Part shown: one piece after another, positions 1 through 64,000 of the stretch
Layout: each line of letters starts with the position of its first letter
How positions within the stretch are numbered: position 1 is the first letter of the stretch
From: Plumapathes pennacea
Lineage: Eukaryota > Cnidaria > Anthozoa > Antipatharia > Myriopathidae
Direction of reading: 5' to 3'
Assembly (NCBI GenBank): GCA_964036295.1
Contig: OZ038466.1
Span: 12,558,001 to 12,622,000 of the forward strand
DNA: 64,000 nt
Notes under the pieces: generated by a model
Databases searched by the model: none
What the model saw: the letters and a program-made list of their open reading frames with translations, nothing else
Told to the model about the DNA's origin: nothing
Position numbers and translations under genes: made by a program

Positions 1-109
1 AAGTTTAGCAAACAGATTGCGCTCGGTTATCCAGCATGTGGTCTCGGAAGATCAAACATGCGGGATACCTGACCGCAGCATTTACGAAATCACTTTCATT
101 CAATTTTGT

Positions 110-254
110 TTCTCGCCCCTTCGTCAAAAATTGCAGGAAATGGCGTTTCTGGCCTCCTAGATTTTAAAATTTCCCCGGACCCCCCTAGCACACTCGCGCC
201 TTCGGCGCTCAATTTCGGAAACTACCCACTAAAAATGCTGGATCCGCCCCTGCG
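110..254. mobile_element. hAT-like terminal fragment
   Basis: The stretch ends in GGATCCGCCCCTG. It resembles, in reverse orientation, the end of the element at 44710-45583, sharing the GGCGTTTC/GGCATTTC start, the CCCCGGACCCCCC tract and the GCGCC-rich block. Only one end is visible, so it is a fragment. The assignment to hAT rests on that similarity. Positions 1-109 hold nothing I recognise. Confidence 0.45.
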
Positions 255-449
255 AAAGCTAATTCAGCGGCACGTCTCCTAAACGTAGCAGTCTCTTTTT
301 GAACCGGAGAAACCCATCCCTCCCCCACCCCACTGAGGCAAAGTACGTAACAATGTTGAATGTGTGAATGGCGCATGCTCTTACCGCACGCCGCTGGGAA
401 AGACCGGAAGCAATCGTGGACGCAAAATGTCCGGAATTTCTGGCGATGA

Positions 450-1227
450 CTGAATCATCACTCTTCGTACCGGAATAAGAAACCAGAGCGAGAAGAGTAT
501 GATCCAGACTCCAGGTTTAGACCTGAAGTAGAAGAAACGCTCAACAAGCTGGGGGAGTTGGCAAAGAAAGGATTAGAAAAAGGAAGACAAATATTTGGGA
601 AAAAGGAAATAGAAAAGCAAGGCCTGACAGACCAGGAAGTGAAAAACATGGTGGAAAGTAGTTTGTTTCACCACTTGCCAGAAGGAAACTCTGAGGCTTC
701 AATGTATGAGGAACAGTACTGCTTCATCCACTTGACTTTCCAAGAATTTTTAGCAGCAAGGACTATCGTGAGTCAAAACGCTGAGGGACTTTATGCTTTC
801 GCAAGTTCTGCTTTAACCGAAAATTCAAAGATGCGGGTAGTGCTTAAGTTCGTGGCTGGTTTACTGAGATGTCAAGAGAGTAGTGAGCGTGTTGACAGGT
901 TGTTAGAACCTCTGATCAGAAATTGTCTGGTGCCAGGTGGTAAACCGATGCTTCTGTTCCATTGCTTGTTTGAGCTCCAAAGTGAGAAAAGGGTAAAAGA
1001 GCTCTCTTTCAGGCTCCAGAACATGAAGGAACTGAGCATGTGCGGTATGAGTATCCATGATGCTGACTGTGCTCCACTGGTGTTCTCCCTCAAACACAAA
1101 ACAGAGCTTTGCCTGCACCTGGAGTTCAGTAAGATTGGACCTAATGTAAGTGCTGAGCTTGCTGAACTAGAGGCGTCTGGTAACTTGATCGTCGTACTGC
1201 ACTTTTGATCAATGTCGGAGACAAAGG
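450..1227 (+). pseudogene. NLR (NACHT-LRR) fragment, 5' part, broken
   Basis: An open frame from about 450 to 1208 encodes the end of the NACHT-associated winged-helix/HD2 region of an NLR-type innate immune receptor. The motif FIHLTFQEFLAAR (about 732-770) is the family hallmark, and the part after it is helical and leads toward the LRRs. No upstream NACHT P-loop is present, because a stop lies at 447-449. The frame ends at TGA 1206-1208, just after a short T run. One extra T there would restore the frame that continues as NVGDKG, so a single-base deletion is likely. At 1228 a LINE interrupts the gene, and the LRR part resumes at 6863. Anthozoan genomes carry large NLR families. This copy looks dead. 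Confidence 0.8.
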
Positions 1228-2021
1228 GTTAGGTGTGCGTGGATTCGCAGCTACCTTACTGACAGAAAACAGAGAGTTGTGCTAGAAGGCTCCTTCTCAG
1301 ATTGGCTGCCCGTGACGTCCGGCGTGCCACAGGGGTCAATTCTTAGTCCGCTCATGTTCCTTGTTTACGTAAACGACGCTCCGGAATACATCAGATTCAA
1401 CTCAACCATCGCCCTCTTTGCAGATGATTCCAAGTTATATCGAGCTATGGTCCTGCCAGGCGACGACAGCCTTCTCCAAAAGGACCTAGACTGTCTCCAT
1501 AACTGGAGTCAAGACTGGACTATGGAATTCAATCCATCTAAATGCAAGGTGATGCATATCTCCAAAAAGAAGAGTCCATTTGAAACCAGGAGAAACTACA
1601 GTCTTGGCAGTCGGCCGCTTGAGTGTGTATCTTCCGTCACTGACCTTGGTATTACTGTGTCAAATGACCTCTCATGGGCAAAGCACATTGAAGACACCGT
1701 TGCGAACGCCACTAAGACTCTTGGCCTCCTTAAAAGAGTTTGCTGGGACCTGGCTGACCCCATCACCAGACTAAAACTTTTGTATTGTGCTATAGTGCGA
1801 CCCAAACTTGAATACGCCAGCAACCTATGGTCGCCATATAGTGTAAAATATCGCAAACTAATTGAAGATGTTCAGCGAAGGGCCACCAAATTTATATTGA
1901 ACTATCCTCAGGACATGACATACACTGATAGACTAATTAATCTAAATTTACTCCCTTTAGAATTTCGTAGGGAAATCTCAGATCTGATACTCTTTTTTAA
2001 ATCTAGAACCGGCCTAATATC
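1228..2021 (+). pseudogene. LINE reverse transcriptase, middle part
   Basis: The translated stretch carries RT motifs: SYLTDRKQRVVLEG, then SGVPQGSILSPLMFL (RT domain 3/4), then the catalytic FADDSK at about 1420. This is followed by the connection region ending in KSRTGLIS at 2021. The N-terminal RT and the endonuclease are missing. The type is CR1/jockey-like, judged from the motif spacing only. The frame continues into the LTR at 2022 and becomes nonsense there. Confidence 0.85.
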
Positions 2022-2146
2022 TGTTGCATTCTCCAAGGTCTTTATTCAAGCGTACTTTATTACAGACTGTTTTATCTCGAGCGTGAACGCATAATCATAA
2101 AAACTATTAACTATTAACTAATTAACTACTATTAGATAACACAACA
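2022..2146 (-). repeat. LTR (3' LTR of the Gypsy element)
   Basis: 125 bp, 124 of 125 identical to 6266-6390. It contains the repeated ACTATTAACTATTAACTAATTAACT tract close to one end. Confidence 0.93.
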
Positions 2147-2156
2147 TCTCCTCTTT
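2147..2156 (-). other. Polypurine tract of the Gypsy element
   Basis: Read on the minus strand the ten bases next to the 3' LTR are AAAGAGGAGA, the expected primer for plus-strand DNA synthesis. Confidence 0.7.
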
Positions 2157-2281
2157 ACAATCAATAAATAATGCGAATCATGAAAACAACCTTAACAAAA
2201 CCTAACAAACAATAAAAACTAATATAATGCTGGAAGCCCTAAGTTCAATGTTCTGATATCGATTGTCACATCATTGGTGAG

Positions 2282-4630
2282 TCAGATATCAAGTATTTGT
2301 GGAGGTTTAATCGCTCTTCCCGATCGTGTGACTACGGGTGGCTTCTCGCTGATTTGGGAGGCCGTTGGTTGGCTTTGCACTGGTCGTTGGAAGGCGGCTT
2401 GTGGCGATGACTGCGACAATAGAGGCGTCAAAGTAGGTGCTGTGGTGTCGCTCGCACAAGGGTTTAGTGGAATCAGGTCACGGCGATTACGACGAAGAGT
2501 TGTTCCACTTGGAGTAGTTGCTATGTACGAACGAGGTGTAGAATCTTGATGGTTGATGGTTGCTGGCACCTTCATGTCACGCACCCACACCTTTCCTCCT
2601 GGCTGCAACTGTGGTAAGGGACGAGTGCGGTGGCGGGCATTGTAGTAGGCACATTGTTGCACCTTGCTGTCTTCTTCTGATGCTCTCAACTTTGCCAGGT
2701 CAGGCCACTGCGGCTGGAGCTGTGATGGGATGGTTGGAATGTTGGAGCGAATCTTTCGGCCAAATAACAGCTCAGCTGGGCTGTGGTTGCATTCTAACGG
2801 TGTTGAGCGGTAAGCTAGCAAGGCCTTTGCTGGATCCTCTGCTTTGGTTATGAGATTTTTCACTGTCTGTACCGCTCTCTCCACTTCTCCATTGCTCTGA
2901 GTATACTTTGGAGAACTTGTCACGTGGTTGAAGTCCCAATCTTTTGCGAACTTTGCAAAGACAGCAGCGTCGTACTGGGGTCCATTGTCGGACCTGACCG
3001 TCTCTGGTATTCCATGTCTCGCGAACACGGATTTCAGGGCACGAACGATCTCAGGTAATGTCTGGGACGACAACAAGGGTGAAACTTCCATGTACCGAGA
3101 AAAGTAGTCCACGACTAACAGGTACTGGATACCCTTCAGATAGAACAGGTCGGTTCCAGTGACTTGCCTGGGACGTTCTGGTATCGCGGATGGGATCATT
3201 GGCTCCAGTCGGGGATTCTGCTGCTCTATGCACTTCCGGCAGCTTCTCACCATGTCTTCGACTTGCTTGCTGAGTCCGGGCCACCATACTGAGGTCTTCG
3301 CGCGTTGACGGCACTTGGTGATGCCTTGATGTGCTGAATGAATGCAATCCAGCATGTCGAGCCTCATGGTCGAGGGAATTATGATCCGACTTCCTTTAAG
3401 TAGGAGTCCATGTACTTGGCTGATTTCGTCTCTCTCTGGCCAGTAGGGCTTTACTGCACTTGGTACACGATGTCTGTCAGGCCAACCGTCCTCGCAATAC
3501 TCCGCCAGTTTGCGGCATACTTCGTCTTCTTCTTGTCGGGCTTTGATCTCCTGGAGCCGTTTATCAGATGCTGGAAGTTGGGCTAGGATGCTGTCCACAT
3601 ATAGGTCAATCTCCTCTTGCATAAATCTGCCCTGGTCGGCCTTCAGTGGAGCTCGGGACAAGGTGTCTGCTAACACAAGGTTTTTACCCGGGACATGGGA
3701 GATTGCAAACTGGTACTTGAGGAGTCTCAGGCGTAGCCTCTGGATGCGTGGAGGCATTTCATCCAGGTTTTTGGAACCCAGGAGTGGTACGAGTGGCTTG
3801 TGGTCGGTTTCAACGTGGAAGGTCTTTCCAAGGAGGTAATCCGACAGCCTCTCGCATGCCCAAGTCGTCGCCAAAGCTTCTTTTTCTATTTGAGCATAGC
3901 GCTGCTCTGTTGGCGTCAATGCTCGTGAAATGTAGGCCACTGGCTTCAAATCTCCGCCGGTCTGTTTCTGAAGGACAGCACCCAGACCATAAGATGAAGC
4001 ATCAGCTGTTACGCACGTCTCGAGGTTCGGGTCATAGATGGCGAGGACTGGTGCGGAGCTTAGGTCCGTCTTGATTCTATCGAATGCCTCTTGCTGTTTG
4101 GATTCCCAGATCCAGGCATTTTTCTCACTTAGGAGATCTCTGAGGGGCTGACTTTTCTCGGCCAGGTTGGGTATGTACTTTCCCAGCTGGTTGACCATTC
4201 CGAGGAAACGCCTCATCTCCGCTACATTGGTGGGCTGCGGCATTCGGTTGACTGCCTCCACCTTGGCAGGGTCTGCTTGGATGCCATTTTTACCCACAAG
4301 TTGGCCGAGGAACGACACAGTTTCCTGGGCGAACAGGCACTTCTCTGGGTTTAGGGTAACATTGGCTTCTTCCAGTCGCTTTAAGACTGCTTCCAAGCGT
4401 TCGTCATGGTCCTCGATGGTTGCTCCATGGACCAGAATGTCGTCCATTTGGCATACGACTCCTTCGAGCCCTTCTAGGATCCGTTGCATTGTCCGTTGGA
4501 AGTGCTCTGGTGCTGAGGAAATACCAAATGGGAGCCTGGTGTAACAATATCTGCCCCAGGGGGTGATAAACATGGTGAGCAACTTTGATCTTTTTGCTGA
4601 GTTTACGCTGCCAAAATCCCGAATTGGCAT
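2282..4630 (-). CDS. pol: Gypsy pol: RT (rest), RNase H, integrase
   Basis: This 782-codon frame holds the rest of the RT, including LPFGISSAP and the catalytic QMDD at about residues 62-65. It continues with RNase H (TADASSYGLGAVL; ETDHKPLVPLL). The integrase has an HHCC zinc finger (HSAHQGITKC to RKC) and a DDE core with TGTDLF, RSDNGPQYD and SNGEVERAV. It ends at 2282 with a short Pro/Ser-rich tail. Its true start is not the first ATG: it continues from the upstream gag-protease-RT frame, which is one base out of register near 4591-4600. All catalytic residues I could check are present except for the Y-to-Q change in the YxDD box. Confidence 0.9.
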   Translation of the reverse strand: MPIRDFGSVNSAKRSKLLTMFITPWGRYCYTRLPFGISSAPEHFQRTMQRILEGLEGVVCQMDDILVHGATIEDHDERLEAVLKRLEEANVTLNPEKCLFAQETVSFLGQLVGKNGIQADPAKVEAVNRMPQPTNVAEMRRFLGMVNQLGKYIPNLAEKSQPLRDLLSEKNAWIWESKQQEAFDRIKTDLSSAPVLAIYDPNLETCVTADASSYGLGAVLQKQTGGDLKPVAYISRALTPTEQRYAQIEKEALATTWACERLSDYLLGKTFHVETDHKPLVPLLGSKNLDEMPPRIQRLRLRLLKYQFAISHVPGKNLVLADTLSRAPLKADQGRFMQEEIDLYVDSILAQLPASDKRLQEIKARQEEDEVCRKLAEYCEDGWPDRHRVPSAVKPYWPERDEISQVHGLLLKGSRIIIPSTMRLDMLDCIHSAHQGITKCRQRAKTSVWWPGLSKQVEDMVRSCRKCIEQQNPRLEPMIPSAIPERPRQVTGTDLFYLKGIQYLLVVDYFSRYMEVSPLLSSQTLPEIVRALKSVFARHGIPETVRSDNGPQYDAAVFAKFAKDWDFNHVTSSPKYTQSNGEVERAVQTVKNLITKAEDPAKALLAYRSTPLECNHSPAELLFGRKIRSNIPTIPSQLQPQWPDLAKLRASEEDSKVQQCAYYNARHRTRPLPQLQPGGKVWVRDMKVPATINHQDSTPRSYIATTPSGTTLRRNRRDLIPLNPCASDTTAPTLTPLLSQSSPQAAFQRPVQSQPTASQISEKPPVVTRSGRAIKPPQILDI

Positions 4631-6242
4631 CTAACTTCGTTACGATCTTGGCTCCAGCCAGCTTAGCGAGCGTCTGCTCTGTCGTTGGCATGGGGTGGTT
4701 TTCCCGTTGCACCGCTTTGTTGAGTTGAATAAAGTCTCCACAAATTCGCACCTTGCCATTGCTCTTAGGTACGACTACCATTGGCGAACACCATTCTGTC
4801 GGTTGATCTACTTTCTCAATGACGCCCAGCTGTTCCATGCGATGCAGTTCTTCTTCCACTGCGGGTAGCATAGGGATGGGGACACGGCGCGGCGTCGTCA
4901 GGTCGAATGACTTCACCGTCAGGTCGAGTTTGATGTCGTACTCGCCCGGCAGGCAGCCAAGACCTTGAAATAGCTTGGGGTGTTCCTTGCGGTAGTGCCC
5001 TCCGCTCGCTGAGGCAATTTCTTCGACTTTTGCGATGATGCCCAGAGCGCAACAAGCAGGTCTGCTCAGCAGGGGTTGTTCGAGATTGTCAATGACATAT
5101 ATCTCTTCCTCGCATGACTTGCCACGATGTGTTAACGAGGCCAAGAATTTCCCCTTACAGAGCAGTTCATAGCGACAGGGACCATAGAGCTTCTTATCAG
5201 CGTTCTTCAGTCGGTTTTGCTGCTCTGTCGGCAACGCTTTGAACAATTCACTTGAGATAACACTCGCATCCGCCCCGCTGTCAAGCTTGAATTTGATGAA
5301 TATTCCATTCACCGCCACGTTGGTCGCCCATGCTTTTTGCTGAGTTTTGTCGTCAGATATATCAACAACTTCAATCTCGTTAAGCTTTTTGGATTTACAA
5401 AGTCTTGCGAAATGTCCTTTCGCGCCACAGTTGTGGCATGTGGCGTCTCGCGCCGGGCATATTTGTCGTTTGTGGAAGGCATTTCCACATCTCTGGCAAC
5501 CGTGAGCTGGGGACTTGTAAGGATACTTTGTAGTAGACGTCCTGGCGTCCTTTCTTTCGAAATCGTTTTGCTCTTTCCTCCTAAACCTGGATGTTCGTAC
5601 GGCGTCGACGTTGGCAGGCTTCTGGTCTCCCGCGGTGGTTGCGCCTCGGACTATCTCTTGTTGTTTATGCACACTTTCGTTCTGGCGGGCCATGTTGACT
5701 GCTTTTGCTAGGCTTAGAGTAGCATCTAGCTGGAGCTTTTCACTTAATTTTGCATTTTTCAAGCCGACCACCAGGCGGTCACGTAACATTTCATCTCTGA
5801 GAGTGCCGTACTCACAGTGTTCCACGAGGCAATATAATGCCGTGATGAAGGAATCGAATGGCTCATCCGGGCCTTTTACTCGTTGATTAAACTTTGCTCG
5901 CTCGTAGATGGTATTTCGGCGTACAACAAAGTGGTTGTCGAATTTTTCTTTTACCTTGTCATATTTGTCTTGGTCATCGGGTGGGTCGAAGATGAAACTC
6001 GCCAATACATCGTCGGCCTCGTCGCCCATGGTATACAACAAGGAGTTGACTTGGATTGCTTCGTCTTTCAGGTACAATCCAGATGCCACGCAATATCGTC
6101 CATATCTGCGTATCCATTTCGGCCAGCTTTCGGGCTGCGAGAAATCAAATTTCTCAGGCGGTATTATTGTGCTTGTTGTGGCGACCCGTTCAGTTGGTGC
6201 CGCGTTTGTACTGCCTGTACTTGATGTACTGCTTGCCGACAT
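4591..6242 (-). CDS. gag-pol: Gypsy gag, protease and start of RT
   Basis: The frame starts at ATG 6242-6240 (MSASSTSSTG), 23 bases inside the primer site. Residues 1-230 are a gag-like capsid region. C249-C284 hold two CX2CX4HX4C zinc knuckles. The protease has LDSGAD (D321) near a hydrophobic strand. The RT begins near residue 440 with PTEWCSPMVVVPK and VRICGDF. The correct RT reading ends at an A5 run (4591-4595). Beyond that this frame gives unrelated protein to 4404, while the RT continues in the next frame. One extra base in this run explains the break. It could be a mutation or an assembly error. Confidence 0.9.
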
Positions 6243-6248
6243 TGTTTA

Positions 6249-6265
6249 TCCCACTTCTGACACCA
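6249..6265 (-). other. Primer binding site, tRNA-Leu
   Basis: The plus-strand sequence TCCCACTTCTGACACCA ends directly at the LTR (6266). It equals the 3' end of an animal tRNA-Leu(CAG)-type tRNA including CCA, so the minus strand would anneal that tRNA. Seen in the sequence; the tRNA identity comes from known animal tRNA-Leu sequences. Confidence 0.85.
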
Positions 6266-6390
6266 TGTTGTATTCTCCAAGGTCTTTATTCAAGCGTACT
6301 TTATTACAGACTGTTTTATCTCGAGCGTGAACGCATAATCATAAAAACTATTAACTATTAACTAATTAACTACTATTAGATAACACAACA
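6266..6390 (-). repeat. LTR (5' LTR of the Gypsy element)
   Basis: 125 bp, a direct copy of 2022-2146 with one substitution. It is followed by ATATC, the right copy of the target duplication. Confidence 0.93.
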
Positions 6391-6395
6391 ATATC

Positions 6396-6603
6396 TACTG
6401 ACGTTAGAAATTACCTGTGTACTTTCCAACCTAGACACCAAACCCGAAACTATGATCCAAATAACTATAACTTAATCCTCAAACATAAACAAGACTATTA
6501 CAGGAAATCATATTTTATTAGGTCTGCCGAACTGTGGAACACTCCGCCGTCTATTACTAAGTCTTGCAATTCACTGCCTATATTCAAATGTAGCCTTCTT
6601 TAA
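6396..6603 (+). pseudogene. LINE reverse transcriptase, C-terminal end
   Basis: After the LTR element the RT frame resumes (TDVRNYLCTF, later RSAELWNTPPSI) and stops at TAA 6601-6603. AELWNxLP-like motifs close to the stop are typical of CR1/jockey-type LINEs. Apart from the LTR insertion I see no break in this part. Confidence 0.8.
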
Positions 6604-6862
6604 GTAGCTTACAGTCCTCCAGGCTAGTGTAAATCTGCTCCTTTCTACTTAATTATTAGTGTATAATACCATTATAGTTTTTCTTATTCTATTTTAGTAC
6701 AGCGGGGTTAAGTTGCAATTGGGACGCAAGTTCTGTTCTTTTCCCCAGTCACACCATTAATTTCTTTGTTTCATGTGCTTGTAAATTGTGTGCCTTTATA
6801 CGTTATTCTACTTGTAATTTGTAAAAGGTGGCGAATTCATTAAACTAAAACTAAACTAAACT

Positions 6863-7419
6863 AAAGGAGTGGAAAGTATTTCAGAGGCAATTAAGAAAGA
6901 GACGTGTAAACTTACAACATTGTCCATAAAAGGAACAGGAATAACTGCAATTGGAGCAAAGCACGTCAGTGAAGCTCTAAAAAGTGAGCAGTGTAAACTG
7001 AGGTCATTAAACATTGATAAGCTATAAGCTTACTGATGATGGTGCAGTATATCTTGGAGATGCACTTGTTAATTGTAAGCTGAAAATCAGTTGGATGTGC
7101 TAGAATAACTGCATTGGGTGCAAAGCACTTCAGTAAAGCACTAAAGAATGAGCAGTGTCAACTGACAATATTAAACCTTGGCTTTAATCAACTTACTGAT
7201 GAAGGTGCAGCATATCTTGGAGATGCACTTGTGAATTGTAGGCTGAAAATCTTGGATGTTACACGTACTGGAATAACTGCAATGGGTGCAAAGCACTTCA
7301 GTAATTACGCACTAAAGATTGAACAGTGTCAGCTGAGAAAGTTGCACTTTAAAGGAAATAAAGTTAATGATGTAGATGTAAAACGCCTCGGAAATGTTAA
7401 TGTAATTGACTTGACATAG
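6863..7419 (+). pseudogene. NLR fragment, LRR part
   Basis: This is the continuation of the NLR beyond the LINE. It has ribonuclease-inhibitor-type leucine-rich repeats of about 28 residues, with recurring units such as GITAIGAKHVSEALK, LTDEGAAYLGDALVN and GITAMGAKHFS. The frame breaks around 7020-7030 and again near 7090-7110. From 7114 to 7419 it is open and ends with a stop after VNVIDLT. The frameshifts are extra evidence for a pseudogene beyond the LINE insertion. Confidence 0.8.
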
Positions 7420-7641
7420 TCCCCTTTCGTGATTTGATGGGACGGAAGATGAAGACAAAAGTTGAGTGCCATCAAGCAGGTACAGCAATCGAAATACTGG
7501 AAATGCGATAATCGCAGATATTTCCTCGCTTTGGAGTTCAGAGACTTTTTTTTAGTAAAACTGGAACCCATTAGTGTAGTCGAACCGCTAATTGGTTAGA
7601 TGTAAATCTATAGGGCCCGTTCAAACTAGACAGTTAAAGCA
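7420..7641. other. Non-coding, Helitron-like terminus fragment
   Basis: There is no gene here. Positions about 7500-7535 resemble the AATACGATAATCGCAGATA terminus found at 15446, 16797 and 42202, so a small fragment of that repeat family lies here. Confidence 0.4.
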
Positions 7642-7649
7642 ATCAGATC

Positions 7650-8061
7650 CCCGGGGGGGGGGGGGGGGGTACTCCCATATATTTCCTATATAGGGATGTT
7701 CCGCCCGATAGGGTATCATTTTCAGGGTCTTCTGTCTTAAACAGGGTTTTAAATTTTACATTTTCGTGTCTTAAACAGGGTTATTTTCTGAAGATCTTCT
7801 CCTCTTCCCCTCCCCCCTCAAACACATTTTTGCTCTCGTCATTTTCGCGTGATTTCTTCATATGTTCCAGTGGAAACGCGTGCAACGCAGGCTAACTTAT
7901 CTAAACTTAGTCTTGAACAGGTATCAACTTAGAGCACTTTGTCTTAGACAGGGTAGCAAAATTTCCATTTTTGTGTCTTGAATAGGGTCAGGGTTTTATA
8001 GAGTCAGCGGAACACCCCTACCCAAATTCCTATTGAGTACCCCCCCCCCCCCCCCCCCGGG
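7650..8061. mobile_element. hAT-like MITE with poly-G termini
   Basis: The 412-bp element is flanked by an 8-bp duplication ATCAGATC (7642-7649 and 8062-8069). The termini are CCC followed by a G run of about 17 and then TACTC, with the reverse at the other end. The inverted similarity continues about 45 bp inward (GGGATGTTCCGC versus GGGGTGTTCCGC). Inside, a short motif like TGTCTTAAACAGGGT occurs several times. There is no coding capacity. An 8-bp duplication is the hAT signature; the superfamily call is inferred from that. Confidence 0.8.
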
Positions 8062-8205
8062 ATCAGATCGAGCTATGTTAAATACGAATCACCCAGTTTT
8101 AATCTGAGAACTTCCAAAATAGAAAGGCTAGAAATGCTCGTCGTACCTTTTAGGGGTCGAAATAACTTGTTTTGGTCCCGTTAAGGTTGCTCAAGATATA
8201 TAATA

Positions 8206-10034
8206 TATAATGGGTGATTTTAACCTAGACCTTATGAACTACCACAGTCATCAACTTACAAGTGAGTTCTTGGATATAATGTATGCTCACATGTTCTTCC
8301 CACTAATAACACGACCTACAAGAATTACATCGCATACTGCTACCCTCATTGATAACATATTCACCAATCAACCAAACAATTACTTGTTTGGTGGGCTATT
8401 ATTCTCGGACGTTTCTGACCATCTGCCAATTCTCAGCATTTTTTCTGAACCATGTATTGACACTGTTAAAAGTCAGTACATTGTTTATCGTGACAAAAGT
8501 GTTGCAAATGCAGCCAAATTCCGTGACCGCCTAAACAGCACAAGTTGGCACGATCTCCGTGGCTTCAATGACCCAAACAAAGCGTATGAAAGATTTTTAA
8601 TTGAAATTTATAAGACGTGTTTTCCCCAAAGGAGGGTAAAATCTTCAAAATGTACTCTAATGAAACCCTGGATTTCAAAGGGCTTACTTAGGTCTATAAG
8701 GAAGAAGGATAAATTATACAAACGATATTGTAGCAGTCCTAGCCAGGAAAACGAGGAAGTTTACAAAAAATATAAAAATAAATTGACCCACTCCATAAGA
8801 TTAGCGAAACGCATCTACTATGAAAAGAAATTAGACAATGCCAAATCAAATCTAAAGAATACATGGAAGATTTTTAATGAAGTAATAAACAGGAGAAAAA
8901 GCGTCAACAAATTACCTTTCGGCCTTTATTTCCGATGATAAGGAAATTTCCAACCCTGATGAAATTGCTAACCATTTCTGTGATTATTCTATAAACACTG
9001 GTCCTAACCTAGCTAAACAAATACCAGCATCAACTACATCTCATCGCTCTTCTCTTCCTGAGAAGTCTGTGAAATATGTTTTCCTGCAGCCAGCTACCCA
9101 ACAGGAAATACTTGAAATTGTGAATTCCTTACGTGTGGAGACTGCGGCAGGCTGGGATATGATTCCAACTTGTGCTGTTAAGGACTCAACAGATCTCATC
9201 TTAGAACCAATAACTAAGATTATTAATCTATCCATTAGTTCTGGCATAGTTCCTGATCAGATGAAAATTGCTCGCGTTATACCATTATTTAAATCTGGTG
9301 AACAAAACTTTTCCTCTAATTACAGGCCTGTCTCTGTTTTACCTATATTTTCTAAACTTTTAGAAAGAGTTGTGTACAATCGTTTTCTTGACCTATCAAA
9401 GGCATTTGACACTGTGAACCATGACATTCTTTTTGACAAACTTGAACATTCTGGCATCCGCGGAATAGCTCTTGAATGGTTCAAGAATTATTTCTTCAAT
9501 AGGGTACAATACGTACAATATAACGGTACCAGTTCAACATTTAAGAAAAGTGGAGTGCCACAGGGCTCTATTCTAGGCCCGCTTCTATTCTTATTATATA
9601 TCAACGATCTCTGCAATGTTTCAAATATTTTTGAGCTTATCCTATTTGCTGATGACGCCAATATTTTCTACTCCCATAAAGATTCGACCTGTCTTATGGA
9701 TATATTTAATATAGAAATGGAAAAGTTATCCGAATGGTTTAATGCTAACATGCTATCATTAAATGTAAACAAAACTAATTATATGATTTTCAAACCTCGA
9801 CAAAAAAGGCAAAACATGGACTTACCAATAACGCTAAACAACCACAGAATTGATCAAGTTAAGGAGATTGTATTTCTTGGTGTTATATTAGACGAACACT
9901 TATCCTGGAAGCCACATATTTCCCATGTTGCTAGTAAAGTATCTAAATCAATAGACAGTCTTGTGTCTTTTTTCTGTTTAGTCAATTTGTTTTTAGTTAG
10001 CATATACAGATCTGTAGTCTCTTCTTCCAGTTAA
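8206..10034 (+). pseudogene. Decayed LINE: endonuclease end plus reverse transcriptase
   Basis: Positions 8210-8938 encode the C-terminal half of an apurinic-type endonuclease (MGDFNLDL at the start, SDHLPILSIF) and a basic linker. A frameshift near 8930 leads into the RT (about 8940-10034). The RT has NYRPVSVLPIFSKLLER, SGVPQGSILGPLLFL and the catalytic LFADDANIF. The RT lacks roughly 50 residues between YNRF and LDLSKAFDTVNH (about 9390), so it has an internal deletion. It ends early at 10034, before the usual C-terminal region. It is CR1/L2-like and the protein is inactive. Confidence 0.85.
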
Positions 10035-10904
10035 CTGTTTGTAGGTTTCCTAGAAGATTGGTGTCATCGCCGTCATGTTTCGCCGCCTGGATGACGTCAC
10101 TCGGTCCAATGTCCTAACCCTGCGCAATCTGTTATACGATTTGCTCCGGAACAAACCCCGCTTTCTCAAACTCGGTTATCTCGAACTCCCTGCAATCTCG
10201 AACAGAATCCGATTTCCCTCGGAAATGACTAGCCTGGTAGAAATTTCCCTTGGTAGAACCCCGCTACGATCCTCCACTATCTCGAACTACTGTTGACATG
10301 AATCTATTGACTCAGTCGGGAACAACTCGAGAAATAATAACTCCCGCGTTGCAGCAACATCACTGAAACACAAAGATTTTCACTTACCTCTCGCCAATCA
10401 AATCTATTGTTTGCATGCTAAACTGTGCAAATTATTTAACAATACAATACAATACAAACTTTATACTTTATTCAACCACGAATTACACTTAGGAGCTTTA
10501 AAAAAATCTCGACGTTTAAACGTGAACAGTTTCAAGAAGGGAATTCGGCAGCCGTCCTGTCACTCAAGTAAGCAAGTGGCGATTGAAGCGGATGTGACTG
10601 AAAACCAATTGGTCTCAAGAACCGGGTCGCACCAGGAAGTTTAGTCGATAATAACTCGGCATCGACGGCAATACGACGGCTCAGTTCAATGTTTGGTGGC
10701 AGCTTGCTGACATATATTTCTGGTGACAAGTGCGGTTTGCACTTCAATTGATGTAGACGTCAATATTAATGTCGTTAAAGTTACGAGTGCGACCGGAGCC
10801 ATATTTAATTGAAATAACACTCATAAGCAATATAATGGAAGAGGTCATTTAGTAAATGTATTTCTGGCGTCTGTTTTCCGAGCTTGAAATACAATTGATA
10901 AAAG
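10035..10904. other. Non-coding spacer
   Basis: I recognise no gene. There is a short AATAC repeat near 10440-10460. Positions 10075-10290 contain recurring TCTCGAACT-type words of unknown origin, possibly old transposon sequence. Confidence 0.4.
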
Positions 10905-11224
10905 TTAGAGCCGTTTTCGGATGACTGTCGAAAACCAAAACCAAAGAAATCACACAAGCCAATCACAGAGACTGAGAGAAAACAGTTCAGCCAATTGGAA
11001 GCCAAAGTAATTTGTGTTTGGTCTTCTGTTTGGTTTTACTTTCCAATCAGCAGTGCGAGTACACGCCATCGCTTGCGTGAGAAGTGTTTGGTTTTGGTTT
11101 TGGTTTTGTTCCTGATTGGCTGAGCATGCTGACAAACTCGTGTGAACCAATCCGAAAGCGAAGCAAACGCAAAACCAAAGCAATCACACGATTACTTTCG
11201 ACAGTCATCCGAAAACCGCTCTAA
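10905..11224. mobile_element. MITE with TTAGAGC termini
   Basis: The 320-bp element has inverted ends: TTAGAGCCGTTTTCGGATGACTGTCGAAA on the left, with the complement at 11194-11224. TA dinucleotides sit at both edges (10906-10907, 11222-11223), which would fit a Tc1/mariner-type TA duplication. The inner part is rich in AACCAAAACC and its complement, so it folds. It has no coding sequence. Confidence 0.7.
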
Positions 11225-11411
11225 TGGCACAAATCTATAATGCATGATTAAGCTTACTGGTTGTACGAACTAACTTAAGAACAAAGCACGCAAGTGTAGT
11301 TTATCGAGAGTTGATAGCTATAACAAATATGGTAATATGCACAAGACTCTTTTCTATGAAAATAGTAGCTGACTATTGGTCATTCCTGGGCAGTAACATG
11401 GTTCTTCACGA

Positions 11412-13467
11412 TTACACTCCACCAAGATCATCCACGTTAGCATACAAGGAACCATCATACTCCCTGAGGTTTATGTAGGTCTGGAGAAAAACAATAAATA
11501 TATATACAAAAAAAAAAATATATATATATATATACAGGTTACTTAAAAACAGGATATATATAATTTTAATACAATGTTTACGAGATCTCTATCTCTCATG
11601 TGTTACGAATGTAACTTACCCTGTGGTTCCTTTCCATTTTGGCAATGACATCCTTCAGTTCAGAGAAGGTTGGTCTCTCATTTGGGTTTTCTTTCCAGCA
11701 GTCAGTCATGATGCTGTAGCTAAATAATCAATTATAATTGATTTGTACAAACGTGACTATAGACAACACAATTGGGCAAATATAGAAGGACTTTACAAAG
11801 GTGGATGTACACCCTCCTAGAAGGGTCAAAATATACCCCCACCCCTCCCCCACATTCGACCTTCACGTGCCGAGCGCTATATCAATCTCATAACATGGCA
11901 GAATTTGAGATAGTGGAGGGTAATCCTATCTAGAGCGTTTACGTGGCCAAACATTGTCATCAATTATCTCTAACTCACAGTCGATCTTCCAGATGCGATG
12001 GTTTCGGCATTCTGTAGCCCTCTTGTAAACGAGCAGCAATGCGACGACCATCCATATTAGGGTAAGGACGTCCACCTATACATTTGAAGGGACCCAGAAA
12101 TTATACGCACCGTATTTTATGATGTTGTAAATAATTTCTAAAAATTACTCGTGAGATATAGTGCCTACGAAATGATCCTTGATTTGATTTGATTTGATTT
12201 GATTTTATTTTATTACTGGATTTCTGGAGTAAATAAGATATATTAAAAACGTGCGATGTCCAAACATGATATAATTTATTAAGAATTGAGTAAAAACCTG
12301 TGGCGGGTCCAGGACGGGTTTGAGGGACTCAGTCAAGGCCCCTCGCTCATTCATTAAGGAGTTTAAGAAGGCTACGATTAAGGAGTTTAAGAAGGCGAGT
12401 GACCTGGAAAAAGAGTATTTCCATATTCCATTTGTCTTTGTAACTTCGCTTATTCTTGGTTGGCTCGATTTGTTCCGATTTCGCCGAGGTTCTTATTGCT
12501 TTCATATAATCACTTTAGAAAAACGACTGTCGTAATTCCTCGAAATGTCGTCCACGTCCTGACAACAGCCTAAAAATGATTAGCATTTGAAGTCACGCGA
12601 GAGCCCGGTGACCCCGAGATTATGCCAACTTCACATGTTCACGTGCCCCTTTTGTCTCCTGCAACTAATTTTAATGTTTAATTGACGTTGCCGTTGTCCT
12701 CTCTCGTGTGAAGGATTGAAAGACGTTACTGGCAGCCAACTTTAACATTTCTTGACTTACCTATGGTAAAAATTTCATACAGCACAACTCCAAAGCTCCA
12801 TCTGCAAAATAAAATGTGTAAGTGAAATACATATTAGAATCGCATAAGTCAAAGAAAACTCGCGTTCTGATTGGTTACGAAGCAAGGGTATTTAAGTGTG
12901 GAATTGCATAGATGACGTGTGTCTACGCGAGCAAGCGCGCTGTAAATAATGAAACAAACATAGTTGACTGACTTTTTAGCTAAAAGCTGAGTATTTCGGT
13001 GTGAACTATGAAGCAAACACATCCAGGTACTTACCGGTTATATTTTTGTAACGTCTTGTTTGGACTTCTTCTTTCACACAAGTTTTTTTCTTTCAGTTGT
13101 CGGCACCAATTTACGTGCTTGAACATCGGTGTTCAACGACAACGATCTTGTCTCCAGATTTCTTGGTGATTTGTTATAAATTATAAGTGAAACAGGTTTT
13201 GTTGAATAGAACTTTTCTTGCCTTCAAAGGGCATTTATAACAAAGATTAGTCACACCACAAGGTGCAAATAAAAGTGACTGTGATCTTGAATCTCAGCTT
13301 ATTCTTATAATTTGCTGGTTCTTGACAGTTGACTTTGCAATGGCTTTCTCGCGCGCGCTGAAGCGTGAAAATATAATTTCATTGTTTTTCTTTGAATTAT
13401 GCGATTCAAGAAAAATTCACTGCCTGACTCGTGAATTCTACGATAAATTTCACTCGAAAAACCGATG

Positions 13468-13504
<37 letters not shown>

Positions 13505-15386
13505 TTTCTTGTGAAATTTAACGTGGAATTCACGAGTCAGGCAGTGAATTTTTCTATAAAGTTAACTGACCTCACTGGGCAGAATTGTATATGACATGTT
13601 TCACAGTAAAATATCAATACTCTTAAATTCCCATTTGATACTTTTTGTTAAACAAGTGTCAAAATCACGAGCCACTTTGGCGAGTAATTTCGAACTTAAG
13701 TGTTTAACAATTATCTCAAGTGTTTATATAAGTACAAAGGCATGGAAACGCGTGATATATTAACTTTATAAAAAGTATACAAAATTCGACTTACACATCA
13801 CTCTGTGTAGTGTATACCCCATAAAGTAAAGATTCATACGCGGTCCACTTCACAGGCAGACGACCCTGAGGATCATAGAAAATCAGGGAATGGAAACAAA
13901 ATGCAGCTTCATAAATTACAATACCAAAACCTATCAGTAAGTGTGATGCTGAAAGATGTAAGGGACTAACTTTGCTTCTCTTGGTGTAGATGTCATCTTG
14001 GTGCACATCCCGCGCCATACCGAAATCCGTCACTTTGCATTTCTCTCCTTCCCCAACCAACACATTTCTGGCGGCCAAGTCGCGATGAATAACCTGGGCC
14101 AAGGAAGGTTAAATTATTTAAGGCACGATTGCCTCGAGTGACACATAACACTTTTGATAACATTAAATCAAGTCGTGAAATATAAAAAATTGGTCAGATA
14201 ATATGAGAAACCAGAAATCCAGTAGTCATTTGGGTCGGAGATGGAGAGGGAATCAAAGGGGGTCGGGTAAAGTTTTAAGCAATAGATACAGCAGCATAAA
14301 GCTATGGGCATATTCAAGGCTCTTTCCTAAAACTCTTCTGTTATATTCAACATGTCTCTGTTCTCTTCCTGTTACCTTCTTAGAAGCAAGATAATTCATC
14401 CCATCAGCGATCTGCCACGCAAACTTCATTAGCTGCTGTGACGTCAGGTTGGTTCTTGGCTTAACATCCGGGTTCTTGTAATAATTGTCGTTCAATCCGC
14501 GGCTCTTCCTCAAGTATCCTAACAAGTCTCCATACGGGACATACTCAATTACCACCATGGGAGGTTCTGGCATAATAAGATTTTAAGCAATATATACATG
14601 AATACATATAACGTAAACATGATTAGCGTGCAAGCAAGCTACCATATCAAGACTAAAACTTATCAATATGGGTTATAATATATCACAAAAATGATAACAT
14701 ATTTGGCTTTTAATTGCTTTAAATTGGTTATTCTATATGAGTTTGTTTCTATCTGTAATTTTAAAGGAGAGATCACATATGGCCTGCTTCCTGCTGTAAT
14801 TATTTTTGGCCGCTATTACCTGATTCAGTGACGCATCCAAGAAGTTTAATCACGTGAGGGTGAGACTCAAAAGTTTTCATCAGTTCGAGTTCAGCGAGCA
14901 AGTCTCTCCTGTCTGTAGCTGGAGCTCCGTCTGTAACAACATCATGACCGGTTAACATGAAAATTTGAGAGAAGGATTATCCGAATAGCTTTCTCGTGCA
15001 GTTGAATATATGCATGGAAGAGTTCGTACATTTTCTCAGGTTATTTTTCCATTAATGGACACATTGAGTAAGTAGACTATATTTTCATCGTAGTGCTGAA
15101 ATCGTTTCAAGACTAATATTTTACCTTTCAACATTTTCACTGCCACTGTTACCTCTCCTCTGACTCCACGAATACCGGACACCGTTGCCTTGCCAACTTT
15201 TGAGAACGCGCCCTTTCCAATAATCTTTAACACATTGATGTTGGATCGTTTAACTTCCCAACTCCTAGTCCTGGGCACTAGAGGCATGTACTCAGTGGGT
15301 GGCTTGGGATACTGGGTATTTTCATTGTCTACCGATGTCTCAGTGTTGGATTCGAGTGTCTCCTCATTTGTCTCAATTATAGTGTC
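11412..15386 (-). CDS. RTK gene 1, tyrosine kinase exons
   Basis: Nine exons encode the juxtamembrane end, kinase and tail. GKGAFSKVG (residues about 762-770) is the ATP loop, VAVK (K789) the catalytic lysine, and LLAELELMK carries the helix-C glutamate. There is a short FGFR-like insert ([16 protein letters not shown]). HRDLAARN (D898), TDFGMA (D916) and [10 protein letters not shown] follow, so the usual APE triplet reads AYE. Activation-loop tyrosine lies in DDIYTKR. The tail contains YINL and YANV and ends at TAA 11414-11412. All catalytic residues are present. The AATAAA signal was not located. Confidence 0.92.
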
Positions 15387-18300
15387 CTAAAGTTATAATA
15401 AACAACATAAACAAGGTTATATATAATAGGAAAACTGTATCATTACTAGAAATACAATAATCGCAGATACCCCTCACTCTGCCATTGATGGGACTTTTAC
15501 TTTGGTATTCCCAACAAGAGAAGCCTTTGTTTTACCGAAATGTTGACTCAATCTCTTCTTCGAAGTCAAGTGCTACACGCAAAGGAAGGAGAAAAAGAAT
15601 GGTGTGTGTTATACTTTTGCGTTGAAAAGAGTCGATTGCTTGACGAAGTACGTATTTCCCACGGTCGGCACGTCAAATTAATTCATACAGTCTGCCAAGC
15701 ACGTTCTCAAAATTTAATACCCAAATTTTGAAGTTGGTCGGCCGTCGTAGTACGGGAAAAAAGGAACGCTGATTTTCCTATTTTGAATTCATAGGCAGTA
15801 CAATTAAATAGGTTTCCTGTGCGATTTGTTTTTACTCTGGACTGCATGCTCCAGACTCAGGCATGCATATTTAACGAGCTCAAATTGTTTTGTATGTGAA
15901 CCCGCTCAAACAGCATGATTTCTCCTAGAATCAAAGCAAAACTTGAACGGTTTACTTCAAATTATACACGGGCTTTAGTGATACTTCTAAGGGCTTGTGA
16001 ACGATTCTTCTGCAATCACCGCATGTCAGATTACAGCATTTGTTAAGCCTGGTCCTTACTAGCGCATAAGTATAAGCATAAGCACAAGCATAAGCATAAC
16101 AATAAGAGCTGAGCGACAGTGGCGACATAAGCATAAGCATAAGTATCAAACACATCCGTTCCTTCGCTCTCTTATTCTTACGCTTATGCTTGTGCTTATG
16201 CTTATGCTTATGCGCTAGTGAGGACCAGGCTTTACAGTTTTTGTTTTGACAGAAAAATAAGACATCTGACTAAATCATTCAAGATTCCAAGTTCCGATTG
16301 CTCTGAGCGAATACGGTAGCCGAAACTGGCGACAGAAGCGTATTAAAACAATACTTCGAGGGAAAATGATCAACATACAGATTCTAATACATTCTTGCAG
16401 TGATCGAGTTACAAGATACGGGTAGAATATATTTGTCACGGCGATTGTTCGATTTCCACTGACTAAACTTTGTTGCTTGTCCTTTCTGAATAAGTATCTG
16501 AGTTTAACACAAACGGCGTCTGAAGCTCCCGATTTGCTTTCAAGCGCTGTTCCCTTTGCGGAGCCGTTTCTTCGGCACGATTCCGTTCATGATGCTGTCG
16601 GTTATAACATGTTTGTCATCTTTTCTCTAGACGTATTTGGCGCTGTTCGATCGTTTCAAGATTTCGCCTTGCCCGTGCCAGTTCCCTTCTCTTTTGAAGA
16701 CGAGCTTCGCGAGACCGTTCTGTTTCAAGTTTTCTAGTTTTCAAATCCATTTTCGTGAACGCAGTTCAATTGTTGCTTCGTTCAAATCTTTCTTAACTAG
16801 AAATACGATAATCGCAGATACCCCTCGCTCTGACATTAATGGGAATTTTACTTTGGTACTCCCAAGAAGAGTAGCCTTTGTTTTACCGAAATGTTGACTC
16901 AATCTTTTCTTCGAAGTCAAATGCTACACGCAAAGGAAGGAGAAAAAGAATGGTGTGTGTTATACTTTTGCATTGAAAAAAAGAATCGATTGCGTGACGA
17001 AGTACGTATTTCCCACGGTCGGTCGGCACGACAAATTAATTTATACAGTCTGTCAAGCACGTTCTCAAAATCTAATACTCAAATTTTGAAGTTGGTCGGC
17101 CGTCGTAGTACGGGAAAAAAGAAACACTGATTTTCCAATTTTGAATTCATAGGCAGTACAACTAAATAGGCTTCCTGTGCAATTTGTTTTTACTCTGGAC
17201 TGCATGCACAAGACTCAGGCATGCATGTTTAATGAGCTCGAATTGTTTTGTACGTGAACGCGCTCAAAACAACATGATTTCTCCCAGAATCAAAGCAAAA
17301 CTTGAACGGTTTACTTCAAATTATACACGGGCTTCAGACCTAGTCATACTTCTAAGGGCTTGTGAACGATTCTCGCTGCAATCACCGCATGTCAAATTAC
17401 AGTATTTGTTACAGTTTTAGTCTTGAAAGAAATAATAAGACATCTGACTAAATCATTCAAGACTCCAAGTTCCGATTGCTCTGAGCCAATACGGCAGCCG
17501 AAACTGGCGACAGAAACGTATTAAAACAATACTTCGAGGGAAAATGATCAGCATACAGATTTTAATACATTCTTGAAGTGATCGAGTTACAAGATACGGG
17601 TAGAATATATTTGTCACGGTGATTGTTCGCTTTCCACTGACTAACCTTTGTTGCTTGTTCTTTCTGAATAAGGATCTGAGTTTAACACAAGACGGCGTCT
17701 GAAGCTCCCGATTTGCTTCCAAGCGCTGTTCCCTTTGCGGAGCCGTTTCTTCGGCACGCTTCCGTTCATGATGCTGTCGGTTATCAAATGTTTGTCGTCT
17801 TTTCTCTAGACGTATTTGGCGCTGTTCGATTGTTTCACGATTTCGTCTTGCCCGTGCTAGTTCCCTTCTCTTTTGCAGACGAGCTTCGCGAGAACGTGCT
17901 GTGTCAAGTTTTCCAGTTTTCAAATTCCTTTTCGTGAACGCAGTTACGTACAGTTGTTGCTTCGTTCAAACCTTTGTTTGACCTCGCTTTGACGCTAATC
18001 GATAATTATTATTACGTCATTGCCTTAGAGGTCGCCCTATGACAGACTGACAGACTGACTGACGAACATTAGATTTCGAGATGGCGACTCGCTTGGAGTC
18101 TCCACACAAAGCGAATTTGCTGCATTAGCGCCGTGATTATTACCCTCACTTCGCTTCGCTTCGCTTCGCTTCGCTCGGGGAAAACACTGGCGGAGACGCT
18201 AATCAATAATCGACAGTGATTACGTAATTGCCTTATTAGGACATTGCCTTAGGCACCTGGCCTAAAAAGGTCGCATCACACACACACACCCACACACACA

Positions 18301-21300
18301 CGAACATTAAATTTCGAGATGGCGACACGCTTGGAGTCTTCAAATTATTGCATTAGCGTCGTGATTATTTCCCTCACTTCGTTCGGGGATAACAAGATAA
18401 CGCAGGATTTTGATTTGATTAGACATGGAGAAGTGTAGAAAAGTGAAAATAGATTTGAAACACTCACCATTTGATTTCCTTCTCCTCCACATTGACCGCA
18501 TATGAATCTAGCGAAAACAGTTGTAACTATTTAATAGGAGCATTACGGCCCTTCTAAAGCAAGGCAGTCAAATTTAATTAGAGTTATTAGTTAAACTTTT
18601 GGTTCCCATATCGGTTTCAGACAATACTCTGAAGGGATTTTTATCTGTTCAGGACTGAAAGGACAGAAAGGACTGTGAATTCAACATGAGCAAAAATGGA
18701 TACTCACCCACCAGGCTTTGGCTTTCCTAAAGATGAAATAAAATAATAGAATCAGTAAAATGATTTTGCAATCCCTGCATATAATTATTTCATTTGCGTG
18801 TGCAATATTTTCGAACATCTAACCGAAAAGGTTTCTTTTTACGCCACAAGTTAAACAAAGGGAATTCCTACGTTTCTCGTTAATTTTAGAGCATCAAGGA
18901 CCTTATCCTTGCCTTCCTTTGTCAAAGCCCAAATATGCATACATCTAAACTCGTCAAACGACACAACGTGAGTAAAAGCAGCAGCCAGTGTACACAGTCA
19001 CGTTATCAACTAGTTTTAAATCGATAATATAACGCGTGATAAACAGTTGAGGTAGTAATACAGTGCCGTGTTTTAAAAAAGTATAGGGCACAATGGAAAA
19101 ACACAGACTTTATTTAAGTGCGGAATAAATGATCAACTGCTGTTTACGTACCTCGCGCTCTTCGACAGATGAAGAGAAGTTGTGCCAGGATGATGAAAAC
19201 CAAGATAGCGATTACAACTCCATAAGCGATGTGAACTGTTCCACAGTCACAGCCTCCTTCAATTTAACATACCACAATTCAACTAAGGATAGAAAATAGC
19301 TGCTGCGGTACGAGTCAGGAAAAGTATTGTTATCTATTTCCATAATTTGACATCACCTACCAGAAGAAATTGTTCCTCTGTGAACATCGGGAACTGTCGA
19401 GTTTCATTATATGTCATTCATAAAGTATTTAGCCAAGAACAAAACACAAAAAAGGAAGCAATACACAAATGTTAAAAAAAAACATGAGCTACCTTGAGTA
19501 GTTTCCCCCGTGCTTCTCCGGAAACGGGCAGTATGTACTGTTAGAATTATGAAATATTCAGAATGGAATAAGTCAGCTAAAGAATAGGGAAACCATGCCG
19601 GATATTTTATTCGATATCAAGAAGTACTTTATCTAGTTACTGACTGTAGTTTACGACAAGATCAGAAGCGCCACATGCACAAATTTTTATCATAATTTCT
19701 ATCAATATAAAGATTGCACTTCAGACGAAGTAGCTGAGCTCTGAGCTCAAAAGTTATGACAAGAACCTCAAAGAAATTAGTGCTGCTTTTCACAGCTACG
19801 GTTCAGCAAGTTGCCAATTGACTGAGCCTTTAACGACAAATTGCACCCGGGTATCAGCTTCAATCGTTTTTATGACCAACTAAATCTATAGTATAAATAA
19901 ATAGATGTGTTTTCTACAAGCAAATATGGCAAATGAGTACTACCTTCTGGTACATAGATAATCCTGATCCGATTTTCCTTCACTGCTTCCCCAAACTTAT
20001 TTGATGCAGTAACAACAATCTCGTAGTTTTTTCCAGGATTGAGAGCGATGTTATAAGACTGAAATTCTTTCTGCACTGTATCTACATTATCCCATTCCTT
20101 TGAGCCGACCTCTCGCTTGTAGATTGTATAACTTGTGATGGCTGCCCCGTTGTTTATAGGCTCATTCCAACGAACTTCAAATATACAAGGATCTTCCGTG
20201 GATAAAATCGTTATTACTGCTGCTTCAGGTGCACCTAAAAAAATGATGAGAAAAAAAAATTCAAAGTAGGGAGAAATAGAAACGGGCTAAGGTCACAATG
20301 GAGCTAAGTATAATCAGAACTTGTCCAAGTTAGTTATATAGTGTTAGTTAATAATGGTAATAGGACTGAGTGGAGTCCGATTCGGTCTGTAATCATACGA
20401 GTGATTACGAAATCGGATGACCGCGCTTCGCGGGAGTCTGATTTCGTAATCACGAGTATGATTACAGACCGACATCGGACGACACGAAGTCCTCTTACCA
20501 ATTAATCATAAATATTACAATTTCTGAGAATGAAATGATCATATAGCTTCAGCGTCTTCTCCTGTACTATACACAAAAACAAAGCATCAAGAAGTACTTC
20601 ATCGCCGATCTATTTTAACACGCGCGTACACACGGTTCGGCGTTTGTAAACACGCCGCTTGTTCGTAGTTATCTAGCTCTCAGTTATATCAACTTAAAAT
20701 ACTTGAGAGAAAGAAGAAGCTAATTTACCCAATGATTTGAGTTGAATGCGGATTTTTGAAGTAAAAGTAAAAAATGTGTAAGTTCTTTACACTCAGTAAA
20801 AATCAGTAAACCCATCACGAACTCACAAATTGAAAGACAGTTTATTTCGACTTTTCAGGTTTACATTTTTTAACATAACAGGTACTTTGAAACTCAGAAT
20901 ACTAGTTTATTTTTTTCACAGAAGTTTACTCCAAAGCATTCAAAGGAAATACTCAAGACTGAAAAAATCTGTATCTTAGCGGGTCGGCACAGCAATTACA
21001 AACTTACCGATTTCTTGACGGCTTAATTTTCTAGGAGCGTTTGTCCATCACAGTCCATCACAACAAAGTTAAGTTTCTTCCATGATTTTGAAATGAATTA
21101 ACGACGTTCATTGACATTGGCCGAGCCGTAAGTTTCGGAGTGTCTATAGCACAGCATGCTGGCGATGTCGTGAACTAAACAAACGCGCCCGACCGGCGAA
21201 AATTTCCTGTCTTCTTTCGTTACATAGTGACTGTTCACGTTCTTTGATTGACCACAAACTGTTCCTTGCATGTTAAGTTGTCCAAGAATTAACAAAATTC

Positions 21301-24300
21301 GCCTTTCGAGAAGCCACAAACTCACACCGGCAATCGAGTTTTCCACTGAAAATCAGTGTAACGCTGATTGGTGCATTTAAATTTCACTCTTGCTTATGAT
21401 TGGTCAAGCCAACTGTCCGATTACAGAACAAAGAAGTATCCGATTACAGAACAATAGGTGTCCAATTAATGATTAATCGGGGGGGTTATGAACCAATCAC
21501 ATTCGAGGAAATTGTAATATTTATGATTATGACGAAAATATCGAAATTGTTCATAAACATATTATACAGTCATGCCTGCTTCATGTATTCGGTAACATTA
21601 TTTATGATTTTATCATAAACTGAACAAACATGATTATTACATAAACATCAGTCACCCCCAAATATAAACATGGATTTGCCACTTGAATAGTTAGTTTGTT
21701 GTCAGCGTGGATAGATCGAGCTGTAGAGTACATTTGGAACTTACCTTCACTTTTTGTAGAGAAAGCCTTTCGTGCAGGTAGACCCTCTCCTGCCACATTC
21801 TTTGCATACACCTCCAATGTGTAGCTCGTACCTTTTATCAGTGGCGTTATAACTGATCTGGTTTCTTGAGCGGCAAAAGTTTTATTGAATTCAGATCCCA
21901 GAACTGCAACTCTGTACCCAGTGATTTGACTTCCACCATTGTCGACAGGAGGAGTCCACTGAATGGTCAGGGACACAGCCTGGATGTTTTTATTAGAAAA
22001 TGTGACGATGGGTGAACCAGGCTTATCTAAAGGTAAAAAAATAATTCAATAATTATGAGCTATCACGAAGAACAGCCCTGTGTTTCTTTTCAATAAATAT
22101 TGTAAAGCGGTGAAGGTTGGTTGGAGTGAAGAAAGTCAAGAGATAAAGTTTAAAAGTATTTTTCGTTTTTGAAATTCATATGTGACATTTGTAATTGACG
22201 TACAGTATATAATAATAAACAAATGAGTGTCAATAAAATGTGTCACCATCACGCATACGTTCTTCTGTTACCAACCGCACAGTTCAGATCGAAAGAACTT
22301 TGTTAAAACTTGATTTATTCACAAATAAACCGTGATTTCACTTGAGTTCACTGAAACGTTTCCGAAAAATACAGGACCGATATCACTTGAATTTTTTAAA
22401 CGACGGTTTATAGTCGGTACCCACACCGTCAAATTACTGTATACGTGGCGTAGTTACTGTATGTGAACCGAGATTACTTGTAGACAGTTACATGTAAGAT
22501 ATGTAAAGGAGGACAATAACCATGATACGTTTTTAGAGTCTAACGTCCGTTTTCATCTGAATTTTTATGTACTTCCGTGAAAGTGGACTATTCATAAAGA
22601 GACAGTCTCTTCAGAAAGATACAGACTTACTTATCTGAAAAAGATAAATTGCTAATACGTCTGCAGGAGGAAACTTATTCTCAGCACTGCACTTGTACTG
22701 TCCGAAGTCTGCTGTTTTCTTGAGGTTCAATTCTAATAAACTCGTGGTACTTTTTTCTTGCTTCAGCTGCGACCCTTCAGGTGTGGTCCACGTGACAGTT
22801 GGGACAGGAACTCCACGTGCTACACATTTCAGAGTTACAATCTGTCCGATCCACGAATATGTGTTTGACGAAGAAGCAGCCCTGTCAATTATAGCTCTGT
22901 CTGTGATTAAAAGCGCACAACACCTTTCAGAATTAAAGTGGATCTAAAGACACAGTCATGACTAGTAATATAAAAAACAACATATCAATGTTCTCTGAGC
23001 AGAACAACGCACAAACAGAGCTGACGATAACGAACTTGTTTGGGTATCTTAAAACACATAACAAGGGAACTTTGACAGTTATATATATATATTTCCAAAA
23101 ACTGCAATATTATACAAATTTTCCAGATAGAGTTCTGAAAAGTCTTTACACACTGTTTCTGGCTGTATTGTATACCTTCATTTGTTAAAACAGTCTGTGA
23201 CAATTTCAGGTGATATCTTAAAATGTTTAACGTACTTACAATTAACAGTAACCCTTGTTTGCTTTATTAATGTAGCTCTTCCAGGAATATTCCCTGCTTG
23301 GCACTCATAAATGTAGTTCACTGCCGATCCACCAGGGCGCTTTATGTTGGTAATTTTGAGCGTGGAAGTTTGCAGTCCCCACTGAATTACCTTAAATCCA
23401 TTTAAAACTTGCACCCAGGTAATGTTTGGCTGTGGTTTTCCATCTGCCGCACAGCTTAAAGTAAGATCTTCACCTTCAGTGATAGAAAGGTTGGACGGTG
23501 GTATTACCGTAAAATGGGTCGGCACTGTAAATGTAGAAAAAAGGGACTGTAAGCTAGCTTACAAGGCATCAATAGAATGTTCAGTGACACCCGCAATAGG
23601 GGTTTAGTAAAACTACAGCGTCTAATCAGAAAAGATTGTCGGGTTTTGTCACTCTGTTGATACAGACAAACGTATATATTGTTATAAAATATGTAGTTTT
23701 TAAAGGCATTGCCCAAACTCAACGACGTTTGATTTTCAAGTCCCTCGATATACAGACGTCGAAAAAGAATTCCACGCCCACATTCTCCCACTGCCGAACA
23801 GACAGCACTGAGTTGACTGAGAAGTGTCAAAATTCATGAGAAGTATAGAAAACTCCTGAAGCGACGATATTTCGTGCCTGGTGAATGGAAATGCATGAAC
23901 CGCTTTCTCTGATCTGTTTATTGTTCGATAAATAAAAGATATAAAAACGCTTTCTGTAAGAAAGTGATAGGAGCAAGTACTACTTCACTGTATAGTAATT
24001 AATCATAATTTATGTTAGTTAACGGGTTTTGTCTTGTCAGTCTTTTTATGCAAACACCAAACATAACTGATGAGCAGCAAAATTAACCTTAGTTCGTTAC
24101 TAATTTCAGGAAACTAATTCTAAGAAATACAAGTTTATACAAATGATATATTGGCAATCGATGATATTTTTTCTTATTATTAATCGCATTCACAGAAATC
24201 CAAATGCCTTTCAAAGTTTAGTTTCTTTCTAATAGTTAGATTTGTTTATATAAACTGCATATATACGTAATATGTTCAATGAGTTATTGTTTAAAGCGGG

Positions 24301-26572
24301 AGAATTGAAATATCCAAAACGTACATCAAACCTTCATTGTGTTTGTCAATGCGTCAATATACACAACTGCTCACACGAATCTTTATATTAAGAATGTTTC
24401 TTATGAATTTGGTGCGGTGAAACTTACCAACCACCTTCATATACACAGCATCTTGAAGCATGACAGGAGGTCCGAAACCAATTTCAATGCTGTACTGGTT
24501 TTCGTCTCCTAATGTGACGTTTAACAAAACAAATGAAACCACAAACTTTGATATATCTCCAGTCCATTTAATGCGACCCTTGTAGCTTGCAGGGGCATTA
24601 CTATAGCCAGGAACACCATTACTTCCTAAAGCCATGAGAACTTTTGAAGTAGTTGATGGCGCTAAAATCCACGTTACGCTTTCCAATGTATCTTTAGCTG
24701 CCACTTCATATTTCCATTGTAATGTGAAGTTAGACCCTAAAACTGCATTTTGAGCAGTTGAGTAGGAAGTCAGTAAACGTGTAGTCCGTGTATCTGCGTA
24801 TAAATAGCCAAGATTAGGTATCAGATCACCAGCTTATTGGATGAGGAAATAAAAATTTCACTTTAGGGTTTGAGTAAACAAGACGTGCATAATTAATACT
24901 TGCGGCGGAGTGGTTGCACGACGATATTTTTTTTTCTGATAATGATAGTGATTTGACTCCAGGAATTCTATAATCTATAATCTATAGTATCTATAGATAT
25001 TGGTATTTATGTCTCTGGTCGCTGCTGAAAATGTTGGTTCGGTTTGGTTGTAATAAAGCGCTAAGGCGCCTTAAAGTATTAAGGCGGACAGGCAGAAAAC
25101 TGAACACAGGGCTAATTTACATAAAATTAGCGACTTACAACAGAAATCACATTGAATACTAACACAGCCGGCTATACTTTAACAAGACATGAACTTAATG
25201 AATAATTGCCAAGTTTAATTTTGCTGCTCATTACAGGAAGCAAGAATGTATTGCTTTTATACCACTTTTGCAAGTGAAATTTAAAAAATATACACGACTC
25301 CATTGCCATAAGTATCAATATTTTTTTACTGTTAAGTATAGGGTGATTGTGGGTTAATGCACAATCCGCGCCAATGTTGCAAATCTCTGTGACTGCATCC
25401 GTATATGTGTATACAACACTATTCATGCTATAGAAATTTTTGTAGAGATAAATAATCTATGCTTGCATATAAAAATATTAATATACAGATTTGTTAACCT
25501 ACACGTAGTGCGATTATAAAATGACTTGCACGGGACAATTGCACCGTGCGTCCATCCAATTGCATGCAACAATAAGTGCGAAGTGTGTCCCGACTTACGA
25601 GAGCTGACAATGCTATTATACTAAAATAAAATAAAAAGTTGAAAATATATATTTTTGTACTAATCACTTTGATAGGTTATTTATAACACAAAATAACCCA
25701 GCTTCTGTGATACTTTGATCTAGCCAAATGTCTATGATACCGCTGACACCTAAATTTGACATAGCTTTGGTCAAAATGACCGCTAATCTCATAAATCTCA
25801 TGCCATGCCGAGTAGCCGAAGTAACCGCCAACCACACTATATTATTACTCAATTTAAGTTGGCAAGTTTCTCAATTTAGCAGACGAATGCTACTAATATG
25901 CCATCATTGTACTTGTTACTTACCCACCACTTTGAGGTTCACAATGTTTTGTAAGCGGCCAAAGGTGTTATATCTGATGGTCAGCCGGTAATTTGTTTCA
26001 TCATCCAGCGTAATATTTTGTAGAAAAAAGGAGGCCACAAACTTCTTTAAGTCTCCAGTCCATGTGATGCGGCCCTTGTACTTCACAGGAGCTCTATCTA
26101 AGTATACAGTTCCATCTTTTGCAACATAAACCAAAATTGTAGTTGGTGGTAACTCCAACTGTACGTAACCCAAGGTGTCTTGGGCGGCCAGCACATATGT
26201 CCAGTTGAAGGTAAAATTTGATCCAAGAACCGCATTCTGAGGAGCTGAGTACTGACTAAGGAACTGTGTTTTCTCCCCATCTGTCAAGACAAACATATTT
26301 TAACACAGTTTTAATCAGCCGGAGTTCGTCATTTTTTCGAAATCAAGCGAAAAAGCGTCCCAACAGTAGATACGAAAAGTGTACTACTTTTAATCTGTAA
26401 TACTCACCACAAAGCAAAGAAAATATAAATACTGTAACAAGGACTGTTAGGAAAACAACCATTAGTCATTGACGGATTACTCCGTTGTACAGCTTATTGT
26501 GAAAAGATGCCAAAAGTCGAATAAACCTCAGGTCTGCTGACCAGCCGTGATCAGTGCAGGAGTCGTCGGAAC
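11412..26572 (-). CDS. Receptor tyrosine kinase gene 1 (Ig/FN3 ectodomain)
   Basis: A complete spliced model of 20 coding exons (minus strand) gives 3180 coding bases and about 1059 aa. Coding exons: 26408-26462, 25924-26280, 24428-24793, 23240-23524, 22631-22900, 21745-22026, 19944-20234, 19493-19537, 19152-19256, 18708-18726, 18468-18507, 15125-15386, 14820-14930, 14376-14566, 13971-14093, 13795-13865, 12761-12801, 11979-12075, 11620-11719, 11412-11480. Every boundary has GT-AG and the phases add up without a stop. Domain order is signal peptide, two Ig-V-like, two Ig, two FN3, TM, juxtamembrane, tyrosine kinase, short tail. It is a plasma-membrane receptor. The ligand is unknown. The kinase is closest in style to FGFR/Cad96Ca-like invertebrate receptors. 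A 5' UTR segment probably reaches 26572. The paralogue lies at 29127-61543. Confidence 0.88.
11496..11535. repeat. A-rich/(AT)n microsatellite
   Basis: An A run followed by about nine AT units lies in the last intron of RTK gene 1. Confidence 0.85.
12181..12207. repeat. (GATTT)n microsatellite
   Basis: About five GATTT units in an intron of RTK gene 1. Confidence 0.85.
13409..13555. repeat. Foldback palindrome in an intron
   Basis: AGAAAAATTCACTGCCTGAC at 13409 returns as its complement ending at 13555. The two arms, of about 65 bp, surround a short GC-containing centre near 13482-13490. It is probably a small foldback transposon. I found no clear flanking duplication. Confidence 0.7.
15446..16796 (-). 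mobile_element. Helitron-like repeat, copy A (partial)
   Basis: This is a copy of the family also at 16797-18180, 37136-38472 and 42202-44334. Read on the minus strand the 3' end is ATTATTGTATTTCTAG followed by T, which fits the CTRR-T rule of Helitrons. The other end abuts copy B at 16797. A MITE at 16046-16231 interrupts it. It keeps part of the arginine-rich coding region in degenerate form. Confidence 0.55.
16046..16231. mobile_element. Harbinger-like MITE with TTA duplication
   Basis: This 186-bp element has ends AGCCTGGTCCTTACTAGCGC and the near-complement GCGCTAGTGAGGACCAGGCT. It is flanked by TTA (16043-16045 and 16232-16234). The inside is mostly CATAAG repeats in both orientations. 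The related sequence at 17390-17415 shows the empty site (TTTGTTACAG), which proves the boundaries. A 3-bp TTA duplication points to PIF/Harbinger. Confidence 0.88.
16797..18180 (-). mobile_element. Helitron-like repeat, copy B
   Basis: Minus-strand orientation. The 5' end is TCCCCGAGCGAAGCGAAGCG near 18180. The 3' end is GCGATTATCGTATTTCTAG at 16797, with T following. Next to the 5' end lies a block with CTCCAAGCGAGTCGCCATCTCG that recurs alone at 18300, 40390, 44230 and 59520. It encodes the reading frame at 17453-17923. I infer a non-autonomous Helitron; no Rep or helicase domain is present. Confidence 0.55.
17453..17923 (-). CDS. Arg/Glu-rich Helitron-type N-terminal fragment
   Basis: A 156-codon frame starts [20 protein letters not shown] and continues with [20 protein letters not shown], then [20 protein letters not shown]. 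Such repeated R/E/Q-rich coiled segments are seen at the N-terminus of Helitron Rep-helicase proteins and of related multi-copy PIF1/Helitron genes in invertebrates. The rest of the frame (after about residue 80) has no recognisable domain. Related versions occur at about 16480-16740, 37375-37599 (complement) and 43726-44073. It is a transposon remnant and not a host gene. Confidence 0.5.
   Translation of the reverse strand: MKTGKLDTARSREARLQKRRELARARRNRETIEQRQIRLEKRRQTFDNRQHHERKRAEETAPQREQRLEANRELQTPSCVKLRSLFRKNKQQRLVSGKRTITVTNIFYPYLVTRSLQECIKICMLIIFPRSIVLIRFCRQFRLPYWLRAIGTWSLE
18274..18302. repeat. (CA)n microsatellite
   Basis: CA repeats interrupted once by CC, directly before the terminal Helitron-like fragment at 18303. 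Confidence 0.85.
18303..18392. mobile_element. Helitron-like terminal fragment
   Basis: About 90 bp matching the terminal block of the family (AAATTTCGAGATGGCGACACG to CACTTCGTTCGGGGA). It lies 76 bp from the microexon 18468-18507. Confidence 0.6.
18468..19256 (-). CDS. RTK gene 1, transmembrane exon and two juxtamembrane microexons
   Basis: Exon 19152-19256 encodes CDCG followed by the membrane span [20 protein letters not shown] and a basic stop-transfer CRRAR. Next come a 19-nt exon (18708-18726; KPKPGG) and a 40-nt exon (18468-18507; [13 protein letters not shown]). Both have good splice sites, and exactly the same lengths and phases recur in gene 2 (32937-32955 and 32383-32422), so they are real although tiny. 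Confidence 0.85.
19493..22026 (-). CDS. RTK gene 1, two FN3 exons and linker exon
   Basis: Exon 21745-22026 encodes FN3-1 (residues about 445-539: [33 protein letters not shown]). Exon 19944-20234 encodes FN3-2 (about 539-636: [34 protein letters not shown]). The 45-nt exon 19493-19537 codes a short Thr/Arg-rich linker before the membrane. Its acceptor TTCTAACAG and its phase fit the flanking exons. Confidence 0.87.
20361..20497. repeat. Foldback palindrome (MITE-like)
   Basis: Arms of about 60 bp read GAGTCCGATTCGGTCTGTAA and the complement, with a centre CCGCGCTTCGCGG that is itself a hairpin. It lies in the intron between FN3 exons of RTK gene 1. Confidence 0.7.
22631..23524 (-). CDS. RTK gene 1, two Ig domain exons
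   Basis: Exon 23240-23524 encodes an I-set-like Ig (residues about 260-355) with [17 protein letters not shown] and YECQAGN, so both canonical cysteines and the tryptophan are present. Exon 22631-22900 encodes the next Ig (about 355-445) with [17 protein letters not shown] and [10 protein letters not shown]. Both exons are phase 1-1 and could be skipped or duplicated without a frameshift. Confidence 0.88.
24428..26280 (-). CDS. RTK gene 1, two cysteine-free Ig-V-like domain exons
   Basis: Exons 25924-26280 and 24428-24793 encode related domains of about 120 aa (residues about 19-138 and 138-260). Shared landmarks are NAVLGSNFT, a W in the next strand, KYKGRI(T/K)WTGD and a final LQ(N/D) then KVVG. 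They look like Ig V-set sandwiches, but neither contains any cysteine, so the canonical disulfide is absent. NFT and NIT/NVT sequons suggest N-glycosylation. Gene 2 has one such domain. Domain identity is inferred from pattern and context. Confidence 0.8.
26408..26572 (-). CDS. RTK gene 1, first coding exon: signal peptide and 5' UTR
   Basis: ATG at 26462-26460 opens [19 protein letters not shown], a hydrophobic signal peptide. The donor GTGAGT follows 26408. Upstream, a TTTACAG acceptor at 26573 makes 26463-26572 probable 5' UTR. The same layout with similar UTR words (CGACTCC, GATCA, GCTGGTC) occurs in gene 2, which supports this start. Confidence 0.82.
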
Positions 26573-29126
26573 CTGTAAATGCAAGGGCCCGAAGACAAAT
26601 TGTTTAATTAAGTTCAGTAAAATAGACTGAGAGTTCAAAAAGGTTTCCGTTATCTAGACAAGAATCATCTGAAGTACTCTCTACTTGAACTTTATGGTGA
26701 TTATTGAGTGGTGAGCACTACACAAAATACGCCGAGTGCCATTCGATGCTTGGCAAACATCTAGTTTGGAGTCCACGAGCGGTCTTTGACTATCGCTGAG
26801 TGTAAACCGACATATTTTTAACCAAAAAAAATTCAAAGGCGAATCGAAGGTTGCGTTACATTTTTGCTGGAAGCAATCTTTGGCAGTCGTGTGCTTGAGC
26901 GGAAGAGCATGATAACTGGTAAGTTCTACAGCCAGCCACACCCGCATCTATACAGTCTAAATAGTAATAGCTTATTGAGATACAGTGGAATATGAGGTAA
27001 AATACATGTTCAATTAGTTGTACATTGGTTGAATAACTGTGTTATAAATCGACTTAAAAAATAGATAGGTGTAAGATAAATTTCTCAAATTGAAGGAACG
27101 TAGCATGAGCATCGTTTCTTCGTTCATTGAACAATCCTGGCTGCTTCATTTTTATACTCAGTTTTCGCGTTTAGAAAACCATGTAATAGTAAGTGTCACT
27201 GACACAGACACAAGCAATGTCTGAATTGAATTCACGCATTACGCCGAGTTCATTACCTGGAGTTTGTGTAAACTGTGCGTGACAGTAACGCGCGCCAACG
27301 ATGGCAGTGCCATTTACCACGCGGAAGCTATCCAGCTGCTGCGTTTCAACCAAAGAGCTACATAAAATAATCAAGACAAAATGTTCCTATATTGCACCTA
27401 ATGTATCCAAAGGAATGTTTACTCGTTCTAACGACAGCTTACTTACCCTAATTTGACACGGCCATGTATTAATCGAGTCATTTAGTCTACTCAGCCAATA
27501 ATAATACCTCGCGATTTTGAATAGCATGAATAACGTCAATGTCGTTTCTTCGCAAGAGTAGAATTCGTGTTTATGTAACAGCCACTTTAGTACCTACAAA
27601 TCAGTTATGTCATTTTCGCTGTAGAGTACCAAGCACGCGAACGGCAACATATGCCTGACGGTCATCATTCAAGGTAGAAACACTCGGCATAACTTTCTTG
27701 TTGCAATTAAACAACAACGCAATAGCTCGGTCGGTAAGGTCAAAACCTCGGGCGATATGTAAACTAGAAAGTGATGTACTCACCACTTCACCAAAACTTC
27801 ACACGCTGGGTCTCCCAAATCAGTGGAAAGAGAAAACACAATCCACCTCGGATATCACCGCTGAAGCAGCCAACCACATGACTTGCATAATTATTTTCAG
27901 ACAAGAGTTTGACGTTTGAAAGTAACAGCAATGATTATCATAAATTAGATTGAATCAGATTTAAGGCGCCTCCGGAGTTTCATCTGGCGCATTCGTTCTT
28001 GATAAACTTTGGATCATAACTTTTTTGGCTTTTATGCAATTCCTATAAAACTTTGAGAAACTTTGCAGCTATCATCCAGCAATAATATGATTGAATTCAA
28101 TTTAACTGGGGAAAAATATTTTCAGTGCAGCTATTATAGCTTAGTACACAGCACCTTTTAAACACAATCGCAACCAGTGAAAACTTTTGCTGGTATATTT
28201 TTGTTAAATTTCTGGAATCAGCTTATATTGACTTAATACACACCTTAACCAAGTTTCAGAAAATTCGTCGGGGCAGAAGAGCGGAGGTAATAAAACCATC
28301 AAAATTTCGCCATGAATTTTCCTTTTGCATTTATAGCAAAGATTTACGTTTACAAGTGACTAACTGTGCGTTTTTATATTGATATAGGCAGAACATCAGA
28401 TTTAGCGTGACGACCTGTTTTAAAATCGAGCGCCTTTACTTCCCAGTCACCGTTGTCTTCACCAACCGAAGCATACATTTCTTGTTTCTTGTGACACTGT
28501 AATGACTTGTAAACCACCCATTCTTTGCAGGATGTTTTCTAAGAAGACCTCATGAGGGAATTGTGACTGATATATTGGTACAGGTAATAAAGGTGCGCAT
28601 TCTAAAGTCGGCATTTTAATGTGGTACAATACATGTTTGTCCAAAACGATTCTGGGAAAATACAAATACCAAAGTAAATTTAAGTTACGAAAATGTCCTA
28701 ATTTCGTTCTTAATGACTAAATGCGTATGATATTCATACTGCATGCTTTTACTTATCAAATTCTACCTTACAGTTCAAAACTTTCATTATCCTTCACTAT
28801 TTCAATTTCTTGTCAAGAAAAAAAACATAATGATGGAAACAGGCAATAATTTTTAAGCTTTGATAGTCCATCCTCTACTAATAGGCGATTCTATTAATTT
28901 CATTGCTTGCTTCTTGCAGTACAAAAACAACAACAACAAACCATTAAATCATTAAATTTACAGCCGTTAACGGCAGTTTGCGCTGGCTCAATCTCAGACA
29001 AATAGGCTCTATGCGTCGCCAAAGAAACAATCTTTAGAAATAAACTCTGAGAATCATAAACAGGGTATACAATAACTCGAACAGATAAAATATATTGTTG
29101 CTTCTCGGCGGCCTTTTCAGGATGCA
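26573..29126. other. Intergenic region between the tandem RTK genes
   Basis: This holds the upstream region of gene 1 and the downstream region of gene 2, about 2.5 kb. I see no convincing gene. Promoter elements could not be assigned by eye. The short open frames here look random. Confidence 0.5.
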
Positions 29127-32039
29127 TTAGACAATATCGTCAACGTTGGCATACAAGGAACTGTCATACTCCTTTAGGTTTATGTAGGTCTGAAAAAAAA
29201 AAAAAAAAAAAAGCAACAAAACTCAGTTAAGCTGGCTGACTAACTAATATTTTTGGCCTGGACAAAGAAAATGTCCAGTGAAATCCAAAGGAAAGCAGAT
29301 ATGATATACGAATCAATAAAATATTTGTTTTAATGTTACTTAGTCCTTAGGCCTATGTTATTAAAGTGTAACTCACCCTGTGGTTCCTTTCCATTTTGGC
29401 CATGATGCCTTTCATTTCAGAGAAAGTTGGTCTCTCACTTGGGTTTTCTTTCCAGCAGTCAGTCATGATACAGTACCTAAATTTAGGCAATCGCACAACA
29501 AAAATTTGATTGGATTCCCGAAAGTACAGTCGATCACATTTTTACGTTTGTCGCCCACAAACTATATAATACCTAATTTCAAAAAAAAAAAAAAAAAAAA
29601 AAAAAACAGACAGATATAGAAATATACGATGGAAACTGAAAGTGAACTAGTTGTCGGTCTGCATCACGCAGCGGGTAGTAATAAACCTATATCATAATTA
29701 CTTTAAAATTGAAACTGCGGAACGTACCGACTGACGTATCGATCGTTTGCCCTTTATCAGATAGCCTTATATTTCTCCGGTGTAACGCCGTTCATAGATA
29801 TTTAGAGTGTACTACATCTTTTTGGGACTTGATTGGGACTTACTTTTGATTAATTAGGAAAAATGACATAATCGCGGAACTTAGAACGGAAGAAATAATG
29901 CATTATTGTGAATGTATGTTCCGAGGAATTCCGGCCGAACTTACAGCCGATCTTCCAAATGCGCTGGTTTCGGCATTCTGTATCCCTCCTGTAAACGAGC
30001 TGCAATACGGCGACCGTCCATGTTGGGGTAAGGACGCCCACCTAAAGTTAAAAGAAATCCACAAATTTGAAGTTAAGTTAAAAGTTACAGTTATGTACAG
30101 TAACATAACAATGTCTATGCTGGAAATCACTGACGTCGCTCCTTACAAGCGTCGAACTTATGCAAATGAGCAAAATTAATTTGAGCTAAATTTTGTTAGC
30201 CGGTTCAGCGCATGTGAGGAGTAGCGTCTAAGACGGGCCTGAACTTACCTATGGTAAATATTTCGTACAACACAACTCCATAGCTCCACCTTCAAAGAAG
30301 AAAAAATGATGCAGTGCCGTGAAAGAGGATAATCATCATACTTCGGCCTGTAAATGCACGTCTGTAGCTCATAGTAATTTTCGACTTCGAAAAGAACAGT
30401 GGGTCAAATCAAAACTTCGACAGGGCGAAGACACTATGTTTGACTCATTCAGTATGACGTCATCTAGGAGCTTGAAGCATTACACACTGAAACTTACACA
30501 TCACTCTGAGTAGTGTACACCCCATAAAGTAGGGATTCATATGCGGTCCACTTCACAGGCAGACGACCCTTTGGGGTAACAAAGAAAAATAATATTAGTA
30601 AAGTCACTGAAATACTTAAATGCAGAGAAAAAAAAGACAGTGTTAGTGACGCTAGTCAGTGATGCTGACTAAACACACCGGACACCAAAACACATAGTGC
30701 AAGGAATGATTTCAAATAAATTAGAAAAGTTTTCTTACCCTGCTTCTCTTGGTGTAGATATCATCCTGGTGAACATCCCGCGCCATACCGAAATCCGTCA
30801 CTTTACATTTCTCTCCTTCCCCAACCAACACATTTCTGGCGGCCAAGTCACGATGAATAACCTGAAACACAACCACGTGAAATATTGAACGTAAAATAAA
30901 CTTACTGGGAGGGAATAAAACACAATTTTTAGTTCCTTTAAAATATGTCCTTACTTTGGCATTAGCCACGCCTTTAAAGGTATCCATCAAACATTTCGAC
31001 TTTTGTGTAACAAATCTCCTTGTACGCACAATGATTAAAGCTCTTCATTCATTTCTTCCTGTTACCTTCTTAGAAGCAAGAAAATTCATCCCATCAGCGA
31101 TTTGCCAGGCAAAACTCATCAGCTGCTGTGATGTCAGGTCGGTTCTTGGCTTAACATCCGGGTTCTTGTAATAAGTATCATTCAGGCCACGGCTCTTCCT
31201 CAAGTATCCCAGCAAGTCACCATACGGGACATACTCAATGATTACCATAGGAGGCTCTAATGAAACATAGGTATTTACTTTACAAATATGTGACTGTATA
31301 CATGTAAGATTATTTAGGTGCAACCCAGCTACCATGCGATAGTTAATTTGTTTATTTTTGCATAAATGCCGCTTATTGTGTTTTACAGAAAAGTTTATTT
31401 TTTCAGAATACATGTGTTCGTTCCTTCTCGTTCACTGCGCTTTTACCTTATTTTTTGTATTTTGTTATTTCATAATTATTACCTGATTCAGTGACGCATC
31501 CCAGAAGTTTAATCACGTGAGGGTGAGGTTTGAATGTTTTCATCAGTTCGAGTTCTGCAAGCAAGTCTTTTCTGTCCGAGCTCGGGGCATTTTCTGCAAA
31601 AAGATAGGCGCATTGAATTAGAAAACTGTCATGGCAAGTATGGCAATCAAAATGTTGAGACCTCAGCTTCATACGTCTTTACAGTTAACGGCAGCTTTTA
31701 AAAAAGCATAAAACTAAAACAAGTGATAAGAGTTGACAATAATTAATCATGCAGATTGTCTTCATTACATTTACCTTTCAACATTTTCACTGCCACCATC
31801 ATCTCTCTTTCGACGCCACGAATACCAGTTGCCGTTGCTTTTCCAACTTTTGAGAAAGCGCCCTTACCGATGATCTTTATGACATTGATGTTGGATCTGT
31901 TTAGTTCCCAACTCCTGTTTCGGGGCACGAGAGGCATGTACTCACTGGGTGGCGCGGGGGAACCAGCAGCGGTGTTGGGGAAGTCAGCACTTGGATTTAT
32001 TTTACCAATAACCGAGTTATTCGTGGATAAAATTGGATC
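29127..32039 (-). CDS. RTK gene 2, tyrosine kinase exons
   Basis: Nine exons. It carries [58 protein letters not shown] and [12 protein letters not shown], all as in gene 1, with AYE in place of APE again. The tail reads [20 protein letters not shown] and ends at TAA 29129-29127. The two kinases are near-identical in the catalytic core, while the juxtamembrane sequences before MPLVPR differ strongly. Confidence 0.92.
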
Positions 32040-35000
32040 CTAATATTGGTCATTGGACAAATAGCTTATCAGGAGATAATTTTGCAATCAGTAAATTATG
32101 ACATCCAGAGGAAAACTACAGCACATACGAATCCGACCGAGATTGGCTGTGTGTTTCAAAGGACTGAAAAAATATAAAAAATACAACTAGAAAGGCAGAG
32201 ACAGATAAAGGCGGAATTACAAAAAGTGAGTAAAACACAGATAAGAGACAGACAGAAAGTGACTAAAACTTAAGGGAAGAGACATGCTACAGAGCCAGAG
32301 GAAAATCGCGTCAGGCAAGAAGAAAATTAAGATACCATTCATACAAATGATAAATGATACAGAAACATGCACAGTAACCTACCATAGGAATTTCTTTTCC
32401 ACTGCATGCGCTGCATTTCAAACTAAATGCAAACAATATACACTTTAAATTGATAAATCAAATCTACCATGTCCATGAACAGAAATATTTGGTTTGCAAT
32501 CAAGGGTGTCAAGTGCAATAAAAAATAAAAAATAAAAACACTTGTCCCAAATGCTAGTTTTCCTGAAAGTAACCAGCGGGTTCTAATATACATACAGGTA
32601 ACCATCAGGGACCGGTTGTTCAAAGATCGACTAAACTTACCCAGGATTAAACTTTTCTTTTCTCGTGCCTCTAATGTGCAGGCCAACATATTGCGAGGTC
32701 ATTGTGAACAAAGACTAACCTAAAAGTTTGTTCGAACTCAAAACAATAGATAGCTATATACAATCTTCTTATGAGCAAAATTTCACGTTCCTTTATTTCC
32801 AGCTACCGCCACTTCATTTTCAGCTTTAAAAACGACAACGAAGTTTACACCTAACCGAGATTTAGATTATACAGGACTTTGCGACTTCTAATTTTTCACC
32901 TTTAGTATTAAAAAGTACTGATCGAACTCGTCTTACCTTGTGTGTTTCTGATTTCCTATTAAAGAAAAATAGTCTCAAATTATGAAAAATTAAAATATTG
33001 TTTCCAACACCTGAAGTGCCAATGCTTTTTATAATCTTTGCCAAGCTCGACTTTCTCTACTTAACAAAAACCAAATAATACAATATCCCTTACAACTCCA
33101 TCATGCACTATCAAATCATAAAAACTACACTCCGTCCAGTTGTCTACTATGCACTAAATGGCATTTCCATCCATATTATAAAAAACTAAACAGTTATGGG
33201 TGTGCAGCACGAACTAGTGTATATTACCGTCCGATAAATAGTTCGCTTTTCGAGTCATATTTTCTAACATTTCACTCCGACCAGCCTTAACTAACGTGTG
33301 CTGCCTGCCCAAAAACCCCGTTAGAAAAATCGGGAACCTACTCCCCAACCATGCAAATACAGACACACACGGGACATAACTGATTAGCTGATAAAAGTTT
33401 ACTCTGAGAAGTTCGAGAACTGAATGAATACATGAATCTCTCATTCCTTTTATATACCTTATACAACAATTGAGTTTGCCGGCCAAAGGGGAAAGTATGT
33501 ATATTCTTTGCCATTGCCTGACTTCGTTTAGTTCCGCCGATTATAAGTATATTTAGTAACTTGAAGGTATTTACCTGCATGTGCACACTTACCGTGATTC
33601 CTCCAACATATCAGGAAACACTGTGCAACTATGATCAAAACTAATAAGGCGATGACAACTCCATAAGCGATGTGAATCTTTTCACAACTGCAGCTTTCTA
33701 ATGTGAGAAAGTTAACAAATTAGTAAATGACTCACTCTGGTCTGGTCTGTAAAACTTTAGACTGACACAAATTTTGTTTTCTCGCGTTTGATGTAAGCAG
33801 ACCAGCAATGAATATGAGTTGCTTTAGCCGTGATCAAATGTTCATTGTCTCGTATATAATCAGTGCACTCAGCGCTCAAGAACGAAACGACACATTAATA
33901 AAGTTTTCTACTGCTACTGCTACTGCTACTGCTATTACCGCAGTGAGAATCTAAGTTGAACTATTTGGCAGCTAGAGGCAATCATAATAAAGCGCATACG
34001 AGTATTCTATTGTAGCCTAATTTGTTGTATAAGCTGAACACACGGGCATGTTGTATACAATTAGTTACGGAAAACACTCGCTGAGGTATTTTGGGCCTAA
34101 TAATTGTAGTCACGATTACAATCAATGGATAGGAACATATAACTTCTTTGAAATCATAATCATGCTCAGCTTGTTATCCAATGACTAAAATTGATGTGTA
34201 CACAAAAAGAATTTATTTCTATTCAAGTAATGCGATTAAGTATGGAACGCCGGTTATTTCTAGCTGTAATATCTTTTTGTTGATATTTTTTGTGAATACT
34301 ATGGTGATACATGATTTAATATTTAGTACAATTAATCACTTTGATTTCATTTGTATAGTACACCTATGCTGATTTTCTTAATATCTCATTTTATATCAAT
34401 TTATGTTCGTTCATCCCCGATCAGTAGGCTACTTTTTAATGATTTATTGATTGATTACGGGTAAGAGGTAATGCAAAAGTAAAACAATGCAATACATGTA
34501 CATACTTTTTAAAGCACATGCACCATTTATAACACAGTCACGTTCTGTTTGATTAAAAAGCGTGCTTCCTCAGACTATAAAACAATACTATATTTAATGT
34601 ACGCTCACGCCCTTTTTTGACATTGCTCTCTACCAAAATGGGTCCTGGAATTTCTATTTCTTTTCAACCATCATAATGAACATTAATAAAGAAATCTTTT
34701 TAACCGGTTTGAGCAAAAAAGATACCGATAGGATGTATATTTAATTGCCAAATATGCCTGTTTTATAATAGACTAGTTTACGTCAAAATATGAGTGATTT
34801 GTAGCTTGCAATGCAGGCGTTACCGTTCGTTTTCAGGCAAAATTCTTTCGGGAACGCCTGCATTACAAGTTATGAGTGAATGTGAGCAGTGCTTTAGATT
34901 ATTTGATCGTTTTGCTTGAATTCTGCTTGAAAAAAACAACAACTAACGCCTCGGTGAACCGCAGTCAACGTCAGTGTCATCGAATCGGCGGTATGTTAAA

Positions 35001-38000
35001 CAGAATCAGTTGATCACAAACGTAGCTCAAGTTTACTTTTCGTCGTGACAGTTTATAGATGTGGTTTATTTGTTTTATATTGCATTCAGCTTGCCACAGA
35101 TGATTACAAATAAATTAACCGAATAAGTAGAAACGGCAGCAGTACGGGCAAGGAGTGCTACTAATCGAGAATATATTGACAGTAAACTACTTTTGGCGAG
35201 GAAATATGCACTGTTTGTCCGAGCGAAACTCGACGGCAACTGTGTGCTTCAAGGAACAGATAATGTCCAAGGACAATAATCCGTGTATATTTCCGAAGCC
35301 AAAAGTAGCTATTGTCGTTATTATCCTTCAAATCCTCGGAATCATCTCGTAATGTTTTTGTGACTTAATAGATAATATCGTGTTCGGATATTGTCAATAA
35401 CTAGCGACAGTTTGCCAGATGGGGGTTATCGAATGATAGCATATATGAAAAGCCAGCAAATGCTTCATGTTATGATTTATTATACTATTTCCGAATTATT
35501 ATTGGGTCACGTATCACGATTCCACCAATCACGCGCGGGAGGAAATATATTTTTTTGATGGATCATAAAATCCAATATCGGCAAAAACGAAGAAACCTTG
35601 CCAGCATTTAACGCTTAATGCAAATTTAATACACATTTCAAGTACTTACAAGGTCTTTGGATATAAGATGATCTTACCTGAATGACTTGTCCCTGCTTCA
35701 ATGTTAGTGGTGGCTGTCAGGAAAAGTAGAAGACTCTCAGTCATGCGAAAATCCTAGAACGCTGTTCCGATTTTAAAACTGAAATATATATTTCGCGGAA
35801 AAAAAAAGAATGTTCCAAATGTCGGAGATGATATAATAAGTCTCAACATAAAGCATTCCCTTGCAAAAAGTTTGTGAATTTAACAAATTGACGTCACTTT
35901 TTTGTCTGTCCTCTTATTGATGATGAAACGCGTCACAACATTGTCAAAAAGATGTGGATCCACAGCTTTTTGACGATGTTATGACGCGTTTCATCATCAA
36001 TAACAGGACACTCAGACACATAAAAGACTGACGTCATTTTTTTTTACAATAACAAATTCGAGCGACGAAGCGGGAAACACGCAAGAAAACTGGATTTTGT
36101 TCGATTTGACCGAAATGCTGTGTCAACAACTTTTCTCGCTTTCTGATTGGTCGAGGTTAAAATTCAAGACATTTCACTGGCCAAAAAGTGACAGTTTGAC
36201 GTGAGCATTTCGCGCGTGCAAAATAAAATTCTGTAAGAGAAGTTGGAAAGAAATAAAACTAGGTGCTTTTCTGCTGCGGTTTTCTCGACAATTTCAAGAC
36301 AAAGCTCAAAGAAAATTCGCCTTCGAACAATTCTGGTTCTGTACTTCAATTGCCGAATCTCACTTTTGCAAGTATTGAGGTAAACTTGAAGCTTAAAATT
36401 CACCTTTTTAATTCGTCCAAATCACTGTCGTTAGCACTCGATTTTGTGTCTGTGCTCTTATTGATGATGAAAATTAGCCAATCACAAAGCGAGAAACGGA
36501 CGTGTTATTGTAAAACATGTCCTGTTAACAACAATTTAGCCTTATTTGTTAGTCGAGAAGAAATATTTGTTATCTCAAGAAGAACTATATTAGCAGTAAA
36601 TCAAGTGAGCTAGCATAGACGAGTACAAAAAATATAAACTTAATGTCCCACCTGAGGTTAGGGTTTGCGTCTTTACAGTTGAAGAAGCTGGATATGGTGC
36701 TGCGAGAAGAGACAATAGTGTTACATTATTTTCTAGACAAAAAGTTTCGGTCTGCACAAAAAGACTTGGGAAAGCATTATTTACTCCATGCATAATAATG
36801 CCATTTATTCACCAACAACTCGGTCTACAACATATCATTAGTTGAAAAAGTCGATCTGTCCAAATGTACAGGAGGCAGTGTGGCCGAGTGGTTAGGGCGC
36901 CGGACTTGAAATCCGGAGGTCCCGGGTTCAAGTCCCGCTCTGACCACTAGCTGAATTTGCAACACGGTAGCCCTGAGTTCAAATCCTCGGCCACACTATG
37001 TAAATAGCCAACTGGGATTCTTAACGAATTTGCGTTCAGTTTATGATATTTCATTTCTGCATTTCAAGTCTCCCCAATTAGCACGGCAGTGCTAAATACA
37101 TTTGAGACTTAAATAAAGTAATTTATGCATTTATTTTCCCCGAGCGAAGCGAAGCGAAGTGAGGGTAATAATCACGGCGCTAATGCAGCAAATTTGCTTT
37201 GTGTGGAGACTCCAAGCGAGTCGCCATCTCGAAATCTAATGTTCGTCAGTCAGTCTGTCAGTCTGTCATAGGGGCGACCTCTAAGGCAATGACGTAATAA
37301 TAATAATTATCGATTAGCGTCAAAGCGAGGTCAAACAAAGGTTTGAACGAAGCAACAACTGTGCGTAACTGCGTTCACGAAAATGAATTTGAAAACTGGA
37401 AAACTTGACACAGCACGGTCTCGCGAAGCTCGTCTGCAAAAGGAAGGGAAATAGCACGGGCAAGGCGAAATCCTGAAACAATCAAACAGCGCCAAATACG
37501 TCTAGAAAAAAAGACGACAAACATTTGATAACCGACAGCATCATGAACGGAAGCGTGCCGAAGAAACGGCTCCGCAACGGGAACAGCGCTTGGAAGCAAA
37601 TCGGAGCTTCAGACGCCGTCTTGTGTTAAACTCAGAATCCTTATTCAGAAAGGACAAGCAACAAAGGTTAGTCAGTGGAAAGCGAACAATCACCGTGACA
37701 AATATATTCTACCCGTATCTTGTAACTCGATCGCTTCAAGAATGTATTAAAATCTGCATGCTGATCATTTTCCCTCGAAGTATTGTTTTAATACGCTTCT
37801 GTCGCCAGTTTCGGCTACCGTATTGGCTCAGAGCAATCGGAACTTGGAGTCCTGAATGATTTAGTCAGATGTCTTATCATTTCTTTCAAGACTAAAACTG
37901 TAACAAATACTGTAATTTGACATGAGGTGATTGCATCGAGAATCGTTCACAAGCCCTTGGAAGTATGACTAAGTCTGAAGCCAGTGTATAATTTGAAGTA

Positions 38001-40349
38001 AACCGTTCAAGTTTTGCTTTGATTCTGGGAGAAATCATGTTGTTTTGAGCGCGTTCACGTACAAAACAATTCGAGCTCATTAAACATGCATGCCTGAGTC
38101 TGGTGCATGCAGTCCAGAGCAAAAACAAATTGCACAGGAAGCCTATTTAATTGTACTGCCTATGAATTCAAAATTGGAAAATCAGTGTTCCTTTTTTTTT
38201 CCGTACTACGACAGCCGACCAACTTCAAAATTTGAATATTAGATTTGAGAACGTGCTTGGCAGACTATGAATTAATTTGACGTGCTGACCGTGGGAAATA
38301 CGTACTTCGTCACGCAATCGACTCCTATAACACACACCATTCTTTTTCTCCTTCCTTTGCGTGTAGCACTTGACTTCGAAGAGAAGATTGAGTCAACATT
38401 TCGGTAAAACAAAGCAGGCTACTCTTGTTGGGAGTGCCAAAGTAAAAGTCCCATCAATGGCAGAGCGAGGGGGTGGTCCGTGGGTCTTCCGTCCATTCAA
38501 TTTTCGTATAAATTACAAAATCAAAAATTGAATACTGAAGTTTCCAATTTTCATATTTTATCGTTTATGCGGCAATGAAAATTAGAAATTCCTCTTGGAC
38601 TTTGCATCGATGTATATTTTCAACAATCCAAAATCGAATTTGGTTTTCCCATTTCTCCTTTCCGATGTGTTCGAAAATCAGAAATCTACCACCAGTTTCC
38701 CTTTTCCATCCGCTGAAAAGCGACAAAAACGGACGCGTACTTCGTATGATTCGAACGGGAGATCAATTTTCAATTTTCGTACATACGAAAATTGAAACAT
38801 CGAATTTTGACAAAATGTCCCGAGGGGGAGGGTATGGCTAGTCAGTTTCGGCTGCTAGTTTCCCGAGTGTGTGAGGGTACTTGGCTCTTCGTTTGTCAAG
38901 GGGAGGGGACACGGGATTTTCTGGACCACTCTTAGCCCGAAAATGGCGGCGCGCAAGAGGTTTATTTTGTAAAGACGACGAATTGATATGCGATTGCCCG
39001 AGAAAGTGTGGCAATGACTGTGGAATGGAAACGCCGAAGATTAGGCGCCGATGTAGGCGAAGTATGGCCGCCGAACGTCGTAATTACAGGTAAGAGACCG
39101 AACTCGTGCAGTTTATTTCACCTTGCTAGCTATTGGGTTTTTCTTTTTAATCTTCGGCGTTTCCATTCCACAGTCATTACCACACTTTGTAGACTCAGGC
39201 AATCGTACATCAATTCGTCGTCTTTATAAAATAAACCTCTTGCGCGCCGCCATTTTCGGGCTAAGAGTGGTTCAGAAAATCCCGTGTCCCCTCCCCTTGA
39301 CAAACGAAGAACCAAGTACCCTCACACACTCGGGAAACTGTAGCAGCCAAAACACACTCGCCATACCCTCCCCCTCGGGACATTTTGTCAAAATTCGATG
39401 TTTCAATTTTCGTATGTACGAAAATTGAAAATTGATCTCCCGTTCGATCCCCGAACATTTCTGATTTTCGAACACATCGGAAAGGAGAAATGGGAAAACC
39501 AAATTCAGTTTTGTATTGTTGAAAATATACATCGATGCAAAGTCCAAGAGGAATTTCTAATTTTCATTGCCGCATAAACGATAAAATATGAAAATTGAAA
39601 ACTTGAATGTTCAATTTTTGATTTTGTAATTTATACGAAAATTGAATGGACGGAAGACCCACGGACCATCAAACGACAAAATATACGGCAATTGTTGAAA
39701 TACCATAATGATAACACGACCGTCATTTAACAAAAGCGTTGTACGTTAATTGATGTAAATTTTCAAAACTCACCGGTTCCTGAAAGCCATAGCTTTAGCT
39801 CTTTTCCAGCAAAGGAAACAAAACCCAAAACACTGTTGTTTACGTCTTCAATGATTTCAAAGTACACTGTATAGAGCAGTCGTCATACAGTACGAAAATT
39901 CCACTTTCCATTGTATTGTGTGTCGTCATCTTGTCAAACTTGGATTCTGAAAACTACATTCCTGTTATTGTAAAAGGTGAAATTTGCCACGACGATTACT
40001 CGATTTCCACCAATTGTATTTTGCTATTTCTTTCTGAAGAAGTGTCTGCGTTTTAACACAATACTGGCGTCTGGGACTGTGTTCAGGTCGACCAGTTGTG
40101 CCTTTAAGAATCCGTTTCACGGCTAGTAAGCTTGCCTCCCATACACCGGCAAAATATCCGGGCAAATTACAGCCGTCCGTCGAACTGCTTGGCCTTGTAT
40201 CTGCATCTTATTGTACAAAATCACTTCCGTTCGTACTCTTATAGCTACCACATGTCATTAAGAAAATGGCGGTTTACAGTTAAACTGCCGATGTAACCTC
40301 GCAGTGGTCGCTCGACGCGGATGGCCCTGGGGACGAGTCGTACCCCCCC

Positions 40350-40380
<31 letters not shown>

Positions 40381-42599
40381 ACACGAACATTAAATTTCGA
40401 GATGGCGACACGCTTGGAGTCTTCAAATGATGCGATTTTGCTGCATTAGCGTCGTGATTATTTCCCTCACTTCGTTCGGGGAAAAATAATAAAACTCACA
40501 TTTTGGTACTATGATGGTCTTGACTCGGTTCTCCTCTTTCTTCGCTTCTCCAAACTTATTGCTGGCAGTGACAACGATCTTGAATGTTTTCCCTGCTTCT
40601 AGAGTAACCACATACGATCGCATATTTTCACGAACAGTCTGTTTCTTCACCCAAGTTTCCTCGTTCCCGTTTCCCAAGATCAGCTTTGTATAAATAGTGT
40701 AACTTGTGATGGGTGACCTATTGTCTTTAGGTTTGGTCCATCGAATTTCAAATTTTCGAAGATTGCTAGTATTTGTGATGCTGAACTCTGCTGCTTCCGG
40801 TGCTCCTTGGATAAAGGAAAAAAAAAAAAGGCACAAGAAAAACATTAATATAACAACAACTACAATTTCGGGAAAATGATACAACCAATCAGTTTTTTAT
40901 CATCACATAATGTGAGACGCAAGTAAACTGCAGAAGTTACTGAGATAAACATCACCAGAAGTGTGAAGACAGTAGGGTATTCAGTCGTGGTGGCCTGCTA
41001 AATACTAAATTATATAAGGCAAGTTAACTAGGCCCCATACCTTCAAATTTAGTTGTGATACTTTTCGTTCCTGGTCGACCTTCTCCTGCGACGTTAATTG
41101 CGGAGACCTCCAATATGTAGATGGTACTAATTTTAAGATTCCCAAAATCCTGCTGTTGCACATTCCCAATGGAAACATTTTTAACAACTTTTGATCCCTG
41201 TTCCCTGACAATGGCTTTGTACCCAGTGACAAAACTTCCACCGTTATCAATAGGGGGATTCCACCGAACTGTCAGGGACGTTGCCTGAATATCTTCATCA
41301 GTCGAAGTGATGGTAGGAGGCCCAGGTTTCTCTGGGGGTTAAATGGCATACCAATTATAACTAAGCCTGATGATATATTTTCCAAATATACATTATTTAC
41401 CATATATTACCTTTGATCTACGATTGATCATGTTCATCACATATTTATACAGTAGACTTTTTAGCAAATTAGTTTTCATCTACATATTTCTATAAGATAG
41501 AAATGACACGCAACTTACTTATCTGCGTAAGTTTGATGAGTACAGCATGGGGAGTCGGCTTTAAGGCCTGTTCAAACGGTACGCAACATCATCCAACATT
41601 GTTGCATGCAACATGTTGGACGATGTTGCATGATGTTGCATGAGGTGTTCAAACGGATCCAACATGTTGCATGCAACATTGAATTCCAGAAGGATTCTGG
41701 GATTAAAAAACCCACAATGCATCGCAAATTGGCCGCCATATTGTTTATACTTTGGTATGGCAGCGTCCTTGAGAGCAAAGAAGCGAAAATGTTTAGCTGC
41801 AGCAATAATTCTGGAGTTATTTGAAGGCGAAGAACGGAAAGGTAGAGGGAAGACCAGGCAATGGATCAAGAGAAGAGAAGAGAGAGGTTGCACACAACTA
41901 TCTCTATGGATGCTATGCGATCCAACAATGAGTGCGCGTGCGCGGGTGCAACATTGTTGGACAAAGCCGTTCAAACGGATGCAACATGTTGTGACACGGT
42001 TCGTTGATCACGAAAACAAAAGAAAGGTTGGGCGATGTTGCATTGGAAGTTTGAACCAAATCAAACTTCATGCAACATCATCCAACATTGTGCAACAGGG
42101 TGTTCAAACGGTGCAACATGTTGCATGCAACCGTTTGAACAGGCCTTTACACTTGTCCCCGAGCGTTCACATTATGCTTTCCATTATTATTATATCTCAT
42201 ACTAGAAATACGATAATCGCAGATATCCTCTCGCTCTGTAGTGGGTTTTCGGAAAGCGGGATTCTTGTTTATTTTCCGTTCGGAGATTATTTAATTTTTT
42301 TTTTTTTTTTTTTTTTTTGCAAATCACGGCTGTGTAGCGACGCCACCAGTCGGCCGCTAAAAAAAATCTTTGTCGCACGGCAGTCTCGGTTTAGTTCAGA
42401 CAACGTGCACAGTCTGTAATTTTCGTAGACACTAGCTGAACTCAAAAATTCGCTGAGACAACATTTACACTCGACTACAGAATACTCCCGAGGCTTGAAA
42501 GCCGAGCAAAGTCGATCTTTATAAAGTCGATTAAATTTCAAGAAAAGCCGCGATTTCTCCAGCCAACGCTTTATCCTAACCACATACGTGTATGTTTTT

Positions 42600-42632
<33 letters not shown>

Positions 42633-45600
42633 TTTTTTTAACTTTATCAATTTAATACGCCTCTTCGAGTGTAGCAAATTTAGAACCGTCAAAGCGAGTC
42701 GCTTGTTTACACGCTTTCGAAGTCTCGGAACCGTGTTAATTTTGGCAAGGATTCAATTTTGAACACAACAACTTTTTACCGACTGTTTTACCGAAATGTT
42801 GACGCAATCTTTTCTTCGAAGTCAAGTGCTACACGCAAAGGAAGGAGAGAATGGTGTGTTATACTTTTGCGTTGAAAAAAGTGTCGATTGCGTGACGCCG
42901 TACGTATTTCCCACGGTCGGCACGTCAAATTAATTCATACAGTCTAAAGCAGTCCAAGCACGTTCTCAAAATTTAATACTTAAATTTGAAGTTTAATAGT
43001 CGACCGCCGTAGTACGGGAAAAAAGGAACACTGATTTTCCAATTTTGAATTCACAGGCAGTACAATTAAATAGGGTTCCTGTGCGATTTTTTTTACTCTG
43101 GACTGCATGCACAAGACTCAGGCATGCATATTTAATGAGCTCGAATTGTTTTGTATGTGAACAAAACAGCATGATTTCTCCCAGAATCAAAGCAAAACAT
43201 GAACGGTTTACTTCAAATTATACACGGGCTTCAGACCTAGTCATACTTCAAAGGGCTTGTGAGCGATTCTCGCTGCAATCACCGCGTGTCAGATTACAGC
43301 ATTTTGGTCTTGAAAGAAAAAATAAGACATCTAACTAAATCATTCAAGACTCTAATTCCGATTGCTCTGAGCGAATACGGTAGCCGAAACTGGCGACAGA
43401 AGAGTATAAAACAATACTTCGAGGGAAAATGATCAGCATGCAGATTTTAATACATTCTTGAAGAGGGATAGAATATATTTGTCACGGTGATTGTTCGATT
43501 TCCACTTACTGACCTTTGTTGCTTGTCCTTTCTGAATAACTATCTGAATTTAACACAAAACGGCGTCTGAAGCTCCCGATTTGCTTTCAAGCGCTGTTCT
43601 CTTTGCGGAGTATTTTCTTCGGCCCGCTTTTGCTTCTGAAGCTGCCGATTTGCTTTCAGGCCCCGTTTACACTAGAGCGAATTTATCCGGATTCGAGGCA
43701 TTTGTTTCCGGATTCGTGAAAGCGTTTACACTAGTTTTTGTGAATACGGGGTCATTTTTAGTGAATCCGGAGAGAAAACAAATCCGGAATCGAAACTGGG
43801 AACTTTGTATCCGGATACTTTGTATCCGAAACAGTTTTCAAGTGTAAACGGGGCCTCAGGCGCTGTTCTCTTTGCGGAATCGTTTCTTCGGCACGCTTCG
43901 TGCTGTCGATCATAACATGATTGCCGTCCTTTCTCTAGACGTATTTGGCGCTGTTCGATCGTTTCACGATTTCGCCTTGCCCGTGCCTGTTCCCTTCTCT
44001 TTTGAAGACGAGCTTTGCGAGACTGTTGTGTTTTAAGTTTTCCAGTTTTCAAGTTTTCCATTTTTGTAAACACAGCTACAATATACTGCAGTTACTTCGT
44101 TCAATCTAATTTCTCTTATTGCGAGTGAAACTACAGGGCCACACGTGATCGATCCGGCCTTTGTTATTGGTTAAGCAGCGATAGGAACTGGGGACGAGGT
44201 CGTACGCCAGACAGACTGACTGACTGACAGACGAATATTAAATTTCGACATGGCGACACGCTTGGAGTCTCCAAATGAGGCGATACTACTGCATTAGCGT
44301 TGTGATTATTTCCCTCGCTTTGCTCGGGGAAAAAGGCGTTGTGACTTACTTAGCTGATCAATGTAGATGGTTAGGACGTCATCAACGAGTACATTTTTAG
44401 CGCTGCATTTGTAGGTTCCAAAGTCCACCTCTCTTTTAAGATCTACATCAACTGCAATGCTGTTACTTTGTTCTTCTGGCTTCAGCGGAGATCCATCAGG
44501 TTTGGTCCACTTTAGGGTGGGGACGGGAACTCCCTCTGCTACACATGTCAGAGTTACTGTCTGACCAATATACGAGGATTTATTGGCAGACGAGGATGCT
44601 CTGTCAATCTTGGCCTTGTCTATCGATCCATAAAATCAAGCAACGGTATCAGAGAATACACATATACTGTATGAGCAAGTTAAAGACGAACACATGAGAA
44701 GTACATCAACAGGGGCGGATCTAGGATTTTGAAAGAGGGGGTGGCTGGGGGCGGAGTATTGGTGTTCGAGCGCCAGAGGCGCGAGCCGCTAGAGGGGCCC
44801 GGGGGCATGCCCCCCGGGAAATGTTGAAATTTAGAGTCTCTGAAATGGCATTTCCTGCGTTTTGAGACCACTTTGGAGCAGAGTTAAGAGTCTAATTTTC
44901 AAACGTGATATACTCTATTTTACGCATGGTTTTAGCACAATTTGATTACTGCCATATGGATTATAGGTATGTAGTAAGTAAAGATTATATAATCGCGTGG
45001 GAAAACGGGATTTAGGCAGAATAAATCCGTTTATAGATTAAACAATGTTATTATTGTATCAGAAAACCTTTGAATTTCTCTTAATGATAAAGTCAATATG
45101 GTCTAAAACAAGAAAGAAGTAGTTGGCTCACACTGCCTTAGTTAAGTTAATCGGCCAAAAGTGAAGATGACATCATCCTTCTGGGGTGCAGTGCCATATA
45201 TTTCTCGCAAACCTGCCTTCTGTTGATGGAAATTGTGTGTGCATGCATGGCAATGACAGCCAAATCTGACAATCGTCCGGTGGTCATTGTGCTGCGGAAC
45301 AAAGTGTGAACCTCCGAACACAAGAAAACGGTATCTCCGCCTCCGTGCTCCCCATACTCCAGAATTGACCGACTCACGTAAGAGAAAATCAAATAGTGTA
45401 TTTTCATCACTGGCTTAACTAGAAAACAAAATTACAGATATTGATACAAATGTCAAGATTAATTATTTTTTATTTTATTTCAAAACACCATAAATTCCTC
45501 TTTATTTACCACTTCAGAGGGGTGGCTAGCCACCCAATCCACCCCCACCCCCCCCCCCCCCTCTCCTCCTAAATCCGCCCCTGATCAGTAACTCACAAAC

Positions 45601-48600
45601 ATGACAATGTAACTATGCAATCACATGGAACTAAACATCAGTTGGAGTAATAAACAGCAACAACGAAGGCAGAAATAAGTTCAGAGGCGGAATAGTTGGT
45701 GAGAAATTTACAATGACAGAGAATAATAAGCTGCTTCGGCTAACACCGAAATACAGTAACATATCCCTGTTCTCTAGCACAAGAGATGTAGAATATTTCA
45801 CACGAATACTCTGTATACAGAGCCTAAAACAAGCAGCGACAATCATTTTCATGAGATAGTTACTAATATATTACTCAAACAAGACTGGATTTGCCAGTGA
45901 GCTCCTTGGGTGGGGTCGAGACCAGATGAAAATAAAATGGAAAGAAGTAGGGACAAGAGCGAAACTCGCAAAAGAGACTTTCAGTTTCTTACCAGGAAAA
46001 TATCAAACAGTATAGAGAACTTTACTTTTGACACCTTACTCAAATGAAACCTATTACTATAAATTGTCATTACAACACTCATACACTTGCTTCTTAAAGG
46101 TTGAGCGACTCTGCATTTTGAGCTTAGGGGTGGAAAGGTTAGCCAGCGAGAAAAGAGTAATGCGTGACTTATCTTTTCATGCACAGTCGATTTTGACAGT
46201 TTGACTTTGAACACTTTAATCAGAGGCCACGATAACCTAGCCTTCGCTTCAATACTTATGTATTTTTTTTTACTGAATGCTTTTCTTCTGTGAGGCTTTC
46301 GAGTATTCGCGCTCTGTAACAAATACAGGGATGTAGCTAATAATTTTGACAGGAGGGCCAAATGCATTGAGAGGGTGTCCACAGTATTTAGTTGAGCGCC
46401 GCCAGGCGCGAACCTCTAGGGGGGTCCGGGGGGCATGCTTCCCCGGAAAATTTTGAAATTTGACTTTCTAAAAACAGCAGTTTCATGCATTTTTAGGTCA
46501 TCAAGTAAGGGTTTCAATTAAAAAAAAGACATTCAATTTTACTAGAAAAAGTATGCTTTACAAAGCAAATTAACACTAAATAAAGATATTTTAACCTTTA
46601 AAAAGGTTGGAACAGGGTAAAATGATTTAAATATTGCTACAGTCATAACAAGGCAATACATAACAGTTCAAGTACCATTGATACAAGACCCTTGAGATAA
46701 ACGGTGTGATGAGATTTGGTCAACACCGCGAACAATTAACCTTTGACACGTAAACACGCTATGGCAAGTACGGCGAAATGTCAGCATACCTTGATCACTT
46801 TCTTCTCTCCTGTCCCTCTTCTCTTTACGTGTAAAACAAAGACCAACAACGTTCTCTTCATTCTATTCCAGCAAAGCCGGTCACCATTTAGATTGTAAGC
46901 GTGTTGCCGCGTTGAGCAGTCGTGAAGCTAGACTATCAATTTCCCACACGTCACATCTTGTATTTCGCAACAGACACAGACTTCTCAGATATCAATTTCC
47001 CTCACGTCCCATCTCGTATTTCGCACCACAAAAAATCATTTTATATGTTATTTTCCAAGGCGATTCAGTTTTAAATTACCAAAAACGCACTATATAAATA
47101 AATGTCTCCAAGTATATATAGAAATTTCAGGAGTAAGTTTTTAAACAACATGAGAGCGCACAGACGGTCCGGAACGGCAAACAGCCGGGAACTTGGCCCG
47201 TTGCCCGGCTATTAGCTACACCCCTGATAAATTGAAAGCGAGGAATGTAACACAATAGACTTGTTTATGTACAATATTATTGTTCACAGCGTGTTCAGTC
47301 ATTTATGACTAACAAACTCAATGTTCAAGACTATTTCGGTGTATTTTTCATTCCTAGTATACAATACCACTGCGAAACAAAGGCTACTTAATCGAATGGA
47401 AGAAGTATTTCAACATGCATTGTACAATAAGCCGAAGCATTTTGACAACTGTCACGCTCGTGCGGAGCATAACACATGCAATATATTCACAGAGACGCAT
47501 TCGTCGAGTCTTAAGCCCTGAGAATGAATATTTTCGTCTCAAAAACGGATACACTTTCGGCGAAAAAACTTTACAAAACAGCTACAGTATGTACGAGGCA
47601 ACAAATGTCATTAACAGTGTAAAGCATAAATCATCATTGTTTACGGCTAAAGTTCGTCATGGCTTTGGTGTTCCGTTTTCAACCTGATATCTTCCCAGAA
47701 GTATTTCGTGTCGCCACAGAAAGTTCGCGAGACTAAATAATTAGCGGCGACAAAGTTATTTGCAACCCTGTAGCGGTAGCCAACATAATCGAATCAAACA
47801 TTTTTTGCGGCTATGAGGGTGAACTTAAGAACGCAAGCCAAATCTTCTTTGGCCGTGCATGTTCCACAAAGCCAAACGGTGTTGAGTTTGGATGGGATAC
47901 AGATAACTTTATACACAAGCATTAACGTACAATTCAATCGACTACATCTCAAATTGTTCGCGAAGTCGCCTTACGTCATCACATATCACGTGGCAATGTG
48001 AACCAATCACCGTGTGCTGATTCGTAACCCAGAAAAAAACTAACACGACGATAAAGACACGCTGTGCAATCCTAAGCTCGTCGGGGCTACCCCCCAACGA
48101 GCAATAAGGCACAGCAAAGATGTTCCACTTTATTTATTTAATATAATTAATAATTAACATATGCCGCTAAACTACACTACTAAGTTACTAAGCATTATAC
48201 AGTTAAGCATTAATCTAATAATCTAATATTAAATAGACAACTGTCAGGCAATTCAAGGATGTTACAGATGACACAATGAACACAGTAAGGGTTATGATTA
48301 TACAAAGACACAGTATTACAAACAATTTCCATCGCTTTTTGACTGATACCTCTTCGCGTTTCTCGCGAGATGTCAGTGATAATCACTGGCACTGCGAGAA
48401 ATCGACAAAAATAAGATATATGAATCAATAAGACTAGGAAACACGACAGTGCACAGAGTAAGGCTCTGTTAGCCCATTAGCCAAACATTCAAACTTTTTT
48501 TAGTTACTGGAACAAATTCACACAACAAAAGTCAGTTATAAAGTTGATAATCTGTTTAAATCAGTTTCCAACTCACATGGACTTACAGAATCAATGAGTT

Positions 48601-51355
48601 GTTCAAACTCTCAAATGCTAGACAAACTGTCTTGATGATCAGTCAAAGAAGAAAATAGCATGTGATATAACCAAACACGTTTAACCTTCCTTGTTCTGTT
48701 GTGCGTTCGTTAAAAATATTCACGACTTGAGAACATATACTGCGAAGCAGCATAAACACCCACGTGGCTAATAAAGCACGGATTCGTACGTGTACATGTA
48801 CTGAGTATAACATCATAATATTGATGAAACCTATAAATCAGATGTCAGCAATCTGATGAATTTTCTGTTTGCTGTCAGCAATATTCGTCCACGTGCCGTC
48901 TTTCTCAAAGTAGAACTTGTATTTATCTACAGCTGGCACTGCACCAGTTGTTCCGCAAGTGAGTGTCACGTCATCCCCCTTATCAACAGATACTGCGCTG
49001 GTGATTAACGTGGTGCCTTCTGGTGCGTCTGATTACAACATCAGTAAACGAGTTTCTATTGTAATTAAAAATATAGCTGAATGTGCGTACACATCTACAT
49101 TGTAACACTATTTCCTATCTTATGTTCTTACAGTTATTAACAAGGGTGACAATTCACATGGGACCCAGTAGTCGTTAAAAAAGATGAAGCTCTCAGTAGA
49201 TTGTAATTTGTGCTTCAAGTTTTTGGTCAGCAATTTCATTACGGTTGCCAAGTATTCGAGAATACGCACGTCGGAGACCCAAATAGCGAAACTATGTGTC
49301 GCATTGGTACGTTGGGTTTGACAGTTTACGAACAACAGTTTACATAAAACTGACACACACCGACATACTACTTGGCCAGTCTTCTTACAAGCCCACCTCA
49401 AACAGGGCAACTACAATCAAAATCCGCTACTACATTTTGACACTCCCAACGACTTATATGGCGAGACTAAACTGGAACGCGTTTTCCAGATAGCAACACC
49501 CACACGACTTTCACAAGAGCACCGGGACAAAATAACTGACGACCTAACATCACAAGAACTTCCAAGGCCACAGCAGACACCTTGTGACCTTCAACATCCG
49601 GGTAGCCCACAACCCATGTGTGTCCACGGGACTTACAGACTAACTTCGAGGATAAAGACAAACCTCAAGACAGACAGGAAACAGTGTACATAATTCAATA
49701 TATACTGACTGCAAAGCGACCTACATCAGAGAAACTGACAGAAACATGAGACGTTTTACATCTGACCAATTACGAAACACACCCGACTCTTCACGACCAA
49801 CCTGCTATCACGACAAAGCAGACCAATCACATGAACGACCACAGACATAAGTTAGCGTTCCTTATTTAAGAGGGGAGGAAGGGGGAGGGGGGAAGGGGGT
49901 GAGTCATTGTTTCTTTTAAAAATGAACCTGGCACGATAAATGAGTTTTTAACAAAGTGCATATTTTACTTTTAGTTCGTATCTCGCGATCTAAAAAATAA
50001 ATTGCTCTAAACATAACCCGAAAGCCAACCCTAAATCTTACTCTATCCCTTGGCCTATAATTAAAAAAAATGAGCATAGCTCTGAGCAACAGACTTAATA
50101 ACGGGCCGAGTAGAAGACACCAAATGTCACATGGTTTAATTCAATTTGATTTTGCTCGCAAGTAACCTGAAAAGGTAAGAAATGTCATTCAAAGGAAACT
50201 ATATTTTGATGTATTTTTCCGGGGGAGGATGCCCCGGACCCGCTAGAGATATACATTGTCTAATCAGCAACACATCCTCTTTTAGGATCCTGCCTGTGGC
50301 CAGGTAAAAACTGTTGAATTTCTGGAAGATTTGGACAGTGCTTGATGAGCCATGTTTAGTCATTTTATCGATGGACTTGCCCATGACACAGTGACGTCAA
50401 ACGCTTATTTCGTCGATGTAGTCTGAAGAGAAGAGTGGGGAGGATCGAAGACGTTTTTAGCTAAGACATGGGGTGAGCCACAAGAAAAAACTACTGTGCG
50501 AGGGTGGGATAAGAAAACTTATTACCCTCGCAGAGCTCGGGGATTAACAACCTACTGAAAATACATAGAATAGCATGTCCATTTCCACAGAATGGTGAGC
50601 CACATAATAAATATCTTATTCTTGATTCTTGGTCTGGCGTGCGGAACGGGCCGCTTTGAGTTCGGCCAAAATTTGCTTGCTGTGAAAATATGCAGACAAA
50701 CCGGCAGACTATCAACAAACGATGCAGACAAACCCGCGGCAAAATGTTATTCTCAAACGTGGATTTTCCTTCTCGAAATTGTTTCCTCGACTTGTAAGCG
50801 GCTTTGTGTTTGAGACGCTTACAGATTCTCAATAAACTGCTTCAGCATTACCCAAACTTAGCCGGTATCTCTTAATAAAATCCAAGTATAATACATGTGT
50901 CTAGTTTGGCATGAATCAATTTAATTATTTTATTGGTTTATACGAGAAAGTACGGAATTAAATTAGAATACGAATACGCGCGCTCGGATCGAGAAACTAA
51001 CCCAGCCATACTATAATAAACTAGACTGAACAACACAGTCAAGATGAAAGTTAAGCTTTTGTACTTACACTGGACAGTAATCCAGATCTTCTTCTTTATT
51101 GCAGCTGTGCCATGAATATTCACCGCTTGGCACTCATAGACGTAGCTCACTTCTAAACTAGAAGGACGGGCAATCTTGTTAATCTGGAGTGTGGAACTTC
51201 CTTTTCCTTTTTGAACAACTTGACCGTTAAAAACTTCCACCCAGGTGATGTTTGGCTGAGGTCTTCCACCTGCTTCACATTTCAAAGTAAGGTCCTGCCC
51301 TTCAGTGAGGCTCTGATTTAAAAGTGGAGGTCCCGTAAAATAGGCTGGCTCTAGA

Positions 51356-51418
<63 letters not shown>

Positions 51419-53082
51419 GAACAAGGGTTATCGGTACATCTAAGCAGATATTACCAACAATACGATAATCACAGATATTCCCTCGCCTTGATGCAGCAAG
51501 GGCCCTCTTTCTCCTTCTCCTCCCTCCCTTCCCCCTCCCCTGCGTCCCATTCCAAGCTAAGAGGGCCTGCTCGCAGGCTAATAGCAGCCTGTTCGAAATC
51601 AGACTTTTGAAAGTTCTTTGTGGTATATAGTACAGCACAAGGTGATTCAGTTCCAGCACAGCAATTCAAAGAATTTCAGCTCTGTTAGAAAACAGGACCG
51701 TAAGTATTTTTTTTTGAAAACTGATTGTTTATTTCTTCCAGGGAAATAAATCAGCACCCCCTGACCTCAACTACAGTGTTGTCCATCTACTATAAAACAC
51801 AGCACAAGGTGATTCAATTTTAGCACCTCAATTTCTCAAAAAGAACTTAGGCTCTGTTAGAAAACAGGGGCGTAAATATATTTTTCGGAATTTGATTGTA
51901 TATTTCTCCCGAGGAAATGAATCAGCACCCCTGACCTTAACTACAAAGGACAGTTAGTAAGTCACAGGAAACATGAAAACAAATAATTAAACAAACTTAA
52001 ATCGGATGTTAAAATTTTTGCGTGTGCATTCTGCTATGACTAAAAAAAATTAAGATGTTTTTAGCCTCAATCTCTTGGGGTTTCCTTTATGCCCTGTTTC
52101 CCTTAGTTCTTTGGATGACTGCGTCCCATTCCCAAACGAATGTGGTGTTTTGCTCCCCATCGTCTCCGCAGGCCACCGTTGTCGCTCTCTCGTAGCTGCA
52201 CTTCTCCCTGTCCATAATGAGTTTCGTTTGACTTTAGGAGTGATCACTTTCTGCACGTAATATTTGTCGTAGCTCTAAAAAGGTTCCATGACAGTGTCCT
52301 CTATTGCTGTTTACCCTCATCCTTCATCTTCTTCCTGGTGTCAAACAGTATCAGACGTCTCCGAAGAAATTAGGAGTTGAGATAGACCAATCATTAACTT
52401 GGAAGGAGCAACTAGACAAAATTTTAAAGAAAGCATCAGGGGGGATTGGAGCTCTAAGGCGTGTCAGACATCTTGTACCATATGATACATTACTCACGAT
52501 GTACAGCTCTCTTGTACTACCATATTTCGATTACTGTAGTTCAGTATGGGGAAGCTGTGCGAAAGGGATGGCTGACAAACTACAAACCCTCCAAAACAGA
52601 GCTGCCAGGGTGGTGACCCTCTCAAATTATGATAGGCGGTCAGTTGACATACTGGATGAACTTAAGTGGGATAATCTTGGGACACGAAGGTCAAAACAGT
52701 TAGCTATATTAATGTACAAGTCAATTAATGAAATTGTACCAAACTATTTGACCCAAATCTTTGATAGTACAAACTCTGTACATTGCTATAATTTAAGAAA
52801 CTCATCATATAACATATTTGTACCAAGACCACACACTGAAGCAGGGAAACATAGCTTCCATTATAGAGGGGCGGTTCTCTGGAATAACCTATCGAATGAC
52901 CTTAGAAGTCAGACAAATTTAAGATCCTTTTTAAATCTTTTATAAACATTCTAGTCTTCATAGTTTTTAATAGGACAATAACTTTAGGGAACTTTTATAC
53001 TAGGATATAATGTATTTTTTAGAATTTAAATGATTGTATGTAATACATTTTTAGCGTTTTGAAATATTTGCAATTATTATAA

Positions 53083-53123
<41 letters not shown>

Positions 53124-56100
53124 TATTATTATCAATTAGTATAGGTTATACGGATTTCTAGAAGAGCATTTGTATGAGAGAAATACCGTGTTTAAATAAA
53201 GATTTAATTAAAAATTTAAAAAAAAAAAAAAAAAATCATCAAACAGCAAGCGATGTACCAAAATTGCACCATACGTATATAAAATTCACTAATAATATAG
53301 CAGTGAATAACCCAACAGAGGCATGATTGGAAATTACAACATGTCCTGCAACCTCGTTCCCAGGGCCTTTTCCGGGGTGGCTGGGAAAAGACCCTGGCAT
53401 CGGCCGGTCACGTGACCATCAAACACCCGAAAATCTTGGGTGTAATAAATTAGCATGTTGTCGAGGCTCGTTATATAAAAACAACATGGCGGATTCGTCA
53501 GAGAAATTCACCGTGCTTCATCGGCTTGGATTGGCGTTGAACAGCGGAAACTTTCCTCCTTTTTGCTTGAAACCACTTCAGGTGAAGTGTTTTGATTACA
53601 TGTTGAAGGGCCACGATGTTATTGCCGTTCTTCCCACTGGTTTTGGCAAGTCGTTGCTGTTCCAGCTTCTGCCAAATTTCTTGCCTTTAAAAACGGACAA
53701 GAACATCGTGATAGTAGTGTGTCCTCTAAACTCTATTATAGAGGATCAGCTAAAAGCTTTGAAAGACAGAGGAGTGACTGCGGATGTACTGCAGCTTGCT
53801 AGCGACGAGTGGGAAACTTCGGAGAGTTTATTTGCTTCCGATGAAGACTGTTCACAGAGGTGTAATCAAAGCAGCAAGGCAGCTGTAAGCTCGCGAATTT
53901 GTAAAAGGACTTCATTTTGCGGAAGTAGCTATTTAATAGAACTGGCTCAATTCACCACTTCGTGGTGAACGCGGGCTTAAAAAAGTGTTATATAATAATT
54001 GAGAGAAAAGATTTATCGACGCGGTTTTCACGGGTCACGCGATCGCAGCACCCTTCAAATTAACAGATTGTACCTTTTTGACTCTAGAACTAAAAAGAGC
54101 ATGCCTGAAATAGTCCAGATGCCAATTTTGGATTGGTTGTGACTAAACTGGATACTCCAAAATCAGGTTTCCGAGAGGAAACTGGGACCGAATCAAAAAT
54201 TAAATTTTCGTCAGCTCGGACCGTGTTCCGAAAACAGTACGACAGTGACGTGGATGTTTTGAAAGTTCTTGGCGTGCATTAGCAAGTCCGTTCGGCTGGC
54301 CGCGTCGCGCCGCCTGTGTTCCTTTTACGCGGACGTGGAGGTCAACTCCAAATAAACCTGAAGCGGCTCAAGACATGGATCGAAACTGTAACCAGTCAAC
54401 AGATATACACAAGAAGCATTGTAGTCGTGAACGTGAAAAGGACAATATTACTGTTTATTTGTAAAATTTCGGGTCAGCCGGCCATTTGCTCGAGAACACA
54501 GTGGTTTTGGATGAAAATAACTTATCTATATAAGCATCCTAATACAGTAAATACGGATAAATTTAGGATACGTTGGAAATCTGATCCGTCTATAACTGTT
54601 GGCTTCTATGGGCTTCATTTTTGTTCCTATTTACTTATCATCCCTGTGGTGATTTTTGACATTTCGCACCTTCGAATGCTTAAATCTTAAATGCTTAAAT
54701 GTCTTATCATAGCATGTCTTATCGTGAATGCGTTCGTCTTCTGGAGTTAAGACTGATCAAGAAACAGGATCGTACACAAGCCGTTTCAATCGCTCTCCGG
54801 AACAGTTCACGCGGTGGGATTTTTTTATCTTCGGTGTCAATATTCATCTGTGCCAGATCAGCCATAACAAGCCTTTCTTCTTTAGTATTTTCTCCCCGAG
54901 CTAATTTTTTCCTTCTAAAACCTTTCCAGTGCCGAATTTTATTTGACTGTCTTCCGGTGTTAGATGCTTCAGACGAACCGAGGTCGTTTTTTTGTCCACA
55001 ATGTTCGTAAACGGCTCCGGACGACTTCGCCGATAACTCGTTGTTTTGGTCCCAGTCTTCACTCGGAAACCTGATTTTGGAGTATCCAGTTTAGTCACGA
55101 CCATTTTGGATTGTCTAGGCTTCATTTTGGCGAAGCAGGGGCAATTTGTTTTTTGGAGATTTGATAAGAGTTTGTATGCGGCCGCCATGTTAGTCGAACT
55201 CGGAACACAAAATGAAGTTGATCTGTGACTCAGCTTGATGTTTAGTTACTTCACATCTTTCGCAGTGCTAATTTTAAAATGTTGCGTGAAGGACCGATTT
55301 TAGTCGGCCGCGCGCGTGTACACGGCTTTGTTGTCACGGTATTCAAACGTCCATAGCTCCCGATAGATATTTTGTATCGACTCAGAATTTTGCTTTAAGT
55401 CTTAAGGCATGATAGTCCTGAACATATCAGTGTATTAGACTTATAGGATACGTTACTTTTGAGATGGCTTTTTATGACGTGACATGCAAACCAAGAATTG
55501 AAACACCTGATAATTTGCATACTGTATGAACTTGTAAACATTCACCGGAAATGGATATTTTTGGCCGAGATTAAATATCTTTTCGGCCTAGTATCTTCTA
55601 AGCCGTATTTACTGTCACTACAGAAATTTTGGCGGATACTAAACCAACGGCTTCAGATTTGTTTGCGATATATTAACGCCATCGGTGCCACTGATTGTTT
55701 GACCTTCATGGCACCGCGCCAAAATGTCACAATAACAACGCAAAACACAGTAGAGTGAAACACAACCAAACTCAATGGCCAAACAAACTTCGAACGCATG
55801 ACAAACCTTCAAAATGAGAACACGTTCCGAACAAAAAGATGGTCGCAACAACTACGACAACCTCTTGCTTTTAAACTGCGTTGTTCGACACACCCTGTTG
55901 CGCGACCTTCATCATGCCCAAATTTGGAAAACCGCAACTGCTTTATTTGGAAATCCATTGTTGACAACAGAGGGAATAGGGAAGTAGGGAAGTAGGGAAG
56001 TAGGGAGGTAGGGAAGTAGGGAAGGAAAGTGATTACTATACCTCGTAAATCCCACAAAGTGGAATTCGCGAGCTAAAAACGAAAGCAACGTGGACGAGGT

Positions 56101-59100
56101 GAAGCTAAAAAGTCCATCACAAAATCTGCTGAATGGAAATGTGCAAATTGTCTTCGCGCATCCAGAGGCTTTATTGAGCGAGGAAGGACGAGGATTGATG
56201 AACAGCGAAGTGTTTCAGAAAAATGTTGTTGCCTGTGCAATCGACGAAGCTCACTGTGTTGAGATATGGTAAGCAAGCCGTTACATTTCACGTGTATGAC
56301 GATTTCTGTAAATAATTTCAGCAGTGAAACTATATTTATTCGAATAACTATCTACAGTTGAACACATAGCCTGTGTACGGCCACCCTCTTGACTCGATGT
56401 GATCGTTATCTTTTTTGCCACTCCCAGGGTTGTGATCAAAAGAAATTAATCTTTACTCAAATGAGTTAGATGGAAATGGCTTGCTAATTCATCTTTTGGC
56501 ACACAAAGGACTCTGGTTGAGAGGGCCACTTTAAATACAACTGCTTAATACTATATATGAGTCAGGGAAAAACTGAAAATTTAACAGTAATTAAGCTGAT
56601 TGAAAAATGCTAACTTTTAACCCTTTTAACCTCTGTTAACCCTTTTTCTTCCCAGGGGTGAAAAATTCAGAACAGACTTCAAGGACTTATCAGCTGTAAG
56701 AGCCTTTTTCCCACAAATACCTATCATAGCCCTCACAGCAACTGCACCACCACATTTGTTGACAAAGTTGAAACAGAGTTTGTCTCTGAAAAGTGATTGT
56801 AAAACTGTTGCTGCAAACCCAAACTGTGCAAACATATACTTTGACAAGAGGTTACGGATGAGTAACCACAAAGTATATGAAAGCTATGACCAGATTCTGT
56901 TGCCCATCGCAAATGAACTGTCTGTTCAAAGGGAAAAGTATCCAATGACTATTATATACTTGAAACTTAAGTATTGTGGTTATGCTTATGGCTTGTTTGA
57001 AAGAATTTTGAAAGACAAACAGTATGTAGGGGAAACAAATGATCCAGCTGCAAGACTTTTTGCACAGTTCCATGCTCCCCAAACAAAGCGCATGAAGAAA
57101 AGTATAATTTCTGAGATCAAGAAAGAAACTTCACGAATAAGGGTTCTCTTTGCCACTTCAGCACTAGGCATGGGAGTTGATGCACCTTATATCACACACA
57201 TTGTACACATCACACCTCCAAGTAATATTGAATCATATATGCAAGAAACTGGACGTGCTGGGAGAACAGGACTTGCATCCCGAGCAACACTTTATTACAA
57301 TAATTCAGATATTGCAAATAACAAGGACTATGTGCAAGAAACAATGAAAGGCTATTGTAGATCACAAGAAACCTGCCTTAGAAAGCTTATTTTGGAATAC
57401 TTGGGGTTTCCCAGCATCAATCAAGAAAACTGCTGCTGTATTTGTGATGGAAAAGATCATTGATGGAATTGAATATATTCAGACAGAATCAGACCTGCCG
57501 GAGACCTATGGTGTATGGGATGAAACTTGCTCTTCTAATATTTTTTCTTTAATATCTAAATATGCTCCATTGTTTTGAAACAAGGCCTGTTTTGTTTCAG
57601 TGCCATAAAACCACAGGCTATGTGTTCAACTGTAGATAGTTATTCGAATAAATATAGTTTCACTGCTGAAATTATTTACAGAAATCGTCATACACGTGAA
57701 ATGTAACGGCTTGCTTACCATATCTCAACACAGTGAGCTTCGTCGATTGCACAGGCAACAACATTTTTCTGAAACACTTCGCTGTTCATCAATCCTCGTC
57801 CTTCCTCGCTCAATAAAGCCTCTGGATGCGCGAAGACAATTTGCACATTTCCATTCAGCAGATTTTGTGATGGACTTTTTAGCTTCACCTCGTCCACGTT
57901 GCTTTCGTTTTTACACCTCTGTGAACAGTCTTCATCGGAAGCAAATAAACTCTCCGAAGTTTCCCACTCGTCGCTAGCAAGCTGCAGTACATCCGCAGTC
58001 ACTCCTCTGTCTTTCAAAGCTTTTAGCTGATCCTCTATAATAGAGTTTAGAGGACACACTACTATCACGATGTTCTTGTCCGTTTTTAAAGGCAAGAAAT
58101 TTGGCAGAAGCTGGAACAGCAACGACTTGCCAAAACCAGTGGGAAGAACGGCAATAACATCGTGGCCCTTCAACATGTAATCAAAACACTTCACCTGAAG
58201 TGGTTTCAAGCAAAAAGGAGGAAAGTTTCCGCTGTTCAACGCCAATCCAAGCCGATGAAGCACGGTGAATTTCTCTGACGAATCCGCCATGTTGTTTTTA
58301 TATAACGAGCCTCGACAACATGCTAATTTATTACACCCAAGATTTTCGGGTGTTTGATGGTCACGTGACCGGCTGATGCCAGGGTCTTTTCCCAGCCACC
58401 CCGGAAAAGGCCCTGGGAACGAGGTTGCATGTCCTGTCCTTTGCTAAATTTAATTATGACGTATTATCAAGGATACCGACCACACATAAATTTCGAAACA
58501 TTTACCATGTTGTAAAAGATCGCCCAAAGTGCTTCTATTTACTTATTTTTTTTTCTTCTTCACGGCCCTGCGCCCTCAGGGCTTTGCTGATTCACATAGG
58601 CCATCAAACCCTTGAAATCTGCTTACGGCCCTTTTTATAACAGAGCTATTTTTTAAATTGCTTTGCTGGAACTCGATCACCTTGTGCTGTGTTGTATTGT
58701 AGGGGGGCAAAACTGTGTGCTGATTCATTTTCACGGGAGGAAGAGACAATCAAATTAAGAAAATTTTTTTTACGGCCCTGTTCTCTAACAAAGCTGAAAT
58801 GCTTTGAATTGCTGTGCTGGAACTGAATCACTTTATATAGTAGATGTGTTATAGATTAAAATTGGAATACCTTCCCGTAGTTTTAGAATCGAGTAAATTA
58901 GTGAATTGGAGTTCTTTTGTTGAGTTAGTATAGATGTTTAATAAAATTACATTGTTATTTATAGTGATTAACACTGAGGCCTTCCTCAAGAAATCTGAGT
59001 GATCTTGCTCTTAATTGAAGATCTTGTCTTAGGAAATGAAAAACAGCAAGTGCGAGCACTGCCATAGGCGTTCCAGCACCTTCTCTTCCTTCAGATCCTA

Positions 59101-61543
59101 ACTACAGCCAATTATATCCATAGGAATGTGTTAGTGTTATTTTAGAATAAGTGTGTTAGGCAAATAGAGGAAATATTAGGTCCGAATGTGACTCTGGCTT
59201 TGATCCTAACAAAAATCTATTTCCTATCCTTGGTATTCTAACTCGGCTCGTGTGAAAACCATTAGGAACCGCTTGGACGACTTAACACTTGATGGCCATA
59301 AATACATGAGCTCGAAACTAGAGAGACAGAGCGGATCCCAGAGTTAGAGTCGGAGTTGGAGTCAGTACTCGTACTCTTTTACTTGTACTGGCTAGGAGTG
59401 CGTTACTTGTTCTTGTAAACGGAACATCATCGCAGAAGTGGATTAAAGTGAGCTTTACCTCTAAAAGTCTGTTATAGCCCCGTAACAGATGGACAACACT
59501 GTACTTGAGACATCAATTTTTGAGATGGCGACCCGCTTGGAGTCTCAAAAAGGACAATACTACAGCATTAGCGTCGTGATTATTACCTTCGCGGAGCTCA
59601 GGGATAAGCAATTTCGGATTCTTCAAAAGAGTTAATTTTGTACTGCCATTGCAAACTTTACAGTGCCAATAAAAAGATTATCAATGAGCCAGGGTAATAT
59701 AATATTCAACTTTTAGGGTAGATTGAAGCAGAACTATGATACCATACGTCATCGATTTTTGTTACTTACCCAGCACTTTCAGGATCACACTATTTTGTAG
59801 ATGGTTAAAGGAGTTATACTTGATTTTGATATTGTAGCTTGTTTCATCGCCCAGTTTAATATTTGAGAGAACCAAAGAAACCACAGACTTTTTCAAGTCT
59901 CCAGTCCACGTGATGCGGCCCTTGTAGCTCGCAGGAACTCTACTATAGTCAGCCGTTCCATCTGATGCCACGAAAAGAAGTGGTGTGGAACTTGTTGTGT
60001 ATTGCAGCAAGATGAAATCCAACGTGTCTGAAGCAACCAACACGTACGTCCAGTTGAAGGTGAAAGATGAACCAATAACTGCATCCTGAGGAACTGAGTA
60101 CTGTCTGAGGAAACGTGTCTTCTGTCCACCTGTCAAATGTATACACATACTTAAAACCCATACACAAACACTATAGTTTCGCACAACTAGTTAATGGTAA
60201 CTTGCTTATCACATTTGCTTATTTGTATTTATTGGTGACGTCAGCCAAGACGGGTAGCAGCAAGCGGGCACAATATTTGACTAATCATATTCAGATGCAA
60301 AGACTTCAGAGTTGATTTTATTATTGAATTTATTCTAAACACAGTACTGATGTTTCAAATATTCATATTATATGCAACTTTAGAAATGAAACCCTTGTAA
60401 TATATAGATGGACAACATTGACCAATAAACGGACAGTCTTAGTTTTATAGTAAGCGTCACCACTCAGTCATGATATGTTTTGAAATTCTAAGGCAGCAAA
60501 ACATTTTATGCTGGTGGAGCACTCCATTCAACGTGTGGATAAACTTCTGTAAGACAAGGCTAAATGCACAAAACTATAAGTATCACGACACGGTAACAAC
60601 TTACAATGTATGAACGCAATGGCTTGCCAAATTTCTTCGCCGCAGTCTTATAGCGATGTTTACACAAAGAAACGAGAAGTGCATGAAATGGATGGTTATA
60701 AGCCAGCCGATGAATGCTTTGGATTGCAAGAATGAAACATACGCAGTTTAGCTGCTGCGGCTAATCAAAAACTTACCGGGCTTTGTGGCCGTAATCGCGC
60801 GACAATCATGCGCGTTCAAAACAACTCTGTTTTAACATATATCACAATGGACATTGCACGCGGTTTAGTGATAGTAAGACATGTTGGGCAAGTTAGTGTT
60901 TACTACCAGCGTAAATGTGAGTTGGTTATTGGCCGGGAATCACAACCGACGTATCGTGAAAATCACAACCAACGTATTGCTCACTTCATATTTTACGTCA
61001 ATGGCTCACTGGATCCCTGCTTCGCGACCTCCAGAAAAGAAACTTTACCTCAACCGCCACCCCCACACCCCTAGAAAAGTCACAATGACACTAAATAAAA
61101 GTCAGTGTCCCTCAAAACGTTAACATCAGCCAGTAAACAGAGGCCCTGTCCGCAGTACTCCGTTTTCATCTTTAAACGCATTTTTACCCCGTTTTCGAAC
61201 ATTTTTCCTGCGTCTTTTTAATTCGTTTTGTCTGTACCATAAACACGCAAAAATGAGCCGAAATACAAAAGATCGAGCGCCAATCGTGACGTCAGACTTT
61301 TCAAAATGTTTTTCGCCATCCACGCCGATAATAGGGAAATTGCGTTTTCCAAAAATTTCACTTTGGAGAGCGTTTTCAATAAGTGCCAAAACGAAAAGAA
61401 AATTGCAATACTCACCACATAGCGGAGAAAATGTCAATACTACAACAAGGATTGTTTGGAAAACAACCATCAGACCATTGGGATGATTGCTGGGACAGTG
61501 GGAATATCCTCCAGACCAGCTGATCAATTGGGAGTCGTACTGC
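29127..61543 (-). CDS. Receptor tyrosine kinase gene 2 (Ig/FN3 ectodomain)
   Basis: Tandem paralogue of gene 1 in the same orientation. Nineteen coding exons give 2826 bases and about 941 aa: 61416-61470, 59770-60129, 51069-51350, 44350-44619, 41041-41331, 40500-40805, 35678-35713, 33593-33697, 32937-32955, 32383-32422, 31775-32039, 31483-31593, 31066-31256, 30739-30861, 30498-30568, 30249-30289, 29945-30041, 29377-29476, 29127-29189. GT-AG sites and phases are consistent throughout. Domains are signal peptide, one cysteine-free Ig-V-like, two Ig, two FN3, TM, kinase, tail. Kinase exon lengths match gene 1 exactly except the juxtamembrane and last exons. Its introns are about twice as long because of transposons. 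Two further Ig exons (48838-49028, 41519-42180) are broken and left out. The ligand is unknown. Confidence 0.85.
29190..29214. repeat. Poly(A) tract in the last intron of RTK gene 2
   Basis: A run of A bases next to the acceptor of the last coding exon on the minus strand, where it reads as poly(T) and serves as a pyrimidine tract. A longer A run lies at 29580-29606. Confidence 0.75.
32383..35713 (-). CDS. RTK gene 2, linker, transmembrane and juxtamembrane exons
   Basis: Exon 35678-35713 (36 nt, acceptor TTTTCCTGACAG) is a Thr-rich linker. Exon 33593-33697 encodes CSCEK, then [20 protein letters not shown] and basic CWRNH. Microexons 32937-32955 (19 nt) and 32383-32422 (40 nt; [12 protein letters not shown]) repeat the gene 1 arrangement, including a CxxC pair in the juxtamembrane region. 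Confidence 0.84.
33714..35677. other. RTK gene 2 intron without recognisable genes
   Basis: A 2-kb intron. It contains a (TGC TAC)-type triplet run at about 33910-33935 and a small foldback with AATGCAGGCGTT and its complement at about 34807-34872. Nothing else is recognised. Confidence 0.5.
35889..36042. repeat. Palindrome of about 150 bp with TGACGTCA ends
   Basis: The arms contain CTCTTATTGATGATGAAACG and the complement CGTTTCATCATCAATAA. The centre is near GTGGATCCAC (35951-35960), and both outer ends read TGACGT. A related single arm lies at about 36446-36480. It is probably a foldback MITE. Confidence 0.7.
36873..37125 (+). mobile_element. tRNA-derived SINE (tRNA-Ser-like head)
   Basis: The head has a pol III A box (GTGGCCGAGTGG) and B box (GGTTCAAGTCC), with an anticodon-loop-like CTTGAAA (TGA, Ser). 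The acceptor stem does not pair and there is no proper variable arm. A non-tRNA body follows, ending in AATAAAGTAATTTATGCATT. That makes it a SINE and not a tRNA gene. It sits in an intron of RTK gene 2 in antisense. Confidence 0.75.
37136..38472 (+). mobile_element. Helitron-like repeat, copy C (3' end lost)
   Basis: Plus orientation, starting TTCCCCGAGCGAAGCGAAGT and running through the terminal block and the R/E-rich coding remnant (about 37375-37640). It stops at CAGAGCGAGGGGG, where the foldback at 38474 begins. The expected CTAG end is missing beyond the foldback, so this copy is truncated. Confidence 0.6.
38474..39668. mobile_element. 1.2-kb foldback element
   Basis: Two arms of almost 600 bp are inverted copies: TGGTCCGTGGGTCTTCCGTC starts the left arm and its complement ends the right arm at 39668. 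The similarity runs inward through AAAATGGCGGCGCGCAAGAG to about 39050 and 39150. The centre is about 100 bp. The arms contain several short inverted units (TTTCGTACATACGAAAATTG). No transposase frame is seen and no flanking duplication was identified. Confidence 0.85.
40341..40384. repeat. Poly(C)/(CA)n tract
   Basis: A run of C followed by ACAC repeats, directly before the Helitron-like terminal fragment. Confidence 0.85.
40385..40487. mobile_element. Helitron-like terminal fragment beside an exon
   Basis: Contains AAATTTCGAGATGGCGACACG through CACTTCGTTCGGGGAAAA. Its end lies only about 13 bp from the end of FN3 exon 40500-40805, inside the intron at the donor side. Confidence 0.6.
40500..51350 (-). 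CDS. RTK gene 2, Ig and FN3 exons
   Basis: Exon 51069-51350 is an Ig ([24 protein letters not shown]). Exon 44350-44619 is an Ig ([27 protein letters not shown]). Exon 41041-41331 is an FN3 ([19 protein letters not shown]). Exon 40500-40805 is an FN3 ([30 protein letters not shown]). All are phase 1-1. The introns between them hold a Penelope fragment, two hAT-like elements, a Helitron-like element and a MITE, plus the two dead Ig exons. Confidence 0.86.
41519..42180 (-). pseudogene. Dead Ig exon of RTK gene 2, split by a MITE
   Basis: On the minus strand a donor (GTAAGT) follows 41519, and the frame before it reads [12 protein letters not shown]. This is like the end of the Ig exon 22631-22900 of gene 1. 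At 41564-42146 a Harbinger-type MITE interrupts it. Beyond the MITE the same frame continues as CERSGTSV (about 42150-42180). A TAA stands directly before that cysteine codon, and a Helitron-like repeat starts at 42202, so the rest of the exon is gone. Confidence 0.7.
41564..42146 (+). mobile_element. Harbinger-type MITE with transposase start remnant
   Basis: 583 bp, ends AGGCCTGTTCAAACGGT and the complement, flanked by TTA (41561-41563 and 42147-42149). The sub-terminal parts are built from CAACATGTTGCATGCAACA-like repeats in both directions. The interior from ATG 41758 reads [17 protein letters not shown], later KRREERG, similar to the beginning of HARBI1-type transposases. It is a deletion derivative of an autonomous PIF/Harbinger element. 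Confidence 0.85.
42202..44334 (-). mobile_element. Helitron-like element, copy D (most complete)
   Basis: On the minus strand the 5' end is TCCCCGAGCAAAGCGAGGGA (44329 downward). The 3' end is GATTATCGTATTTCTAG at 42202, followed by T. It includes the terminal block, the R/E-rich frame (about 43726-44073), a (TTG)n run at 42600-42630 and a poly(T) run at 42297-42319. A MITE (43659-43855) is inserted. Its 5' end lies about 16 bp from Ig exon 44350-44619. Confidence 0.6.
43659..43855. mobile_element. MITE GGCCCCGTTTACACT with TCA duplication
   Basis: 197 bp, inverted ends GGCCCCGTTTACACT and AGTGTAAACGGGGCC, flanked by TCA (43656-43658 and 43856-43858). Copies A and B of the surrounding repeat show the uninterrupted site (GCTTTCAAGCGCTG at about 16536). 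The inside repeats ATCCGGATT-like words. The 3-bp duplication would fit Harbinger/ISL2EU-type elements; the superfamily is uncertain. Confidence 0.85.
44710..45583 (-). mobile_element. hAT element remnant with transposase C-terminus
   Basis: The ends are CAGGGGCGGATCTAGGA and TCCTAAATCCGCCCCTG. The minus-strand frame 45410-45147 reads [20 protein letters not shown], then [12 protein letters not shown]. This matches the C-terminal dimerisation region of hAT transposases. The rest of the transposase is deleted. No perfect 8-bp duplication is visible at the flanks. Confidence 0.75.
45584..46325. other. Intron sequence without recognisable features
   Basis: Part of the intron of RTK gene 2. The open frames here have no recognisable domains. 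Confidence 0.45.
46326..47226. mobile_element. hAT-like non-autonomous element
   Basis: The ends are CAGGGATGTAGCTAATA and TATTAGCTACACCCCTG, with sub-terminal GGGGGGTCCGGGGGGCATGC as in the element at 44710. About 0.9 kb, with no transposase seen. No exact flanking duplication was found. Confidence 0.65.
47227..48837. other. Intron sequence, nothing recognised
   Basis: There is a 1.6-kb stretch in RTK gene 2. Short open frames lack domains and have no paralogue in gene 1. An AT-rich part lies at 48120-48240. Confidence 0.45.
48838..49028 (-). pseudogene. Dead Ig exon of RTK gene 2
   Basis: A minus-strand frame follows an AATCAG acceptor at 49029: [14 protein letters not shown], then [11 protein letters not shown] and [17 protein letters not shown], typical of the first half of an Ig domain. 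It runs into TGA at 48840-48838 before the second cysteine, and no donor is seen before the stop. Inclusion would truncate the receptor. It therefore looks like a relic, or possibly an alternative soluble-receptor end. Confidence 0.65.
49480..49830 (+). pseudogene. Penelope-like element fragment (GIY-YIG end)
   Basis: The reading frame, with one frameshift near 49700, gives [24 protein letters not shown] and [11 protein letters not shown]. It fits the GIY-YIG endonuclease region at the C-terminus of Penelope-like retroelements (V-Y-I-x-C-x-D-C then YIGET-R pattern). The region before it (about 49490-49680) is consistent with the pre-endonuclease linker, though weakly. It is a short decayed fragment. 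Confidence 0.5.
49860..51068. other. Intron sequence, nothing recognised
   Basis: The stretch includes a G-rich tract at 49870-49900. Near 50215-50250 (CCGGGGGAGGATGCCCCGGA) there is a piece resembling hAT sub-terminal sequence. No gene is seen. Confidence 0.4.
51356..51417. repeat. (ATA)n microsatellite
   Basis: About 20 AAT units lie immediately upstream of Ig exon 51069-51350. On the minus strand it reads (TTA)n and forms the acceptor-side tract. Confidence 0.9.
51625..51950. repeat. Two tandem units of a 150-bp repeat
   Basis: Each unit contains CACAAGGTGATTCA, then GCTCTGTTAGAAAACAGG, and AAATGAATCAGCACC near the end. Two further units lie in reverse orientation at about 58565-58855. 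A trace of the Helitron-like terminus (AATACGATAATCACAGATATT) lies just before, at about 51459. Confidence 0.65.
52300..53235 (+). mobile_element. 5'-truncated LINE with poly(A) tail
   Basis: It contains the RT C-terminal frame (52304-52945), a 3' UTR with a TTA repeat run (about 53082-53133), an AATAAA-like signal (about 53197) and an A tail at about 53217-53235. The left junction is not defined. Confidence 0.8.
52304..52945 (+). pseudogene. LINE reverse transcriptase, C-terminal region
   Basis: The 213-codon frame has [55 protein letters not shown] and [14 protein letters not shown]. These are the thumb and C-terminal region of CR1/RTE-jockey-type LINE reverse transcriptases. The catalytic part is missing. 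The frame itself is unbroken and ends at a natural stop. Confidence 0.85.
54901..55188 (-). CDS. Unidentified 95-aa frame inside the insertion
   Basis: It starts [20 protein letters not shown] and is basic, with [16 protein letters not shown] and a C-terminal [15 protein letters not shown]. The ATG lies in a good context (AACATGGCGG). No domain is recognised. Part of the coding region ([14 protein letters not shown]) is repeated in inverted form at about 54140-54190. It may be the first exon of a host gene captured by the element, or a transposon protein. Confidence 0.35.
   Translation of the reverse strand: MAAAYKLLSNLQKTNCPCFAKMKPRQSKMVVTKLDTPKSGFRVKTGTKTTSYRRSRPEPFTNIVDKKTTSVRLKHLTPEDSQIKFGTGKVLEGKN
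55971..56028. repeat. (GGGAAGTA)n tandem repeat
   Basis: Six or seven 8-bp units, one with GGGAGGTA. Confidence 0.85.
57719..58290 (-). CDS. RecQ-like helicase exon 1, intact inverted copy
   Basis: It starts at ATG 58290-58288 and reads without a break through Walker A (LPTGFGKS) to [18 protein letters not shown] donor follows at 57718. It differs from the + copy mainly by lacking the 2.2-kb insertion and the extra 23 bp. The intron beginning is also copied (57612-57718), but no exon 2 follows on this strand, so a transcript from this promoter would leave the element's centre in antisense to exon 2. Confidence 0.8.
58565..58855. repeat. Inverted copies of the 150-bp repeat
   Basis: Two units, in reverse relative to 51625-51950, recognisable by CCTGTTCTCTAACAAAGCTG and GGAACTGAATCACTT. 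They place the LINE and RecQ element between convergent copies. Confidence 0.6.
58856..59769. other. Intron sequence with a Helitron-like terminal fragment
   Basis: No gene is present. Positions about 59518-59610 match the terminal block of the Helitron-like family (GAGATGGCGACCCGCTTGGAG to GGAGCTCAGGGATAA). Confidence 0.5.
59770..60129 (-). CDS. RTK gene 2, cysteine-free Ig-V-like exon
   Basis: 360 nt, about 120 aa: [20 protein letters not shown], then [13 protein letters not shown] and [11 protein letters not shown]. It matches the first such domain of gene 1 and likewise lacks any cysteine. Gene 1 has two of these domains. No second one is found in the 8.4 kb before the next exon, which is now filled by a LINE and the RecQ element. 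Confidence 0.83.
60130..61415. other. First intron of RTK gene 2, no genes recognised
   Basis: The stretch holds no recognisable coding sequence. No repeats beyond short words were noticed. Confidence 0.5.
61416..61543 (-). CDS. RTK gene 2, first coding exon: signal peptide and 5' UTR
   Basis: ATG at 61470-61468 opens [19 protein letters not shown], closely matching gene 1. The donor GTGAGT follows 61416. The acceptor TTTCAG at 61544 marks a probable 5' UTR piece (61471-61543) as in gene 1. Confidence 0.82.
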
Positions 61544-63514
61544 CTGAAACGCAAGAGCCTGAAGACAAACTGTTTCAGTAGGGTCAGAATCAAAGAGTGA
61601 CAGATGAACACGCAGGGAAAAGTACCCCAAGAGGTTTCTTGTGGATGTCGCGGTAAAACGAGCACAAGTCTATGAAAACCTAATGTTCAGAGTCCACGAA
61701 AGGTCTTTGTAATGACTATTACTGAGTCTATATAGATCGTCTCATACTTCAGCGAGAAAATGTATCAAAATGATCAATCAAAGGCAGCGGTGCATGATTG
61801 ATAACCAAAAGCGATTCAGCTGGTTCTATCGCGTTGTAGTATCATTTTTGGGACGTCAGTGTAAACCAAGGTCATATGAATATTTAGTTCTGTTTTAAAT
61901 TGACCTATACCGGCTTAAGATAAATGCAACAAAAAGAAATCTGAGGAACCTACATGAGCAATATCGTGACCTCCTCCTTCATCGAACTGCTTCAGTTAGT
62001 CGCCTAATTCATGCATTGTATGTGTAATTTGTGTCAACTGAATGCGTGACAGTAGCGACAGTAACGGCGCCGAAGATGAAAGTGTCATTTCATGCGGAAG
62101 TATTCATAAAGCTGTTGCGTTTCGACCAACGAGTTTTACGAAATCTCGTATAAATGTTCCAATAGTGCTGTTAATTAACATATCCAAAGGGAAGAAAGCT
62201 TGGATCCCATGCATAAGCGATTATTCAAATCATTATTTGAGTCCGTTCAGATAACACCTTTGGGCACTTTGGGATTCGCAACCGAGTAAATTAACATCGG
62301 GAAACGTCAATACACATTAGGCAATTGCTTACATTTCGCAGCGACTTACCGACTGTACAATCAATTGTGTTACTCTCGCTGCAGAGAAGCAAGCGAACGG
62401 CAGCAAGTAAATACAGAACCTACAATCATGGTCAAAAGTCGTTGGGACGCACATCCGGAGCACAATGTAAATCCCTACAACCTATGGGGGTCTCATATTT
62501 CTTGTTTTCAAGTCCCTCTCCCTCCCCTCCATTCAATGTTGGCCCGTGGTGCAGCTATAAGCTGAACCATGCTCAACTACCCAACACTGAATGGGGGGGG
62601 GAGGGGGGGGGGGGGGGTAAACTTGAAATCGTCCCTACAATTTTGACCATGATTGTGTTTGTTCCGCAGAAGTAAAATCGCCGTTTAAGGTTCTTGGAGT
62701 GAAGGGACGGGAAATATTTTGATACACCTTGGCAGATATTGTCTCAAGAAATCATTTTACGTCTAGTTTATAAAAAATTGAAACGAGAAACTGTCCGCTA
62801 GTAGAAAATAGGGCCCACGTTAGGCTTCTAAAAGTCAGTAAAAGCTCTGGTGACAGGAAATTTATATATTTTTAAGTAGCTACATTTTACAGTAAGACGA
62901 TTGCCTGTATTGAAAAGATGCTAAACATATTTAGTGTAAAGGAAAATGGATCCTCGTTGAATTTCCTACTTGAAAGGGAATACAGTATTCACGTATGCCG
63001 AGTCTGGTACCGGGGTGCAGCTGTTTAGCGGCGGAAATTCGCCGTGATGGCAAGTTTCATTCACGGATTTTTGTTATAGGACTTGCTTATAACACCTGAT
63101 ATTTTGATGAATCGAATAATATTTCATACAGCTTGCGAATAGCCGTGTTATGGCGGCGACAACTGTTCATGTGACGTCAGATGGAGATTGCTCAACATTA
63201 CACCAGACAATACTCCATTGTTTGTTGTCAAATTCGGCCGTTTTAAAACAGTTAAAAACTGGAAAAGTGTATTACCGTGAATAGTTATATCTAAAGCCCA
63301 TATTGGTGCATAATCCGCTTAATGTTTCCCTCGTATAGAAGGAACAACAACAATACTCCATTGAACGACAACGAAAGAGATAATTGCTCGCGGACAGCGC
63401 AGCTGCGGCGAGCTTAAAAATGGAGGTTTTTTTTGTTTTCCTTTTTCTGGGTCGAGAATCAGCACACGGTGATTGGTTCATATTATCACGTGATATGCGA
63501 TGACGTAAATCGCC
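61544..63514. other. Upstream region of RTK gene 2
   Basis: It probably contains the promoter and further 5' UTR of RTK gene 2, but no element can be assigned. A small inverted-repeat unit lies at about 62424-62655: ACAATCATGGTCAAAA and TTTTGACCATGATTGT, with a TCCCTCCCC block on one side and a G-rich tract (62591-62617) on the other. It looks like a MITE. Confidence 0.5.
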
Positions 63515-63880
63515 GCCCGGTTGGCTCAGTTGGTTGAGTGCCGGTCTTTCGTGCGGGATGTTGCGGGTTCGAATCCCGGCCGGACCAGCACTCGGGGTCT
63601 TACAATAACTAAGGAGAAGATGCTGCCTTTCTTTTTATCAGCAAATGGTAAGATCTTCACGTGGCTCGGATGACTACGTAAAATGGCGGTACCGTCTCCC
63701 TATACTTCTATACTTGATTACAGGGGGACGTAAAAGAACCACTGAGGACGTAAACAAATTTCTGGCAGTGACCACTCTCAGTGCCTGTACTCCACAGTAA
63801 TGTGGCGAAGCCAAATTGTTGCTAAAAAGCCCCTTGAGGGGAGCATCAATAAAAATATGTATGTAATGTATGTAATTGAC
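63515..63880 (+). mobile_element. tRNA-derived SINE
   Basis: The head (63515-63586) has GGCTCAGTTGGTTGAG (A box) and GGGTTCGAATCCC (B box) and ends with ACCA-like sequence. The anticodon stem is mispaired. A body with AATGGCGGTACCGTCTCCC follows, with a tail of TATGTATGTAATG units ending near 63880. The family identity is not known to me. Confidence 0.75.
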
Positions 63881-64000
63881 TTCGCTAAACAACTCGAGAT
63901 GTGGCCAGTGAATATTGCTCGTTACTTGTGTGTAAAAGTTAACTGCATCCTATCCAAACTCAAAACCATTGGGCTCTGTGGAACATGTACGGATAAACTG

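What the first reader, a model, noticed from the sequence alone, without database searches (positions are those of the whole stretch)
53341..58435. RecQ helicase gene carried by an element with 0.8-kb inverted repeats and 7-bp target duplication
Seen: ATGTCCT flanks a unit whose GCAACC...GGTTGC ends extend into arms of about 815 bp that differ at only one of roughly 145 terminal positions compared. Each arm holds the promoter region and exon 1 of a RecQ-like helicase, and exon 2 is in the middle. Known: RecQ genes are host repair helicases and are not a standard part of cut-and-paste transposons. Inference: a mobile unit that duplicates a helicase, either captured or as its own replication factor. 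This may be a new element class in this genome.
Basis: partly seen in the sequence, partly recalled or inferred. Interest (0 to 1): 0.9.

Follow-up and report, generated by a model that had tools for sequence, protein, structure and literature searches.

The report
Helicase-carrying DNA transposon, defective AcademH-type copy
This is a damaged copy of a jumping gene that normally carries its own DNA-unwinding enzyme beside its likely cutting enzyme; elements of this kind are already described in print, and this copy has lost the cutting enzyme and gained a mirror-image copy of its other end.

Summary
Its ends are CAACC...GGTTG (53349-58427) and the target duplication is 9 bp (CATGTCCTG), not 7. 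The arms match in 816 of 819 columns. A nested 2.2-kb insert (53865-56073) splits the left arm and breaks exon 1 of the RecQ-like gene. Relatives in the same genome show the full plan: a RecQ-like helicase gene and, convergent on the other strand, a gene with a zf-AD finger and the Pfam domain DUF6589, probably the transposase. Of 38 RecQ places found, 23 lie within 8 kb of a DUF6589 place and all 23 pairs are convergent (random mean 0.1). A second, young family (three ~7.6-kb copies, 99.9% identical where compared) has 9, 9 and 8-bp duplications. Helicase-bearing DNA transposons with 9-10-bp duplications are known as AcademH (Kojima 2020, seen only through citing papers). The window unit is a defective derivative: its DUF6589 half is gone and an inverted copy of the RecQ end stands in its place. 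It is not a new class, and not a recent capture of a host gene. DUF6589 could not be compared with a reference Academ transposase, so the AcademH name is likely, not proven.

The parts
53340..53348 (.). left copy of the 9-bp target duplication, CATGTCCTG
53349..53864 (+). left arm, outer part; ends CAACC...; holds the start of RecQ exon 1 (ATG at 53486)
53865..56073 (.). nested 2209-bp insert between two TA copies, breaking exon 1; a different, repeated element
56074..56375 (+). left arm, inner part: rest of exon 1 (to 56268) and start of the intron
56269..56655 (+). intron of the RecQ-like gene, inferred from GT/AG and the reading frame
56656..57463 (+). exon 2 of the RecQ-like gene (helicase core, C-terminal part); frame ends early after a deletion of about 183 bp relative to the C1 relative
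57464..57588 (+). out-of-frame remainder of the helicase gene tail, 95% identical to the C1 relative
57590..57609 (.). 20-bp scrap of the DUF6589 half of the parent element (C1 relative, L019 5438-5457)
57612..58427 (-). right arm: inverted copy of the RecQ end, with an uninterrupted exon 1 facing away from exon 2; ends ...GGTTG
58428..58436 (.). right copy of the 9-bp target duplication, CATGTCCTG

Best explanation
The unit is a defective copy of an AcademH-type cut-and-paste DNA transposon. A complete element has inverted ends of tens to about 100 bp, a RecQ-like helicase gene that starts near one end, and a convergent gene (zf-AD zinc finger plus DUF6589) that starts near the other. The DUF6589 protein probably cuts the ends and inserts them with a stagger of about 9 bp; the helicase probably unwinds DNA during excision, integration or repair. 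In the window copy the DUF6589 half was lost and replaced by an inverted copy of the RecQ end, most likely by gap repair after excision with a switch of template to the element's other end. It could move only in trans. Shown: anatomy, duplications, gene pairing, relatives. Inferred: the transposase role of DUF6589, the role of the helicase, the gap-repair origin, and membership in Academ.
For: 9-bp duplication with CAACC...GGTTG ends in the window copy, and perfect duplications of 9, 9 and 10 bp in the three relatives of the family with both ends read. The C9 relative holds RecQ, zf-AD (E 1.7e-11) and a 622-aa open frame with DUF6589 (E 3.4e-31), convergent. 23 of 38 RecQ places pair with DUF6589, 23 of 23 convergent, random mean 0.107 and at most 2 in 1000 trials. 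A second family with 102-bp ends and very similar copies has duplications of 9, 9, 9 and 8 bp in its four long copies. Citing papers describe AcademH as Academ with a helicase and 9 or 10-bp duplications. A 20-bp scrap of the DUF6589 half remains in the window copy.
Against: No direct comparison with an Academ transposase was possible. DUF6589 has no similar solved structure and no fold was predicted. The primary AcademH paper was not held. XPG_I, the mark of the sister lineage AcademX by my recall, is not near any DUF6589 place (4 places). 15 of 38 RecQ places are unpaired and about as many DUF6589 places have no RecQ near. One long copy has an 8-bp duplication and two of seven mini-copies show none. 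RecQ_Zn_bind is below its cut-off.
Confidence: 0.8

Rival explanations
1. The DUF6589-RecQ elements form a superfamily of their own, outside Academ, that works in much the same way.
For: DUF6589 is not named in any paper of the library and could not be tied to an Academ sequence here; no XPG-bearing sister was found.
Against: The combination of a helicase with 9-10-bp duplications is what citing papers give for AcademH.
Confidence: 0.14
2. A local inverted duplication of a host RecQ gene, with the ends and the flanking repeat by chance.
For: The 0.8-kb arms occur only at this locus.
Against: Related ends with their own 9- and 10-bp duplications lie at C1:14.83 Mb, C9:8.33 Mb and C1:5.34 Mb; two of these also hold RecQ and DUF6589.
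Confidence: 0.02
3. A Kolobok element with RecQ (KolobokH or like Kolobok-1_CCri).
For: KolobokH encodes a RecQ helicase, and one rhodophyte Kolobok has it on the complementary strand (PMC9587614 passages).
Against: Kolobok makes TTAA duplications; here they are 8-10 bp without a fixed sequence. KolobokH is reported from fungi only.
Confidence: 0.02
4. A transposon that recently captured a host RecQ gene as passenger.
For: RecQ proteins are host repair helicases and the nearest solved chains are helicase Q1.
Against: RecQ pairs with DUF6589 in one fixed orientation across divergent families.
Confidence: 0.02

Closest known systems
AcademH (Academ superfamily; Kojima 2020, Mob DNA 11:15; not held, seen through citing papers)
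   Same: DNA transposon with a helicase and 9-10-bp target duplications; listed from animals and fungi by its title
   Different: Transposase homology not tested; the window copy lacks the second gene and has 0.8-kb arms made from one end
KolobokH and Kolobok-1_CCri (PMC9587614 passages)
   Same: DNA transposons that encode a RecQ helicase
   Different: TTAA duplications instead of 8-10 bp; KolobokH reported from fungi only
Foldback-like derivatives of DNA transposons (recalled)
   Same: Long near-identical inverted arms made of one element end
   Different: Here the arms hold an exon, and the relatives have short inverted ends

Membership tests
AcademH | 9 or 10-bp target duplication | tested here: met
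   Window family 9, 9, 9, 10 bp; second family 9, 9, 9 and one of 8 bp (read by eye)
AcademH | helicase encoded by the element | tested here: met
   DEAD and Helicase_C domains, RecQ proteins as nearest solved chains, inside the inverted ends
AcademH | Academ-type DDD/E transposase | not testable with these tools
   DUF6589 protein present in relatives, but no Academ reference sequence at hand; absent from the window copy
Kolobok / KolobokH | TTAA target duplication | tested here: not met
   CATGTCCTG, CAAAGCCTC, AGAAGGCTG, ACTTTTTTGT
AcademX | nuclease instead of helicase, 3-4-bp duplications | tested here: not met
   Duplications of 8-10 bp; XPG_I at 4 places, none beside DUF6589

The most novel reading that the evidence does not exclude
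The element's own helicase drives template switching at its ends, so that these transposons repeatedly produce mirror-image derivatives in which one end replaces the other: the window unit with 0.8-kb arms, and palindromes of about 60 to 120 bp made of little but two ends (C1:5.34 Mb in this family; C2:10.17, C4:10.71 and C6:3.43 Mb in the second).
Probability: 0.1. Interest if true: 0.5.

Novelty: new member of a known kind. Interest (0 to 1): 0.33.

Why it matters
It ties a Pfam domain of unknown function (DUF6589) to helicase-bearing transposons in one genome, and points to a young, very similar family (C1, C8, C11) on which the role of the helicase could be tested. The window copy itself is mainly an example of how such elements decay and rearrange.

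Tried and rejected
Local inverted duplication of a host gene: rejected, because related ends and duplications recur elsewhere, two of them with the same gene order. Kolobok: rejected on the duplications. Link to AcademX through XPG nucleases: 4 XPG_I places, none near DUF6589, so uninformative. Viral contigs encoding a close relative of the DUF6589 protein: none. PDB search with the DUF6589 protein: no match up to E 10; with a profile of 7 rows: one chance-level match, E 0.13. Not done: structure prediction, a tree of element RecQ against host RecQ genes, a search for empty sites, naming the organism, identifying the nested insert. The primary AcademH paper is not held; I rely on passages of PMC10045372 and PMC10799480. 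Literature searches.

Full report
What is there. The window holds an element from 53349 to 58427 with ends CAACC...GGTTG and a 9-bp direct repeat CATGTCCTG on both sides. The arms match in 816 of 819 alignment columns, with one mismatch and a 2-bp gap that is the TA duplicated by a nested insert (left arm joined across the insert). That insert, 53865-56073, splits the left arm inside exon 1; its first ~272 bases match 37 other places in a search that scored 40 of 1943 candidates.

The gene. Exon 1 (ATG at 53486, GT at 56269) and exon 2 (56656-57463, after AG) encode a RecQ-like helicase: DEAD E 1e-17, Helicase_C E 8.6e-14, RecQ_Zn_bind below its cut-off; the best solved chain is an ATP-dependent DNA helicase Q1, E 2.2e-40. 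Splice sites are inferred from GT/AG and the frame. Near the end of exon 2, 183 bp that lie between the matched stretches of the C1 relative are missing, and the frame ends early. The left exon 1 is broken by the insert and the right copy faces away from exon 2, so I see no intact gene here.

The parent. A search with 517 bases of the arm (8 of 8 candidates scored) gave 10 matches. Two are the window arms. The others lie at C1:14.83 Mb, at C9:8.33 Mb, in a 60-bp palindrome at C1:5.34 Mb, and at two places that match within exon 1 only (C1:38.12 Mb, C12:3.48 Mb). The C1 copy, 14832315-14836928, is 93-95% identical in its RecQ half and continues into a different second half on the other strand, up to an inverted end of about 60 bp. 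The C9 copy, 8326589-8332837, is about 73-82% identical and shows the second gene: a zf-AD exon (E 1.7e-11) and a 622-aa open frame with DUF6589 (E 3.4e-31), convergent with RecQ. Its RecQ exon 2 lies in two overlapping frames, so that gene looks damaged too. The remains of the DUF6589 gene in the C1 copy hold several stops. The four copies of this family with both ends read (window, C1:14.83, C9, C1 palindrome) have perfect duplications of 9, 9, 9 and 10 bp.

A wider set. The 42 RecQ matches fall at 38 places. For DUF6589 I used the 38 places and six more, chosen by eye because they were not in the first list; at least two of the six lie beside places already listed, so the 44 are not all distinct. 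23 of the 38 RecQ places have a DUF6589 place within 8 kb, 23 of 23 are convergent, the median gap is 989 bp, and random placement gives 0.107 pairs on average and at most 2 in 1000 trials. With alone it is 21 of 38, again all convergent. The window element and the C6:23.18 Mb copy are among the 15 unpaired; what the other 13 are (host RecQ genes, fragments) was not tested. 17 of the 38 DUF6589 places had no RecQ match within 8 kb.

A young family. Three copies of about 7.6 kb (C1:32500227-32507833, C8:4399283-4406891, C11:10407821-10415428) share ends of 102 bp and are 99.94% identical pairwise over the ~3.14 kb of each that I compared. A fourth, C6:23175717-23178034, is a 2.3-kb deletion derivative that keeps the RecQ frame and has no DUF6589 match. 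Their duplications, read by eye from the flanks printed, are 9 bp (C1), 8 bp (C8), 9 bp (C11) and 9 bp (C6). Of seven mini-copies of related ends with both ends read, two have perfect 9-bp repeats, two have 9 bp with one mismatch, one has 8 bp, and two have none that I can see. Two C3 mini-copies were fetched but not assessed, as an end was missing. One search scored 40 of 76 candidates.

Transposase role of DUF6589. It rests on its place inside the ends, on the pairing, and on repeated acidic motifs: GDQLT in the four sequences that cover it (C9, C1, L073, L072) and N-x3-D-x3-E in the eight that cover that part. No solved structure is similar in sequence. Which residues are catalytic is a guess.

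How the window copy arose. Between exon 2 and the right arm, the sequence jumps against the C1 copy, keeps a 20-bp scrap of the DUF6589 half (57590-57609), and then the inverted left end begins. This fits gap repair after excision with deletions and a switch to the other end as template; it is an inference. One mismatch between the arms, against about 5% to the C1 copy, suggests that the inverted copy is recent or was evened out by conversion.

Comparison with the known. Citing papers describe AcademH as an Academ lineage with a helicase and 9 or 10-bp duplications (PMC10045372 passages; PMC10799480 passages, which also cite the title 'found in animals and fungi'). The Kolobok lineages with RecQ make TTAA duplications (PMC9587614 passages). 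No paper in the library mentions DUF6589. I therefore file the window unit as a probable AcademH derivative; direct homology to an Academ transposase was not tested, and the novel case (helicase-driven mirror-image derivatives) is a speculation on the palindromes seen.

Noticed in passing
53865-56073: Nested 2209-bp insert between two TA copies; its first ~272 bases match 37 other places (lower bound) and it holds a 63-bp inverted repeat inside.
   Followed up: partly
C1:5337753-5337812; C4:10707019-10707139; C6:3427700-3427814; C2:10173706-10173816; C5:20896910-20896995; C5:6538656-6538757: Short palindromic units made of little but two element ends, several with 8-10-bp duplications.
   Followed up: partly
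C3:11352964-11916658: Repeated hits to the second family's end, spaced about 60-95 kb apart, as if a copy were carried by a large repeated segment.
   Followed up: no
52800-53236: Left flank looks like the 3' end of a LINE-type retroposon (coding-like text, ATT repeat, run of A); judged by eye.
   Followed up: no
54134-54196 and 55041-55103: 63-bp inverted repeat inside the nested insert, 90% complementary.
   Followed up: no
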